From Zasmidium citrigriseum (taxonomy: Eukaryota; Ascomycota; Dothideomycetes; Mycosphaerellales; Mycosphaerellaceae): a DNA stretch of 64,000 nucleotides. Positions within the stretch are counted from its first letter, which is position 1, and each line of letters starts with the position of its first letter. A program made the position numbers and the translations under genes. Shown here in pieces: positions 1 through 64,000 of the stretch. The stretch covers positions 806,001-870,000 of the forward strand of contig NHNW01000002.1 of assembly GCA_002786025.1 (NCBI GenBank), given 5' to 3'. Below the pieces are notes generated by a model. It was not told the DNA's origin, searched no databases, and saw only the letters and a list, made by a program, of their open reading frames with translations.

Positions 1-2
1 TC

Positions 3-2684
3 ACTGAGCCCATGCCGCCCAACTACTTCATCTCGGTTACCAGCGATAGGTGGATGCATGCCGAAAGCAAGCTCACACTTTCATTCCAGAAGTTGGTCCT
101 GCCTGAGAAGTTCCCACCACACACCCCATTGCTCGACATGCAGCCACTGCCGGTCGCAGCGTTGAAGAGGGAAGATTTCGAAGGTCTGTACCCCGATTGG
201 CAACAGTTCAACAAGATTCAAACGCAGACATTCCCATCGCTGTACCAGTCGGATGACAATGTCTTTGTTGGGGCTCCAACTGGCAGCGGCAAGACAGTCT
301 GCGCTGAGTTCGCTCTGCTCCGGCACTTTGCCAAATCTGAGAAAGACAGGAAGGCTGTCTATATCACTCCATTTCAAGCTCAAGTCGATGCACGGCACAA
401 AGCCTGGCAGTCGAGACTCGGTCCCTTGGCTGGCGGCAAGAAGATTGTGAAGCTCACCGGCGAAACCTCTGCGGACCTCAAGCTGCTTGCCGAAGGAGAC
501 CTTATTCTAGCCACTCCTGTGCAGTGGGATATGATGTCTCGAGGATGGCAGCGCAGAAAGAATGTCCAGGCTGTCAACCTCATCATCGCTGATGACCTGC
601 ACTTGCTCGGCGGCCAGGGTGGCTATATCTACGAGGCTGTGATGTCTCGGTCCCAAGCCATCAAGGTCCAGGTCGAGAACGATTTGCGCACAATTGGACT
701 GAGCGTTTCTCTTGCAAATGCCAGAGACATCGGCGAGTGGATTGGGTGCAGCAAGCACACCATCTTCAACTTCAGCCCGAACAGCCGCCCATTGCCTCTC
801 AACCTTCATCTGCAGACCTTCAACATCCCCCATTTCCCTTCGCTGATGCTTGCAATGACCAAGCCGACATACCAGGCAATCCTGCAGTATGCTCCCAACA
901 AGCCAGCCATGGCGTTTTTGCCTAGCCGAAAGCAAGTGCGGGCAACAGCTCAAGACTTACTGGCTGCTTGTGTTGCGGACGACGATGAGGACAGGTTCCT
1001 ACAAGCCGATGTCGAGCAGCTTGAGCCCATTCTTGGCAAGGTGAAGGAGCGCTCGCTGGCAGACTCCCTTTCGCACGGCATTGCATATTATCATGAGGCA
1101 CTCAGCGACTCTGATAAGCGAATCGTGGAGTCGCTATTCTCGCAAGGCGCCGTACAAGTCATGCTCGTGTCTCGCGACTGCTGCTGGGAGGTGCAGAGTG
1201 TTGCGCACCTGGTCATCGTCATGGGTACACAGTTCTTCGAGGGACGAGAGCATCGCTACATCGACTACCCTATCAGCGAAGTCCTCCAGATGTTTGGCAA
1301 GGCTGGACGTCCCATGGAAGACAAGGATTGCCGGGGTGTGTTGATGTGCCCTGACACCAAGCGAAACTACTACAAGAAGTTCTTGTCCGAAGCTCTGCCC
1401 ATCGAGAGTCAGCTGCAGGCGTACATGCACGATGCATTTGTGACGGAGATCAGCACCAAGACTATTGAATCCACTCAAGATGCCGTAGACTGGACCACCT
1501 ACACATACTTCTACAGGAGGCTGCTGGCAAACCCGAGCTACTATGGCCTTACCGACACCTCCCATGATGGACTTTCTGCGTACCTCTCTGAGCAGGTTGA
1601 AACGACGCTTCAGGAACTGAACGAGGCCAAGATCATCGAGATTGATGAGGATGACGACTCGATCACGCCGCTTCACGCGACCATGATCGCTGCGTACTAC
1701 AACATCTCGTTCTTTACGATGCAGACGTTACTGCTCTCCCTGAAGCGTGGCACCAAGCTGAAGGGCATCCTCGAAATCGTCACAGCAGCGACCGAGTTCG
1801 AAGACATTCAGATCCGCCGCCACGAAGAGCATATCTTGCAACGTATCTACGATCGCTGTCCCGTCAAGCTCGCCGACGTCAACTTTGAATCGCCGCACTT
1901 CAAGGCCTTCGTCCTTCTCCAAGCCCACTTCTCGCGCATGCAACTCCCAACAGACTTGGCCAAGGATCAAGAAGTCATCCTCCGCAAGGTCCTCAACCTC
2001 CTAAGCGCTTGCGTTGATGTTCTATCTTCTGAAGGCTACCTCAACGCCATGAGCGCCATGGAGATCAGCCAGATGGTCGTCCAAGCCATGTGGGACCGCG
2101 ACTCGCCGCTCAAGCAGATCCCGCATTTCGAGGATGACAAGGTCGCAGTGTGCAGCAAGTTCGATATCAAGGACGTTCTTGAATTCCAAGACGCCATGGA
2201 TCCTGACGAGAACCCCAACTATGGCAAACTGATGGAAGGCCTGGGTTTCAGCAACAAGCAGCTCGCCGACGCAGCGCACTTTGTCAACGAGCGCTATCCT
2301 AACGTGGAGCTGGAGTTCGAGCTTGACGACCCAGACAACGTGGTTTCGGGATCACCGAGCTACCTCAACGTCTCAATTACGAGACAGCTGGAGGAAGACG
2401 AGGAGCCGAATCTGAGCGTGCACGCGCCTTTTTACCCGGCCGAGAAGACAGAGAACTGGTGGCTTGTCGTCGGCGAGGAGAAGTCAAAGACGTTGATTGC
2501 TATTAAGCGAGTTACGATCACGAGGGAGCTCAAGACGAGATTGGAAGTGGTGTTGCCGACCCCAGGCAAGCATGAGTTGACGTTGTTCTTGATGAGTGAT
2601 TCGTATGTTGGTGTTGATCAGGCGCCGACGTTTGAGGTTGATGCTGCGGAGGGGATGGATGAAGATGAGGAGGAAGAGGAGTGA
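3..2684 (+). CDS. BRR2: Brr2-type U5 snRNP helicase, C-terminal part (5' end outside window)
   Basis: Brr2 is the Ski2-like RNA helicase of the U5 snRNP that unwinds U4/U6 during spliceosome activation in the nucleus. The frame is open from the left edge, so the ATG at 12 is internal and the gene continues upstream. What is visible is the second (C-terminal) helicase cassette: a Walker A motif GAPTGSGKT about 87 residues after that ATG, a motif II that reads ADDLH instead of the usual DExH, a motif III SVSLANARDIGEW, and then a winged-helix and Sec63-like region to the end. The protein closes with an acidic tail (MDEDEEEEE). A degenerate motif II is in line with the known, largely non-hydrolysing role of the second Brr2 cassette. 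The stop lies 89 bp from the stop of the convergent PWP1 gene. Family call is firm from the PPNYFISV and SDRWMHAE block that links the two cassettes. Confidence 0.93.
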   Translation, partial: TEPMPPNYFISVTSDRWMHAESKLTLSFQKLVLPEKFPPHTPLLDMQPLPVAALKREDFEGLYPDWQQFNKIQTQTFPSLYQSDDNVFVGAPTGSGKTVCAEFALLRHFAKSEKDRKAVYITPFQAQVDARHKAWQSRLGPLAGGKKIVKLTGETSADLKLLAEGDLILATPVQWDMMSRGWQRRKNVQAVNLIIADDLHLLGGQGGYIYEAVMSRSQAIKVQVENDLRTIGLSVSLANARDIGEWIGCSKHTIFNFSPNSRPLPLNLHLQTFNIPHFPSLMLAMTKPTYQAILQYAPNKPAMAFLPSRKQVRATAQDLLAACVADDDEDRFLQADVEQLEPILGKVKERSLADSLSHGIAYYHEALSDSDKRIVESLFSQGAVQVMLVSRDCCWEVQSVAHLVIVMGTQFFEGREHRYIDYPISEVLQMFGKAGRPMEDKDCRGVLMCPDTKRNYYKKFLSEALPIESQLQAYMHDAFVTEISTKTIESTQDAVDWTTYTYFYRRLLANPSYYGLTDTSHDGLSAYLSEQVETTLQELNEAKIIEIDEDDDSITPLHATMIAAYYNISFFTMQTLLLSLKRGTKLKGILEIVTAATEFEDIQIRRHEEHILQRIYDRCPVKLADVNFESPHFKAFVLLQAHFSRMQLPTDLAKDQEVILRKVLNLLSACVDVLSSEGYLNAMSAMEISQMVVQAMWDRDSPLKQIPHFEDDKVAVCSKFDIKDVLEFQDAMDPDENPNYGKLMEGLGFSNKQLADAAHFVNERYPNVELEFELDDPDNVVSGSPSYLNVSITRQLEEDEEPNLSVHAPFYPAEKTENWWLVVGEEKSKTLIAIKRVTITRELKTRLEVVLPTPGKHELTLFLMSDSYVGVDQAPTFEVDAAEGMDEDEEEEE

Positions 2685-2773
2685 ACACTTGTCGTGTGTA
2701 GAGTAGTAAAAGGAAAGTTTTGTATAACGATACCCGGAGCAATAGAGGCTTCGTTTTGAATTGGTTTCTATCT

Positions 2774-4417
2774 CTAGTCTTCATCCATGCTCTCCCATCC
2801 GCCTTCGCCGCCGTTCTCTTCGGCTTCGGCTTCCTCTTCTTCCACTTCATCGTCTTGCTCGATGCCCACGAGACGCTCCTTGACCTCGCCGTCTGCTGGA
2901 GTTGGGAGCTTGACACGAGTGGCGAAGGCTTCACGAACTGCCTTGTTGGTACTGGTATCCCAAACTTGGACGGAGCCTTTGCTACCAGCCACGGCGAGTC
3001 TGAACGAGATCTCATTGTCCGGCGCGAAGTTCGCCGCGAAGACTTTGCCGACTTCAAGGTCGCGCGAGACGACCATACTTGGTCCCTTGTCGGTGATGTT
3101 CCAGAGCTTGACGGTCCGGTCTGTAGAGCCCGTTGCAATGAAGCCAGGCACTGTTGGGTTGATTGAGAATGATGATAAGCTCTTCTGGTGGGCCTGCAGT
3201 TGCCAAACGGCTTTGCTTTCTTCTGGGCTTGAGGGGAGTGTTCTTGCGTCGAAGCAGTGCAAGATTCCGTTCTCGGTGCTGACGTAGAATTTGTTCTCAT
3301 CGTGAGGATCGCATTTGACTTGCTCAACGTCGCTTTCGACGCCCCAGCGAGGGACTTTTGCGTTTGGAGCTCGCATGTCTGCGGCTACGACTGTACGGTC
3401 GTAGCTTCCTGATAGAAGGACGGAGGACTGTGTTGTGTGCCATGCGAGCGCGCAGACTTTGTCTGTGTGGTGGGCGTAGGAGTGTGCTGCTGTGCAGGTG
3501 TTGAGGTCCCAGAGCTTGATCGTCTTGTCTGCGGATGCACTTGCGAGGAGGTTGCGGTGTTGACGGTTCGCCGCGAGGGAGAGAACCGAGTCGACGTGGT
3601 ATGCGTCGTTCGCCTTCTTGCTCTTCTTTTTCTTCTTCTTGGTCACTGGTTCTGGTGCATCAGGCATACTCTGTGAGCCCTGTCCTAGCACGACATTCGG
3701 ATACATGCAGTCCACCACGTCCAGGTCCCACAGCTCGATGTCCGGATCCATTGTGCCTACAGCTGCGTAGTTGCCGCCTTCTGTTGATTCTTTTCCCGGT
3801 CTTGTGCCAACCCACTCAACGCAGAGAGGAACGGCTGGAAGCATAACGTCGTGGTGGACGTACAGGTTGTCTGCTTCATCCTCGTAGACGTATACCTCCA
3901 GATGCGCAACCTCGTCCTCTATCCGTGCCGCCAGCACCATGTTGTCTGTCGGCAGAATCTGTAACTCTTCCCTCTCCTCATCGTCGGATGCCTCGCCATT
4001 CTCCGGTAGTGTCAGATATGGATCCTCCTTGTTGTCCGTGTGGTATGCAAGAGACTTAATGTTGCTGAAAATACCTCCGGCTTGCTCGTCGTCTTCCTCA
4101 TCAGGCACATCAGGTTCATCGTCGTAGTGCTCCATGTCGTACTCTTTCAAATCGTCATCGTTGACAATCTCGTCGTCGCTGTCGGCATCCTCCCCTTCCT
4201 CCTCTTTTGCGCCGGCCTCAGCGCCCTCGGCGTCGCCCACGCTGACCTTGTTCAGAGCATCTCGAGCCTTCTCCAAATCTTCCTTCGCATCGTCGAGTTC
4301 GAGTTTCGCAAGCTTCGCTATTCTCGAGTATTCCTCGTCGTCCATCTGGTATTTGGTCGGGAAGGCGGCGGCATGCCCGCGAGGCACCCATGCCGTAGCA
4401 GTGATCATGGACGTCAT
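2774..4417 (-). CDS. PWP1: Pwp1-like WD40 ribosome-biogenesis protein
   Basis: Intact single-exon gene of 547 residues. The N-terminus (ITATAWVPRGHAAAFP, then an aspartate-rich helix LDDAKEDLEKA) is the signature of periodic tryptophan protein 1, a nucleolar WD40 protein needed for pre-rRNA processing and 60S assembly. An acidic stretch (EEEGEDADSDDEIVNDDD) follows at about residue 75, then WD repeats with visible cores such as LASASADKTIKLWDL, LLSGSYDRTV, ATGSTDRTVKLWNI and VAGSKGSVQVWD. A lysine cluster (KKKKKKSKK) at about residue 260 looks like a nuclear or nucleolar localisation signal. The C-terminus is acidic. The start could also be the second methionine, three codons downstream. The gene is divergent from the copper transporter at 4692, with 274 bp between the starts, and convergent with BRR2. 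Confidence 0.92.
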   Translation of the reverse strand: MTSMITATAWVPRGHAAAFPTKYQMDDEEYSRIAKLAKLELDDAKEDLEKARDALNKVSVGDAEGAEAGAKEEEGEDADSDDEIVNDDDLKEYDMEHYDDEPDVPDEEDDEQAGGIFSNIKSLAYHTDNKEDPYLTLPENGEASDDEEREELQILPTDNMVLAARIEDEVAHLEVYVYEDEADNLYVHHDVMLPAVPLCVEWVGTRPGKESTEGGNYAAVGTMDPDIELWDLDVVDCMYPNVVLGQGSQSMPDAPEPVTKKKKKKSKKANDAYHVDSVLSLAANRQHRNLLASASADKTIKLWDLNTCTAAHSYAHHTDKVCALAWHTTQSSVLLSGSYDRTVVAADMRAPNAKVPRWGVESDVEQVKCDPHDENKFYVSTENGILHCFDARTLPSSPEESKAVWQLQAHQKSLSSFSINPTVPGFIATGSTDRTVKLWNITDKGPSMVVSRDLEVGKVFAANFAPDNEISFRLAVAGSKGSVQVWDTSTNKAVREAFATRVKLPTPADGEVKERLVGIEQDDEVEEEEAEAEENGGEGGWESMDED

Positions 4418-4691
4418 GTTGGCGCTGTTCTCAATCTATGTAACTGTCAGAATGTTCATTTCTGAGCTCCCATCTTCTTTTTCAACTTTTGTTGGACCCT
4501 TTCGCGCTAAAACAGTAGACTTTCGGCACGGGCGGCCGTTTCCGAGTATCCTTGTCGATTCGCTGCGTGGCTTTGAGCAAGTAACCTCACCTGCCTTCGG
4601 TCTCTCGTCTTGTGACATCTCCTTATCACAACGAAAACTCATCTTTTGGACTGCTCACATCTTGGATCCCCAGAACCACGAAGAGACGAAG

Positions 4692-5326
4692 ATGGACCAC
4701 TCCCACATGGACCACGGCGGCATGAACCACGGCGGAATGGACCACGGCGACATGCCCATGTGCAACATGAACATGCTCTTTACCTGGGACACCACAAACC
4801 TCTGCATCGTCTTCTCCTCCTGGCGCGTCACAGGCCTCTTCTCCTTGATCTGGTCGATCCTGGCCGTGATAGCCCTGACCGCAGGCTACGAAGCCGTCCG
4901 GGAAGCCTCCCGACGCTACGAGCAACGCCAGGCGGCTATTATTGAGAATCTCCCCCGTAAGTGTTTCTGCGTGGCTATGTATCAGTCGTAGCTTATGTCT
5001 GTATTCTTTTGCAAAAGAGGATATTGTTACGGCGAACGAGAGGGGTGAACGAAGCTCACTGCTGAGGACAGGAAGCTCTGTCCAGGCGCAGGAGCAGAAG
5101 GGGAGGATTGTGAAGGCGCTGTTTTATGGGGTGCAGGTGTTTTATTCGTTCTTCATCATGTAAGATCCAATCCTTCATATTCAAGGAGTTCCTGATACTG
5201 ACTCCTTCAAGGCTTCTGTTCATGACATACAACGGCTGGATCATGATTGCGGTTGGCGTTGGGGCGTTTATCGGCTACTTGATGTTCAGCAGTTCACCAG
5301 CGGCGAAGGACGCGGCTTGTCATTAG
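4692..5326 (+). CDS. Ctr family copper transporter (small, Ctr2-like), three exons
   Basis: Copper(I) uptake channel subunit of 173 residues. Exons read 4692-4956, 5018-5159 and 5212-5326; introns are 61 and 52 nt, and all junctions are GT-AG and keep frame. The N-terminus is a Met/His copper-binding segment with repeated MDHGGM-like units and a CNMNM element. TM1 is around CIVFSSWRVTGLFSLIWSI. After the cytosolic loop, TM2 and TM3 carry the family hallmark MxxxM-x12-GxxxG (MLLFM, twelve residues, GAFIG), split by the second intron. The short N-terminus and lack of a long Ser/Met region suggest a vacuolar/Ctr2-like form rather than the plasma-membrane form; this is inference. A second Ctr gene with the same hallmark is at 49317-50135. 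Confidence 0.9.
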
Positions 5327-5370
5327 AGCGTTTACGATTGATACGACTACGATATACCCAAGCTGATCCC

Positions 5371-7371
5371 TCACAAGCCTCTCCAGGCGACTTTCGCAAC
5401 ATGGTCCACTCTCTTTCGCGTGTTCTTAACGAATCCCAGATATCGCATCTCGGCCAACGCTCTTTGGAACAGTGCCATGGTTTGCTGCTCGTCTTGCGCG
5501 TCGCCCACAACAGCCTGGAAGGCTTGCCATAGATCGCTTGCGTTGATCAGGCTGCCAGATTCCAGGTAAAGCTGGTAGAGGACTGCGGTGGCCGGTTGAG
5601 ACGATGCTAGCGTGGCCTCGTCATCGCCGCCCTGGCCTGGCTCACAGCAATCGCATGCGAGATAGTCGTGTGGTGCCGCGAGTGCGCGCTCGATTGCATG
5701 TCTTGGTCGAGGAGTGAAGGTCTCCTTGAATGGTGACTTCAGGTCGTAGAGGAAGATCTCGTGCAGGACTAGCTCCTTGGGATTGACCAGCTTGTCGTTG
5801 AAGTATTTCTCCAGGGCATCAGATAGGCGTCGGATGACGGCTGTATACGCTGCATCCTGCTTCGAGAGGGCGGACTTTTGTTTGCTGAGTTCGACCTTCT
5901 GCGCAATGACTGTGGTCCTCAGCGTGGAGTTCTTGACGTCTTCCTCACTCCGCAGAGGTTGCCCTTTGTCGCCCTGAGCTTGGATGAGGTCTCTTAGCTC
6001 ATCTCGAATGTTTGAAATCTCGGAGACCAATTCCGTCGGCGTCCTGCTGTCGATCAAAGCCTCTATGGCATTCAAGGCAGTATCAGATGCGGCTTTTCGC
6101 AGGGACAGCAGCAATGACCGAAGCATCGGTGAACCGGCAAGCTTCCCTGACATCGCCTGCAAGTACAGTCTTGACTTCGAAGACGCAGTTGAAGTTGGTA
6201 ACGCACTCTGCAGGGTGCGCACAACTTCTGTAGCACCAAGAATCTCAGCCAAAGCTTCCTTGCCTTTCTCGACAGAGCTGGTGATGAAGTCAAATAGTCT
6301 ATCGTCAGACTCCAGCAGCTTTCGCAATCGGGCGGGCTGAACTTCGTCCAACAGCTTCCTGCCAAAGGTACGAAATGAGGGGAGGCATCTCATGGCCTCA
6401 AGGTGCTCTTTAGAGACGTCTTTCATGGCTAGTGAGGGATCCAGAAAGACGCTCACAGCGTTTGCATAGAAGTGAGACATGTAGGCGTATCGAGCGGCTT
6501 GCACTAGGCTTTCGATACCCTGGATATAGTCGCTCTGTCGGTCTAGTATCGTTGTCGCCAGATTAGGTCCAAGCCACAGAGGAGTTTCGGAGGTTGTGAG
6601 GGCTTCGAACACTTGTTCCACTTCGTCTGAAGACACAGCAGCGTCGAAGAGTCTTCCTTCGAGACATCTGGTGGCAGCTCTCGACAGTCGCTGCTGTAGA
6701 AAGTCGACTGAAGTGGCGATGTTGAAGAGCAGAACAAACGGGATGCGATCTTGCCAGTAGCTAAACAGCTCGATAAGTTCGGAGAGCAACTCGCCGTCGC
6801 ACGCTTCTGTGTCCTCAAATGCGATGATGACTTGCTCCATTCGTCGCTCTTGCACATGCATATGCAGTAGCTGCAGGTCATAGTTCAAGAGTTTGGGTCC
6901 TCCCTTTCGCGACGCTGGCTGCTCATCTAGTTCATCGTCGTCATCTTCCACCGATCGCGAGGTGGCTTTTTGAATGATGGTCTTGAGTACACTCTTCAGA
7001 TTCGACCCAGAGGAAGATGATATCTGCACAAAAAGTCTGCGGCGGTCTGCGCTGCTTCGAGAAGAAACCTGTGATCCAATGGATGTTCGGAGTGCTGAGT
7101 TGGGTCCCGCGAGAATAAGACCAGCTGGGATGCGCTTTTTTGGTGCGTTAGCAGCAGCTTCATCAAGAAATTGCGCAATGCCATCCACGGTAGTCGCATT
7201 GATGGTGCTTAGTTCTTGGTCTATCCGGTCTTGTTGAACTTTCCACGCCTCCTGGTAGGCCTTCTTTCGTAGATTCCAGGATGCTTGGAGGCCTTGCGGT
7301 TCGGTGCGTCTTCGTTTAGCAGGTCGTGTATCATCTGGTTTGAAGATGTAGCATTTCTCGTATTCCATCAT
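5371..7371 (-). CDS. ORC3: Origin recognition complex subunit 3
   Basis: Subunit of the ORC that marks replication origins and loads MCM. The start is set at the Met-Met pair before EYEKCYIFKPDD, because this is where the conserved Orc3 N-terminus (CYIFKP followed by a basic KRRR) begins; the frame stays open to an ATG at 7527, whose extra 52 residues look like leader sequence. About 666 residues. Visible features are an AAA-like region without a good Walker A motif (LILAGPNSALRTSIG), as usual for Orc3, then an IIAFEDTEACDGELLSELI block (the degenerate Walker B) and FVLLFNIATSVDFLQQRLSR. The C-terminal winged-helix insert region ends in RKRVDHVAKVAWRGL. The gene is convergent with the Ctr gene (44 bp between stops). 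Call rests on overall pattern rather than one catalytic motif. Confidence 0.85.
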   Translation of the reverse strand: MMEYEKCYIFKPDDTRPAKRRRTEPQGLQASWNLRKKAYQEAWKVQQDRIDQELSTINATTVDGIAQFLDEAAANAPKKRIPAGLILAGPNSALRTSIGSQVSSRSSADRRRLFVQISSSSGSNLKSVLKTIIQKATSRSVEDDDDELDEQPASRKGGPKLLNYDLQLLHMHVQERRMEQVIIAFEDTEACDGELLSELIELFSYWQDRIPFVLLFNIATSVDFLQQRLSRAATRCLEGRLFDAAVSSDEVEQVFEALTTSETPLWLGPNLATTILDRQSDYIQGIESLVQAARYAYMSHFYANAVSVFLDPSLAMKDVSKEHLEAMRCLPSFRTFGRKLLDEVQPARLRKLLESDDRLFDFITSSVEKGKEALAEILGATEVVRTLQSALPTSTASSKSRLYLQAMSGKLAGSPMLRSLLLSLRKAASDTALNAIEALIDSRTPTELVSEISNIRDELRDLIQAQGDKGQPLRSEEDVKNSTLRTTVIAQKVELSKQKSALSKQDAAYTAVIRRLSDALEKYFNDKLVNPKELVLHEIFLYDLKSPFKETFTPRPRHAIERALAAPHDYLACDCCEPGQGGDDEATLASSQPATAVLYQLYLESGSLINASDLWQAFQAVVGDAQDEQQTMALFQRALAEMRYLGFVKNTRKRVDHVAKVAWRGL

Positions 7372-7590
7372 GTAGTTGTGTAATTGGAAACTGGGTGGAG
7401 AGGAAGTGAGGTTGAAGTTGAAGGAGAACGCGCTTGGAAGACGCGATCCAGAATGCTCAACGCCGATTGGCTGTTGAGCAAATTGCATAAGTGAATAGGA
7501 TAACTGCATAAAACATGAAGAGAACATCGAGGGTCAAATGGACTCTGTTTGAGAAATTCTCATTGCAGCCTTCTAAGTAATGTGGATTGA

Positions 7591-8529
7591 CTATCCATGC
7601 TCGTCCTCAGTCAGACCAGGACAGCCATCCATCTCCTGGTCAGGATACCGGAACTTGCACCAGAAGCAATAGCAGTACTTCTCGCGAAGATATGCCAGGA
7701 TCTTGTCCAGTCTCTCACCTGCCGGCAGAGCCAGAAACTCATCAAGCTCCTCGTCTTCCTCATCCAAGTCCTCCTCAATCTCAGTCGTCAAAGCCAGCTT
7801 CTCTTCGCCTTCGCTGTCTGACTCGTTGAAATCCTTACGACGAGACAGACTCTGCGCCAGATCATTCCGCATGCGGTGCTCGCGCTCTCTCTCGAGCTGC
7901 TGTTTGACCAGTGGGCGCCACAAGACATTGATCGAGCGCAGCGGTACGCTCTTCCCCTTTGCAGGCTTTGCTTTTGTCCTTTCTTCAGCGCCAGGCACTT
8001 CGGCCTCCGCCGCCTTGCCTCCCGCTTCGCCCTCAGTCTCGAAGCCTTCAAGCGTACGCATAGCAGACCACATCTGACCCTCGTGACGCTTTTCTTCCCT
8101 CTCAAGCCGATTCCGCTCCCGATATTCCTCCTCAGTAAGCTTGACACGCTTCTCATTCGCATTGAGCTCTTCAGCCGCCTCGCGAATCTTGCGCTTCTTC
8201 TCACTCTCCATGCCAATACCGCCCCGATCATCCTTCATCTGAATCTCGATAGGCCGGGTCCTCGCATTCTCAGTCTTGCCTAGCGCGCCTCCCTTGAAGC
8301 CCATTTTGGCCATCATCTTGGCGCCCTTGTTGGAGCTGTCCATTTCGGTGGCGAGGGCTTTCTCGCGTGCATCGTCGGCTGCCCTTTCTCGCTCGGCTTT
8401 GGATGGGATGCGGCCTTTCTCGGCGCGTTCTTTCTTCAGTCGGGCGGTGCGCTGGAGTGATGTTTCTTTGGCTGGTTTGTCGTCGAATGTCATGGAGAGG
8501 TAGTCATCCTCTTCTTCGTCGGCGGACAT
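7591..8529 (-). CDS. G-patch protein of the GPATCH11/CCDC75 type
   Basis: Intact single exon, 312 residues. An acidic N-terminus is followed by long charged helices. A G-patch-like core is visible at about residues 68-90 (KMMAKMGFKGGALGKTENAR, then IEIQMKDDRGGIGM), which in this family recruits and activates a DEAH-box RNA helicase. The C-terminus has the conserved small domain ERLDKILAYLREKYCYCFWC with KFRYPDQEMDGCPGLTEDEHG (the DUF4187 pattern, with CxxC-like cysteines). Human GPATCH11 and fungal homologues share this layout. Function in RNA processing is by family. The start lies 707 bp from the start of the divergent quinone reductase gene. Confidence 0.85.
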   Translation of the reverse strand: MSADEEEDDYLSMTFDDKPAKETSLQRTARLKKERAEKGRIPSKAERERAADDAREKALATEMDSSNKGAKMMAKMGFKGGALGKTENARTRPIEIQMKDDRGGIGMESEKKRKIREAAEELNANEKRVKLTEEEYRERNRLEREEKRHEGQMWSAMRTLEGFETEGEAGGKAAEAEVPGAEERTKAKPAKGKSVPLRSINVLWRPLVKQQLEREREHRMRNDLAQSLSRRKDFNESDSEGEEKLALTTEIEEDLDEEDEELDEFLALPAGERLDKILAYLREKYCYCFWCKFRYPDQEMDGCPGLTEDEHG

Positions 8530-9236
8530 CTTGGCTTGTCCTAAGCGGAGGTTCGTAATGGATTCACGGATGTCCTGCGGCTATTCCATGCTCATGACGT
8601 TTTTGTCTTAACTTCTGGTGTTTGTCAGAAATAGGTCGTGCATGCGAGAACCATCGTGGCTTGCTGGCTTGGCTTGTGAAGAGGGAGCAAACATGAACTG
8701 CTGGGATTGGTGGAGCTGGAGAACACCTCGAATGCAGGTACGTCCGGCATCTCGAGAAAAGCTCACAGCACGTCAATCTCTAGATTATGGCAGGATGACT
8801 GTTGCTCTGAAATCACCATTTAACAGCAATTGCTACTACCCGATCCAGAAAACAGAGCGCACCCATTCCGAATGGCCTTTTCGCCGAGCAATATCGCCGA
8901 ACGCTGTGCCACTCGTTCGCTCGTTCTTGACAAAGCGTCAGCTCCACTTTCTCCTTGCGATTCCAACGTCCTGCATCGGCTCCGCACCGGCAGCCTTTTA
9001 TGGACCTTTTCATGCCACTCGATTACAGCATGAATGTGGGCTAAACTGCCCGTTCAGGCATGGGCAACACGTGAGGGGCAGCAGAAGCTCGTCGAAAGCT
9101 TTGTTGATGGCTTGATGGCTACGAAGGCAATAAGAAGGTTCCCCCCTCCACCGCCCTCCCATTGACTTTCCTCTCCGTCCATCTCCTCCCTGTAACAACT
9201 ACCTCTACTACAGCTCCTGTACACTAGAACAACATC
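8530..9236. promoter_or_regulatory. Divergent intergenic region (G-patch gene / quinone reductase)
   Basis: 707 bp between two divergent starts; it must hold both promoters and 5' leaders. The last 80 bp before the ATG at 9237 are C/T-rich (ttcccccctccaccgccctcccattgac and ctctccgtccatctcctccc), as common upstream of highly expressed fungal genes. The open frames here show no domain and are not called. Confidence 0.5.
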
Positions 9237-9988
9237 ATGGCACCAAAGGTCGCTATCGTCTACGTACGTCAACCCTCCAGCAAGCTTTGGGAGCTTCCCA
9301 ACAGCCATTGACTTTGTTCACCGCTGACATGCCACTGTGCAGTACTCCACATGGGGCCACGTCAAGCAGCTCGCTGAGCAGGAGGCTGCCGGCATCAAGG
9401 AGGCCGGTGGCCAAGCCGACCTCTTCCAGATCGGCGAGACTCTCCCACAAGAGGTCCTCGACAAGATGCACGCCCCTCCCAAGGACACCAGCATCCCCAC
9501 CGCCGACCCCAAGACCCTCGAGCAGTACGACGCCTTTTTGTTCGGCATTCCCACCCGTTACGGTACCTTCCCAGCACAGTGGAAGACTTTCTGGGATTCC
9601 ACTGGCGGCCAGTGGCAGACCGGTGCCTTCTGGGGCAAGTACGCTGGTCTCTTCGTTTCGACTGGTACCCTCGGTGGTGGGCAGGAGTCTACCGCTCTTA
9701 ACGCCATGAGCACCCTCGCTCACCACGGTTTCATCTACGTTCCTCTTGGATACAAGACCGTCTTCCCAATTCTGGGTGACATTTCCGAGGTCCGCGGTGG
9801 AAGCGCTTGGGGCGCTGGTACCTTCTCTGTAAGTCCAACATGACTCTCCACAATCTGAACCATTACTGACCACTTCCTCCTCACAGGCCGCCGACGGTTC
9901 CCGCCAGCCAACCGAGAAGGAACTCACACTCGCAAAAGAGCAGGGCAAGGCATTCTGGGGTGCCGTCAGCAAGGTCAACTTCGCGTGA
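9237..9988 (+). CDS. WrbA/Pst2-type NAD(P)H:quinone oxidoreductase (flavodoxin-like), three exons
   Basis: Flavodoxin-like FMN enzyme that reduces quinones by two electrons and protects against quinone redox cycling; yeast relatives are Pst2, Rfs1 and Ycp4. Exons are 9237-9263, 9343-9828 and 9887-9988, giving 204 residues, the normal WrbA length. The first intron follows MAPKVAIVY exactly in the phosphate-binding loop. FMN-site elements are visible: YSTWGHVKQLA, then GIPTRYGTFPAQWK and STGTLGGGQEST. The stop TGA at 9986-9988 is followed at once by CTA and by 63 further open codons (see separate entry). A C-rich leader precedes the ATG. Enzyme call is secure; electron acceptor and location are inferred from family. 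Confidence 0.94.
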
Positions 9989-10180
9989 CTAGATGGCAGC
10001 GCGGCTGGGAAGCAAGACGCTCCTGCTAAGAAAGAGGAGCCACAAGGCGCAGCGAGTGGTGGACAAACGGGACAGTCTGCTAGCAAGCCCGCTCAGCAAC
10101 AGTCGTCCTCTGCGCCGCAGGAGAAGGAAGACGACAGTAAGGGCCCTTGCGGTCTTCCCTTCAAGTGTTCCGTTGCTTAG
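9986..10180 (+). other. Putative stop-codon readthrough extension of the quinone reductase, ending in a CaaX-like box
   Basis: Directly after the TGA stop, the same frame stays open for 63 codons (9989-10177) up to TAG at 10178-10180. The context is TGA CTA G, the strong readthrough motif known in fungi and animals. The extension is a low-complexity Lys/Glu/Gln/Ala/Ser linker (for example DAPAKKEEPQGAASGG and SKPAQQQSSS). It ends in KGPCGLPFKCSVA: a second Cys, a small basic patch and a terminal C-S-V-A that fits a farnesylation CaaX box. Some fungal relatives, such as yeast Ycp4, carry a C-terminal membrane-binding tail in the main frame. No intron of usable size can remove the stop: the only nearby GT...AG pair would be about 19 nt. 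I infer a minor membrane-bound isoform made by readthrough. A recent nonsense mutation or a sequence error are the alternatives. Confidence 0.7.
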
Positions 10181-10346
10181 ATGATACCAAAAAACCTGCT
10201 TAGATGAAGAAATGAATGATGCCTTGCTTGGCAAGTCAATGATCTTGTGTTCATGTTCAAATGTCGTATGCCGAAATGCTAGTCATATCTACCATCTATA
10301 TGTCATTCATAAACCCATAACCATCTATACCCAATCCATCCACGCA

Positions 10347-12448
10347 TCACAAAGTCATAGAATTCGTAGCCTCACTCCCCCACCCCTCCATATCCATCCC
10401 CTCCCCTCCCTGCAAATGCTGATGCTGAAACTGCGCCGCACTCAAATGCAATTCCGACGTCGGCGTAGCAGAAGGCTTACTCGGCAACCCCCTCAACATC
10501 TCACTCGTGGCATCCAACATCTCCAACGCCCCATGGATCCACACGGCTTTCTTGCTGCTCACCGTCAACGTCCATTTGAACTCGTTCAGTCGACAAGCGT
10601 AGAAGTGTGCTTCCTCTTTCCCGGGGCTTGTGGCCATGAGTAAAGCGCCGAAAGTGCCTACTAAAGCGAAGTTGGAGGCGGAGGAGAAGTACCAGAACGC
10701 ATCGAGGTGTTCGGGTTTGAGACGGTTGACGAAGTCCAGGGCGCTGATGAGGCGGGTTTTGGCGGCGGAGCGGCAGATGTAGAGCATATAAGGATCTGAG
10801 ACGGCCGGATCAAGGGACTGGACGATGCGGCGGTGGATGCTGATCTCTGTTGCGAAGTATGCGAGGTGGAGGTAGCCTTGGGAGGAGAGCTGTCCGGGCG
10901 TGAAGCTGTCCATTTTGCAGTCGACGGGGAGTTTGGCGAACCATTCTTTCAATTTGAGTTGCACGGGTTTGGCGCGGTTGAGGACGAGTTGTGTTGCGTA
11001 GCGTCCTGCGGCGACGTATTCGGCTTTGGCTTTTTCGCTGTAGAAGGTGTCGCAGACTTCGGCCATGATGTTGGTCAGGGCGATCATTTGCATGAAGACG
11101 ATGCGGCCTTTGGATACTTGGGTGTCGACTTCGTCGCCGGGGGAGGAAGGGTTCGGGTCGATGGATTCGTCGAAGTCTTCTTCTGTTGGTGGAGAGACGT
11201 TCCAGTCGGCGGCGTTGATGTGTGAGGGTCGGCCGTGCATCACGGCACTCCACTTGTCCTGCATGTAGAGTGCCCAGGCCAGGCGTTTGCGGAGGAGGGT
11301 TTCCCATCGAGGGATTGACCAGTCTGTGCAGTCGAGATGGAGGCCTATGTCTTGGCCTAGGGCGACGAGTTGGACGGTCAACGTCCATGTGCTCGATTTG
11401 GGTCGTTGGAGGAGAAGAAGGCCTGCCTGGACGGCGGAGATCTTAGGTCGTTGCATCGAGATGGTCAGGCTTGTGATGGCAATGTACTCAAGCTTCTCGA
11501 CGTCCGGCTTCGGATGTGATGACACAGCCGGGTCTTGATCCCACCAGGCCAGGGCGAGAAGGTACATGGCAGCAAGCAACGGAGGATTGAACTGTCGATC
11601 GCCATGTTGATGTCGATCGAGGAAGGCGCGTTTCTGGATGATAGGATAGCTAGGATGCACATTGCGGAAGTAAATGTCGATGAGAGCAGACCCGTGAGGG
11701 CCAACAAGCTGCTCAATCTCTGCTAGGGCTCGAGCCTCATCGTCCGGTATTTGCACATCGGCATCGGCATGCGTGCTGAAGTACTCGGAGCCGGTGACCT
11801 GCCGAAGAGTACCGACCCGTGACTCGGTCTCATTCTTATCGTTGAAGTTGCCAAGACCGATCAGAGAGGCATCCAAAGCGGTGGTCTGACCAAGATACTT
11901 GCAATGTCGATGCCGCTGCAAGCTCAGCGTCTCATCCACGGCGAACGGTTTCCTCATCGAGGGCTGAACGACGCCAACAAGTGGAGTCGATGCTGTCGAA
12001 GGCCGGGACGGAGCACTGGGAGGCGGTGGAGGTGGTGGGCGTTGGGCGACGACAGGGCTGCTTTTCTTCGATGGGCTTTCGGTCTTCATGCCATCATCTG
12101 CCTTGCGCTTCCTGGGCTGCGCGTTCTCCACAAACGTGCAGTCTTGTTTGTGGAACTGGATAAAGAAAAGTGTCAGGGATATAGATTTAAGATGAGTAGT
12201 CATATTATACATACCTCGCAAAGCACACATTTCTTAGATTCTTGGAGGACACACTTGCTTTTGCGTCTCCTGCATCCGTCACACGGGCGTTCTCGACGTG
12301 GCCGGTTGGGTTGTGCGCTTTGTTGGAGTTGCTTGAGAGCTGGACGGTTCTCTTTGCCTTCCATATGGTGTTTCGGAGGTGTCCAGGCGGCGATAGGACG
12401 TGGCGAGGGCCGTGGGGCCAACGGAGGGACTGCCATCGCCGTAGCCAT
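10347..12448 (-). CDS. Zn2Cys6 transcription factor, DAL81/TamA-like
   Basis: Nuclear regulator of about 680 residues. Two exons, 12448-12215 and 12155-10347, join in phase 0 inside the zinc cluster. The joined cluster reads C-x2-C-x6-C-x7-C-x2-C-x6-C starting at CDGCRRRKSKC, a complete Zn2Cys6 domain preceded by a basic NRPRRERP stretch. A poly-Pro segment (PPPPPPPSAP) follows. The fungal-specific middle domain begins near LIDIYFRNVHPSYPIIQKRAF and includes LLLLQRPKSSTWTLTVQLVA and GLHLDCTDWSIPRWE, then RLAWALYMQDKWSAVMHGRP. That block resembles DAL81/TamA co-activators of nitrogen catabolism genes; the name is tentative. The last 40 residues are Gln/His-rich. Antisense open frames here are shadows. 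Confidence 0.85.
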
Positions 12449-14297
12449 TCTGAGAGTCCAGAACCCGGTAAGATTGACGTCGGTGGTGATAGCGAGGCAG
12501 AACGTCTATTAAGATAGGTTGATAGGCAAGGCAGGTCACGCTTGGCGTTCTGTCGACTTCCAGATCAGGCAGAGGGTGCACGGGAGGGTATGCAGTGGCC
12601 GGTCCAGGTGTTGCACGAGCAAACCGCGTACGCCCAAGTTATCTCGGCGACAAAGGCAAAATGATAGAATAGATGGGCTTATCAGCGAATAAGCAAGATG
12701 ATCAGAGGGCGAGCGCGTGCGGCGACAAATGCCAACACTAAGCGTGGTCAGACGATCCGCAGAGGGCGGTGATGAAGAACAGATAGTCGAGCGTCTTGGG
12801 GGTCATTGAGACGACGTGCAGAGCTTCACCGCGAGATCGTCATCGAGCCCTGCTGTCTTTCGATAGGAGATGGAGATTGAAGGGGTATACTTGACCGAGA
12901 AACGCGGCACGCGAGGGCGTCGTGTGCCTGTGGTGATATATCGCCTGCCGCCAAGGGGGACAATCTCTCGAGGCTGCGCTGCTGGATTACGGAGGTTTGC
13001 ACAAGCGTGAGGTTCCCTGGACGGTGTACGTAAAATCCGCAATCCAGTACATAAGAGAAACGCAGAGCGAGGCGCAGACTTTAGGTGAAAGAGAGCAACC
13101 GACCAGGCTCTTATCTATGCCCAATTTCAGCCAATCATAGCCCGGCTGAGAGCAATGAATTCACAAACAGATTCGATTAGACTTTGGTCAGATCCCGCTT
13201 TGCCCGACAAAGACACGCCGAGATAGCAATGCGGAGGCCGATCTGACCTCACCTCTGCCGTATTACCACTGCCGCTGTTGGTGGCATGTGATGAGGTGCC
13301 GGCCGTGGTTGTAAAATAGCTCGTAGGATCGCCTGTGCGACGACATCATCGTCCGTACAATTTGTTGGCGTCCGTCTGAGACTTGTGATGTTTGGTCCAG
13401 CGCAGAGACTGTTTCGAACTCAGGGTGAAGTCGGTCCACCTACCCTGACGTTTATTCCCCGGACCGCAGACTCCACTGGCGTCTTATTCCCTGAACCTGG
13501 TTGTCGTCGGATCGTGTCGTTTCGGCTCCCGTGAACATGGTAGCACGCGACAGTGAGGTGTGAGGTGTAAAAGCCTCATAGCCCATTTCAACGGATTGGA
13601 TGCGTCGAGAAAGAGCGTGGTATCGTCAGAGCAGAGGTGGTGGCCGATGGGAATACCAAGAGAAAAAGAGCCAGCCGCCGAGGAGCCAAGGACCTTCGAG
13701 GAGGGCGGAGCGAAGACGCGACACACCCAGTGAGGAAGTGTCCATCGGGCACGAGTCCTGTTGAGAATGATGGGGATGTCTGGAAGATGTTCGTGATGCT
13801 GGATATCAGAGGAGGCCAGGCCTGTGGACAACTCAAAGCGCTCTCCGGTGGCGCCCTTGGAGACCAGGCGATCGTGACGGCTCGTATTCATGGCTTGCTC
13901 TCCCAGTCGACCAAGGCATGGAGGCCTAATCTCACAGGACAAGATTCCAATGGATCGAGCATAGGAAGCGCGGCCTTTGCGGCCAGCCTTCCGGAGCCAG
14001 AATCGGCCATCTTTTGGAGATGTGAAATCTTGAGCGGTGGCTTGAAACGTAGCCATCAGACTGAGAGAACCGCTCCACTTGGAAAAGCAAGTAAGTGGGA
14101 GTCCATCTTTCATATCAGGTCATGAAGCGAGATGTTGCGAATGTCAGGAAGGTCAGCACGCAATCATTCGTAGCAAGAGCGCCAGCGCCAAGACTGGATC
14201 ACCTGAATGGCTCTTTCCTCGAACATCACTTGGTGCTTGCAAAAGGGTTTCCGTCTAGCGAACACAAGTCATACGCATCAATCTTCATTATCACCGC
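12449..14297. other. Long intergenic region upstream of the DAL81-like gene
   Basis: About 1.85 kb with no gene I can support. Frames of 160-210 codons exist on both strands around 13.48-14.13 kb, overlap each other and show no domain, signal peptide or splice logic. The first several hundred bases next to 12448 are the likely promoter and leader of the regulator. Confidence 0.4.
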
Positions 14298-15423
14298 TCA
14301 GCTCAAGGTCGGCCACCCAACCGCCGTCAAATTCGTCACCATATCCATCGACAACCTCTCATGCACCTGCCAGACCGGATGATAATTGTTGGCCTAGAGC
14401 AACCGTCAGCGTCAAGTCGCCCAGGAACATCAAGTCAGGAGGAATTGCAATACATACCCAAAAGCACCCCGTAACATTATAACACCCAATACAGCTATAA
14501 CAATAATTATTCCTAAACCCATACGCCCTCGGCTGATCCAAAATCTTGCTAAAGAAAGAATGCGCATCATAAATCACCGCCCTGGATCCCGGATGCAAAC
14601 TCGTGAAATTCGTCACATAGTGCGGCAAAAGCTCCTGGTTAAACAACTTCACACCCTGGGCGTAGTTATCCACTATTTTCTGCCCGTGCTCGAAGACCAT
14701 GGGCGCGCGGTTTAGAGGCGGCATGTTGACGAAGAAGAAATTCCGTGCGCCGGTGATGTACAAGTTGTCCATGAGGTTGAAGTACTCGTCCATGCGGCCG
14801 GGGAGACAGTCGCGGAAAGGCACTTCGGGAGTTGTGGTGAAGAGCAGGGAGCACCAGTTGATATCGTTGATCCCGACAAAGGAGGCGAAGATACTGGTAT
14901 TCCCGTTCCAAGTCTTGCCCATGGCGCCGTTCGTCATGGGTCTTTGCATGGACATGTTGCCGTAGTCCCCATCGTACATGGAGGAGTACTTTGGCTCGTA
15001 GATGTTGAGGAATTGATCCGTGTAGCCGTCAGGGACTGAAGCGCCGGAGATGGCGAAGTCGTAGGTTAGGGTTGTGGTGGTGTTCCATTTTGTCGTGAGG
15101 TATTCGACCCAGTTGGGCCCGTTGGCGGTGGATTGGTTTGCGATGAGTGGGTTGCCGAGGAGGTCGTCGGGGGATGTGCCTAGGGGAGGGAAGCCTAGGG
15201 GTTGGGAGATTGAGGGTGCTGGGCTGGAGACGTTGAAACCTGATGATGAGTAGGAGTCGCCGCTGTGAAGGTGTTAGCTGTTGGGTCTTGTTGGAACATG
15301 AGATGTTGTTGGATCTTACAACACGAAGAGGTGCAAGATCGGATTGCTCTTCGCCTGCTGCTGCCGCCTCACAGGCGTAGCACCCGTAATCGCAGCAAGC
15401 CCAACCAAGATCAGCAACTTCAT
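14298..15423 (-). CDS. Secreted GDSL/SGNH esterase, CE16-like, three exons
   Basis: Predicted extracellular acetyl- or carboxylesterase of 334 residues. Exons run 15423-15320, 15262-14458 and 14393-14298, each junction keeping frame. The first exon encodes a signal peptide (MKLLILVGLAAITGATP) and splicing completes the nucleophile block as VFGDSYSSSG. Block III is seen as VGINDINWC. The last exon supplies the catalytic His in NNYHPVWQVHE. Three residues before that His there is Asn where the family has Asp in DxxH, so either another acid serves or activity is altered. Several N-glycosylation sequons (NVS, NQS, NTT, NFT, NVT) support secretion. Substrate is unknown; CE16 members deacetylate plant-derived oligosaccharides. 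Confidence 0.87.
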
Positions 15424-15863
15424 GGTCGTCCAGCAATACAGCGTACAAAGTTGGAGGACGGTACCCTGCCGAGAGATATCAGCAAAGACTTGGCCTACCT
15501 TTGCGCGATGTTGCATCCGCTCAAGCGATGAGCTTCATCCTTCACCTGCAGTAGCTCTACGAAATGACACCGCCATCCTGCTGACTTCCACGGTCTTGCT
15601 GGGAGGAGGTTGGAAAGGCACAGCAGGAAAGCTCACTCTCCCCGCATGTGAGTGAATCCCTCGATGACGGTCGCTGCAGGAACAAAGTTAATACGGGCCG
15701 AGAGGTCGGCTCCACTTGTGTGAGTGCGAGACGCGCAGAGCAAGATGAGCTGATCGAATGCGTCTATAATCCATACTCATGATCGTGAACTTTTGCGCTG
15801 TCGTGAACTTGGCCTTGAACAAGAATGCCTCTGAAAAGGACTTTCCACCTGGAGAACATCATC
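15424..15863. other. Intergenic region, GDSL start to GH130-like stop
   Basis: 440 bp. It should hold the promoter of the minus-strand GDSL gene and the 3' end of the GH130-like gene. No further feature seen. Confidence 0.4.
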
Positions 15864-17011
15864 TCAATCCTGCACCGGCGCAGTAGCAGTCCCAAGATAC
15901 GCATCCCCCTCCCCAAAATACATAAACCACTTCCCCTTAAACTGCACAGTCGCCTCACTAAACAACACATTACTCACTTGACCCTGCGTGAACACAGGCT
16001 GCAAAATCGGTAGCTCCATCCTCGCAATCGGTGGACCACGGGGCCGGTTCTCCAGATCCACAAGCATCTGACCGGTGCTGTATTGTCCGAACTTGTAGCC
16101 TCCGAAGCCTTGTCCTACGCCGTTGTAGAACTTGATCCAGTGTTTGCCGGAGCGGGTTTTGATTAGAGCGCCGGCGGATTCCATGAGACCCATTTCCCAG
16201 TCGTGGATGCGTTGGGCGAAGGGGATGTCGTTTTTGGTATGGAGGGAACGTTAGCTCAGCTCTCTGTGGAGATGCTGTTGATACTCACGTAATTCCAGTG
16301 TATGAGATCCGTCGAGTTCGCCGTGTAGAGATAGCTGTCGCCCCACTGCATCTGATACAAGCCATTGACCTTCTCTGGCGCAATCGCACCACTCTTGCTC
16401 CAGCCCTCTCTTGGTCGATTGTAGTTCTCTTCTGGTCTATACACCACATCGGTGTTGTAAGGCAAGATGGGTCCATGCTTCTGCCATGATACCAGATTCT
16501 CGGACGTAGCCATGCAAAGCACTGCTTGACTGCCATTGAAGCCAGTGTAGGTCATGTAGAAAGTCCCGTTGACCCTCACAAGCCTTGGATCCTCGGTTCC
16601 ATTCCTCTCGTACGGCTCAGTGGGGAAGAAGACGGGCTGATTGTAGCGTGTGAAGTTGTAGCCATCATACGACCAGGCGAGACCAATGCTGGAAATCAGA
16701 CTCTCGTTCTGAGCGCGGTAGAGCAGGAAGACCTTGTCGTCGACTACAGCTGCAGCTGGGTTGAAGAGGTATTTGGATTCCCAGCTATTGTTTGAAGGAC
16801 CCATGATTGGGTTGTTCTTGTACTGACTCCATCCCAAGATTGGGAACTCGGGTGCTTTGTAATTTCTGTCGCCGTCTGTCGAGTTGCGGGAGATGTTGGG
16901 GTAGGTGCTGGAACCTTGGTAATGGAGGTGGCTGGTGTTGAATTGGGCGAGTGATGGAGAGATACTGGCTAGCAGTGAGAGGAGAATAGCTGAGCTGCCG
17001 AGTAAAAGCAT
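15864..17011 (-). CDS. Secreted GH130-like (DUF377) glycosidase/phosphorylase with a damaged or non-standard splice site
   Basis: The start at 17011 gives a clear signal peptide (MLLLGSSAILLSLLASISPS). The five-bladed propeller of the GH43/GH130 group is shown by FPILGWSQYKNNPIMGPSN, VFLLYRAQNES, then NGTEDPRLVRVNGTFYMTYT, whose EDPR motif is typical of GH130 mannoside phosphorylases and hydrolases. The first exon ends at HWNY (16289) before a good GTGAGT donor. The downstream reading frame, NDIPFAQRIHDWEMGLMESAG, KFYNGVGQGFGGYKFGQYS and on to the stop at 15864, is clearly coding. However, between the donor and that frame there is a branch-like GCTAAC but no usable AG, and TAA blocks the upstream frame. 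The expected product is about 364 residues. It could be a pseudogene, a rare splice form or a sequence error. Confidence 0.75.
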
Positions 17012-17424
17012 GATGAAGGAAGTTGAGCAATACTTTCTCGTGGAGAAACAAGTTGTCTGAGGGCTGCCGACTTTTAAGGAAGCTCTGCTCGATCCCGCTT
17101 TGTCGAATGCTTCAGTCATGCATGAGTCCGGCCCTGCGGTATCCGCATCGAAAGGATTGTGAGACGCTCTCCAGCTCGCCGCCAGAATCTTTCTTAATCG
17201 AGCAGAAACCCCGCAGAGTAGTTACATCGACAGAATCCTCATGATGCTGAGCTCAGAACGTACCTGCATTAGAACCAAAGCTTATCGGCTCCACAATCCA
17301 TTCCAGCTGGCGCCATAGGCTATGCGGTGGTCTGATCGGACTGAAGACGAATGGCACGGCGGCGAGCAGTGTCTGTCGATTCGCCCTGTATGATACATTT
17401 GGTCGGTATAGCTATGTCAGGAGC
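17012..17424. other. Intergenic region, GH130-like start to CDC1 stop
   Basis: 413 bp holding the promoter of the GH130-like gene and the 3' end of the Cdc1-like gene, both minus strand. Nothing else recognised. Confidence 0.4.
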
Positions 17425-19824
17425 TCAACCATTTTTGATGAGAAACGAGTAAAACAACCCACAAGGCACGGCCACAAACGCCACGCTAATAACGAATTCG
17501 TTCAATGCTCTTCGTGCTCTGCTTGGTGTCCGCTTGCGCTTCTTCCACTTGGCCTGGCTGTCTTGCTCCTCTCCAAGGTGTGACTCTTCGTCCGAATCGT
17601 CCGGATCCTGCCATCGCAGCTCTGGGTAGAAACCGGCCTTCTCAATCAAGGGGCGGCTTTTGTCCTGCAAATTAGGCATGACGTGACTGCCTGCGTTGAA
17701 GTTGTAATTCATTCCCGCGGCTGCTGCCGCTGGACTCACACTCCTTGTGCGGGAATTGTAGCTTCGCTGGACGCTGAGATTGTTGTTGTTCGCACTGGCT
17801 GTTGACGTCGACGTCGACGATGCACGTTGTCGTCCTTTCGACTCGTTCTGGTCGCTGCTGTTTGGACTAGCAAAACCATTCGCCCGTCCACCGTCTTTTG
17901 ACTTCGATCTTGGCAAATACCGAGGCAAGGACAGCTTGCGAGGAAACTCGTCTTCGTCTTCTTCTTCGTCTTCCATGACTGGTTTGTTGCGGAGACCGAC
18001 GACAATCGCTCGAAGTAACAAGATCACCAGTGTCCAGCCGAGGAGGGTAGCGTAGCTGATGAAGAGACCGAGTTGATCTGGCAAGAGACAAAGATGGCTC
18101 TGGATAGTAGGCAAGGGTGTTCCGATCGTGTTGCCCATTTCGTCCACAGGATTCCACAAGCTCACCAGTTGAAAGCCCGGGTGTCGCACTCCCATGGCCC
18201 AGCTAAAGCTTTTGACGGTGATTTCTCTGATTGTTCTCATGATCACCTTTTCCTTGTTTTCGTCCTCGTTCCATCGTCCAACGTTGAAGCGATGCGTAAT
18301 GTCGCAGTAATCGTGGTCGTCTCCAGAGAAGATGTGCTCAATGTCGCCGGCCTGTGAGACCTTTTTGGTGATTGTGTTGGACAGGGTTGGCGTAAGGACA
18401 TTTTGATACTGGTAGCCACGGCTTAAGGGGATCGACTTGCCCTTTTCTCTCATTTTGCCACAGTCAACATCAGGGTTGCGGAAGAGCGGTACGTGCGAGA
18501 GCAGAAGGACGGGAAGCTTTGGTTTTCTCTTCGCCTTTGCTCCGACTGCTATTTGGTGCGTGGTGTCTTTGGGATCGGACACCTCGTGCCAGTAACCTTG
18601 AGCCTCGTGTTCTCCGGGATAATATTCGTTCAACGTTTCGGCAACCACTTTTGGCGCGGTTTTGGAAAGGTCGTCGAGGAAATCGTTGGCTGGCTTCCAT
18701 ACGTGATAGTAATTGGTCCGTCTTTCTTCTGTCATTTCGTCCTGTCCCATTACGTACTCGTCAAAGGCAGACAGAGATGGAGCATCGATGCTAACAAAAG
18801 TGTGGTTCCCTATTACGTAGACGTTGTTGGTGTCGCCAAAGTGACTCTGAAATCGATCGCGAACTGGCAATTGAACTCCAGCTCCAAACCCGAGGTCGTG
18901 GTTGCCGGGCAGACTTGTCTTGACTTGTCTGTGCCTGCCCCCAAGGGCGTACTGCTGCCAATTGATGGCGCTGGCGCCATTCTCCACGCTGACAGGGTCA
19001 GTAGCCTCGTACCACGCAGGTACTAAAGCTCGATCTGAGTGTGGATACAGCTGCTCTTGCGCGAAGAATATGCGTCCAAATCGTTCGAATTCCTTGTTCC
19101 ACTGCTTTTCGCCGTAGCCTGACCATCGCCCGTTTTCGCCATGGACGAACTCGCGGAGGTCGGTCTTGCCATCTCGCGGCCAGATGTTATGTTCCTCTTT
19201 GGTGATGATGCGTGAGTGTGGATGCGATTTGGCGTAAATGTAGCTGTCCAAGCTACGTTTAATAATGCTCTTACCTTTAGAAGCCTGATTTGTTCTTTCT
19301 TTGGACTCGTCCAAGCTTCTTGCAACCTTCTGTCCTTCCTGTTCACCTTCTTTCAATATGCCCAGCTTGACGAGTATATCTCTCTGACTCCGTGTCAATT
19401 TCCTTGCTCGGCTTGTAGCCCATTCTCTTCCTCCATCGAACAAATCCCCCAAAAACACAATCGAATCGGGGTCGAGCTGCTCGTTGATCAGGCGAAAATT
19501 CCGGGTCATGTACAGGTCGGTGTAGATTTCAGTCAGGGTGGACAATGGCCACGGACGGCCGGGATAGGTGTGCGGATCGACAATCTGCGGATCTGCAACG
19601 AAGACCAGATGGTGAGGCGTAGCATCCTTAGGCCATTCTTCCCACTTGTCCCATTTACAAGCTTCAATGTGTGACCGAAAAGTTGATCGCTCGCTGCTGT
19701 ACAATGCGTAGAACCAGACCAGAGTCAAGAGCGTCGTCAAAATGGAAAGGGATCGCAGGAAGGGATAGCGTCGTGTGATCCGGCGGAGGGCCTGCGAGGC
19801 ATGATGCCGATATCGCATCCTCAT
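17425..19824 (-). CDS. CDC1: Cdc1/Ted1-type membrane metallophosphoesterase
   Basis: Single exon, 799 residues. Cdc1/Ted1/PGAP5 proteins are Mn-dependent phosphoesterases of the ER/Golgi that remove ethanolamine phosphate from GPI-anchor mannose. The N-terminal membrane segment is SILTTLLTLVWFYALYS (about residues 26-42). The metallophosphoesterase motifs appear in order: VFVADPQIVD, FLGDLFDGGRE, SLPGNHDLGFG, LLSHVPLFR and HIFSGDDHDYCDITH. The C-terminal part has a second membrane segment (LGLFISYATLLGWTLVILLL), a long Ser/Asn-rich cytosolic insert, and a last segment (FVISVAFVAVPCGLFYSFLI) close to the end. All metal-binding residues appear intact. Assignment to Cdc1 rather than Ted1 is uncertain. 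Confidence 0.9.
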   Translation of the reverse strand: MRMRYRHHASQALRRITRRYPFLRSLSILTTLLTLVWFYALYSSERSTFRSHIEACKWDKWEEWPKDATPHHLVFVADPQIVDPHTYPGRPWPLSTLTEIYTDLYMTRNFRLINEQLDPDSIVFLGDLFDGGREWATSRARKLTRSQRDILVKLGILKEGEQEGQKVARSLDESKERTNQASKGKSIIKRSLDSYIYAKSHPHSRIITKEEHNIWPRDGKTDLREFVHGENGRWSGYGEKQWNKEFERFGRIFFAQEQLYPHSDRALVPAWYEATDPVSVENGASAINWQQYALGGRHRQVKTSLPGNHDLGFGAGVQLPVRDRFQSHFGDTNNVYVIGNHTFVSIDAPSLSAFDEYVMGQDEMTEERRTNYYHVWKPANDFLDDLSKTAPKVVAETLNEYYPGEHEAQGYWHEVSDPKDTTHQIAVGAKAKRKPKLPVLLLSHVPLFRNPDVDCGKMREKGKSIPLSRGYQYQNVLTPTLSNTITKKVSQAGDIEHIFSGDDHDYCDITHRFNVGRWNEDENKEKVIMRTIREITVKSFSWAMGVRHPGFQLVSLWNPVDEMGNTIGTPLPTIQSHLCLLPDQLGLFISYATLLGWTLVILLLRAIVVGLRNKPVMEDEEEDEDEFPRKLSLPRYLPRSKSKDGGRANGFASPNSSDQNESKGRQRASSTSTSTASANNNNLSVQRSYNSRTRSVSPAAAAAGMNYNFNAGSHVMPNLQDKSRPLIEKAGFYPELRWQDPDDSDEESHLGEEQDSQAKWKKRKRTPSRARRALNEFVISVAFVAVPCGLFYSFLIKNG

Positions 19825-21912
19825 GAGCGAGCGTAAGTGGGTGTAGCGGGTATGAGGGGCATCGTGGTAATCGCCCTGATTATGCGGTCGGTTCAGCGGT
19901 CATTACGACGTGATTGGGACAAGGAAAAGGAAAGGAGATGGACGACGTCTTCGCGAATACGCGTTCTACGCCTTTTCCAGAACCCTTGCCAAGCACCAAG
20001 GGAGGCAGGAGCTCGTCCCCACAGCGAGGGCCGTCCCGGGGCTCCCGAACCTTACACGCAACGTCGAGACTGATGAGGTCTCCTGTTCCAACCTTGGAAC
20101 ATCTCCTTCTCTCACCTCTCGCCTGTTCTTCTCCAACCTGGACTCTCAAACACCCGGCTGTTGGCCTCATGTATCGCACTTTAGTATTCAGAGACCATCG
20201 GAATCGGGCGTCACGTTCTTGCCTTGCCCATTGATCGATGGCAATAGGACACATGGATCTTGGGACCACCGATTCTTATCGCTGGAGTCAAGGAGGTCAA
20301 GGACTCAATCCCATGGCCTCTTTGTCGACCCAGTCACGGCTCGAACATTTCAGTCAAGAGGTCTGCAAAAGTTCTTCCAAGCTGGGGCGAGTTGCCCACT
20401 GCTCGCTCTTTTCGAAGCACGGCCAGGGTAACGCCAGCATGAATGACAGACAACAGCGTAAGCGGGCTACGACAAAATACGCTGCTTAGGTGGTATGGAA
20501 GAACGACACTGTAATCCGGACTGGTTGAAGACCTTGGTCCAGTCAGACAATGACGTCGGACGGTGCAAAGGCTGCCCTACCTTTCCCACAGAAGTTGATG
20601 CTCAGACGAAACCCGCTCCGCAGCCATGGATTCACCCTTTGTGGATACTCGAATCGTCAAGGTCCTCCGACATGCCCACCTTTCATCTGGATCTCCAGGA
20701 TATACCTGCTTCGTTCCTGGCGGACGTCGCGATCTGACGAGTGAGAGCACCAACTTCAAGTCGCACGGCCACAGTCAAGGTCGTGAAACGAAAGATCCAC
20801 ATCTCGCCACATGAGATATTGGCATATCCATTTGCCGAGCTTCTGGATACACCGGTAGATTGGCAATGTCTGATGAAGAGTCAGTATCGTCGTCACATCT
20901 TGACTTCAGACATGTCACGTAATAATGGACATGTGTAGAGCATGCGTCCATTAAGCGATTCTCGTGCGAAGGAAAGGCTCCGGATGCCACCGATCAACGA
21001 TCACAGCGCGGCCAAGCTTCGTCTCTCAAGGGCAGCACTGCGCAGTTCTGATGCGGAGTACAGTGTGTCCGTGTTGGACGAGATGTAAGCATTACGACCC
21101 CACCGCCCTGGATCCATACATAGAAACTCGCGAACTGACGGCGATCCCTCCGCTGTCTCTCGAAAACTCTAATGCGCGAGGCTTTGAGCTTGTCCCTTCC
21201 CGGCAAGGAGACCAGTCATCCGACCCGGTTGAGTTCTGTCCGGATCGATACTACGCGGCATTTGAACGCGAGGGTGCGGCTGCTCTAATGCACATAGAGC
21301 GCTTTCGAAATGGCTGCATCATTCGATCCGATTCCAGGTCGCGAACGAAACCCACCACAGGTGACATTGTGATGTTTGAGCCTGAGCAATCTCAACATCA
21401 CTTTGAACGTCTCCGATCCTCGTCTGTCGACCTTGCAATCTCTCTTGGATGATGTCTCACCAAGACTAGGCGACGCGCACAAGTCTGACCTCGTTCGAAC
21501 AGCGATGCGTAGCCGTGTCGGACCGCACTCGAGACAAGTGCCTGCGAACACCTTGCGGAAGAACCATGCCCAATGCGTACAGAGTTCTTCAGCCTCCGCA
21601 CGGCTGGTGGTCCAAAACCAGATCCCTGTGGAACACGTTGTCTGATCCTTGCTGACACGCCGGTTTGACCTGCGGTTGTAGCTTAAGGTTTCCTGGCAAA
21701 TTAAATCTGAAGCACATGCTGGACCTTGAACGGACGCACCGGGCTGTGTCCACGAGGCAAGTCATTGCGTACATCACATCTTGACTGCACACGCATATAT
21801 ATGTTGGCAATCGCTTACTATCGTCTCAGATTTCGTAGGTCTTCGATTGCAACCTTACGTTCGCTTTTGTGTGCAGCCTTTCTTTGAGATTTCCATCTTG
21901 TCTCCGCCCAAC
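19825..21912. other. Long intergenic region with TATA box near its right end
   Basis: About 2.1 kb between divergent genes. Many short frames on both strands are mutually overlapping and featureless. A TATATAT run at 21796-21802 lies 111 bp before the ATG at 21913 and is a plausible core promoter for the secreted repeat protein. No RNA gene or transposon recognised. Confidence 0.4.
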
Positions 21913-23213
21913 ATGTACTTCACCGCAGCTGTAGCAACAGCTATCGGCCTTCTTGGCATCAATGCTGCTGCTCAAGGCCTTGGCCAGACGGCCATCTGCC
22001 CTTTCGATGGAGAGCGAGGTCCAAACATCATGGTTGCTGTCGTCCAGTAAGTGCTATTCAATATGCAAGTTTTGGTTTTCCCTGTACTGACATGATTGCA
22101 GGCTTCCCGACGGCGGCACTGAAATCGACGCCTGGCTCTACGGCTACAACTGGTGCAGCTCCTCCAACTTCGTCTCCCAGACCGGAGACATCTGTACCGA
22201 AACTTCAGGCAGGGACGATGCTGTCGAGTTCATGCATGCGCCGTTCACCAACAGATTCGGCGCCTTCGACCCGATCTGCTACGCCAACATCGATATCCAC
22301 TTCTTTGGATGCGAGCCTGGCGAGAACGGCGGCTTTAACTACGACAACGTCGTCGCTTGGGTCACCTCTAAGCCTGCTGACAACTTTGGTAACAACGCTG
22401 TCGATGCTGCGCCCCAGTACGGACCTCAGAGGGGCGAGTTCGGCCAGCCACCGCAAGGAGCTATTCCCCTGTCGCAGGCCGGCCCTTCTGCTATCAATGC
22501 AAACCAGGCTGGTGGAAACCAGCAGTTTGGCGGAAACCAGCAGTTCGGTGGCAGCAACCAATTCAGTCCCAATCAGCTCGGTACCAACCAGCTTAGCGGC
22601 AACCAGTTCGGTGGCAACCAGGGCGGCGGCAACCAGTTCGGTGGCAATCAGGGCGGACCTCCACGAGGCCAAATGGTCAAGGTCAAGAGACAGCAGTCTC
22701 AGTCCCAGGGCGGTATGGGTCAATCGCAGAACCAGCAGCTGCAACCCGCTGCCCTCGGCTCGACTGGCAACTTCCAACCACCAACTCAAAACTTCAACCC
22801 TTCTCAGCAGGGTGGCTCGTTCAGTCCCCAGCAGCAAGGCTCCTTCGATCCTTCTCAGCAATTCCAACCTCAACAGCAGGGCTCCTTCAATCCTCAGCAG
22901 CAACAGCAACAGCAGCAAGGCCAATTTGGCGGCCAGCCAGGTCAATTCGGTGGCCAGCCCGGTCAGTTCGGTGGTCAGCCAGGATTCGGCGGCCAAGGCC
23001 AATCGCCAAACATTGGTGGTGGACAGCAGTCTTCCTTCCTCTACGACTGTGTCAGCAGCAGGGAGCACCGTGGCTGCGTTGTCAACTCTCAGCTCAGTCC
23101 TGCTTCTGAGTCGAAGATCTCGGCTTTCTTGAAGGTCAGTACCGCTCATCCCTTCATTGTTGCGTACAGAGCTAACGATGGCTCAACAGTGTGGTGTCAT
23201 GGCCGAGCCGTAA
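21913..23213 (+). CDS. Secreted Gln/Gly/Asn-rich repeat protein, three exons
   Basis: Unknown function. Exons 21913-22046, 22102-23134 and 23190-23213 give 396 residues. There is a signal peptide (MYFTAAVATAIGLLGINAAAQG), then a folded-looking domain with Cys at ICPFDG, NWCSSS, ICTETS, ICYAN and FGCEPG, a central low-complexity region of about 200 residues, and a short C-terminal module with Cys at YDCVSS, HRGCVV and CGVMAEP (the last from the tiny third exon). The centre is built of GGNQQFGG-type units and, nearer the end, four QFGGQPG-type units beside poly-Gln. The eight cysteines and prion-like centre suggest a cell-wall, adhesive or effector role, but this is inference. The long frames overlapping it in other registers are shadows caused by the repeats. 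Confidence 0.82.
22500..23005 (+). repeat. In-frame short repeats (GGNQ/FGGN and QFGGQPG units)
   Basis: Two blocks of degenerate 12-24-bp repeats inside the secreted protein gene: about 22508-22655 (GGNQ- and FGGNQ-type units) and about 22917-22990 (QFGGQPG units after a run of CAG/CAA codons at 22896-22918). Register is kept in units of three bases, so length changes would not break the frame. Confidence 0.8.
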
Positions 23214-23816
23214 ATCAGACAAAAGTCAAGACCGCAAGTCTATCCAGCGGTGACAAATTGAGTCGATCAGTGCAACAAACAATGGTGGCGATTCATAGGG
23301 CGTGTGGGCAACAATGTAATAGTGTATCCTCATCAATCAATAGAAAATCCCTGGGTGAAATAGACTGCATCTCCTAGACTTACAGTATCGATCTGAAGGA
23401 TCCTTCGCGCTTCAAAGTGGATCTCGATGATGTTGCGAAAGTGCCAAGAGTCTACTCCTTCCTATTTGGGAACCGATTTGAGGGAGCTAACCCGCTTTCG
23501 TTCCAGAAGGGAAAGGCCCGTGCCGTACGACGACGGCCCGTCATGCATTGCATATGATGGACGAACCCGCAGCAACATAAAGAATCAAATCTTCCAATGT
23601 CCATCAATGTGCTCCACTTTCCCGTGCTAGGCGGACAGATCAATCCACGAGTCTTGCCTTCTATCGGAGTTAGCAATGTCCAAGCAAGATCCGATCGAAG
23701 GCATGGCTGAAGACATAAAGAACATGGCATCCAAGCCTAGTTCTCGGGTCGACATCAAACATCTTTTTCTTTCATTTATCATCCACAGCTGATCTTCAAA
23801 CTGCTGCCCCTACAAA
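23214..23816. other. Intergenic region before the NmrA-like gene
   Basis: 603 bp. No gene supported. A pyrimidine-rich stretch (tctttttctttcatttatcat, about 23762-23780) lies just upstream of the ATG at 23817 and probably belongs to the promoter or leader. Confidence 0.4.
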
Positions 23817-24791
23817 ATGCCCGATCTACTCGTCATCTTCGGCATCACAGGTCAACAAGGCTCCTCGGTCGCCAACAAAGTCCTCTCGGACCCAGAACTC
23901 TCAGCAACATACAAAATCCGCGGCATCACTCGAGACCCCTCGAAACCCGACGCTCAAGCTCTCCAACAGAAAGGCGTCGAGCTCGTGAAATGCGATCTCG
24001 ACGATCGTGCTTTCATCACGTCCGCGCTGCAAGGCGCACATACCGTCTTCGCCATGACAGCCACGATGTACAAACCCGGTGGCATGGAGCAAGAGCTCGC
24101 TCAGGGAAAGGCTATCGCGGACGAGGCCGTGGCTGCTGACGTCAAGTTCTTCATCTACAGCTCTGTCCCCTCGCCCCGGAAGATATCTGGTGGGAAGTAC
24201 CATGTTGATTCTTTTGATATCAAGGATGAGATTAAGGATTATATCGAGACTTTGCCTTTGAAGTCGGCGTTCTTTTGGCCTGGATGTACGTTCTCAGCTC
24301 GCTTGGTGGAGAGTGTGTGCTGATGATTCGTAGCTTTCATGCAAAACTTCCACGGCGAGATGGCGCCTCGACCTAGCGCAGATGGCAATTTTGCCTGGAC
24401 GAACTTTGTCTCTCCAACGACAAAGTTCCCCTTGATCGATATCGCGGGCGATACGGGCAAATTCGTTGGCGCTATACTGTCAGAGCCGGAGAAGTTCGTT
24501 GGCAAGACTGTGTGCGCGGCCACTCGCACATACACCGTGACGGAGATATGCGAGATCATGGGCAAGTCGTGCGGCAGGCCGGTCAAGTATAATCAGGTGC
24601 CAAAGGATGTCTTCGGAGGATTCTTGCCTGAACCTATCCGGGAAACGCTGCTGAATATGTTGACGTACTTCGAAGAATTTGGGTATTATGGGCCAGAGAC
24701 CGAGGAGTTGGTCCTATATGCTGCCGATGATGCGAGAGGAAAGCCCGTTGAATTTGAGGAGTATTTGAAGAGGGAGCCGTTGAACGTGTAG
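23817..24791 (+). CDS. NmrA-like NAD(P)-binding protein, two exons
   Basis: Rossmann-fold protein of the NmrA/HSCARG group, 308 residues. Exons are 23817-24285 and 24334-24791. The nucleotide-binding loop IFGITGQQGSSV opens the protein; YKIRGITRDPSKP supplies the usual Arg contacts and FIYSSVPSP the YxxxK-less active region seen in redox-sensing members. These proteins sense NADP(H) balance or act as reductases in secondary metabolism; the sequence does not decide between them. The stop is only 11 bp from the stop of the convergent Zn2Cys6 regulator, and the gene belongs to a compact accessory group with that regulator, an SDR and a SnoaL-like gene. Confidence 0.88.
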
Positions 24792-24802
24792 ACATGTCAG
24801 CC

Positions 24803-27240
24803 CTACCAAGTAAACTCGATCGTATCTCCAGGCTCCGGCAGTTGTAACAAAGTACTCCACGTCTCCATATCGTCTACCAGTTGTTCGTCGGCGGCGAAAG
24901 GCATTCCAAATGAGGGACATTCATCGTTCTGCACGATGGCTGTTGATGTTTTATGGCTTCCCGCTTCTGTTTGTTGTCGTGCTCCACGAGGTGCATCAGA
25001 GACCGAACTGCTGTAATATCTCCGCTCAATGGCTGCCGCTGCAATTCGTCGCAGATCTTTTAAGAATGGGAACGACCGCTCGCCCTCTGTCTCGAATTCA
25101 AGTGTAGATGAGCATCCGATTGCGATGTCTATCAGGTCTCGGTCTCAGCTCGTCACTTATGAGAGTAAGTGTGATAGTCCAATTACCTAGTAGTAAGAGC
25201 TCGGAACGGCATGTGTCCTGGTCGGCTGCTTGCAGGATGTGAGTGAAGAGACTTAAGGAGGCGTATATCAGACTATATGCGCCAACGCTTCGCAAATCGG
25301 TATCGTTAGCATGGCCTTGCATGCACGATAGGAGATGAAGACTCACAGACAGGAGCAGTTCGCATCGATACGTGCATTTCTCGAAGCCAAAATGAGACTG
25401 CGGCATGCTCGAACGACCATCGTACGACAGGTCTCTTGCGTAACTTGTGTCGAGCTTTGTGTCTGACCCCTAGCAGTTATTCGGCCATTGGTCCACGGAC
25501 GAAGTAGTGCATTGTTGACATCCAAGGCCAAGCAATAGTAGAAGCAGTATATAATGAGAGCTTGTCCACTGTCCAGGCCCGAAGGCAGTTTCGCCATGTC
25601 GAGTGGGTCGGAGAGATCGAAGCCATACGTATTTACCGTGCGCGATCTGAACTGCTCAAGCTTGGACGAGAGATCACAAATGGTGCCAGCGTCCACGTTT
25701 TGCGTATTAGAAAGCCGCTTTCTGATCTTTGAGCACAGCTGGCTCAAGTCGACCAGCACCTGGCAGTATGTAGGCACACTGGCGCCTCTTGACAGAGGGC
25801 AGCTGACGTCCTCGTCATGGATCATCTTAAATCCTTTATCAGCGATGGGCTTTGCCGTGGATGTTCTTCCACATACCGATGGGCGATCAGATCGAGACAC
25901 AGTCTGCTTTTCCAGGCAATAGATCGCCCAGAAGAGACGGTTGCGATGGCCAACCTCTCCTTGGGACATGTTCCACGATGACGCAGCTTCTCGGTGGAGG
26001 CCCATGGAGCATGCAAGACGCATCGCATTCGATGTTAAAATGTACTGCAAAGATGGGCTTGAGAGTCCGTCGGAGAAGTACGCCTGTTACTCGATCAGTC
26101 GACTCAGTATGCGCCAAAACAGCAACATGGTCTTACCATCAAAGTCAGCGCTTGAACGCCGACTATCGAAGAGCTGTAGAGCAGAAGATACGACAGACTC
26201 GACAGGGCATTCTCGAACAGTCCCCATGAAGCTCGCTTCGCCTCACGAAAGCCCTTCGTCTTGGACAGAGCTATGCGACATCCGGTCGCCCACAATGCGT
26301 TACGTAGCGCATACCATGCGTGGTCGTCTCGTGCACCGTCGAAGTGGGCTTTCAAGCGAGCGTCGAACCAGAGCTGATCGACAATACCAAAGGCAGCCTC
26401 CGGAGCATTTGCAAAGTATTGGGTACTATAACTCCAGGCATCTTCAGACTGAGGTGCTGGGGCGCGCTCGACAGTGGGACTTCCTTGTATCTTCAGTCCT
26501 TGGGCCATGCCATCCGTGAGATTTGTGGCGACTGCTTCGAAGTCTTTCGAGAGCGTGCGTGAGTTGACCCAGTCAATACCTGGACGAGAGCAGAGTGACA
26601 GGAAGCTCGTAGGTCCTGGGTCCAAATGAGCAGGGTGTCAGATCTACCGAATGAGTAGTACACTCACCAAAGTATTCATGGCTCGGCTTCGGTGCAGATG
26701 TCAGCTCAGTCATTCTCCAACAGCGTGTCTGCTCGTAGCCCACATACTGCATGAGCAACATAGATGCCATTGTTATCGTTCTGTGGAGATACACCTCCAT
26801 CGGTAGTCGCCGGCGGGGTGCTCGCATGAGGATCGAAAACACTTCGAGAAGAACATTGGAGGTTATGTTGAACAGGTACCAAAGGACGATTTGTTTCAGA
26901 AGAAGCTGGCGTGACGTCCTGTCTCCAGTCACCAGTACTCTTCTCCTGGATCTGGGTCTCGATGCGACCCGACCGTCGTTCAGCTGACGACTGACTCAAC
27001 CTCTGACGCCGCGGGCGAGCGATAAGACACGCCTTGCCATGGTCGATGCAATTCGAACACGGAATGCTACCATTGCCTGTAGCTGAATCAGTAGCTGCCG
27101 AGTTGATAAAGCACGACAAACATACAGCGAACTTTCTTGGAGCGGCAATAATTGCATGCCACTGCTCGCCGCCGGACGGATGATGATGCCGGTTCGGTCC
27201 AGTCCTGTCCAAAAGCATTCGCCACGGAGAGCATGTTCAT
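24803..27240 (-). CDS. Zn2Cys6 fungal-specific transcription factor, eight exons
   Basis: Exons (minus): 27240-27126, 27076-26748, 26686-26668, 26615-26137, 26044-25877, 25825-25347, 25287-25187 and 25128-24803; about 671 residues. The start is the first ATG (27240); the open frame upstream has no ATG. The first intron splits the zinc cluster, which joins as C-x2-C-x6-C-x5-C-x2-C-x6-C (ACNYCRSKKVRC then NGSIPCSNCIDHGKAC). A 19-nt microexon supplies PSHEYF before GPTSFLSLCSRPG. The middle domain is recognised by LSYLLLYSSSIVGVQALTLM and RLACSMGLHREAAS, and further on by RLFWAIYCLEK. The intron at 25876-25826 is 51 nt and stop-free, so retention would not shift frame. It probably controls the adjoining SDR, SnoaL-like and NmrA-like genes; that is inference from position. 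Confidence 0.85.
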
Positions 27241-27497
27241 GTTGACAAGCCCAGTTTTTGGTCCAGACAAGTAAGTTCGGAAGTGAACAAGGGAGCGCAG
27301 TCGAATAAAGCTGCCAGCGCCTTCCGAATGTATTTGGCCGGCGAATCCTCCCGGACGAATTCCGTAATTGATGTGCAGTCGCGACAGCCTCGCGGTGGCT
27401 GCTTATTGATCAAGGGGATGTGCCAGCGAAACTCGGGCATACGGCGGGCATTCGTCAGTGAGTCGAAGCGACAGGCAGTGTCTGATTTCAATCGCTT

Positions 27498-28446
27498 CTA
27501 CTTGTTCGATTTGCTGTTTTCGAGCCGTCTGTTCTCTCTGGCATAGCCCTCAACCCTGTCTTTAAAGGCCTGCAAAGCCCCTGCAGCAGCCTCAGGAGTG
27601 GGAAAGCTCCCTTCGCTGGACCGAGGCGGTGGATGGTGCTCAATCAACTGTTGTCCATTTGCTTCCAGCACCAAGCCAGTAGGACCCGACTCAACCCAAT
27701 TTCTATGATGTCCATTCCCGAGGTCAGCCAGATAGTCGTAGCCTCTGATCACGGTAGCCATCGGGGTGAGCTGGTCTCGAGCTAGAGCATCGAGGACTCC
27801 TTGCGGTGGGAAGGCAGTCTCGACCACAGCCGGGCATAACACAGTCACCCGGACGTTGGCTTGTTTTGCTCCCTCGCTCCGACCAATCGCTCGACCCAAA
27901 CCGAGGATGGCATGTTTGGTCGCCGTGTACTGCGGAAGAACTGAAACCGGCCAAATACTGGCCCCCGATCCAGTGAGAACAATTTTACCGCCTTTGAACA
28001 ACTTTCCGGCCTCGGCGTTCGACATGGCCATGTAGTGTGCAGCAATTCTGATTCCACGGTAACTGCTGAGACGTCAGCCCTCGTATTTATTGTGTAGAAT
28101 GACACGGGCTCTCATACGTTCCAACAAGATTCACCTCAAAGGTGCTGAGGTTCGGAGGTCGTGGCGGTTCGGCAAGGCTAATGAAGATGTCGTCGCGATC
28201 GTCGATGGCGGCATTCAGCGCGCAGAAGTCGAGCCGTCCATGCCATTCGTATGCTGTCTTGAAGAGACTGACTTGCTGGTCCCAAGATGCAATGTCTGCA
28301 CGTACAAAGAGCGTTCCTGGGATGTCTTCTTTTGGTGATGTAATGTCGGCTATGACAACGTTCCATTCTAAGTTGACGAGATGGTGGACAAGAGCCAGGC
28401 CGATGCCTGAAGACCCGCCAGTGACGACTGCGACCGGTGGTGCCAT
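27498..28446 (-). CDS. Short-chain dehydrogenase/reductase, two exons
   Basis: Classical SDR of 297 residues. Exons are 28446-28118 and 28062-27498. The cofactor loop is TGGSSGIGLAL, followed by VIADITS (an acidic residue at the end of beta-2, which favours NAD(H)), ALNAAID in place of NNAG, and the catalytic pair in PQYTATKHAILG (YxxxK) with a Ser-rich GSGASIWP before it. The overall pattern is like fungal 15-hydroxyprostaglandin dehydrogenase-type SDRs; the substrate is unknown. It ends 257 bp before the start of the regulator on the same strand and shares a 292-bp promoter region with the SnoaL-like gene. Confidence 0.9.
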
Positions 28447-28738
28447 GATAGACGTGTTGTCGACTCGAAGTCAACCGTCTTTTGAGAGCTTTGTGGAGTT
28501 GAAGGGCATTGCTGGGTAAGCCGCTGTGGTTGAGAACAGTGGGACCGGGCCAAAAAGGCGATCAATTGCCGTTTCTGTTCGGGCCGGTCAGTCGAGACTA
28601 TCAAACAATATAAATGTCGTCCCCCAAGTACTGATTTCCTCTTTCAACAACAGTCTGAGCACTTCACAAATCAGACGTCCACTCAAGACCAAACAGCTCG
28701 AATTGCACCCTCACCTGCGTCCGCCCCATCATCCCAGC
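28447..28738. promoter_or_regulatory. Bidirectional promoter region, SDR / SnoaL-like gene
   Basis: 292 bp between divergent starts. TATAAAT at 28609-28615 sits 124 bp before the SnoaL-like ATG and is the best core element. Sharing of this short region suggests joint control of both genes. Confidence 0.5.
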
Positions 28739-29125
28739 ATGTCTTACACAACTCCAGAGTCCATCAAAGCGCGCGGTCTCGAGATCCTGAAGGTCCTCTG
28801 TGTCGAGGAGAACTTCGAAAAGATGCCAGACATCATGATACCCGACGTCGAAGCATATCATGACGACCACCCCGCTCTCGTCGGCAGAGAACCTTTCATC
28901 TCCCACTGGCGGATGCTTTTGACGAAGTTGACGGACCTATCGTATGAGATTTACGACTCGGTGGCCGAGGTGGACAAAAGCGGCAACGGTGGAAGGGTTT
29001 GGATCTTCTCCAGACTCTCAGGACTCCCCGGAGGCATGGCGAAAGATACGGTTGATATGTTCGAGATTAACGGAGCCGGGAAGCTCGTTCGGATGAAAGA
29101 CGTTCAACGTGCCATTGAGCGTTAG
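28739..29125 (+). CDS. SnoaL-like (NTF2-fold) small protein
   Basis: Single exon, 128 residues, the normal length for a SnoaL-like NTF2-fold protein. Helical start (ESIKARGLEILKVLCVEENFEKM), then DIMIPDVEAYHDDHPALVG, FISHWRMLLTKLTDLSYEIYDSVAEVDKSG and paired strands ending in DMFEINGAGKLVRMKDVQ. This fold makes small cyclases, isomerases and dehydratases in polyketide-like pathways, or uncatalysed ligand binders. Divergent from the SDR. Confidence 0.78.
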   Translation: MSYTTPESIKARGLEILKVLCVEENFEKMPDIMIPDVEAYHDDHPALVGREPFISHWRMLLTKLTDLSYEIYDSVAEVDKSGNGGRVWIFSRLSGLPGGMAKDTVDMFEINGAGKLVRMKDVQRAIER

Positions 29126-29583
29126 ACTGAGCCGCTTGCGTAGGACCGCGTATCCTTACGGACGCTCTATATCCATGTCAACTGCTAGAAAGACTGGAGG
29201 GGAGTGGTGGAAGTTCTCATGAAGGCCAGCGGTATAAATCAGCTTTCATGCAATGAGTGCTGAGACTTTCGATCTTTCCAAGACTCCTCTTTGCAGCTTG
29301 TTCCGCAGATTATCGTGACTGAGTGACTGTGGCATCTATCAGACTGCCGTGAGGGTGATGTTGAGGGATCAGTGCGAAGACTGAGAGGAGATGTCGTCAA
29401 GACGCTTGTGATAGAGCTAGTCCCAAATAGGAAGCGCACAAACAAACAACGCGGAACCGAGGAAGGTGCGAAGTGAATCCTCCCACCTCACCAGACACAC
29501 TCGATTCTTAGGTTGTGTGAATCGCGACAGCAGGAACATCCTAGAGAGCAGATTCTGGAACACGTGGCAATTCACTAGCAGTT
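29126..29583. other. Intergenic region before CSM1
   Basis: 458 bp. Holds the SnoaL-like 3' end and the CSM1 promoter. No other feature seen. Confidence 0.4.
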
Positions 29584-31127
29584 ATGGCACCCCGCGCGAA
29601 AGCCGCGCAACGAGCAGGCGCGGACGAGAGCGAGGACGACCTTGCAGCAACCGCGATTTACTCCGAGAACACGCGCAAAACAACCACAGCAATGCCCAAG
29701 GCAAAGGCAACGACCGCGAAAGCTGCGCCAAAGCGCAAAGCTGCACCAAAACAATCGCGACCCGCTCTCAAGGATCGCACGAACCTACCAGACGGAAACG
29801 AATCAGAAGCAGACGCGTTGGACGAAGACGACATGGCCGGCGAGAAACCAAAGGCGAAGCGCGCAAAGACGACAAGGACAACGACGCGCAAGACTGCGGC
29901 GGCAGCAGAGGATGAGGAGCCAAAGAAGGCGCCTGCGAAGAGGGGGAGACAGGCAAAGCGCGCCCCGTCGCCAGAGCCGCTCATGACGATACCAGAGACG
30001 CAGCAGGATCCGGAACAACTCGAGGATGTGTCGCAATCGATTGAGGCCGATCCGGAGAATATGGATATCGAGAAAGAGCCTACGCCCAAGCAGACTCAGA
30101 AGTTCTACCAGCGCGCGCCATCAGTACCTATCCAACCTCTTCAGCCACGGCCGAGTGCGCGAGCTGGTGTCCGTTCCGGCTCTGCGCAGCCAGCATACTC
30201 TCGCGCTCGCAGTGGGAGTGCAAGCGGCAATGAGAGACGAGGTGGCGACCCAGAATTGAGGAGACAGCTGAACGAGATGACCAAGAAGTACGAGAACCTA
30301 CAGCTGAAATACGAGAGCCTTGAAGACGTGGGCAAATCACAAGCAGAATCCAACTTCGACAAACTCAAACGCGCCAGCGATCAAAAAGCAAAAGATGCCA
30401 ACGACCTAATAACATCCCTCAAAAAGGAACTCGCCGAGCTCAAGAAATCCTCTTCGTCCTCATCCTCCGAAACAACCGGTCTCCAAAAGCAAATCACCAC
30501 CCTCACAACCGCCAACGAAAAACTCACGACGGACCGCGACGACCTCAAATCCAAGCTCCAAGTCTCCCAGAACGAGATCAAATCGATGGAAGCCAAACTG
30601 ATCCAAGCCCGGCAACAACTCTCCAACAGCGCGGCAGAAGCCAAAGCACAGGAAAAGAAGCTGAACAACAACGTCCCATCGAATCTTGGCGAAGCCCAAA
30701 AGGAAGCCAAGATGAAGGAGAACCTGTATGCCGACTTGACAGGCCTCATCATCCGCGGCGTCAAGCAGCGAGAAGCCGAAGATGAGTATGACTGTATCCA
30801 AACTGGTCGCAATGGCAGTAAGTCCCGATACCTCTCCCCTACATCATACCTTTACTAACGTTCTTCTTCAAAGCCCTCCACTTCCACCTCTCCATCGCCA
30901 ACGACACCGCCACGCTCCACCCCAAGACACCCTCAGGTTTAAGCTACGAAGACGCCGAATTCGCCTACGAGCCCCTGTTGGACGAAAGCCGGGATCGCGA
31001 GCTGCTGGACCTGTTGCCTGATTACCTGACCGAGGAGATTTGTTTCCCGCGGAACCATGCCCAGAGGTTTTATAGTAAGGTTGTGGATAGCATGACCAAG
31101 AAGATTGTTGTCGAGGACGACGAGTGA
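29584..31127 (+). CDS. CSM1: Csm1/Pcs1-like monopolin subunit, two exons
   Basis: Kinetochore/rDNA chromatin protein of 495 residues; Csm1 in yeast meiosis I and Pcs1 in fission yeast clamp microtubule attachment sites. Exons are 29584-30817 and 30874-31127. The N-terminal third is basic, disordered and AT-hook or chromatin-like (many KAK, KRK, TTRTTTRK patches and a GRQAKRAPSPEP segment). A long coiled coil follows from about residue 220 (ELRRQLNEMTKKYENLQLKY to QEKKLNN). The C-terminal globular Csm1 head includes NLYADLTGLIIRGVKQ, LHFHLSIANDTATLHP, FAYEPLLDESRDRELLDLLP and FYSKVVDSMTKKIV. The head plus coiled coil layout makes the call reliable. Confidence 0.9.
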
Positions 31128-31912
31128 GGGAATGATCAGCCAGGATGTCTTATGGGTACGGGATGATGATGGATGTTCGACAGAGCGAGCAGATCTGTTC
31201 ATAGTGTTCAGCGCGTGGCGTACTTAGGCGTTGTTGTTCTATGGATCCAGTCGTATGTTCAGTTGGAGAGATACCTTAAATGCAGTCAGTCAGTCAGTCT
31301 CTTACTTCAGCATGTTCAGACTTCAGTTCTACATCTCAAATCAAATGAGAGAAGAACGAAAAAGAGAAGCACATCAGTGGCCAAAGGCAAAGTACCAGTC
31401 GCTATGCATTCCACGCTTGCTACAACAGAACCTCGCCTTGGGCGGTCCCGCCTGATGAGAGGATTTGATCATTCCCGCTCCATGTCTAACGAAAACAGCA
31501 TCGAAGCAAGCAAAGAAGTCGTGATGTCGTAAAAGAAGCAGCAGCCGCCTCTTGCTCTGCTCTGCCTTTGAAAAAACAATGCCCAGCCGCAGGGGAGGTA
31601 GAAACGAGCAGCCGCCCGAAAAAAGGAGAAGAAGCTGTCAGTATCAACACCCCATTCGCTTCGCCTCGCTTCAAAGTCATGCCCTCCTTTCCCTTCCAAT
31701 CCATTCCCCTCCCAAAAAGCAACGCCTCGCCAAGTCTCCCATGTCCCAGTCCGTCTGTTTCCCGAGTGGTTGGTATATGAAAAAAAGCGATCGGGTATCA
31801 TAAAATGCAGTCGTTCGTTCGCCCCCAGTGTTCCCTTGTTGCCTTGTTGTTGCCGTTGTCGTACGCCTGCCGTTCATCGTGCTAATGCCCTCAGTCTCAA
31901 TACTAGCTCCTC
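31128..31912. other. Convergent 3' region, CSM1 / RING gene
   Basis: 785 bp between two stops. It must carry both 3' UTRs. Short frames inside show no domain. One (CAGT)4 microsatellite is present at 31283-31298. Confidence 0.4.
31283..31298. repeat. (CAGT)4 microsatellite
   Basis: Four perfect tandem CAGT units in the 3' region of CSM1. Confidence 0.9.
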
Positions 31913-34288
31913 CTACGAGCTGATGTGTTCCACTTCCTCCCGATGAGCCGAAACGTTCTCTGCCCCGGCAATCGTTGCATCGTCGCCAGAACTAGTGGAT
32001 GCCGAGCTGCTAGCTTCGGCGCTCGAGTCTTCAGACTCTGCGGTCTTCTTCTCGTCTACGCCTTGCTCGCGGCATAGAGGGCAGGAGTTTCGACCAGTAG
32101 TTAACCACTGGTCTATGCACTCCTTGTGGAAGAGGTGGTTGCACTTAACAAGCTTCCTGGCCACCTCCTTGGCCTCGAAGTCGCAAAGACAGACCAGACA
32201 ACGCTGGCCAACCTCAATCGTGACCTGTTCTTCGCCCTCAATCGCCGTAGCGACCAAAGCTGCCGTCTTCGTCGCATCCTCTGACATCTCGACATGCTCG
32301 ATGTTGTAGAGGCCACCTGCGCCCTGAACATCTTCCTCGGTAGCAACTGGAGCCTTTGCGGGGCCAAGCAGTGCTGAAAGAAGCATCATGTCCTCGTATG
32401 TGGGGTTCTCAGTGAAGAGACTGGGTGTGGTGAGGATCGGATGGTTCTCTGGGTAAGAGCCACCAAGGACGTAGATGATCCAGCTGCGAGAGTCATTGCT
32501 GGTGTTGCGGTTCTCGTTTTGAGTAGACTCGGCATCGCCATTAGTCGAGGAACGCGAAAGTGATGGCAAGTTGTCGGGCTCGACAACGCCGTTTCGCCGA
32601 GGGTGGCCAGATGCAAAACGAGGGTAGTGGATGTTGGGAGCAGTATCTGATCGTCGATGAATGCGATATGGTTCAGAGTCTCCAAGCAGGCCCGTGCCGG
32701 AATGTGTCGAGTGAACAGATGCCGTTTCTTCGGTGTGTGCACTCAAGGGGCTGGTTGCGGAAGATCGATGAAGCATGCTATTTCGCCTGGACTCGTTGCT
32801 GAAGTCTCTCATGCTGTTTGCCACAAGTGACGTTGGTCTCGAGTGGCTTGGTGTGCTGTTTCTACTTGAGATACGACTCAGCTCGGGACTGGGGCTTGCT
32901 GGTGTGGCCGGAGGCGGCCTTGGTTCGTAGTTGGAACTGGAGCTCGCAACACTCCAAGGCCGCTCTCTCCGCCTATCAGGAGAGCGATGGTCTCTTTGAT
33001 CGTCCATCCTATCACTCAACCGACTCCTGCCCATACCAAAGCCGCCCATGCTGGCTCTGCGTCTATGTCTGAACGAAGTGCCATTTTGAGGAGGTCGTAG
33101 TATCGAGTCGATGCTCTCGTGGCCGTGCGTACCTAGCGCGTGTGCAGGAAGAGGTGTCGGGAAGTTGCCGAGGGCGTCGATGAATGGAGGCAGGTCCTCG
33201 CTGGGCGAACCGGTGCCGGCGTTGGAGTTGGGGTTAATGGAGCGAATCCCTACTATGATGATAGGCACCATCCTACCCTCAACTCCACTCGAGCCGTCTG
33301 AGGCCTCAGATACCGCAGAGCCACGAGGATCTTCGTTGCTTGGTGCAGAGGCGCCGAATCGGAACATTCTGAAGAAGTTGAGCGGAGGTCCCTGTGCTTC
33401 CGCTCCTTCTGCGCTGCTCTCAGCTCCACCCTGCCTAAGGGCTGAAGCGATGCGGCCATTCTGCAATGCTCTTAAGAATCCGTCGAAGCTGCCGTCTTCT
33501 CCACTGCCTCCCAGGTCGCCAAGGCCGGTGCTGCCGGTCAAGCTCCTCGCCTCGCTCAAGGCGTTGTGGTCATCGCCCATCAACGTCGCTGCTGTAGCTG
33601 CTGCAGCTACACTGAGCAGTCTGCTTAGCATGGCAGCTTGATCCTCATTTCTGCGGGGTCGTATCGAAGAGACTGAAGGAGGCGGGGAGCGTCTTCGGCG
33701 AAGGGATGAGGTGAGTTGCCGTACGGGTCTGAGGGAGTTGAATCGGTTGGAGCGTCGGTTCGAATTTTCACTACGCGGTGCTGGCGGGTCAGGGTCAGCG
33801 GGCTGCGAGCCAAAGGTGTCGTGATCAAAGGTCGAGGACAGGTCGATGGAGGGCAGGCGGGGCATGTAGTCGTCGGCATGACTGCTGTGCTGTCTATTCC
33901 TTGCGTGTGACGACCGGCGTTGTAGAAGGGCATGAGATAGGCGGGAAGGATGACTGCTGTCTCGTCTCCACATCTCCTGGAAGCGTGAACGAGTCCGCTG
34001 GAGGGCTCCGCTGCGTGGCTGTGGCTGGTCTGCGGGCTGCGGTAAGCGATGGTCGTCGCCGTCGCTGTGGCCGGAGCGCCATATTTGAGAGAAGCGGTTT
34101 GTATTTTCTGAGCGATTGCGCGACGGTCGCTGGTCGGAGTTGAGGAGGCCATCGTCTAGATCATCCCGGCTGCTGTTGCTGCTGCCGCCCAGCGAGCGGC
34201 TCTGGAAGACTCGTCTCAGCGCTGTCGACTCTGTTCTCCGCGGACGCTCAGCATTTCTGCGCTCCGGCCGCGAGGAGTCCTGACCCAT
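31913..34288 (-). CDS. RING-H2 E3 ubiquitin ligase-like protein with long disordered N-terminus
   Basis: Single exon, 791 residues. Near the C-terminus a RING-H2 domain is complete: RCLVC, then KLVKCNHLFHKECIDQWL and SCPLCRE (Cys3-His2-Cys3 pattern), so E3 ligase activity is expected. The first 600 residues are Ser/Arg/Pro-rich and probably disordered. The segment VPIIIVGIRSINPN at about residue 340 is one of the few hydrophobic patches, and RSWIIYVLGGSYPENHP precedes the RING by about 90 residues; both recur in fungal proteins of this layout. The N-terminus MGQDSS fits the myristoylation pattern (Gly2, Ser6), which would place the protein on a membrane. Substrates unknown. Confidence 0.85.
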   Translation of the reverse strand: MGQDSSRPERRNAERPRRTESTALRRVFQSRSLGGSSNSSRDDLDDGLLNSDQRPSRNRSENTNRFSQIWRSGHSDGDDHRLPQPADQPQPRSGALQRTRSRFQEMWRRDSSHPSRLSHALLQRRSSHARNRQHSSHADDYMPRLPSIDLSSTFDHDTFGSQPADPDPPAPRSENSNRRSNRFNSLRPVRQLTSSLRRRRSPPPSVSSIRPRRNEDQAAMLSRLLSVAAAATAATLMGDDHNALSEARSLTGSTGLGDLGGSGEDGSFDGFLRALQNGRIASALRQGGAESSAEGAEAQGPPLNFFRMFRFGASAPSNEDPRGSAVSEASDGSSGVEGRMVPIIIVGIRSINPNSNAGTGSPSEDLPPFIDALGNFPTPLPAHALGTHGHESIDSILRPPQNGTSFRHRRRASMGGFGMGRSRLSDRMDDQRDHRSPDRRRERPWSVASSSSNYEPRPPPATPASPSPELSRISSRNSTPSHSRPTSLVANSMRDFSNESRRNSMLHRSSATSPLSAHTEETASVHSTHSGTGLLGDSEPYRIHRRSDTAPNIHYPRFASGHPRRNGVVEPDNLPSLSRSSTNGDAESTQNENRNTSNDSRSWIIYVLGGSYPENHPILTTPSLFTENPTYEDMMLLSALLGPAKAPVATEEDVQGAGGLYNIEHVEMSEDATKTAALVATAIEGEEQVTIEVGQRCLVCLCDFEAKEVARKLVKCNHLFHKECIDQWLTTGRNSCPLCREQGVDEKKTAESEDSSAEASSSASTSSGDDATIAGAENVSAHREEVEHISS

Positions 34289-34727
34289 GGTGGGTGCGGG
34301 TTTGCCTGTCTGCGCAGGAGGTCAGGCCGGGCTATGCGGCGGACATGCCTCAGTTCGGGGAGGCGGGCTGCGGCGGCGTGGGCAGCGCACGAAGGGTTGG
34401 AGGGTGGGAGATGCCGCCGGCGGTGAGATACAGGACAGCGGACTAGGAGCGAGGGCGCGAGCGGTCGGCGATAGTAGTGATGTTGGGTCTGGTGGGAGTA
34501 GGCGTTGCGTGATGGACGAGGTCGTGGGCTAGTTCTAGAGTGGAGCCCAGGGCGTCGTGGCTGCCGGCGCGAAGCCGCAGTCACGCTCCTTCCTTGGACT
34601 CCTCACCACTTCAATGAAACGCGCCAGGCACTGCACCACGTGGCAAAGCAAACTTCATCTCGCACCCTAATCAAAGGGAAGGGCTGCAATTTCACGGGCT
34701 ATATCGCTGCTGTGGTGAGACGTCCAC
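34289..34727. promoter_or_regulatory. Divergent promoter region, RING gene / RRN11
   Basis: 439 bp between divergent starts. G/C-rich near the RING gene. No clear TATA box seen. Confidence 0.4.
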
Positions 34728-36053
34728 ATGTCCTCCTTCGCCCCCGTCTATGTGCCCACCACCTCACATCAGTCTTTCGTCGTGCGCGAGCAGAAGCGCG
34801 AGCGCAAACGCAAGCGAGATGCACGAGGTGATGGCGACAGCGACGAAGACGCATCCTCAGACGAGCAATCTCCGGTGCCGAAGGCTGAGGAGGACGACGA
34901 CCAACCCCGAGTGCCGCACCCGGTCAATAAGACGGATCCTTACTACGTCGCCGGTCATCCACGAGAACAACCTCTGCCAGGTGGAAATTTCCCACATGCT
35001 GCCATCCGCGAAGCAAGGACGACTGAGCCGCCCATCGAGGAAGAATTGGCCCGGTTGAAGCCGCCACTGTTTGTGTCCAAATACTCTCCGGAGGACCAGC
35101 ATGGCTCGCTAAAACGACGGCATCTCGATAACTTGACCGCCATTTTGCATCAATGTATGCTACGTGGCGATTGGGAACGTGCTTCGCGTACATGGGGCCT
35201 CATCTTACGTACCGAAGTGCAAGGCCGTGGTATAGACGTGCGCCAGAATGGCCGCTGGCTGGTAGGGGCAGAACTGCTCATGAGGCGCAATCAAACTCTA
35301 GAACAGCGGCAAGTACGACCTTCAAGCTCAAGCAGTGCTGATAGCAACGTGCATCGCAGTGAGGGTGATGAGGAAGATATCATACCAGTCATCTCCGACG
35401 AAGGCATCAAAATGGCGAAAGATTATTACGAACGACTGATCTTGCAGTACCCATATCTGCAGCGAGCGCCTCACTCTGCAATCAACGCCTTGGCCATCTA
35501 TCCCGCCTTGTTCAACGTGTGGATGTACGAGGTTCAGAGTCGAGCGGACAGAGCACGCCGCAAGATTGGAGTGTCCACCGACCCGAACGGCTCTGACATC
35601 CACAGCAGTCCAAGACAAGGCGACGAGAGCGATGCTGCAGAACGAAAACGAGGGTTCAATCAGATCAAAAACCAGGAACTGCAACAAGCTGTTCCAATTG
35701 CACAACGCATGGATGAGCTGATGCTGAATCCACCGTATGACAACAGCACCGAACTTCTGGACCTTCGAGGTAATCTTGCGCTGTGGCTCAGCGAAATGCA
35801 CCGAGACATGTCCAAGATCTATCTGGAAAGCTTGAGCAGCACATCATCGGACGATGACGGACCATCCATCAATCGATACGAGTTTCGCTCATCCAAGAGA
35901 TGGCACGAGCAGGAGGCGAAGAAGGAAAGGGAGAAAGGCAAGAAAATCTTCGAGCTGCTTGTCACTGCCAAAGTCGACGTGTCTGAAGACATCATTGCTT
36001 TCCTGCAGGAGGACTTTGAAGAGTTGCCCGAGGAAGAAGACAGCATTACTTGA
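34728..36053 (+). CDS. RRN11: Rrn11-like RNA polymerase I core factor subunit
   Basis: Single exon, 441 residues. Rrn11 is a subunit of the core factor that recruits RNA polymerase I to the rDNA promoter. The N-terminus has a conserved FAPVYVPTTSHQSFVV start, a basic KRERKRKRDAR cluster and an acidic Ser-rich stretch. The helical TPR-like core begins at HLDNLTAILHQCMLRGDWERASRTWGLILRTE, a very typical Rrn11 sequence, followed by the GAELLMRR and KDYYERLILQYPYL segments. The C-terminus ends acidic (EELPEEEDSIT). Function is by family; no catalytic motif is expected. Confidence 0.85.
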   Translation: MSSFAPVYVPTTSHQSFVVREQKRERKRKRDARGDGDSDEDASSDEQSPVPKAEEDDDQPRVPHPVNKTDPYYVAGHPREQPLPGGNFPHAAIREARTTEPPIEEELARLKPPLFVSKYSPEDQHGSLKRRHLDNLTAILHQCMLRGDWERASRTWGLILRTEVQGRGIDVRQNGRWLVGAELLMRRNQTLEQRQVRPSSSSSADSNVHRSEGDEEDIIPVISDEGIKMAKDYYERLILQYPYLQRAPHSAINALAIYPALFNVWMYEVQSRADRARRKIGVSTDPNGSDIHSSPRQGDESDAAERKRGFNQIKNQELQQAVPIAQRMDELMLNPPYDNSTELLDLRGNLALWLSEMHRDMSKIYLESLSSTSSDDDGPSINRYEFRSSKRWHEQEAKKEREKGKKIFELLVTAKVDVSEDIIAFLQEDFEELPEEEDSIT

Positions 36054-36746
36054 CGAAATCGATACGTCGAGGCAGGTTCAACACGATGAAGCGGCAAGCT
36101 ATTGTAAGCCATGATGTGGACAGTGGGCCTTTGAGTCCAACATACTACTCCACTTGACAGCTCGATGGGAGCATCACGAGGGACCACGGAGTTTACATCA
36201 ACCCACACCGCATGAGCCTGGTTGGGTCACCTGAAGGCCAAGAATAGAAGAGAGAAGCTTCAGCCTCATACCGCTTCCTCCCGACAAGCTTCGCCCGCTT
36301 TCACGACTGATCGACAGCCAGTCAATTCAATACCACCTCATTCTTGCCATCACTACTGCGCCCCACAATAAAGCCTCTTTGAAGCTGTAATAGCAGCTGC
36401 TAAGTGTGCCACCAGCATTGACGGCATTCGGAAACCGCTACCAAAACCGCTTACAGCATTCCGAGTTGCGAGCCTCGCCTTCCTTCTCGTACTGCACCAA
36501 GCCGTGACGACACTGCCCATCAGACGGATGTAACCATCACGAAAACATCGCCCGCTCTTGCTTTAGTCATTGATGAAAGGCAGCTGCGCCCGCCGGCGGA
36601 CAAAAGAGATATAACATCGCATGTTGCACCGTTTTCGACGAAGACATCCATTCCATTCCACCACAGTCCTCGACAAAGCATCAAAAGCAGCTATACATAT
36701 CGCCACTCGACACCCACATCATCAACACCAAACTCGATAATCCAAA
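36054..36746. other. Intergenic region upstream of small secreted protein gene
   Basis: 693 bp with no gene supported. The last 100 bp before 36747 are A/C-rich (catcaacaccaaactcgataatccaaa), as expected for a leader of a well-expressed gene. Confidence 0.4.
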
Positions 36747-37148
36747 ATGTACACCACAACGCTCCTCACCACCCTTCTCGCCACTCTGGCCGCCGCTGCT
36801 CCAGCAACATCCAACCTGCCCGCCCGCGACGATGTCTACTACGGCGTCTCCCTCCGCGTCCGCACGACCGACGCCTTCACACAACCACCTGTCTACTCCC
36901 CAGCACCAATCGAGCTCAACAAGCTCACCTCTCTGAACAACGTCTCGGCCTCCGAGATCGCTTTCGACCCCAACGAGGCTTTCCACGTCGACATCAACCA
37001 AGTCGAGTGCCGTGCGTACAAAGATGCCGCAGGTGTCGTGCCTGGAAGCGCGCCATTCAATGTGAAGAACCCGGCGGAGTTGAGCACCAACCTGGTCGAG
37101 GTCGGAAGTGTGCTTTGCTACGTCGTCACCGAGGCCGAGATGGTCTGA
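36747..37148 (+). CDS. Small secreted protein of unknown function
   Basis: Single exon, 133 residues. A strong signal peptide (MYTTTLLTTLLATLAAAAPA) is followed by a dibasic-like PARDD site that could be a pro-peptide cut. The mature part of about 105 residues has only two Cys (VECRAYK and VLCYVVTE), likely one disulfide, and alternating hydrophobic strands (YYGVSLRVRTTDAF, AFHVDINQVECRA). No known domain recognised. Candidate effector or cell-wall protein by size and secretion only. Confidence 0.75.
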   Translation: MYTTTLLTTLLATLAAAAPATSNLPARDDVYYGVSLRVRTTDAFTQPPVYSPAPIELNKLTSLNNVSASEIAFDPNEAFHVDINQVECRAYKDAAGVVPGSAPFNVKNPAELSTNLVEVGSVLCYVVTEAEMV

Positions 37149-37703
37149 GTGTGAGAATGGATGACGACTGATGCATTGCGAGGGCTGCATTGCGGCGGCG
37201 TTTTGATATTTTGGATGCATGATTGACGAACCACGATCCCTACGACCTATGAGATGTACACTACCTACTCGCGAGAGGCTTAGTTGGAGGGTTAATGATA
37301 ATGTCTTGGATGTTCTCAAGTATCTCTTTCATTTTATCTCTTTCATACATATTGGAGCGTCCCGGCTTGATTGACAAACAAGTGGCTCTTCCTACATCGA
37401 GTGTCCATACTTCTACAGTTGATCGAGGCTGAGGGGCTGCCGGCGCCCCGCTGACTTGGCAAACGTCGAGCTGCCTCGGAGGTCAAGCCTCCTCCACCTG
37501 TGACCTACCCACCCTCCTAGTTGGCATTATACTTTCTTCTGTAAATAGCTTGAGCTGTCTGGTCCTTCTTATCTGATCCTAAGCTGTGCCTGGGATACGC
37601 GTGCTGGGACAGAGCTCACCCTGTCGACTGCGACCTCGAGACTACGAAACAGAAAGACAATGCGGTAGTGGAAGCCGAGTGAACCAGAGATACGGCAGAA
37701 GAG
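37149..37703. other. Intergenic region before AFG1
   Basis: 555 bp, nothing recognised. Holds the 3' end of the secreted protein gene and the AFG1 promoter. Confidence 0.4.
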
Positions 37704-39362
37704 ATGGCGCCCAAGGAAGCGGTCAGAGCTCTGCGGAGCCTCATGAGAGCGTCGCAGAGGTCGCCTAGTGTACAACAACAGAAAAGGACGATATGTGCAG
37801 AGTGTCTAGGCCGACGCGGCCTGAAAGAGCATGGCAGAGTCCTCGGTGCTCCAGCTCGGACATGGCGAAACCACACCGACAGGGAACGAAGAATGCCGAG
37901 ACGGACTCTGGCTACAGTGAGATCACAGGCAGTTCATGAGAAGGGACCGATAGCAGAATACGATCGAAGGGTAGCATCTGGCAGGCTACGGGACGATGAA
38001 CACCAGAGGACCTTGATACAAGCGCTAGAAGACCTCCACGAGACATTGTCCAAGTACAAACCACCCAAGGTAGTACGGCCGACGATTGAATCTCTACAGC
38101 CCAAGAAGCAATCATTCTTTGGGTCTATACTGGGAAGCGGCACAGTTGGGCAACTGCAGATGAGACCCCATCCCAGCTTACCAAAAGGACTTTACATGTA
38201 TGGAGACGTGGGCAGCGGAAAGACGATGCTGATGGACCTCTTCTACGATACACTCCCGGAGAACATCTCTTATAAGATGCGAATCCACTTCCACAACTTC
38301 ATGCAGGACGTGCACAAGGAGCTTCACAAGATGAAGATGCAGCACGGCAACGACATAGACTGCATTCCCTTCGTGGCAGCCACCTTCGCAGAGAAAGCTT
38401 CAGTCCTCTGCTTCGACGAGTTCCAGTGCACCGACGTTGCGGATGCTATGATCCTGAGACGTCTGATTGAGAGCTTGATGGCCCACGGAACAGTCATTGT
38501 GACCACCAGCAACCGACATCCAACCGAGCTCTACAAGAACGGCATCCAACGAGATTCTTTCATTCCCTGTATCAACCTTCTTCTGGACCAGCTTCGTGTG
38601 CTCAACCTGGATTCGACGACAGACTACAGAAAGATCCCAAGACCGCCCTCAGGAGTATACCACCACCCACTAGACGCCGCAGCGAAACGACACGCAGAAC
38701 ACTGGTTCAAATTCCTCGGCGACTTCGAACACGACCCACCCCACGAAGACATCCAACACGTCTGGGGCCGCGACATCGAAGTCCCCCGCGCATCAGGAAA
38801 ATGCTGCTGGTTCACCTTCAACGAGCTCATCGGCAGCGCCACCGGAGCCGCAGACTACCTCGAACTAGTCCGGCACTACGACGCCTTCATCGTGACCGAT
38901 GTCCCAGGCATGAACCTCAGAAGTCGAGATCTCGCCCGCCGCTTCATCACCTTCCTCGACGCCGTCTACGAATCCCGCGCCAAACTCGTCCTAACCTCCG
39001 CCGTCCCTCTAACCCAAATTTTCATGTCCCGTACCGAAGTCGACGATCTCATCGACGAAGCCGCGAAAACCGGCAGTTCAGCCTCCAAACAAGCCAAGAA
39101 AGTCAAAGAAGGCGGCGACGTGGACGACGCCATGCGGATGATGATGGATGATCTGGGGATGAATATGGAGAACATGAAGAAGAGTAGTTTCTTTACTGGC
39201 GATGAGGAGGCGTTCGCCTTTGCTAGGGCGTTGTCGAGGTTGACGGAGATGGGGAGTCAGGAGTGGGTGGAGAGGGGTCTTGGGTTGGAGCATCGGGGTG
39301 GGAAGAAGGAGGCTGATGATTGGATGAAGGTTAGGGGGCATTGGCGACAGGATAGTTATTAG
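37704..39362 (+). CDS. AFG1: Afg1/LACE1-type mitochondrial AAA-like ATPase
   Basis: Single exon, 552 residues. Afg1 is an inner-membrane-associated P-loop ATPase of mitochondria that helps degrade damaged respiratory subunits. The first 60 residues are Arg/Ser/Ala-rich without acidic clusters (RALRSLMRASQRSPSVQQQK), fitting a mitochondrial presequence. Walker A is GLYMYGDVGSGKTML, Walker B VLCFDEFQCTDVADAMIL, and a sensor-like VIVTTSNRHPTELYKNGIQR follows. IHFHNFMQDVHKELHKMK is another hallmark. An insert of about 40 residues rich in Met/Asp lies near the C-terminus. All key residues intact. Confidence 0.93.
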   Translation: MAPKEAVRALRSLMRASQRSPSVQQQKRTICAECLGRRGLKEHGRVLGAPARTWRNHTDRERRMPRRTLATVRSQAVHEKGPIAEYDRRVASGRLRDDEHQRTLIQALEDLHETLSKYKPPKVVRPTIESLQPKKQSFFGSILGSGTVGQLQMRPHPSLPKGLYMYGDVGSGKTMLMDLFYDTLPENISYKMRIHFHNFMQDVHKELHKMKMQHGNDIDCIPFVAATFAEKASVLCFDEFQCTDVADAMILRRLIESLMAHGTVIVTTSNRHPTELYKNGIQRDSFIPCINLLLDQLRVLNLDSTTDYRKIPRPPSGVYHHPLDAAAKRHAEHWFKFLGDFEHDPPHEDIQHVWGRDIEVPRASGKCCWFTFNELIGSATGAADYLELVRHYDAFIVTDVPGMNLRSRDLARRFITFLDAVYESRAKLVLTSAVPLTQIFMSRTEVDDLIDEAAKTGSSASKQAKKVKEGGDVDDAMRMMMDDLGMNMENMKKSSFFTGDEEAFAFARALSRLTEMGSQEWVERGLGLEHRGGKKEADDWMKVRGHWRQDSY

Positions 39363-39733
39363 AGATTTAGTTGAAGGCGATTTGCGCTAAAGAGAGGAGA
39401 TACCCATGCATTTGAAGTGAGAAGCGTCCAGAGCGGGAATGACATTTGCATGAGCGCGAGTATGAGCATTAGCGTGAGTATAGCATGCATATGGGTTTAT
39501 AGAGGAACAGCTTTTGTATGAATCTTTTCATAACAAGAATGGGACCAGAAGTTTATCTCTTTTGACAAATGCGTTGATTTGGTATCTATTTGGAGGCGTC
39601 AAGGACCTCATTACCATCAGTCTAGCAAATCTCATCATGCTTCCTGATCAACCAGAGCCTTCAGAATGCTCGTGGAACGCCAAAACACCATACGTGAGCC
39701 TCTGACAACCCCAACGCCATGCAGAATACACTT
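39363..39733. other. Convergent 3' region, AFG1 / NOG1
   Basis: 371 bp between two stops, presumably 3' UTRs. Nothing else seen. Confidence 0.4.
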
Positions 39734-41707
39734 TTACCGACTTCTGGTACTGCCCATGCCTCTCTTGCCAGCCAGAAGCCACTTCGACTTGGCCGCAGTC
39801 TGGTGTCGATCTGCCTCTCCCTGTCGGGCCATGCGGTTCATCTTCTTCTGGCCGAGCTTCTGCAGCCTCTCGGCCTTGCTTCTCGCCGTCTCGTCTGTGA
39901 CGCCGTCGTCTCTCCTGTTGGTGCTCTGCGTCCTCGCCCGTGCCACTGACAAGCTGCGAGACAGACGTTGCTTGGGTGTCTCGTCGACATCCATGGCATC
40001 CGCATTTGAAGCATCTTCGGTGCCGGCTCGGCTTCGGCCTCGTGGTCTTGATTGAGAGCGGGCACGAGCTGCGAGAGCTGAGGTGTCGTACCCGGCGTTC
40101 TCCAAGGCGGACTCCATCTTCTCGAGCTGCACGGCCTTCTTCGATCGCGGGATGACAGCTCGGTTCTTGAGCGACTTGCGCATCTTGTTCTCATTCCTGA
40201 TCAGTTGTCGCTTCTCTCGGATCAACTCGGCCTTGTACGCGATATCGGCCTCTTCAGCGTCCTCCAGCTCCTCGTCCTCCTCGTAGTAGCCGTCTTCCTC
40301 CAATCGAGCCTCTTCCTCCTCAAGAGCGGCCAACTTGGCCTCGATGTCGGGATCAACGTAGTCGTACACGTTCATGCCGTTGAGTGTCTCGGGGATCTTA
40401 TCGTTCTTCCATTCGTCGTTCTCCAAGAGGTACTTGTCCTTGAGATTGATATTGAACACACCAGCACCTCCATTCTCCTCTTCGATGTCGCGCATAAGCT
40501 TGGGTCGGTTCGGATCTTCCTTGTCGTATTTGACTTTGTTCTTCGCGGCTTCTGGGATCTCTGGGTCCCATGGAGTACCTCCAAGTGGCTGTGCTACGTG
40601 TATTCTCCTTAGCACGTCACCAAGACGTCCAGTAACCTCACCAGATGCATTCGTGCCCGCAGTCAACTTCAGTGCATTTCGCTCAGCCAGAAGTCGATCG
40701 CAAGCAGCGTTACGAACGTTCATGAGACCCTCCGTAGTCGTACACGAAAGCTGCAAAAGCTCAACATTTGCGCTCTTCAGCAACTTCTGAAGTTTCTCCT
40801 GTGTCTCTGCATCCAAGTCCTCTGGTCGCATTACATCGATCTTGTTGATGACAATGAAGACCAATTTGTTAGCGAAAAGAGGCTTGATGCTCTCGAACAG
40901 AGCCATCTGCGCTGAAACGCTGTATCCACACTGCTCGCTCAGATCCATGAAGTACATGATAGCACTTCGCAGATGTGCAATGGCTGTGATACTCTGCATT
41001 TCAATTGTGTTCATCTCTTCGAGTGGGTGGTCCAAAATACCGGGGGTGTCAATAGCCTGGAATCGAAGCATTTTGTAGTCGAAGTGCCCCACGAACAGAG
41101 ATTTCGTTGTGAAAGCGTATGGCTGCACGTCCACGTCTGCGCGCGAGATGTTTTTCAGGAAAGAAGACTTGCCAACATTTGGGTATCCGCAAATCAGGAG
41201 AGTCCGCGTGTTGGGGTCGATCCCAGGCAGACGACCAAGATGCTGTCGCACCTGCTCCAAGTACACCAACGGGTCCTTCAAACGCTTGCAGATGGTGGCC
41301 ATGCGACCAAGAGCCGCACGCTTGAGCTGCTTGCATTGAAACAGCGATTGTCCGTACTTCAGCAACCTGATATAATCTCTTGCCACCGTCTCAATCAGAC
41401 CCTTGGCGGTGTTAAGCTGGCCGAGTGCGATGCGGAAGTGGTCTGCATCGTAGAGGGTGTTGAGCAGATCTTTGTGGAACGGATGAATGTCATTCAATCG
41501 TGGGAAGCCATCGAGGATAGCCGACAGCTTCTCGGCGAAGGTCTCGGAGGTGTATTTGACCTTTCGGATGTAGAAGGCGCGGATTCGACTGATTTTGAAG
41601 CCCGCACGGATCTGAGTGGGCAGACGGCGCTGGGTGCGCGAGAGGACGATGTCGAGGAATTCCTGCGACGTCGGCACCGGCGCGATGTCCTTCCACGTCG
41701 TCTTCAT
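39734..41707 (-). CDS. NOG1: Nog1 nucleolar GTPase
   Basis: Single exon, 657 residues from the Met of [12 protein letters not shown], which is where the family begins; the frame is open 43 codons further upstream, but that part is not conserved in type. Nog1 is a GTPase of pre-60S particles. A helical N-domain ([18 protein letters not shown]) precedes the G domain: G1 [16 protein letters not shown]3 [10 protein letters not shown]4 NKIDVM. The C-terminal half has the [20 protein letters not shown] block, acidic and coiled stretches, and a basic Arg/Ser tail ending in [11 protein letters not shown]. All G motifs intact. Divergent from the GGCT gene with 297 bp between starts. Confidence 0.95.
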
Positions 41708-42004
41708 CTTGTCGGCGGTGTGAAGTTGTGCTGGTGGGTGGTCGGTGGTGAGAAAGTGGACGAAGCCGCTGAAATTTGGAGTCGGCAATGGGGCAAGATC
41801 GAACCACGCTAAGATAAGATAAAGTTTCCTTGGCATCAGGGACTCGCCGTGCTCTTGCCGAACATTGAACGTCCAGAGACTCGACTCGATGGCCTACGAA
41901 TTTGCCCTATCTTCCCTATTACCCTTCAAATAAATATGGATGTACAACCTTGTTCATCGCTGCACATCAAGATTTCTCTTCCTTCGTCTCAATCACAATA
42001 CACG

Positions 42005-42640
42005 ATGCTTGAGGAGACGACCGTCTACTTTGGCTATGGCTCCAATCTTTGGCGTCACCAGATGCGTCAGCGATGTCCTACGTCCAAGTACCTAGGTATC
42101 GCCAGACTGAAGGGCTACAAATGGATCATCTACAACCGTGGCTACGCAAACATTGTCGAGATCGACGAGGAGGATGCCAAGAGCGAGAAACATGACTACG
42201 GGAAGGAAGTCTGGGGATTGGTATACTCTTTGGAGCCATCAGATGAAGCGCGACTGGACCGTAACGAGGGCGTACCTATCGCATACAAGAAAGAGTGGAT
42301 CGAATGCGAGTACTGGCCTACATCAGAGTCGGAAGAGGATGCATTGGCAAGCGAGCAGTGTCCGAATGACCACTTGAGTCCGCAGGGGAAGCCTGATACA
42401 TCTAAGAAGCCGGAGAAGGTCGACATGCTCGTGTACATTGACCGCGAGCGGACTGAAGAAGACAAGCCGAAGAAGGAGTACATCTACCGGATGAATATGG
42501 GCATCAAAGACGCGATCAAAGAGGGCATGCCAGAGGAATATGTCAAGCAGGTCATGAGAAAGTTCATTCCGGAGCGCGAAGATAAGGAGATTGTTAAGAC
42601 GGCGATGAAGCAAGCCCTTGAATTCGAGGATGAGACCTGA
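42005..42640 (+). CDS. Gamma-glutamylcyclotransferase-like protein
   Basis: Single exon, 211 residues. GGCT-like enzymes convert gamma-glutamyl peptides to 5-oxoproline in glutathione turnover. The start is placed at the Met of MLEETTVYFGYGSNL, because the hallmark GYGSNL must lie near the N-terminus; an upstream in-frame ATG at 41936 would add 23 residues. The substrate loop YGSNLWRHQMRQRCP and the catalytic Glu in LDRNEGVPIAYKKEW are present, with YANIVEID as a core strand. A charged insert (TSESEEDALASEQCPNDH) follows. Likely cytosolic. Confidence 0.88.
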   Translation: MLEETTVYFGYGSNLWRHQMRQRCPTSKYLGIARLKGYKWIIYNRGYANIVEIDEEDAKSEKHDYGKEVWGLVYSLEPSDEARLDRNEGVPIAYKKEWIECEYWPTSESEEDALASEQCPNDHLSPQGKPDTSKKPEKVDMLVYIDRERTEEDKPKKEYIYRMNMGIKDAIKEGMPEEYVKQVMRKFIPEREDKEIVKTAMKQALEFEDET

Positions 42641-42646
42641 ACACCA

Positions 42647-43210
42647 ATGAACTCAGAAGGAACTCAGCAACAACAACCACGTCAGAAGCCTCTCCAGGGC
42701 CGCACCGTTGAGTGAGTCCGACTGCTCACATTTCAGCACAGTAGTGCCCACTGATTCAGGCAAATTGCACACCGTGCCGCCAACGATGGAATCGATGTCC
42801 ATGTCGGGCTGGAGAGGTCACGAGCACGTGAGATCCTCGAAAGTCCTGAAGCGTTGAAAAAAGACTTGCTGCCATTACGACTAACGTTTGACTCCAACGG
42901 ACTATTCATTCGATTTAAGAGGAAGAATGATGGTAAAGGGCAGGCGATCCCATTTCAGAGACATCAGCAGTTGCGACTAAACGCTTGTCAACGGAATGGT
43001 AGACTTATTGCCCCCAGCATATTGCTTTTGAGTCAGCATCACCGCTCCCGCCAAGTAGCCGAACACCATTCTTCAGCTGCAAGTCAGCCATACTTGCATC
43101 CAGCTGCTTACTGGCTCTCTTACTCGAAATACCACCTTCCTCCACCTTTACCGACTGTTCATGCAGGCCCTCGTCAAAAGCTGCGCCTACCGACCAGGGT
43201 ATGCAGATAG
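42647..43210 (+). CDS. Possible small two-exon gene just downstream of GGCT
   Basis: ATG at 42647 lies only six bases after the GGCT stop. A GTGAGT donor (42712) and TTCAG acceptor (42759) would remove 48 nt and join MNSEGTQQQQPRQKPLQGRT to a frame that opens with QIAHRAANDGIDVHVGLERS, giving about 171 residues. The second-exon start looks protein-like (a helix, then PLRLTFDSNGLFIRFKRK), but the last 90 residues are low-quality and may be 3' UTR. It could also be an alternative 3' exon of the GGCT transcript. No family recognised. Confidence 0.3.
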
Positions 43211-43700
43211 TTGTGGTGAGCGTCGAGAAGCCTTGAGAGAGCATCAACGAAGCATTTGCCATCTCGAAAGCCACTCATCCTCCACACCTGTATCAGAAGC
43301 AGCCTGACTCAATTTCGGCCGTGAAATCACGGGGTTGCGATCAGCCCACGAGATTGATGAAGAAACATCAGACGGACAATCTACCGCAACCCCTCAGATT
43401 GGACAACCGAGCAGGTGTGCATGCCAAGATGTCATGCTCCATGGTCAAGACCATGTCGTTTCGAGTAATCGATCCAGACAATGAGCGACTTTATACACCA
43501 CTGGGCTGGTCCGATATTGCTCATGCGACCATCCGCAGCCCACCACCTCGTGCGCAGTACGCCACCGGCATGGCTTCAGGGATGAGCTTTATGGCAAGTA
43601 GAGCAGACGGGCGATCGCAGATAATTGGCGATGTCCTCTCCAGACGAAGACATGATACCGAGGTCTCGGCCACCTACTTTTCGTTCGACGACATCAAGCC
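43211..43700. other. Region upstream of the ankyrin gene
   Basis: 490 bp. A plus-strand frame with its first ATG at 43357 and a stop at 43860 overlaps the start of the ankyrin gene in another register. It includes MSFRVIDPDNERLYTPLGWS and might be a 5' exon, but no clear splice pair ties it to the ankyrin frame, so it is not called. Confidence 0.3.
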
Positions 43701-45152
43701 ATGGATACGAAGAAACACAATCAGATCTGCACACAACCAAAGCGCTATACGTATCCTAGTGTCGAATCTAACAGATGGACTCAACGACCGCACATCACCA
43801 TTCCCTCGTCGGCAAAGAGCACGCTCAATCAACCGCTCGCGATTTCTCCAGCGAGTCTGAGGCCTGGCGATAGAAAGTCTACAGACAAACCGCCTCCGTA
43901 TGCTGATCACGGCTTTGGATCGCTTCTATGTGGCATATGCAGAAAAGGATTCCATCCGTCACGACCCGAGGCTCTCCTTGCACACCTGGCGGGCCATTTT
44001 GATATGCGATACGACTTTCACAGATGCCAACGATGCGAGATCAATTTCGTTCGGGAGGAAGACCTGCGACGACACATGCTGTCAGCCAAGCGAAGTCAAA
44101 AGTGCGGATTCATGTTCGAACACAAGCATCCTTGTATGGGCCATCATCCGCCACGGTATCGATCTTCCGACGTCACTGGCACTGAAGACAGACGGCGGTA
44201 TAGCTTGATGCGACAGAGCGACGACGCCAGATTCGATTTCTGCTATCGAATACGGAACTGGGAACAATTACAACTCCAGTCGTTCTACCAAAAGCAGCAA
44301 CCTCAGCCCCAGCCAGTGCTTCAACGAAATCCGAGCAAGAGATCCAAAAGATCGAGTGTGGTGGATGCATACAGAGCAGCGTTTCCGAAACGATCGAAGA
44401 GTTTCAATTCTCTCAGGTCCACGGCGCCTCTCATCTCACACTCACCACCAACCCGAGACAGCGTATCTGATGAAATTACTGTCACCACCACCGACGTCCT
44501 TGGCGCCATGCTACTTCGTGCTGTCTGCACTGGCAACTTCGAACTCATCGCCTCTCTCGTTCATGCTGGAGCAAACGTACATATGGAAGACACATTCGGC
44601 TTCGGCCCAATGCACTACGCAGCTCGATACGCAAGTACTGATGTGGTACGATTACTGGCTCGAGCAGGTCCCTACATAAACAAACCCGACGACAGCAATA
44701 TGAGTCCGCTGTCCCACGCCATCAAAATCTCCCGCCCCGAAATCGCAGAATGCTTCCTCAGACTCGGCGCCTCCCTCAGCTTCTCCCACCTCGAACTGGC
44801 CATCATAAACTCCGACCTCGAAACCGCAGAAGTCCTCCTCGACCATTGGACAGCAGCTCACAAGCCTCTGGACTCGCTGGACGTCTTACTGCTTACAGCG
44901 ACGAGTAGCCGGGATCGATGCATGGTCGAGCTCCTATTGGAGCACGGCGCGAGGGCTTTGGCTAGAAATGAAAATGGGAATACGGCGATGGGGATTGCCG
45001 CGAAGAAGGGGGATAGGGAGATTTTGCAGTTGCTTTTTGATTTTGGGGCGGAGATGGAGTGGGGGAGTGGCGTGCAGAGGGGATTGTTGCGGGAGGTTAA
45101 GGAGTTTAGGCATGTTAAGATGGTTGAGGGGATGTTGTCGAAGGGGAGATAG
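43701..45152 (+). CDS. Zinc-finger plus ankyrin-repeat protein
   Basis: Single exon, 483 residues; the first 50 may be leader, and an upstream exon is possible. A Cys/His region at about residues 75-150 has CGICRKGFHPSRPEALLAHLAGH (C2H2-like), then CQRCEINFVREEDLRRHML (second finger) and CGFMFEHKHPCMGHH. A basic linker (NPSKRSKRSS) follows. From about residue 280 to the end there are ankyrin repeats: GAMLLRAVCTGNFELIASL, GFGPMHYAARYASTDVVRLL, MSPLSHAIKISRPEIAECFL and GNTAMGIAAKKGDREILQLL. Fungal proteins joining C2H2 fingers with ankyrin repeats are usually nuclear or uncharacterised. Function unknown. Confidence 0.78.
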   Translation: MDTKKHNQICTQPKRYTYPSVESNRWTQRPHITIPSSAKSTLNQPLAISPASLRPGDRKSTDKPPPYADHGFGSLLCGICRKGFHPSRPEALLAHLAGHFDMRYDFHRCQRCEINFVREEDLRRHMLSAKRSQKCGFMFEHKHPCMGHHPPRYRSSDVTGTEDRRRYSLMRQSDDARFDFCYRIRNWEQLQLQSFYQKQQPQPQPVLQRNPSKRSKRSSVVDAYRAAFPKRSKSFNSLRSTAPLISHSPPTRDSVSDEITVTTTDVLGAMLLRAVCTGNFELIASLVHAGANVHMEDTFGFGPMHYAARYASTDVVRLLARAGPYINKPDDSNMSPLSHAIKISRPEIAECFLRLGASLSFSHLELAIINSDLETAEVLLDHWTAAHKPLDSLDVLLLTATSSRDRCMVELLLEHGARALARNENGNTAMGIAAKKGDREILQLLFDFGAEMEWGSGVQRGLLREVKEFRHVKMVEGMLSKGR

Positions 45153-46580
45153 AGTGCAAAATTGATATCGAATCGTTGCTTTTGAGAAATTGAGAGTTGA
45201 TATAACGTTCGTTGAATGATTCATTCAATATCCTTCCTCCGGGCAAAAGTTCGACTGATCAAGGACGAAAAAGCCAAAAAAGAAAGGAGCTTTCGATCAC
45301 ACAGTCTCAACTGTCGACCCTTTACGAAGGTCAGACTCAATTTCAAAGAGCTTAATCAAGAGATCAACTTACACCATGGGACTCGAACTAAACATTTGTT
45401 AGAGAAGGGTCCAACAACGCAGGCGTGACAAGCACATACCCCACAACCTTCCGCTTAGGAGGCGGACGCTCTACCATTGAGCCAAGCCTGTGACAGCGTT
45501 AGACAGGGCTCGAGATCAGAGCGTGTTGTGACAACTTACAGCCGCGTATGATTGGCTAAGCCAAAATTCTTGTTGGTATATGTAGCTACTGTGCCACCGC
45601 CCCACTTTGACTTCTGATGAGTTCGAGATAGAATGGATCCGGGAGGACATTTGTGGCTCACTGGATCGTTTGAAAGACTGTTGTATACCTGCGATAGGTG
45701 ATGGAACCTGCAAGAGATACTGACTGGCCTTTCAGGAGTCGTTTGCTGTTGGAACCCCTGGGTATTGGGCCAATGGCAAAGCTGTCAAGCAAGACTAACT
45801 GCGTTCGCGAGCGAGGCATTGATGCTGTCTCGAATGCATATTTAGTCGAACAACAGCGATTCGATGCCGTACTTCCATGTCTTTTGATCGAAGGCTGAAA
45901 GCCATGCCTGAGGCACGACACCCTTGATTGTAGAGGGTATTCGTAGAGCAATACAGGACTTTGTAGGAAAGCTCAAGACACATTGAGGTCGATCAAAATG
46001 TAGATAGAAACAAAGAAAATGACAACATATGGCGGTAGGAGGAAGCCAGGGGTCGACTGCAAGACGGAGCAGGTCGAGCAATATGCTGCCGGGACAGGCT
46101 GGAAACGCAAGAGTGCGGGAAGAGCGAGACGTGGCTTCATTGAACGTCTCACCGCTCGTGCTGTTGTGGTCAAGACTGCTTGTTTGTCGTGGAGGCGATT
46201 GAGACAGAAGATGCTCACGATGGAAAGCAGCAGCATCGGCATCTCGGGAAGTCTTCCGAGATCCGAGCACAGGGCGCTGTGGCGCAGCAGTCAGCCACGC
46301 TTGCTACTTCTTTGCCGACCGCGGCCCTGTGCGATTCTGGACTGGACTGGCAAGCGCAACTCACTCACTACGACCACCTATTCTACTCTTCGACACCGAC
46401 AATACCTGGGCCATATCCAACGACGCCTGTACAATCAGAACCGCGCTCGACGTCTACACGAACTCGCTCTTCCCAGCGCCGACTGGCCGGATCAGCACCC
46501 CATAGTCCGCCATATATCGCTCACGAGACCACCGACGACAACACCCACGACCCTCGCAAAGACGCCTTCACGAGCGCAGA
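45153..46580. other. Intergenic region with tRNA-like sequence
   Basis: 1.43 kb between the ankyrin gene and the Cue1-like gene. Apart from the tRNA-Arg-like element at 45369-45491 no gene is supported. The frames at 46.0-46.6 kb overlap the Cue1-like gene out of register and have no domain. Confidence 0.4.
45369..45491 (-). tRNA. tRNA-Arg(CCT)-like sequence, T arm split by a 52-nt intron-like insert; probably not a normal tRNA
   Basis: On the minus strand the D arm GCTC...GAGC, a perfect 5-bp anticodon stem (TCCGC/GCGGA), loop CTCCTAA with anticodon CCT, variable AGGTT and the 5' T-stem strand GTGGG are all present (45491-45440). The T loop and second strand TTCGAGTCCCAT follow only after a 52-nt insert (45439-45388). 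The insert starts GTATGT, has CTAAC at positions 38-42 and ends TTTAG. Removing it gives an ideal T arm. The acceptor ends do not pair: ACAGGCT against GGTGTAA. A second 52-nt GTAAGT...CTAAC...CACAG unit lies immediately upstream (45539-45488) and overlaps acceptor nucleotides 1-4. It may be a tRNA body captured as an exon, or a tRNA pseudogene. Confidence 0.5.
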
Positions 46581-47144
46581 ATGGCACAAGATGGCCAGAC
46601 GTCCATCAACATTCCTCAGATCATCGCCGTGGCCGTAGTCGGCTTCCTCGCCATCCGCTGGTGGATGAGCAAGCCCACAACCCCCGGCTCATCCTCCTCA
46701 CGGCGCAACGCAATCGACGTGAACAAAATCGACCAGGTATCCTCAGTATTCCCACAACTCGACCGACGAAGTATAGCCTGGGACCTACAGCGAAATGGCG
46801 GCAATGTGGAAGCGACGATGGAGCGTGTACTAGGCAACAGGGCACTGGAAACCCCACCACCATCCTTCCAGCCCAATCTCCCCTCACCAGCTACGGCTCA
46901 GAATGCGAATGGTAGCACAGCGTCAGGGAGAAATGCGAGACCGCCTCTGCCGGATTTGATCACGAGATACAACCTGCAATCGAGGGTTAGCGGGAAGGGC
47001 AAAGAGCCGGTGCCGAGCGAAGAGCAGAAGAGGAATGCGTGGAGTGCGGACAAGAATACGAGGGCGGATGCTTTGAAGAAGAGGAGAGAAGATATGATTT
47101 TGGCCGCGAGGAGGAAGATGGAAGAGAAGGAGCGGCAGGCGTAA
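46581..47144 (+). CDS. Cue1-like ER membrane CUE-domain protein
   Basis: Single exon, 187 residues. Layout matches yeast Cue1, which anchors the E2 Ubc7 at the ER for ERAD: an N-terminal membrane segment (IPQIIAVAVVGFLAIRWWM, residues 10-28), a CUE domain (VNKIDQVSSVFPQLDRRSI with the VFPQL motif, then NVEATMERVL), and a charged C-terminal helix ending in RREDMILAARRKMEEKERQA, comparable to the Ubc7-binding region. Both CUE ubiquitin-contact motifs (MFP-like VFP and LL-like VL) are present. Assignment to Cue1 is by layout. Confidence 0.82.
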   Translation: MAQDGQTSINIPQIIAVAVVGFLAIRWWMSKPTTPGSSSSRRNAIDVNKIDQVSSVFPQLDRRSIAWDLQRNGGNVEATMERVLGNRALETPPPSFQPNLPSPATAQNANGSTASGRNARPPLPDLITRYNLQSRVSGKGKEPVPSEEQKRNAWSADKNTRADALKKRREDMILAARRKMEEKERQA

Positions 47145-47419
47145 GAGCATGCATTTTGACATTCGGCATTGAGCGAGCGAGAGAACGATGCTTTGACATG
47201 TGTGTATGACATCTCTTTCTCTTCATGGACATATACACTACTTTTCTTGATCTCACAGTACATTCCGAAATCGTTCAAGAATCTTTGTCGGGCTTCCCAC
47301 AGGTTCGGAATCCCTGACATACTTACATTACCACGCAGCATGGTTCAGAAGCTTAATGAAACGACAGAAGACAGACGACGGCCATTCCGAACTATCTTTG
47401 ATTCAAGCAGTACTGTCGC

Positions 47420-48538
47420 CTACAACTCAACGACCACCTTCTTGGCACTCACACCTGCTTTGCTCGTCTCACAAGCCTTCTGCACATGCTCCAAACCCTT
47501 TCCAACGACCATGGCCTGTGGCTCAGCCTTCAACTTGCCCTGCCCCAACGCAGGCGTAACGTACTTCTCCCAAACCGGACCGCAAACATCCTTGTTGATG
47601 GCAAACACATTGCCAACCTTGACACTGCTGGGCACATTCTCCGGCGGCGGCAGAGTCATAGCAACATTCGAACCACTCAACTTCTCCGCAATGGGGAACG
47701 TAAACTTCGACGAAGCCTCCGTAGCGATGGCGTCGTAGATACCTGCGAACTCTCCACCGACGGACTTGATGGCTTTGACGACATCGTCGACGATAGACGG
47801 GTCGTTGTAATCCAATGCCTCACTCGCACCTAGGGATTTGACGAAGTCGAAGTTGTGCTTGCTGGACACGGAGATGACTTTGGCTCCGGACGCCACGGCG
47901 AGTTGGATGGCGAGGGCGCCGACGGAGGATGAACCGCCCCAGACGAGGATGGTCTTGCCGGATGGGCTTGGGTTTAGGGACGGGTAGTCCAGACCAAGGA
48001 GACCTTTCTCTTTACTGTCGTACAGACCGTGCGCGGCGGTGTCGAGGGCGAGAGGCAGGACTGAAGCCTGTGTGAAAGAGAGGCTGTCTGGAATCTTCGC
48101 AGTGAAGACTGCTGCAGCGCGGGAGTAGGCTTGAAACCCGCCGTCTTCGGGTTTGCCGGTGGCGAGGGAGAGCATATGGCTGTTCCATCAGCATCAACGT
48201 TCAATCAACATTGGAGGGGAAGGACTTACGCAACAACACGATCGCCCTTCTTGAATGTGGTCACATTGGAACCGACTTCATAGACCTCGCCCGCTACGTC
48301 TTCGCCGAGAATCATAGGCCAATTCTGGACGAACAAACCGTAGTCTTGGATTTTCCAGTCGACGGGGTTGATGGCAATGGCATGGTTCTTGATCACGACG
48401 TCGTCTGGACCGGGCTTGGGTAGGTCGGCGGATGCGACCTGTCTTGATCAGAGATGTCTTCTGTCAATGGCGTTGGAGTCGTTGACGTACCCTGAACTTC
48501 TGAGCTTTGCCGTCGAGCCAGGCTGCTTGGTTAGACAT
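47420..48538 (-). CDS. Zinc-type alcohol dehydrogenase-like oxidoreductase (CipB-like), three exons
   Basis: Medium-chain dehydrogenase/reductase of 338 residues. Exons are 48538-48491, 48438-48230 and 48179-47420; all junctions are GT-AG and keep frame. The catalytic domain starts MSNQAAWLDGKAQKFRVASA and continues IKNHAIAINPVDWKIQDYG and ILGEDVAGEVYEVGSNVTTF. The NAD(P)-binding loop is ILVWGGSSSVGALAIQLA (GxSSxxG form). The structural and catalytic zinc Cys residues of true alcohol dehydrogenases are missing, so it belongs to the enoyl-reductase/quinone-oxidoreductase-like side of the family. Trans-acting enoyl reductases have this build, but no polyketide synthase is in view. Confidence 0.9.
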
Positions 48539-49316
48539 TGTCGATACGATGGGTGCTTGGTGTGTATCTCGAGTCTTGGTCTTCAGTCGAAAACTTCTGC
48601 TTTTCGTCCAATGTTAATGATCCCAGGACATGTATATATCAAAGAATCCTTCAATCCTAGACAGCTAAGCTATTCCTAAGCCGCAAAGCAGCGAAGACGT
48701 CGGCCCATCTCGACAGCCGAAGATTATGAAATCATTGGTGGGTCCGCGGTACCTGCGTCGAGATCCAATGATGTGGAGGGGGGTACCCGACTACTTCCCA
48801 TTGAAACTTGATTACTAAATGCCTGGCAACGGAAGGAAAAGACTTCAATTGCTCCGGTCGAAGGAGAAAAAGCAAGGCTTGGTTGAGGAAGTTTGCCATG
48901 CGGCTACATGATTTCCGGCAAGCCGTTGTGAGGTTTGATGCAAGACAAATCAAGGGAAGGAGTTGGTAAGTCTGTTGGGTTCAGCGTACCTTCCTTATTG
49001 GGAACGCTGTTCAGTTCGTATCATCGAACCTCGCGAAAGGATCAATTCTTCATGGGAAGTTTTCCAACTGTGGAAAACGAACTTGTGGCATGACAGGACC
49101 AAAGAGCGGTAAGGCCGGTGGATTTGTAAAGCTGAGGCTGATGCCCTAGATTGAAGGACACCGACCGTTTCCATGAAACGATATCCTTGATGATGCTTGA
49201 GGGAGGTATTGAAGGTGAAGAAGCTGACTTGCAAGGAATTTCGACAAGTGACCCATCCATCAGCTACATCTTCTTGTTAGCACATCGACTGGACGGATCC
49301 ATGTGCTTCCGCACTC
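48539..49316. other. Intergenic region, oxidoreductase start to Ctr stop
   Basis: 778 bp; no gene recognised. Holds the promoter of the minus-strand oxidoreductase and the 3' end of the Ctr gene. Confidence 0.4.
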
Positions 49317-50135
49317 TCAACCGCAGCAGAATGTGATCTCACGCTCCTCGCCTCCCCTGTTGAACGTCAGCTGGATCACGATCCAATAGACTCTGAGAAT
49401 ACTTACGGCATGGCAATGTTATGCCAGCTGAACACGAACGCTCCCAGGAACGCACCGATGAAGATGCAAATGATGATGTAGCCATTGAAGTACATGGCCA
49501 GCAGCATGACGATGTACGCAACGGCGAACTGACACATGTGCAAGAAGGCTCGGATCAGCTGCTCGAAGACTGTCGGTCGGAATTGGCGTTTGGGCACGGC
49601 ACATGGAGCTGCCGACTGAGTGACCGTCGGGATGATTTTGGCGTTGGAGTCGCTGTCACTAGCAGTGCTCGCAGTAGCCGTAGGTGGATTCTTATTGACT
49701 CGGCTTCGGATGAGGAAGGCGTCGTACTCTTTGGATGCACGTCGAAGTGCTTCGAGGACCATGACCAGGAGGATCACACCTATGCATGAGCCTGCAAAAG
49801 CGCCGGCCGATCGAACGTGCCAGCTTTCGGCGAGGAAGCCTGAGGGAAGTCAGTACGTCGCAAATGGAGGAAAGAGTCGAATGACTTACAAGCATCGATG
49901 GTGTACCAGTTCCAAAGCATCTGTGGTGCCAACGTCAGTCGCCGCCTTCTCGAGGATCACAGCTGATACATACGGAGATCTTGCAAGCATCACCACCGCC
50001 CATTCCCATTCCCATACCTCCTCCCATATCCATGGAGGCGGATGAAGTCGCCATCGGCGCTGATGAAGTTGGCATACTGCTCATGCCAGACATGCCAGTC
50101 ATGGTAGCCATGGTAGACGTCGTCGACATGTCCAT
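49317..50135 (-). CDS. Ctr family copper transporter (high-affinity type), four exons
   Basis: Exons 50135-49974, 49920-49890 (31 nt), 49839-49407 and 49356-49317 give 221 residues. A Met/Ser-rich extracellular N-terminus (MDMSTTSTMATMTGMSGMSS, later MGGGMGMGMGGG) precedes CKISMLWNWYTIDACFLAES, the conserved Ctr entry to TM1. The loop is basic and Thr/Ser-rich. TM2-TM3 hold the copper-channel hallmark MxxxM-x12-GxxxG (MLLAM, twelve residues, GAFLG). The small last exon adds GGEEREITFCCG, a cysteine-containing tail as used for handing over copper. Compared with the Ctr gene at 4692, the Met-rich front suggests the plasma-membrane uptake form. Divergent from the DJ-1-like gene. Confidence 0.92.
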
Positions 50136-50647
50136 GTCCGTGGTGTCGCTGCGTGCAGTTGTGTCGGCAGGCTCGTTGATGAAGGTTCAGAGGATCAGTG
50201 TCCACTGCAAGATCTGCAATTTTGTACAGTCGAAAGGCCGGAAGTCTCGCCACATGTCGACCACGCGAGGGTATTGCTGCTGCAAGTCGAGGAAGCCGCG
50301 ACTTGGCGCATTGAGCAAGTTTTGCAATTGAGCAAGTTAATCGTTCTCGTGATTGGACCACATTCCACCTGAAGCGAACAAAGAGATCAATAACCTCGCC
50401 ACAGGGACGAAACGCTTTGAGTGAATTTCCTTGTGAGGCATATGACAACCGCGAAGGATGGCCAAGCCTGGCGGATGTTTCGTGAAGATGGCGGGCTGTG
50501 GAGTTGCAAGATGGGTGCATTCCGCTGTTACACTGGTGCCTTTTCGCTTGTCGAAAGTGTATTGAATGTCAATCCCTCGCACTTGGGTATATATCAGTTC
50601 GACGTTGCCTGTCGTAATGGCAGGATTTCACCTTTCACTCGTCCAAG
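50136..50647. promoter_or_regulatory. Divergent promoter region, Ctr / DJ-1-like gene
   Basis: 512 bp between starts. A TATATAT run at 50588-50594 lies 54 bp before the DJ-1-like ATG and is a good TATA candidate. Copper-responsive sites for the Ctr gene are expected but no consensus copy could be fixed by eye. Confidence 0.45.
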
Positions 50648-51534
50648 ATGTTACCCCTATTCCTGCTTTCGATCTTGGCAGCTTTTGTGTGCAGAACCGC
50701 AGCAGAATGCGACCGCACGCCTTCTGAGCAACCTGAATATTGTCAGCAATTGATCAAGGATTGAGAATGCACATGATCGACTTACACTCCTAGGCACAAC
50801 GACCACTGCAGCCAAAGACTCCCCCAGCCTCCCTCGAAGCTACGGCTACCTCCTCTACCAAGCCTTCGAACCCCTAGACGTAATGGGCCCCTTCGACGTC
50901 CTGAACTACGTCGGGTCCTCCTACAAGCTCGACATCCACCTCATCTCCGAAAAGCTGGACCCAGTAACCACGCGCCCCCTGATGCCCTCCATGAACCCCC
51001 AGAACTCGAGCACATACTTCAACATCACCCCAACAACAACCCTCTCCACAGCACCAGATCTCGACGTCCTCATCGTCCCAGGCGGGATAGGCTCGAGATC
51101 TCCATACCTGAACAGCACGATCGACTTCATCCGCGATCGATATCCGAAGTTGAAATATCTCGTCAGCGTCTGTACAGGTGCGATTTTGTGTTCCAAGTCT
51201 GGAGTCCTGGATGGGAAGAATGCGACGACGAATAAGAGGGCATATAAGTCTGTCGTTGCGACGAATGATAAAGTCCATTGGCAGCCGGAGGCGAGATGGG
51301 TGACTGATGGAAATGTTTGGACGACGTCAGGTGTCTCGTCCGGGATTGATGGGATGATGGCGTTTGTGAGGTGTATTTATGGGGAGGAGGTTGCGACAAA
51401 TGTTGCGAAGTGAGTTGGTCGAGGTTCGTTTGGTGATTATCTTGCTGATGTGATCCAGTTCGATGGAGTACGAGCGACATGTCGATGCGCACTATGATCC
51501 TTTTGCTGCGATCTGGAATACGACGTCCTCGTAA
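50648..51534 (+). CDS. Secreted DJ-1/PfpI family protein, three exons
   Basis: Exons 50648-50741, 50794-51409 and 51459-51534 give 261 residues. Unusually for the family there is a signal peptide (MLPLFLLSILAAFVCRTAAE) with sequons in the mature part (NSS, NST, NAT). The core reads SYGYLLYQAFEPLDVMGPFD, then LDVLIVPGGIGSRSP and KYLVSVCTGAILCSKSGVLDG. The Cys in VCTGA is the nucleophile-elbow Cys of DJ-1/PfpI and isonitrile-hydratase-like proteins. W-T-T-S-G-V-S-S-G-I-D-G-M matches the C-terminal block. Function (hydratase, glyoxalase-like or other) cannot be fixed. The last exon ends with FAAIWNTTSS. Confidence 0.88.
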
Positions 51535-51822
51535 TCGGGCAGATGTGCGAGGAGTCAAACAAAGCCGGTGATTCGGCTCAATTAAGAAAGTAGCTCTGAT
51601 TTCTGATAACCATCGAAAGCTCACAGACACCCAAGACTTCATCTTTAATACAGGATGTCTCATTATTCGTGATTATGGTTTGTTGTCCCAAGGCCAACTG
51701 CCGTCGTTCTATCTGTTGTATCCATCTGTTCTGGTTCCAAGTCAAATTCAAATACGTTTCTCACGCGCCTGTTCGCCGCCCGCAGCTTGGTATCATTCGT
51801 GTATCATTCTGAACAAAGCGGT

Positions 51823-53300
51823 CTACGAGCACTGAGGCGTGGTCGGCGCCTCAGTAAAGTAGACCTTGTTGTAAACATTATTTCCAGCTCTCGACACGAC
51901 GACAGGGTCGGGTCCAAGAGGGCCACCTTCAGTGGTGGAGTTAGGGTAGAGGAAGTTGTTGTTGACGGCGTTGCGTGGGCATCCAAGGATTGTATCGCTC
52001 AAGCCAACAAGAGCGAGCTTGCCGAGTGCCCAGCCGATGTTGGCTTCCACGTCTGTTGTTTCGCCGCCGAGTTCGACGGGTGTGATGGAGTTGAGGCCTT
52101 GGTAGAGGTCGCAGAGGATGGTGCTGATGTTGAGGTTGGGGGTGCCGAGTTGGGCGATTGGCATTGGGACCGGGTTCTGTTACAGTCGGTCGTTAGCAAG
52201 AGAAAGGAAGTAGAGGAGAGAATTCGTGGAACTTACGGCAGGATAGATACGAGTGAAGCCATCAGTCAGGGCTTCGACAGCTCCGTAGGGAGTTGCGCGA
52301 CGGTACCAGCCTTGCTCTGGCCATCTCTGTTACACGATTAGCGAACAACGCCACACGTTGCCAGCAGCAGGAGTAGCGTACCTCAGGAACGTATTCGTAC
52401 TCGCCAGTCTCTTCGTTCAGCTGAGCTCCGATGATGCTCGAGATCGATTCGTAGTTTGCCACGCCACCGCTGCCGTAGGTGCCGTTGGAGAAGTACTCAG
52501 GGTAAAAGTTGAAAGCAACAACGGAGACAATCGATGGGAAGGGAAAGTAGTACAACCACGGGTTGTACTGTTGGCTGAATCTGCTGTTCGCGCCAAAGCT
52601 GAGATATTTTGTCAGTAACATGTTGTATTAGTAGTTGTTTGTGAGCTTACTGTCGGGCCATGGTGTCATAGCCGAAGTCCTTGTCCGCGCTCTGCGACGC
52701 AAACTGGACATTCTGCTTGAAGATGCGGGAGGAGAGATGGTGGTTGTCACCACATCCTAAGAAGTAGTCCTCTCTGTTGGGGGAGATGTCGACCTCAATG
52801 GTTGAATGGCGAATGAGACCTCCGACGTTCTCCGGACCGGTGCCGAGATACCATGATTCGCTTGGGATGTCGCCGTCGGTCAAGACTGCGAAGACGCAAA
52901 GGACGGTAGCCAGGTCGGCACCCATGTTGAAACCGCGAGCAGTAGCTTCGACAACCTGGCCAAAGTTCACATGACCATCGCGGGGAAGATACTAAATTTG
53001 GAAGTCAGTAAAGGTCTTAAGACAGGAAACAAGATGTCTACTCACTCCATGGTTGGCCAAGAGGTTCAAACCAGGGCATGGACCTCTTGAGTCGTTGGGA
53101 CCTGGCGCCTGGAACTCATATCCAGGCTCGGGTCGATAGTTGTCTGGATCAATGGACGATGCCACCGAGCCCAACAGACCGGACACGTCGTTCAGCAGAC
53201 TGCCAACTGCCCCAAGTAGTTGTCTCTTCTCTTCTGGCACGGCGCCTGGGTATGCCAGAGCTAAGCCCGGCAAGGCAAGAAGTGATGTCGATGGCTTCAT
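51823..53300 (-). CDS. Secreted heme-thiolate peroxidase (chloroperoxidase/peroxygenase family), five exons
   Basis: Exons 53300-53046, 52991-52651, 52598-52382, 52326-52237 and 52176-51823 give 418 residues. A signal peptide (MKPSTSLLALPGLALAYPG) is followed by a KR site (EEKRQLL). The heme-ligand motif is RGPCPGLNLLANHGYLPRDG, split after NHG by the first intron, as in chloroperoxidases and unspecific peroxygenases (Cys thiolate ligand in PCP). The acid-base motif that reads EHD in chloroperoxidase reads EVD here (STIEVDISPNREDYFLG), so the distal His is replaced. The length is above the short peroxygenases (about 240 residues) and nearer the long form. Likely oxidises or hydroxylates small molecules with hydrogen peroxide outside the cell. 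Confidence 0.9.
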
Positions 53301-55411
53301 CTTGACGGAAAGAAAAATATGACGAGAAAAGATGAGTAACGAGAGAACTCAGAGAAGGGACTCTTGAAGAGATGAGGTGAGGTGAACAGCGAAATTTGAG
53401 CCAGAGCGTACTCACAACCTTTTATGTCCTTACTCATGGCGTGAAATCATGTCGGCCTGAAGACACCACGACAACGACGAAATCGATCGATTGAATGTCC
53501 CATTTTGGTTGTGATGCACATCGTGTAGGAGCGCCTCTGCAGTCATCCAAAGGCTATGTGCCTAACTCAACGGTCTTCAAGGCGGGAGCAGGTCGGCTTC
53601 GTTTTTGGTTTGAGGATTGGAAAATGGTTCTCCACCGCGCGGATGCACGTGTCAGCTTTTCCCAGAAAGGCTGACATTGTTGGCCCGATGATTGGTCCTG
53701 CCGAGGGTAGCGTTCCGTGTGTTCTTGAGTTCCACGTCATATAAGGAGCAATTATTGTGGGTAGATGGTCCTAGTGTAGGAGGATCTCATTATGAGGCAC
53801 ATTGTTTCCGACATCTTTGTTGTGCGGTAGGATGAGGAAGCACGCGGGGTATGCTTGATGTTTGACACTCCTTCACGGCCTGGTTAGGCAATGCTTGCAT
53901 GCTTTGTTTCTTCTCGCGTCAGAAATCCCATACCCAGGTAGAGTGTAGTAGGTGATGAGTATCAGATCGCAACCCAGACTGGATAGGGGAGGACGATTTT
54001 GCCGCGAGATAGAGTTCAGCGCTAGAGTGGCTCAACCATTTCGGAGATTTCTCCCACGAGTCGGGCCAGCGATCCATGATTTGTGATTGCCGGAATGGAG
54101 TCCGTCGATGAGAATAGTACAACGGCTCTGCGCACAGTTCTCTGTGTACTTTCCTAATAAGTGTTGATGAGAGGGCGGTGTTCTTTTGAGCAACGCGTTT
54201 CACCCATGACGTGATGGTTGAAGGCAAGCCTCTGCCCCGTACGGAGGTACTCGACCAGCCATCCTTCGCAGAGGGTTGCAAAGCTACCTGTTTGGTACGG
54301 ACAACTCGTCTGACATGCGCATCCTGGATCCTGACGCTCGACGTTTCCGGCATGCCGCAGCGTTGAAGGTGCTACCGGGTACCACGCCACCGGCTTCCGG
54401 CAGGCCACATGTTCGAGAGATCAACGAACACTTGAGAGTTTTGTGCGAAGAACATGCGTCAGAGGCTGCAGCAAAGGATCGAGCAGGCTCTCGGGTCTCG
54501 AACTCTTCGTAGCTACTGGACGGTTCAAACTGAAGCGAATTGTCAGCAGCTGCGTTCCTTTGCACCCGATCCGCATTTTGGGGAATTGGTCGCCTTGGGA
54601 CTTCGAATGCCGCATCTGCTGGCCTGCATTGGAACGAGATCCGGCGTGAAGGAGTCGCACGCTCAGTGAGCTCTGCATGCACGGCCTAGGTCAACGGAAC
54701 TGCTTCCTCGGTGCAGCACATGAGGTTGAGAGTAACATCTTGCTGACGGCATGGCCACTCAAGGCAGTCTCGTGGTTCAAGACCTCATGGTGGTAGGTCT
54801 CATCGAGGTCATCGGGCAGCTGCTGCTGGCCCGTATTGAGCCTGTTCCAATCGCCGAGCATCTCGCCAGGCCATGAGGAAGGTCAATTCGTAGGCATCTA
54901 TCGAGTTCCATCGTGGTTACTCCGTCGCGTCTTGTAGGTCACGAGAAGCCCTGAATCAGAGTCCGCCAGACTTCTGCACACTGCTGATGAATTCCGTCCG
55001 ATGTTGATGGAGATGGGAGGTAGTGTGGTCGCTTTGCCGGCAGAGACAGAGACGAGCGATTCTCTTGGCCAGAAATATCGCCACTTTTGGTTGCTTCTGT
55101 GATGGCCACCCAACTTCACGTCGTCACCGTCCATCGGATCCGGTCGCAGCCATGCGGGAAAAGACTTCTTTATCACAATCGCTGTCGCGGTGATTCGAGA
55201 TGTTAACATCGACGTTGGGAAGGACAGGCAAATCCGGTCATACCAACCGCGTTAACAATATGCCACATAATGGCTGGGCAGAGGATAAAGCCAGTGTTTC
55301 GGACGTGTAAGCATGCAGGCAAGTTGTGCGAGATGGGTCTCTGCGTATTGATGCTGCTCCAGGTTGTCCAACCCAGCTGCACCAAAGTACCCAAGTAGCT
55401 GCGGGAGCTCC
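53301..55411. other. Long intergenic region, peroxidase to SnoaL-like gene
   Basis: 2.1 kb without a supported gene. Frames of 60-145 codons on both strands (53.9-54.7 kb) overlap each other and lack signals or domains. The first part next to 53300 is the peroxidase promoter. No transposon ends or RNA gene recognised. Confidence 0.4.
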
Positions 55412-55900
55412 ATGGACATACTCATGAACAGGCCTCGTTTCATGTTCCCAAAGCCAGATGATAGAAACATTTCTTTGAAACGTCTCGAGGACATTTCAGT
55501 ATCTATTTTGATGGCCCTAGACAACGACACGACGACCAATCCGGCCTATCGATATCTGGCCCCCAACCATCAGGCCGAGTTCCCCGGCGATGGCATCAAG
55601 CCTCCAACTGCACCGATCCTTACTCACACACGGGAGGCTTTCATACAGCTGCGTGCCACAGCTGTTGCCCTGCATCCAGAGATCCATCTCGAAGTACTGG
55701 ACACTGCATCCAACGTTGACACCATGTATAGCAAGGCCACAGTATGGATCAGAGGCTTCCTCACTAGTTACGAGGATGCGGATATGATGACTAGAGAAAG
55801 TGTTGCCATGCTGGAATGGCGAAAGTTCGAGGGCTTCGACTGGATTTGCACGAGATCTGTCTTTACTCATGGATACTCTGGTGTCTGGGCGATAGTATGA
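55412..55900 (+). CDS. SnoaL-like (NTF2-fold) protein
   Basis: About 162 residues from the first ATG of the open frame; a start at 55511 (MALDNDTTTNPAYRYLAPNH) is also possible. The helix RLEDISVSILMALDNDTTTN and the YRYLAPNHQAEFPGDG strand entry match fungal SnoaL-like proteins, with IHLEVLDTASNVDTMYSKAT and ESVAMLEWRKFEGFDWICTR as the sheet. Function unknown. It is convergent with the alpha/beta-hydrolase, 48 bp between stops. Confidence 0.65.
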   Translation: MDILMNRPRFMFPKPDDRNISLKRLEDISVSILMALDNDTTTNPAYRYLAPNHQAEFPGDGIKPPTAPILTHTREAFIQLRATAVALHPEIHLEVLDTASNVDTMYSKATVWIRGFLTSYEDADMMTRESVAMLEWRKFEGFDWICTRSVFTHGYSGVWAIV

Positions 55901-55948
55901 CCAAGCCATGTCTCAACTGCGATTCGATACGAAGGAGGCCATAGACTT

Positions 55949-57258
55949 CTAGGCGTAGCCGCGGGCCTTGGTCTTCTCTTCATCATGGACCACATCAGCG
56001 AACCACTCCATCACACGCTGGTTCAAATACGTGGAAGCTCCACTTTGGCAATGGGCTCCAGCTGCTTGGTCATCATCAAATTGAACCAATGTTGCGTTCG
56101 GTACAATTGCTTCGGCGACCTTCTCGGGCTGTCCGAAGAAGAAGATATCATGAACTGCAGAGCCGACGAATGCAGGCATTCGAATCTTCTCCGCTATGCC
56201 GTCCGCGATCGTCATCTTGCAGAGCTCGTCAAACAACCCGGCTCCGTTGGGGACGCAGAACGAGAAGTTACAATGGTCATGGATCCAACGAAGGTTGGTA
56301 CTTGAATTCTCGTCAATGGTTTCCCAGATCCCGTTGAAAGCCTTCGGATCATTTTCTTGAAGGCCTCTTCAGTACCTGGAAGGGCCTTGATAACAGTCTC
56401 TTCGAAGCTCCAAACACCGTCAATGAGGATGACTGCTGCAAGACGTGGCTCAAATGCTGCGGCGCGTGCGGCCAAGTATCCACCAAGGCTGTAACCAAAC
56501 GGACCTATCTTCTTAGCATCGATGTACGACAGCTGATCCTTGACTTCTGCCTCGATGTAGTCCATCAGTGGACTCACTATGGCCTCCCAGTCATGGCGCC
56601 AGCCAATGCGGTTGCCATTGTGGAGGAAGGAGGGCTGACCAGGGCCTTCGTACAACACGATGTTGTAACCCCTCTCCAAACCGGGAAATCCACACACGTG
56701 CATCAGCTCCTCTTTGTTGCTGTCAAAGCCACCTCCAAGGAGTAGCGTTGGACGTGGATTTGAAGCAGAAGCCTGCGGTGCCCGGTAAAAGATGCAGGGA
56801 ACATGGAATCCATGCTTTGTCGGGACGTCGATGTATACGCCAGGAACGGGAAGACAGCCGTTGGCCTTTCGGTAATATTTGTCCCACAGATTGAACATCT
56901 GGTCGCTGCGAGGATCCGCCTGGTTACCGTGAAGGAAGAAATCAGCCACCTTGATGAAAGATTAGCAACCGTCTCAAGTGTTGACAGCTGGTCTACACAC
57001 GAAGAAGTAATGGCTGGCCCGGAAGTACACATCCTTTAGGGTGACTGGAGAGTACGAATCGAGCTTGGATTCATCGATTGTGGACAAGACCCGCAAGGCG
57101 AGGTTGTACCATTCTCGATACCAGTCCTCGAAATTGCCTGGTCTGATGTTCTCGAGAACAGCGAGCTGCTCGGAATTGTCGCCACCGAAGTAGCGGGTCA
57201 ACGAGATCGATCTGATCGCTTCGTAATGGAAGTTGGGGTCTTGGTGGAGCATCAACAT
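55949..57258 (-). CDS. Alpha/beta-hydrolase (FrsA/Ayg1-like) with apparent single-base frameshift
   Basis: The first exon 57258-57001 (MLMLHQDPNFHYEAIRSISL to ASHYFF) joins at 56949 to VADFFLHGNQAD. The hydrolase core follows: TLLLGGGFDSNKEELMHVCG, NIVLYEGPGQPSFLHNGNRIGW, and the nucleophile elbow GPFGYSLGGYLAAR (GxSxG). The frame then reads GTEEAFKK up to the AAAA run at 56352-56355. Beyond it the family sequence continues only in another register: NDPKAFNGIWETIDE, then FDELCKMTIADGI, SAVHDIFFFGQPEKV (catalytic Asp) and GAHCQSGAS (catalytic His) to the stop at 55949. Read without correction the protein loses Asp and His. One missing A explains everything: mutation, assembly error, or a very young pseudogene. 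The upstream helical lid is typical of Ayg1/FrsA-like esterases. Confidence 0.75.
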
Positions 57259-57955
57259 TGTTGCGAATGAGGTCTGATGGACTACTTGTTTGGGACAGTG
57301 ATCGTTTTGATGCTGGTGGAGACATCGTTCGAGTGCATCGTTGGAATATATATTCCTTCCTTCTTGCCAGCCTTCAAGTGACGTTCAACGGACATCTACC
57401 GCAGTTCGTTCGGATCATCGTTGGCCACACAGCCTCGGAGGCGATTCTATGTATACGCTGCGTACAGGCCGACTCCGAATACTCGCAAGACTACTGACCA
57501 CATTGTATTGATTGAGTAGCAGCAACGACAAACCCAACCCGCACTTCGGCTTCAATTCTTGTCCGCTACTCGTTCGGCCGGAACGCATAACTTTCACAAT
57601 ATCTCGTCCGAGATGTTACCAACTTGAGGCTCTCCTGTTGTCCTGCACTACCATAATTTCATGATATATTTGATTAGGATACTTCCTTTCGGCGTTGATT
57701 GTCGACAGGCGCTGCGAATAGACCGACTCCGAATAATGGCAGAGGTACTCGCAATATTGTCTGCATTGAGCATTGCGAAACTCACGTCACACATGCCATT
57801 GAGCCATAGTCCATAGCCTAGTCGTATTAACAAACGCAGTTCAGTGCACTCCATGACTTGCAACTTCTTTAACCTCTTGTGCCTACCATTCAAAGTCGTA
57901 GCTATGCACATAGGAAAATCCTAATGTGAATGATGACTCCTTTGCCAATTCAGTC
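57259..57955. other. Intergenic region with a diverged duplicated segment
   Basis: 697 bp. Two related stretches lie about 250 bp apart in the same orientation, near 57455-57520 and 57705-57775 (see repeat entry). No gene is supported. Confidence 0.45.
57450..57780. repeat. Imperfect direct duplication
   Basis: Copy 1 (from about 57455) and copy 2 (from about 57708) share CGCTGCG, then CCGACTCCGAAT, then ACTCGCAA and a closing CATTG, with a 10-12 bp insert in copy 2. The antisense translations are similar as well (SLASIRSRPVRSVYIESPP against STSAIIRSRSIRSACRQSTP), so this is one old duplicated segment. Origin unknown. Confidence 0.55.
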
Positions 57956-60297
57956 TCATGCTGCCGCCTCTGGAGCAGGTTGCAGCCAGACCTTCGGCGC
58001 GCTCGCCGTCTCAGGTCGACCCCAGGACCAATCCGGTGCATTTATCTTAGTCACCGTGCCAGTGCTAGGTGTGTCGTAATTGATCACAGCCATCAGGTCG
58101 TTGGTTGTATTACTCTTGAGCCCTTTGAACATGAAGACATCGCCCGCCGGTAAGAGAATTGTTCCTCCGAGCTTGCTCTGGAGCGAGCTGATGGCCTTGT
58201 TCATGAGGTCAGAAACATCTGTGACAAAGCTGCTCGCGATCTTTGCAGCATAGCTGTCTCCACTCTTTGAACCAATGCCTAGGCCATCCCAGAACATGTC
58301 CCAGCCGCTCAACTCGGGGGCGGATGGTTGCCAAAGCCCAGGCTTGTGTTGGTCGTCGGTGGGCGGAGCGGTGTCATGAGCTATCATGTTGTCGCCGTTT
58401 TTGTGGTGCGGAATAACGGAGACAATGGATAAAATGCCTCGTTTCTCTGCACTCGTGCCGAGGATAACGGTCCATTTGAAATTCGCCCAGTTTGGTCGAG
58501 GATCTTCTGTCTGGAAGTATTCGTCCGAGAGGTAGCGAGCTAGGGAAAACATCTGGTCAGCGAGGAGTGCAATGGCAGGGGAAGTCATTGAGCATACCGG
58601 CGACGTTTGCTTTTGACATTCTGATTTCGTACTTGAGATAAGACTCGATCGTGAGCTCGAGACGGTACTTCTGGTCGTCCGTGGTGGCGCTCGACGTCTC
58701 TAGAGTCTTGTAGGTAACGTAGACGTCGTTCTTTACTGGTATGATTCAGTAAAAGCTGTTATGTCTGGAGAACTCTACTCACGCCAGAGCTCCATGGTCT
58801 TGTTGACGCGATCTTCGAACTCCTGTGAGTCGAAGTACCAGCCGCACCACAGCCGTCCAGAATTCCGTTGCTCAGCTGAATGGGACGCGCAATTATTTTT
58901 GAAGGTGTTGCTGGTAGTGGGGGAGTAAGTACCGAATCCATGACGATCATTATCCCATAGCTTTGACCTGTCGCTGTGTTTGTCGGACAGCACCTGAGTT
59001 TTGACAGTCTCTGTCAACTTTGCCGCGATATTGTTGAAGTCGAAGCAGAAAGGCGGTAGAATCTCATTCTTGATCCAGCGATTGAGAATTATGTCTTGTC
59101 CGAACGCCATGATCCCATCCGCGCTTCCTGGGTTAGCGTTCACGCCGAAGATATCAAACAAGTTGGTCTTGAGTGCAGCTGTGCTTTCATCGTGAAATGG
59201 TGCAGTGCGGACAGACTCGCCCTGGCCCCGCCCAGTCATCAAGCAAAAGTTCATCGTTCCAGCTGTGCGGGTCGAGCTGCCAGAGAGCGAGACATCGAAT
59301 TGCATGGGCACGAAATATGGCGGCGTGGTCTGGGTAGACGACGGGGGGTCCGCAGTCTTCTGAGATATGGTGTATCCGAGTACGTATGCTGAGGCCGGTG
59401 GTCGTGTTTTTGTAGGATCTGTCGAGGGAGGAGTATTGCTCGGGGGAGGATTAGGGGCGGGAGGATTGGCTGTGGGAGTGGCCGTGGTAGTCTCCGGCGT
59501 GGCGAGGAAATGTCTGGTGAGGAGATTGATAAAGTCTTGTATCTTGAGTTTTCCAGCAGAACTGCTGTCGGGGGATTTGCCATCTTTGTCTTGAAATTTG
59601 ATGGACCGAATCAGCCTGCTAGATTCCATGGCGCAAAAGATAGTGGACACTCTGAAAATTTGAGAGTTGCTGTACTGCGCCAGCTTGTCCGTGACGTTGG
59701 TATGGAGGGCCAGGGTGTCAGTGCTTGACTTGGCCGGATTCACAAGTTCTGGAAATGGTCAGCCTCGTCAACCTCTAGAGTCATTCACATGCCGTTCATG
59801 ACGTCTGCGACCTCCCTTTGCTTCACAATGACCTCCCAGGACATTTCCCAGTCATTCAGTGGGAGCGTGTGATAAGTGGCGACTGGAGGGTCCGCTGAAT
59901 CATCTACTTCAACATAGTGGAACAAGCTGTCTTCTGAGATTTCAGCGGCCTTATCAGCAGCCTCTTTCTTCCTCCTCGCGACTTCCTTCTCAGTTCCTTT
60001 GCGGAATTTAAATGTGATTCGAGCGGACTGAGAATCATCGCCAGAGATTGCGTTGTTGGGATTCAAAGTTATTTGTGGGCAACAAATGTAAGCATCAATG
60101 CCTGACTTGGACGGCTTCCCAGTCTTCGGCACAATGTCGTGCAAGTGCAGTTCTCGGTCGATCAAATACCGTGGGCCGCCAGAAACGTAGGGAATCACTT
60201 CGGTCTTGTACAACACCGCGAGCTGTGCATTGATGGACTCGTTCGAAATGGCGACAACTGCATCGTAGCCCGCCACAGTCCCCGAATCAAGACCCAT
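57956..60297 (-). CDS. Large protein of unknown function, at least four exons; weak TULIP/P47-like opening
   Basis: Coding exons: 60297-59789, 59723-58783, 58735-58598 and 58539-57956, about 723 residues from ATG 60297. The first acceptor is the least certain. The opening GYDAVVAISNESINAQLAVL recalls the start of TULIP/P47-like proteins (Y/W-D-x-V-x-A-x5-I-N-x2-L); this is only a pattern resemblance. Later parts: a Pro-rich linker (NPPPSNTPPSTDPTKTRPPA), FVPMQFDVSLSGSSTRTAGT, a helix before CFDFNNIAAKLTETVK, and a C-terminal domain with FKWTVILGTSAEKRGILSIV, WDMFWDGLGIGSKSGDSY and NDLMAVINYDTPSTGTVTKI. There is no signal peptide. A coding-looking stretch upstream (PPGITLPFFLPSRISNDN, to an ATG at 60403) is one base out of register, so the true 5' end is unresolved. 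Divergent from the next large gene. Confidence 0.65.
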
Positions 60298-60403
60298 GTT
60301 GTCGTTGGAAATCCGGGAGGGCAAGAAGAATGGTAGAGTGATGCCTGGGGGACACTGCGCTCGCCTGTGTGATGTACTTTAGCAAATCTTCAGTGAAGCT
60401 CAT

Positions 60404-61028
60404 GGTACTTGTCGTATTCTAAGTTGGCACGCAGATGGAGAGTTTGTTAGAGGCTGGCTGAAATGCAATGCCAACGCATGGCTTTGGATATTCAGGCGAT
60501 CGGTGGTGTTTCACCACTCCATACTAGGTGTAAAGATGCGAATGGCCGCTCTGGACCTCCGCCAGCACATCTGCGTGGTCTGAGATGGATGAGGTTCAAC
60601 AGCTCTTGGAGCTTCGAAGCTGTCCAGAGTGGCTTATCTCGAGCCTGCAGAGAAAGTATCGTAGCGAGCAGTACCAGCCCTGTGTCCGATCTAGACCGTA
60701 GATGCAGTATCGTGGCGACCTGAGGTGCAAGCCCCATTCTTTTCCCACGTGGGAGTGAGTGGTGATATGCAGGATTAAGTTCACAGGAGGGCTCTCCGCA
60801 CTGCTGACTGGCGTGATCTTCCAAGCCTCCACAAGCCTCCACAAGCATCTACCGGTATGGCCGACAGCTGTGGTGACTTGCATGTGTGTGCAGTCTGTTC
60901 ATAGCTCTGCGGGCATGCTGGCGTTTGTGTCGCGGTGCTAGCCCGCCCAGACCGAGACTCATATACTGCATTCAAGCAGCTAGTTTCGTAGACGGATCAG
61001 CCTCGAATCGAATTTTTGCTCCTCGAAC
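60404..61028. promoter_or_regulatory. Divergent promoter region between the two large unknown genes
   Basis: 625 bp. CATATACTGCA at about 60960 lies about 68 bp before the plus-strand ATG and may be a TATA-like element. A tandem CAAGCCTCCA duplication is present at 60821-60842 (caagcctccacaagcctccacaag). Shared control of both genes is likely but unproven. Confidence 0.45.
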
Positions 61029-64000
61029 ATGGATGACTATCCAAAGACCTTTACGCCGGCCGTGACGTGGAAGAGCAGTGCTCCGTTCGTTGTCGTTGAC
61101 GCCGACCACAAGGATAGCGATGGGGCGCCTCAGGTGAAGAAAGCAGATGGCGGGAAGACAATCTCGGTTGCGGCAACGGCGGAGTACCTGGAATATAGTT
61201 TCCCCGGCAGCCGATTCAGCACCAACACGCGACTCAAGTACATCTACGACGCGAAGGCGCAACCCGTCATCTTTGGCATCGGCACAGACGAGGTAAGCAT
61301 CGGAGGCATTCGTGGTCATGATAACTTTGTTCGTCATTGACGCGTTCAGCAATGCTATGTCCACGTCAACATCGGCGGCGCCGCACTGGGCTTCCGGTCC
61401 GTCGTGCTTTCGATCGGGGACGCAGTCAAAGTCAAGGCCTTCGATGTCTTCCAGACTGGTGACAACGTTTTCATAGTTCTGGCAGGCTCGCAGACGTCCG
61501 GCACGAGTACAAGCTCGAAGATCTCCTGGACCAAGCTGAAGACACCTGACTTGTCGAGTGACAGCAAAGGACAGATCATCAACAATGTTTTCACAAGTGC
61601 GTTGCAAAACCAAGTCGTCCTGAATAACATATCACTGATAACGCCACAGGTCTTCAATGGACCTCTATCGAGGACACTAATGTCAGCAAATTCAATATCA
61701 GCTATGTGACGTGTTCGGTCCTGAACGATGAGGATTCCAAAGACCATGTCCATATTGTCGCAGGTGTGGAGGCGACCGCGAACAGAGAAGCCTCGTTCTT
61801 TACCTATGACTCTTCCAGCTCCAAAGATTGGAAGGCTGTTTCGCTGGCCACTTCTACAGAAAAACTTCTCACATGCTGCTCTGCTATGCCGAGCTCAGGG
61901 CTTGGCCAAGGCATACTTTATGTTGCCCGCCACGACGATGCCGAGCATGGTGGGCAGAATACATGTTCTTTCCGTGGGACAGGCGCAAGTTCCGCTTTTA
62001 CCCAGACAGGTAGCGTCACCAATGCAGTGTGCAGTGTCAACAGGCTCTCCGATGAAAATCCGTGAGTTATCGCAACAGCGGAACTCTTCTTTATTGCGCG
62101 ACTGACTGTGTGGCAGCTGGACTGATATCACCATCGCAACTACCGATGGCATCTCTTTCTACGATGCTGCTCAAGTACTGGACACGAAAAAGCCTACCAG
62201 TGTTTTGGGCGGTGGTATATCCTGGAAAGAAGTCGTCTGCTCCAGCCAAAGGATCGGATCTTCAGGTCACTGGTCGGTGTTTGCTTTGTCTGAATACAAC
62301 GAGCTCTGGTTCTTTGCGGGAGAACGCGAGGTCAGTCAGACTGGAGTTGTCTGGTCGAAGCCCATCGCACCGATACGATTGGATGTGCGACATATTGATT
62401 GCGAGCTCAACCCGGTGACCCAGACGCATGAGCTGGTCTATGTCACGAGTGAAGGTGATGGTCTCCGTCATCTATCACGGGATCCCCAGACGTCTCTTTG
62501 GACGGAGAAGCCGATCATCAGCACTCCGCTCAATGCTAAGAAAGTAGTCGCCACGAAGAGCCAGGCGTTTGTCATAAACCTGGGTTTCACGGACGGACAG
62601 GGCCATCCGGTCCCTGCAGGCTACAAAGTCGGGCTGACATCTGCGCCCACCTTTGCGCTGGTCAATGACTGCACACGCAATCTAGGCAGCAAACCTCAAG
62701 ATGTCAAGACGAATGCATTCGGCCGTATTACCATTGCTATTGCTAGCAACGACAGATTAACCGCTGGCGATTTGGGGGTCACTTTGGCACAGTTCACATC
62801 CAAGCCCGAGACATTCTATGTGCAGCCTGCTCAGCGTCTGGCGCATGTACTTTCACAGGTCAAGGATGGGAACGATCTTCGAAACGCCACGAACTCGGCT
62901 GGAGATCGTGTCTTCAAAGACAAAGATGTTCAGAATCATAGCGATGCATTCGATACAGCTGGGGCCGCGATCTCAAAAATGTCTCTTCAGCCACAGTCCG
63001 GTGGATCGCAACCCTCGAGCACACCGTCTACCACGGCCACTGACACCAACCCAAAGGTTGTGACATACGAGAAGTCCAGAAATACCGATTCTGGAAAGGT
63101 CGAAGGAAAAGCGACCAAGGACGATAAGAGTTGGATAGAGCAGGCCGAGGATGGCGTAGCCAACGTTATCGGCGAGATCTTTGAGTTCCTAAAGAACTGC
63201 GTCAAGGCCGTTGTCAAGATAGCTCTGAAAATCGTCGGGCCTATAGTGACATTCATCATCAAGATCGGCAGTCGAATCCTGCGATTCGTACTGGAGGGCT
63301 TCAGCAAGATCATGAGCTGCGCGCTGGATTTACTGCAGGCCATTTTACCATGGGATCTCTCGGGACTACGGGACTGGCTGTCATTCAGATACAAGCGCGT
63401 TGAAGAAACTCGGAAGGACCTCGCGACACTATTCACGGCCAGTCTGGACTTGAGTAGTCGCTTTTGCCATGAGAACGTCGACTCCATCAAGACACAGCTC
63501 GATATACTGGAGCAAAACTTCAAGAACTGGATTGGACCCGCCGGCGCTGGTGATGCCAGTCAACATCAATCAGGAGGATCCAGTATACTGGATAACCCGA
63601 TCATTTCCGCTCTGTTGAAGTTCAACCCCCTGTCCTGGATTCTGGAGGCCGTGGAAGAAGAACTGGGCTCTTCATGCCCAAAGTTCTCGGTCGATGTAGA
63701 TTTGACCAAAGCAGGCGACATTATGACCATCCTTGGAAACATCATCGGTGGCACCACCGATACAATTTACTCGGCTGCATCGGATCCCTCTTCAGCTTCG
63801 GACATATTCATGAACTACTTGAAAAGCTCGGCCGTCAACCTGTTCAGCGCTATCAAGCGAGCCGTCATCGCCATTATGGACGGTGTTGTCGGTGCCTTGG
63901 ATGCGTTGAAGACATTCATCACGGCCAAGTGGGATTTGGGCGATCTGTCGGACCTGTGGTTCGAACTGACCCAGTGCGACCTATCTGTCTTGAACTTCGT
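61029..64000 (+). CDS. Very large multidomain protein of unknown function (3' end outside window)
   Basis: Exons 61029-61292, 61350-61596, 61650-62061 and 62117 to the window edge, all GT-AG and in frame; 935 residues visible, no stop reached. There is no signal peptide. Residues 1 to about 520 are beta-rich, with propeller-like units such as TDITIATTDGISFYDA, WSVFALSEYNELWFFAGERE and HELVYVTSEGDGLRHLSRD. About 520-600 looks like an Ig-like domain (NLGFTDGQGHPVPAGYKVGL, then TNAFGRITIAIASNDRLTAG). After a Ser/Thr-rich linker come long hydrophobic or amphipathic helices with regularly spaced Lys (FLKNCVKAVVKIALKIVGPI, then TFIIKIGSRILRFVLEGFSK), a CPKFSVDVDLTKAGDIM strand entry, and more helices (LFSAIKRAVIAIMDGVVGAL). 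It might be membrane-active, structural or part of a secreted complex; nothing proves this. Confidence 0.7.

Follow-up and report, generated by a model that had tools for sequence, protein, structure and literature searches.

The 64,000-nt stretch of DNA analyzed here (the window), from a Zasmidium citrigriseum assembly of 44.4 Mb in 148 contigs, carries a WrbA/Pst2-type quinone reductase gene from which one mRNA probably gives rise to two proteins, a reading to which we assign a probability of roughly 0.78. Most ribosomes would terminate at the TGA at position 9986, resulting in a soluble, 204-residue FMN quinone reductase. A minority would accept a near-cognate tRNA at the UGA of UGA-CUA-G and continue for another 63 codons. 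This minor, extended form would receive a prenyl group and, as in yeast Ycp4, probably an S-acyl group as well, and these lipids would hold it at the plasma membrane, within reach of membrane quinones that it could reduce. Readthrough, its rate, prenylation, acylation and location are inferred. For filamentous ascomycetes at large, we lean towards an ancient and conserved readthrough switch by which one quinone reductase gene would yield both a soluble enzyme and one that is prenylated, acylated and located at the plasma membrane; in yeasts, these would come from separate genes, Pst2 and Ycp4.

Gene structure and enzyme core

The gene consists of three exons (Table 1), and its product up to the first stop is a 204-residue protein that matches the yeast Pst2 structure 5mp4 (E 3.7e-70). 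It belongs to the NCBIfam family flav_wrbA (TIGR01755, 189.3 bits against a cut-off of 132.5) and also scores above the cut-off of the PRK03767 profile (197 against 141). The closest among the listed proteins come from Zasmidium cellare and share 92 and 90% of residues with the query over 76% of its length. A Pfam match to a flavin reductase on C127 was set aside, as it belongs to another protein. The neighboring region 10347-12230 holds, on the minus strand, a 627-aa frame that by eye resembles a fungal transcription factor.

Table 1. Parts of the WrbA/Pst2-type gene and of the frame behind its first stop codon, in window positions.
Feature	Position	Strand	Remarks
Exon 1, NAD(P)H:quinone oxidoreductase, WrbA/Pst2-type	9237..9263	+	MAPKVAIVY; homologues start MAPKxAI
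Intron 1	9264..9342	+	79 nt, GTACGT...CTGAC...GTGCAG
Exon 2 of the WrbA/Pst2-type gene	9343..9828	+	
Intron 2	9829..9886	+	58 nt, GTAAGT...CTGAC...TCACAG
Exon 3 to the first stop	9887..9985	+	...AVSKVNFA; same end residue in two Zasmidium cellare entries
Leaky stop context TGA CTA G	9986..9992	+	Fungal readthrough motif reported in PMC4207609
Putative readthrough tail, 63 codons	9989..10177	+	Hydrophilic linker, then GPCGLPFKCSVA
Upstream Cys codon in GPCGLP, candidate S-acylation site	10148..10150	+	By analogy with Ycp4
CaaX box C-S-V-A	10166..10177	+	From the sequence; Cys at -4 in 77 of 78 listed tailed homologues
Second stop TAG	10178..10180	+	G+C 60% before it (tail), 37% after it (10181-10340)

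The stop codon and the open frame behind it

The first stop, TGA at 9986-9988, is followed by CTA GAT GGC and a frame of 63 sense codons in total that closes at TAG 10178-10180; the full readthrough frame translates to LDGSAAGKQDAPAKKEEPQGAASGGQTGQSASKPAQQQSSSAPQEKEDDSKGPCGLPFKCSVA. Positions 9986-9992 thus hold the arrangement of UGA followed by CU(A) found in fungal readthrough genes, where a G as next base has been noted as favorable (PMC4207609). The tail ends in GPCGLPFKC-SVA directly before the second stop, placing a C-terminal C-a-a-X sequence (CSVA) on a linker that is rich in Ser, Gln and Lys and, from this composition, predicted to be flexible. The TGA followed by CTA, the 63 open codons and the C-S-V-A end are therefore all present as originally predicted. 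The second Cys of that prediction is there as well, in GPCGLP, six residues upstream of the CaaX Cys.

The original prediction also held that an open frame of this kind was unlikely to arise by chance. For its length, this did not stand. When the stops of all frames of at least 150 codons (stop to stop, spurious frames included) were inspected in the window, 8 of 86 had 63 or more sense codons behind them, and the frame stayed free of stops in 10% of shuffles at tail composition and in 4% at the composition of 9989-10340. The length on its own could be chance and is not significant. The two strands of the window together contain ten copies of the hexamer TGACTA; GC3 is lower in the tail than in the core (0.54 against 0.725), which we counted against a translated tail; and the RNA downstream of the stop folds no better than its shuffles (z -0.17). 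As the length of the open frame is not unusual, the case rests on the relatives, where a conserved tail and a conserved reading at the stop site go beyond chance.

These relatives also leave next to no room for a merely accidental frame, or for a sequencing error at the stop. An open run of 63 codons is no rarity in a window this rich in GC, but the window tail aligns with the annotated tails of other homologues, the residue before the first stop is also the last one in two Zasmidium cellare entries, and many other homologues end nearby.

A conserved tail in homologues

Homologues were collected in two protein searches (E<=0.001; best 120 of 3668 and best 120 of 4102 listed), which pooled into 223 distinct proteins. 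The tail signature is found in 78 of these 223, a share that says nothing of its frequency in nature because tailed proteins, P0025 among them, served as seeds of the second search. Another 136 of the 223 are short, ending at most 36 residues past the DGSRxP motif, a class that takes in tandem two-domain proteins such as those of Symbiodinium. The remaining nine are neither tailed nor short and comprise tandem proteins as well as P0036 and P0097, whose annotation is odd.

The listed tails share the ending GPCGLPxKCxxX, i.e. a conserved extension that closes with a signal, as expected of a readthrough gene. A Cys at position -4 is present in 77 of the 78, in line with the conserved CaaX box that had been proposed as a check (the exception, P0148, is labelled partial), and 76 of 78 have a further Cys 5-7 residues upstream of the one in the CaaX box. 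The 76 tails with the strict pattern end in L (33), Q (21), M (13), S (6) or V, T and A (one each). A Leu at the X position of a CaaX box favors geranylgeranylation. Hence, the CaaX box itself was rightly predicted, but with X = L in 33 of 76 tails, the family is not always of the farnesylation type that the original prediction named. A query restricted to residues 198-268 (the tail region, with W at the stop) gave 12 candidates, none at E<=1. Relatives sought at DNA level were absent from viral contigs, and the search of genome contigs gave five loci, all titled bacterial.

Residues at the stop site in relatives

Of the 78 listed tails, 72 are entries from named genomes, and six (P0025, P0126, P0135, P0143, P0171 and P0207) come only from metagenome-type sources that carry no species name. 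In all six metagenome-type proteins, the protein sequence carries Trp-Leu exactly at the stop site, reading FAWLDGS, FAWLAEGS, GAWLDGS, SAWLDGS, KAWLHGW and HAWLDGS, which bears out conservation of the site at protein level. Among the 72 named-genome entries, only Sarcosagium campestre P0181 has Trp-Leu (GWLDGSR). The difference between 6/6 and 1/72 is large (Fisher p 2.7e-8), with the caveat that rows are not independent and that P0025 was a search seed; without this seed, the count is 5/5. The Trp is followed by LDGS in four of the six metagenome-type proteins and in five of the seven Trp-Leu proteins overall.

Stop identity and codon selection in the fungal relatives are deduced from proteins. 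Two of the six, P0025 and P0126, contain an additional W after the CaaX box, at the expected natural stop, and TGA would therefore have been decoded as W in these entries. For the other four, a TGA is likewise suggested, because a common TGG would give Trp-Leu in the named genomes as well, where 71 of 72 are without it. In those 71 entries, the stop, where present, has presumably been annotated with an intron across it, and some of these introns are possibly real.

Comparison of the enzyme cores places the Trp-Leu proteins among varied fungi. P0126 is identical to Halenospora varia P0136 over 91 aa of the core (100%), and it contains 13 residues, VNFAWLAEGSAKE, that are absent from the annotated P0136. 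The nearest named core neighbors of the others are Halenospora for P0025 (89%), Pyrenophora for P0135 (88% over 90), Tricharina for P0171 (92% over 85) and, after unnamed matches, Alternaria for P0207 (71% over 103); P0143 and P0181 are without a close named neighbor among the listed homologues. Halenospora, Pyrenophora and Alternaria, and Tricharina belong to the Helotiales, Pleosporales and Pezizales, respectively, so that the arrangement spans several classes.

Splicing versus readthrough

A short intron over the stop, removed in some mRNAs, could instead join core and tail; an example is GTCAAC..AAG at 9974-10012, of 39 nt. That 71 of the 72 named tailed proteins are without Trp-Leu looks as if an intron was annotated or the frame crossed otherwise. 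In Halenospora varia, the 13 residues that P0136 lacks relative to P0126 correspond to 39 nt, like an annotated intron. Moreover, peroxisomal isoforms in fungi have been reported to arise via both splicing and readthrough (PMC9549241).

In the window gene, the sequence around the stop fits this poorly. Candidate introns were defined as GT..AG stretches longer than 30 nt with a donor in exon 3, whose removal would take out the stop, keep the frame and leave GPCGLP in place. None of the 39 candidates contains a CTRAY branch site, and their five donors are poor (GTTCCC, GTGCCG, GTCAGC, GTCAAC and GTGACT). Four introns checked for comparison, two in this gene and two in a second WrbA copy of the genome, start with GTACGT, GTAAGT, GTGAGA and GTAAGG, and all four have CTGAC, starting 15-21 nt from the intron end. 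At 55-79 nt, they are also longer than the 39 nt of the example above. Several alternative acceptors of intron 2 keep the frame, all of them at the cost of the conserved core end.

The relatives argue in the same direction. Junctions vary within Alternaria (P0102 against P0152 and P0167), as would be expected if gene predictors had forced introns, and the Leu-Asp-Gly-Ser that follows the stop site in five of seven Trp-Leu proteins would not be needed under splicing. An unseen splice event removing the stop, named at the outset as a possible refutation, is thus unlikely for the window gene, and we give it a minor share of the probability; in other species, splicing across the stop may be real.

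Comparisons within the same genome

Four glycolytic and pentose-phosphate enzyme families served as readthrough controls, and UGA-CU with a peroxisomal-type (PTS1) ending was found in one, RPE1 (L019 1783-1806; G000:C13 near 955413). This gene ends CGA TGA CTC CAG GGC AGC AGA CTC TGA, so that the frame past the stop reads LQGSRL, six codons with a PTS1 ending before a second TGA. Readthrough of Rpe1 at UGA CU has been reported in Ustilago, with conservation in other fungi (PMC4207609). The GAPDH gene stops with TAA, and the following frame is without PTS1; two TPI matches stop with TAA and TAG, without the UGA-CU readthrough arrangement. PGK (L013, G000:C138, minus strand) has TGA ATG, not UGA-CU, followed by the frame MHDGAAAKL*, and its AKL end is possibly a cryptic peroxisomal signal reached via weak readthrough or splicing. 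A gene of the published UGA-CU type in the same genome and the protein-level conservation of the tail both support the readthrough originally proposed for the quinone reductase. For the lipid modification, the genome has three strong matches to the prenyltransferase family PF00432, assigned at the level of the family rather than to FTase or GGTase-I.

The second WrbA copy (L011, G000:C95:235639-236343, minus strand) ends KVNFSS, with TCC TGA CTG GTC GGT at the stop and the next stop seven codons on. The leaky context is kept here without the tail, and the short frame may be what is left of such a readthrough region. Loss of the tail does happen, then, and the tail of the window gene could likewise be a relic, i.e. 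an ancestral long frame cut by a stop codon and now untranslated. The apparent Trp at the site in the standard annotation of one lichen fungus (P0181) would agree with such an ancestral long frame. A relic would decay, however, and in the window the frame, the GPCGLP motif and the CaaX box are all intact, with the same layout in distant relatives, which makes a relic improbable, more so than splicing.

Implications of a probable lipid-anchored form

If the readthrough reading is correct, the gene would exemplify prenylation brought about by natural readthrough. As the original prediction had supposed for this enzyme family, no such case is among the open-access literature matches listed (titles and abstract openings). 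The fungal cases of functional readthrough in the papers covered add peroxisomal signals, and a conserved lipid-anchor case would widen the uses of readthrough. It could also explain why this family of enzymes and mould allergens is listed with both about 204 and about 250 residues, and it would mean that some annotated introns at the stop site may be wrong. The WrbA/Pst2-type gene, with one stop codon, one CaaX box and a visible relocation, would make a clean test system.

Should the switch be real, membrane protection might follow conditions that alter termination, such as oxygen. A link to oxygen by way of ribosome hydroxylation, which reportedly acts when C follows the stop, has been suggested for other genes (PMC4207609); for the WrbA/Pst2-type gene, such a link is speculation.

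Comparison with known systems

The closest published systems are the fungal and animal enzymes reported to gain peroxisomal isoforms through UGA-CU(A) readthrough (Tpi1, Rpe1, Art1, LDHB and MDH1; PMC4207609). As in these cases, a cytosolic metabolic enzyme carries a conserved C-terminal extension with a targeting signal, and UGA followed by CUA and then G is present here too. In some species, the signal of the published cases lies within the original frame (PMC4207609). Sarcosagium campestre P0181, with Trp-Leu-Asp-Gly-Ser in the standard annotation and a Trp codon that is presumably TGG, suggests a similar lineage with a constitutive tail. The extension described here differs from the published ones (PMC4207609) in its length of 63 codons and in carrying a CaaX box and a second Cys where those carry PTS1.

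Among other literature matches, a human readthrough study screened extensions for prenylation sites and then focused on PTS1 (PMC4359377), while PMC7697989 was set aside, since it concerns drug-induced read-through of RPGR nonsense mutations rather than a natural extension. Homologues of Pst2 and Ycp4 are listed in a paper on Alternaria eisosomes (PMC6916069), with no mention of readthrough in the passages covered, and a search combining Alt a 7 with readthrough found no open-access paper.

Up to its first stop, the 204-residue product is an ordinary member of the family of Pst2, WrbA and the minor allergens Alt a 7 and Cla h 7. The annotated end of the listed homologues often coincides with the first stop, and 72 named entries are tailed. 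Ycp4 of Candida and Saccharomyces belongs to the same enzyme family. In Candida albicans, Ycp4 is reported to have a C-terminal extension with a CAAX end (PMC4556627), and yeast Ycp4 has been listed among the palmitoylation substrates of Erf2 (PMC5364179) and as an eisosome protein (PMC5753163). These relatives in yeast and Candida are described as quinone reductases of the plasma membrane and eisosomes, with a proposed role in keeping membrane ubiquinone reduced (PMC4556627, PMC5753163). Ycp4, however, is described as the product of a separate gene, whereas the window tail sits behind the stop of a Pst2-type gene. An uninterrupted frame that includes the CaaX box, as expected of a Ycp4 orthologue, is broken here by the in-frame TGA at 9986-9988. 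The window gene is therefore not a plain Ycp4 gene, but its extended form may work in a Ycp4-like manner.
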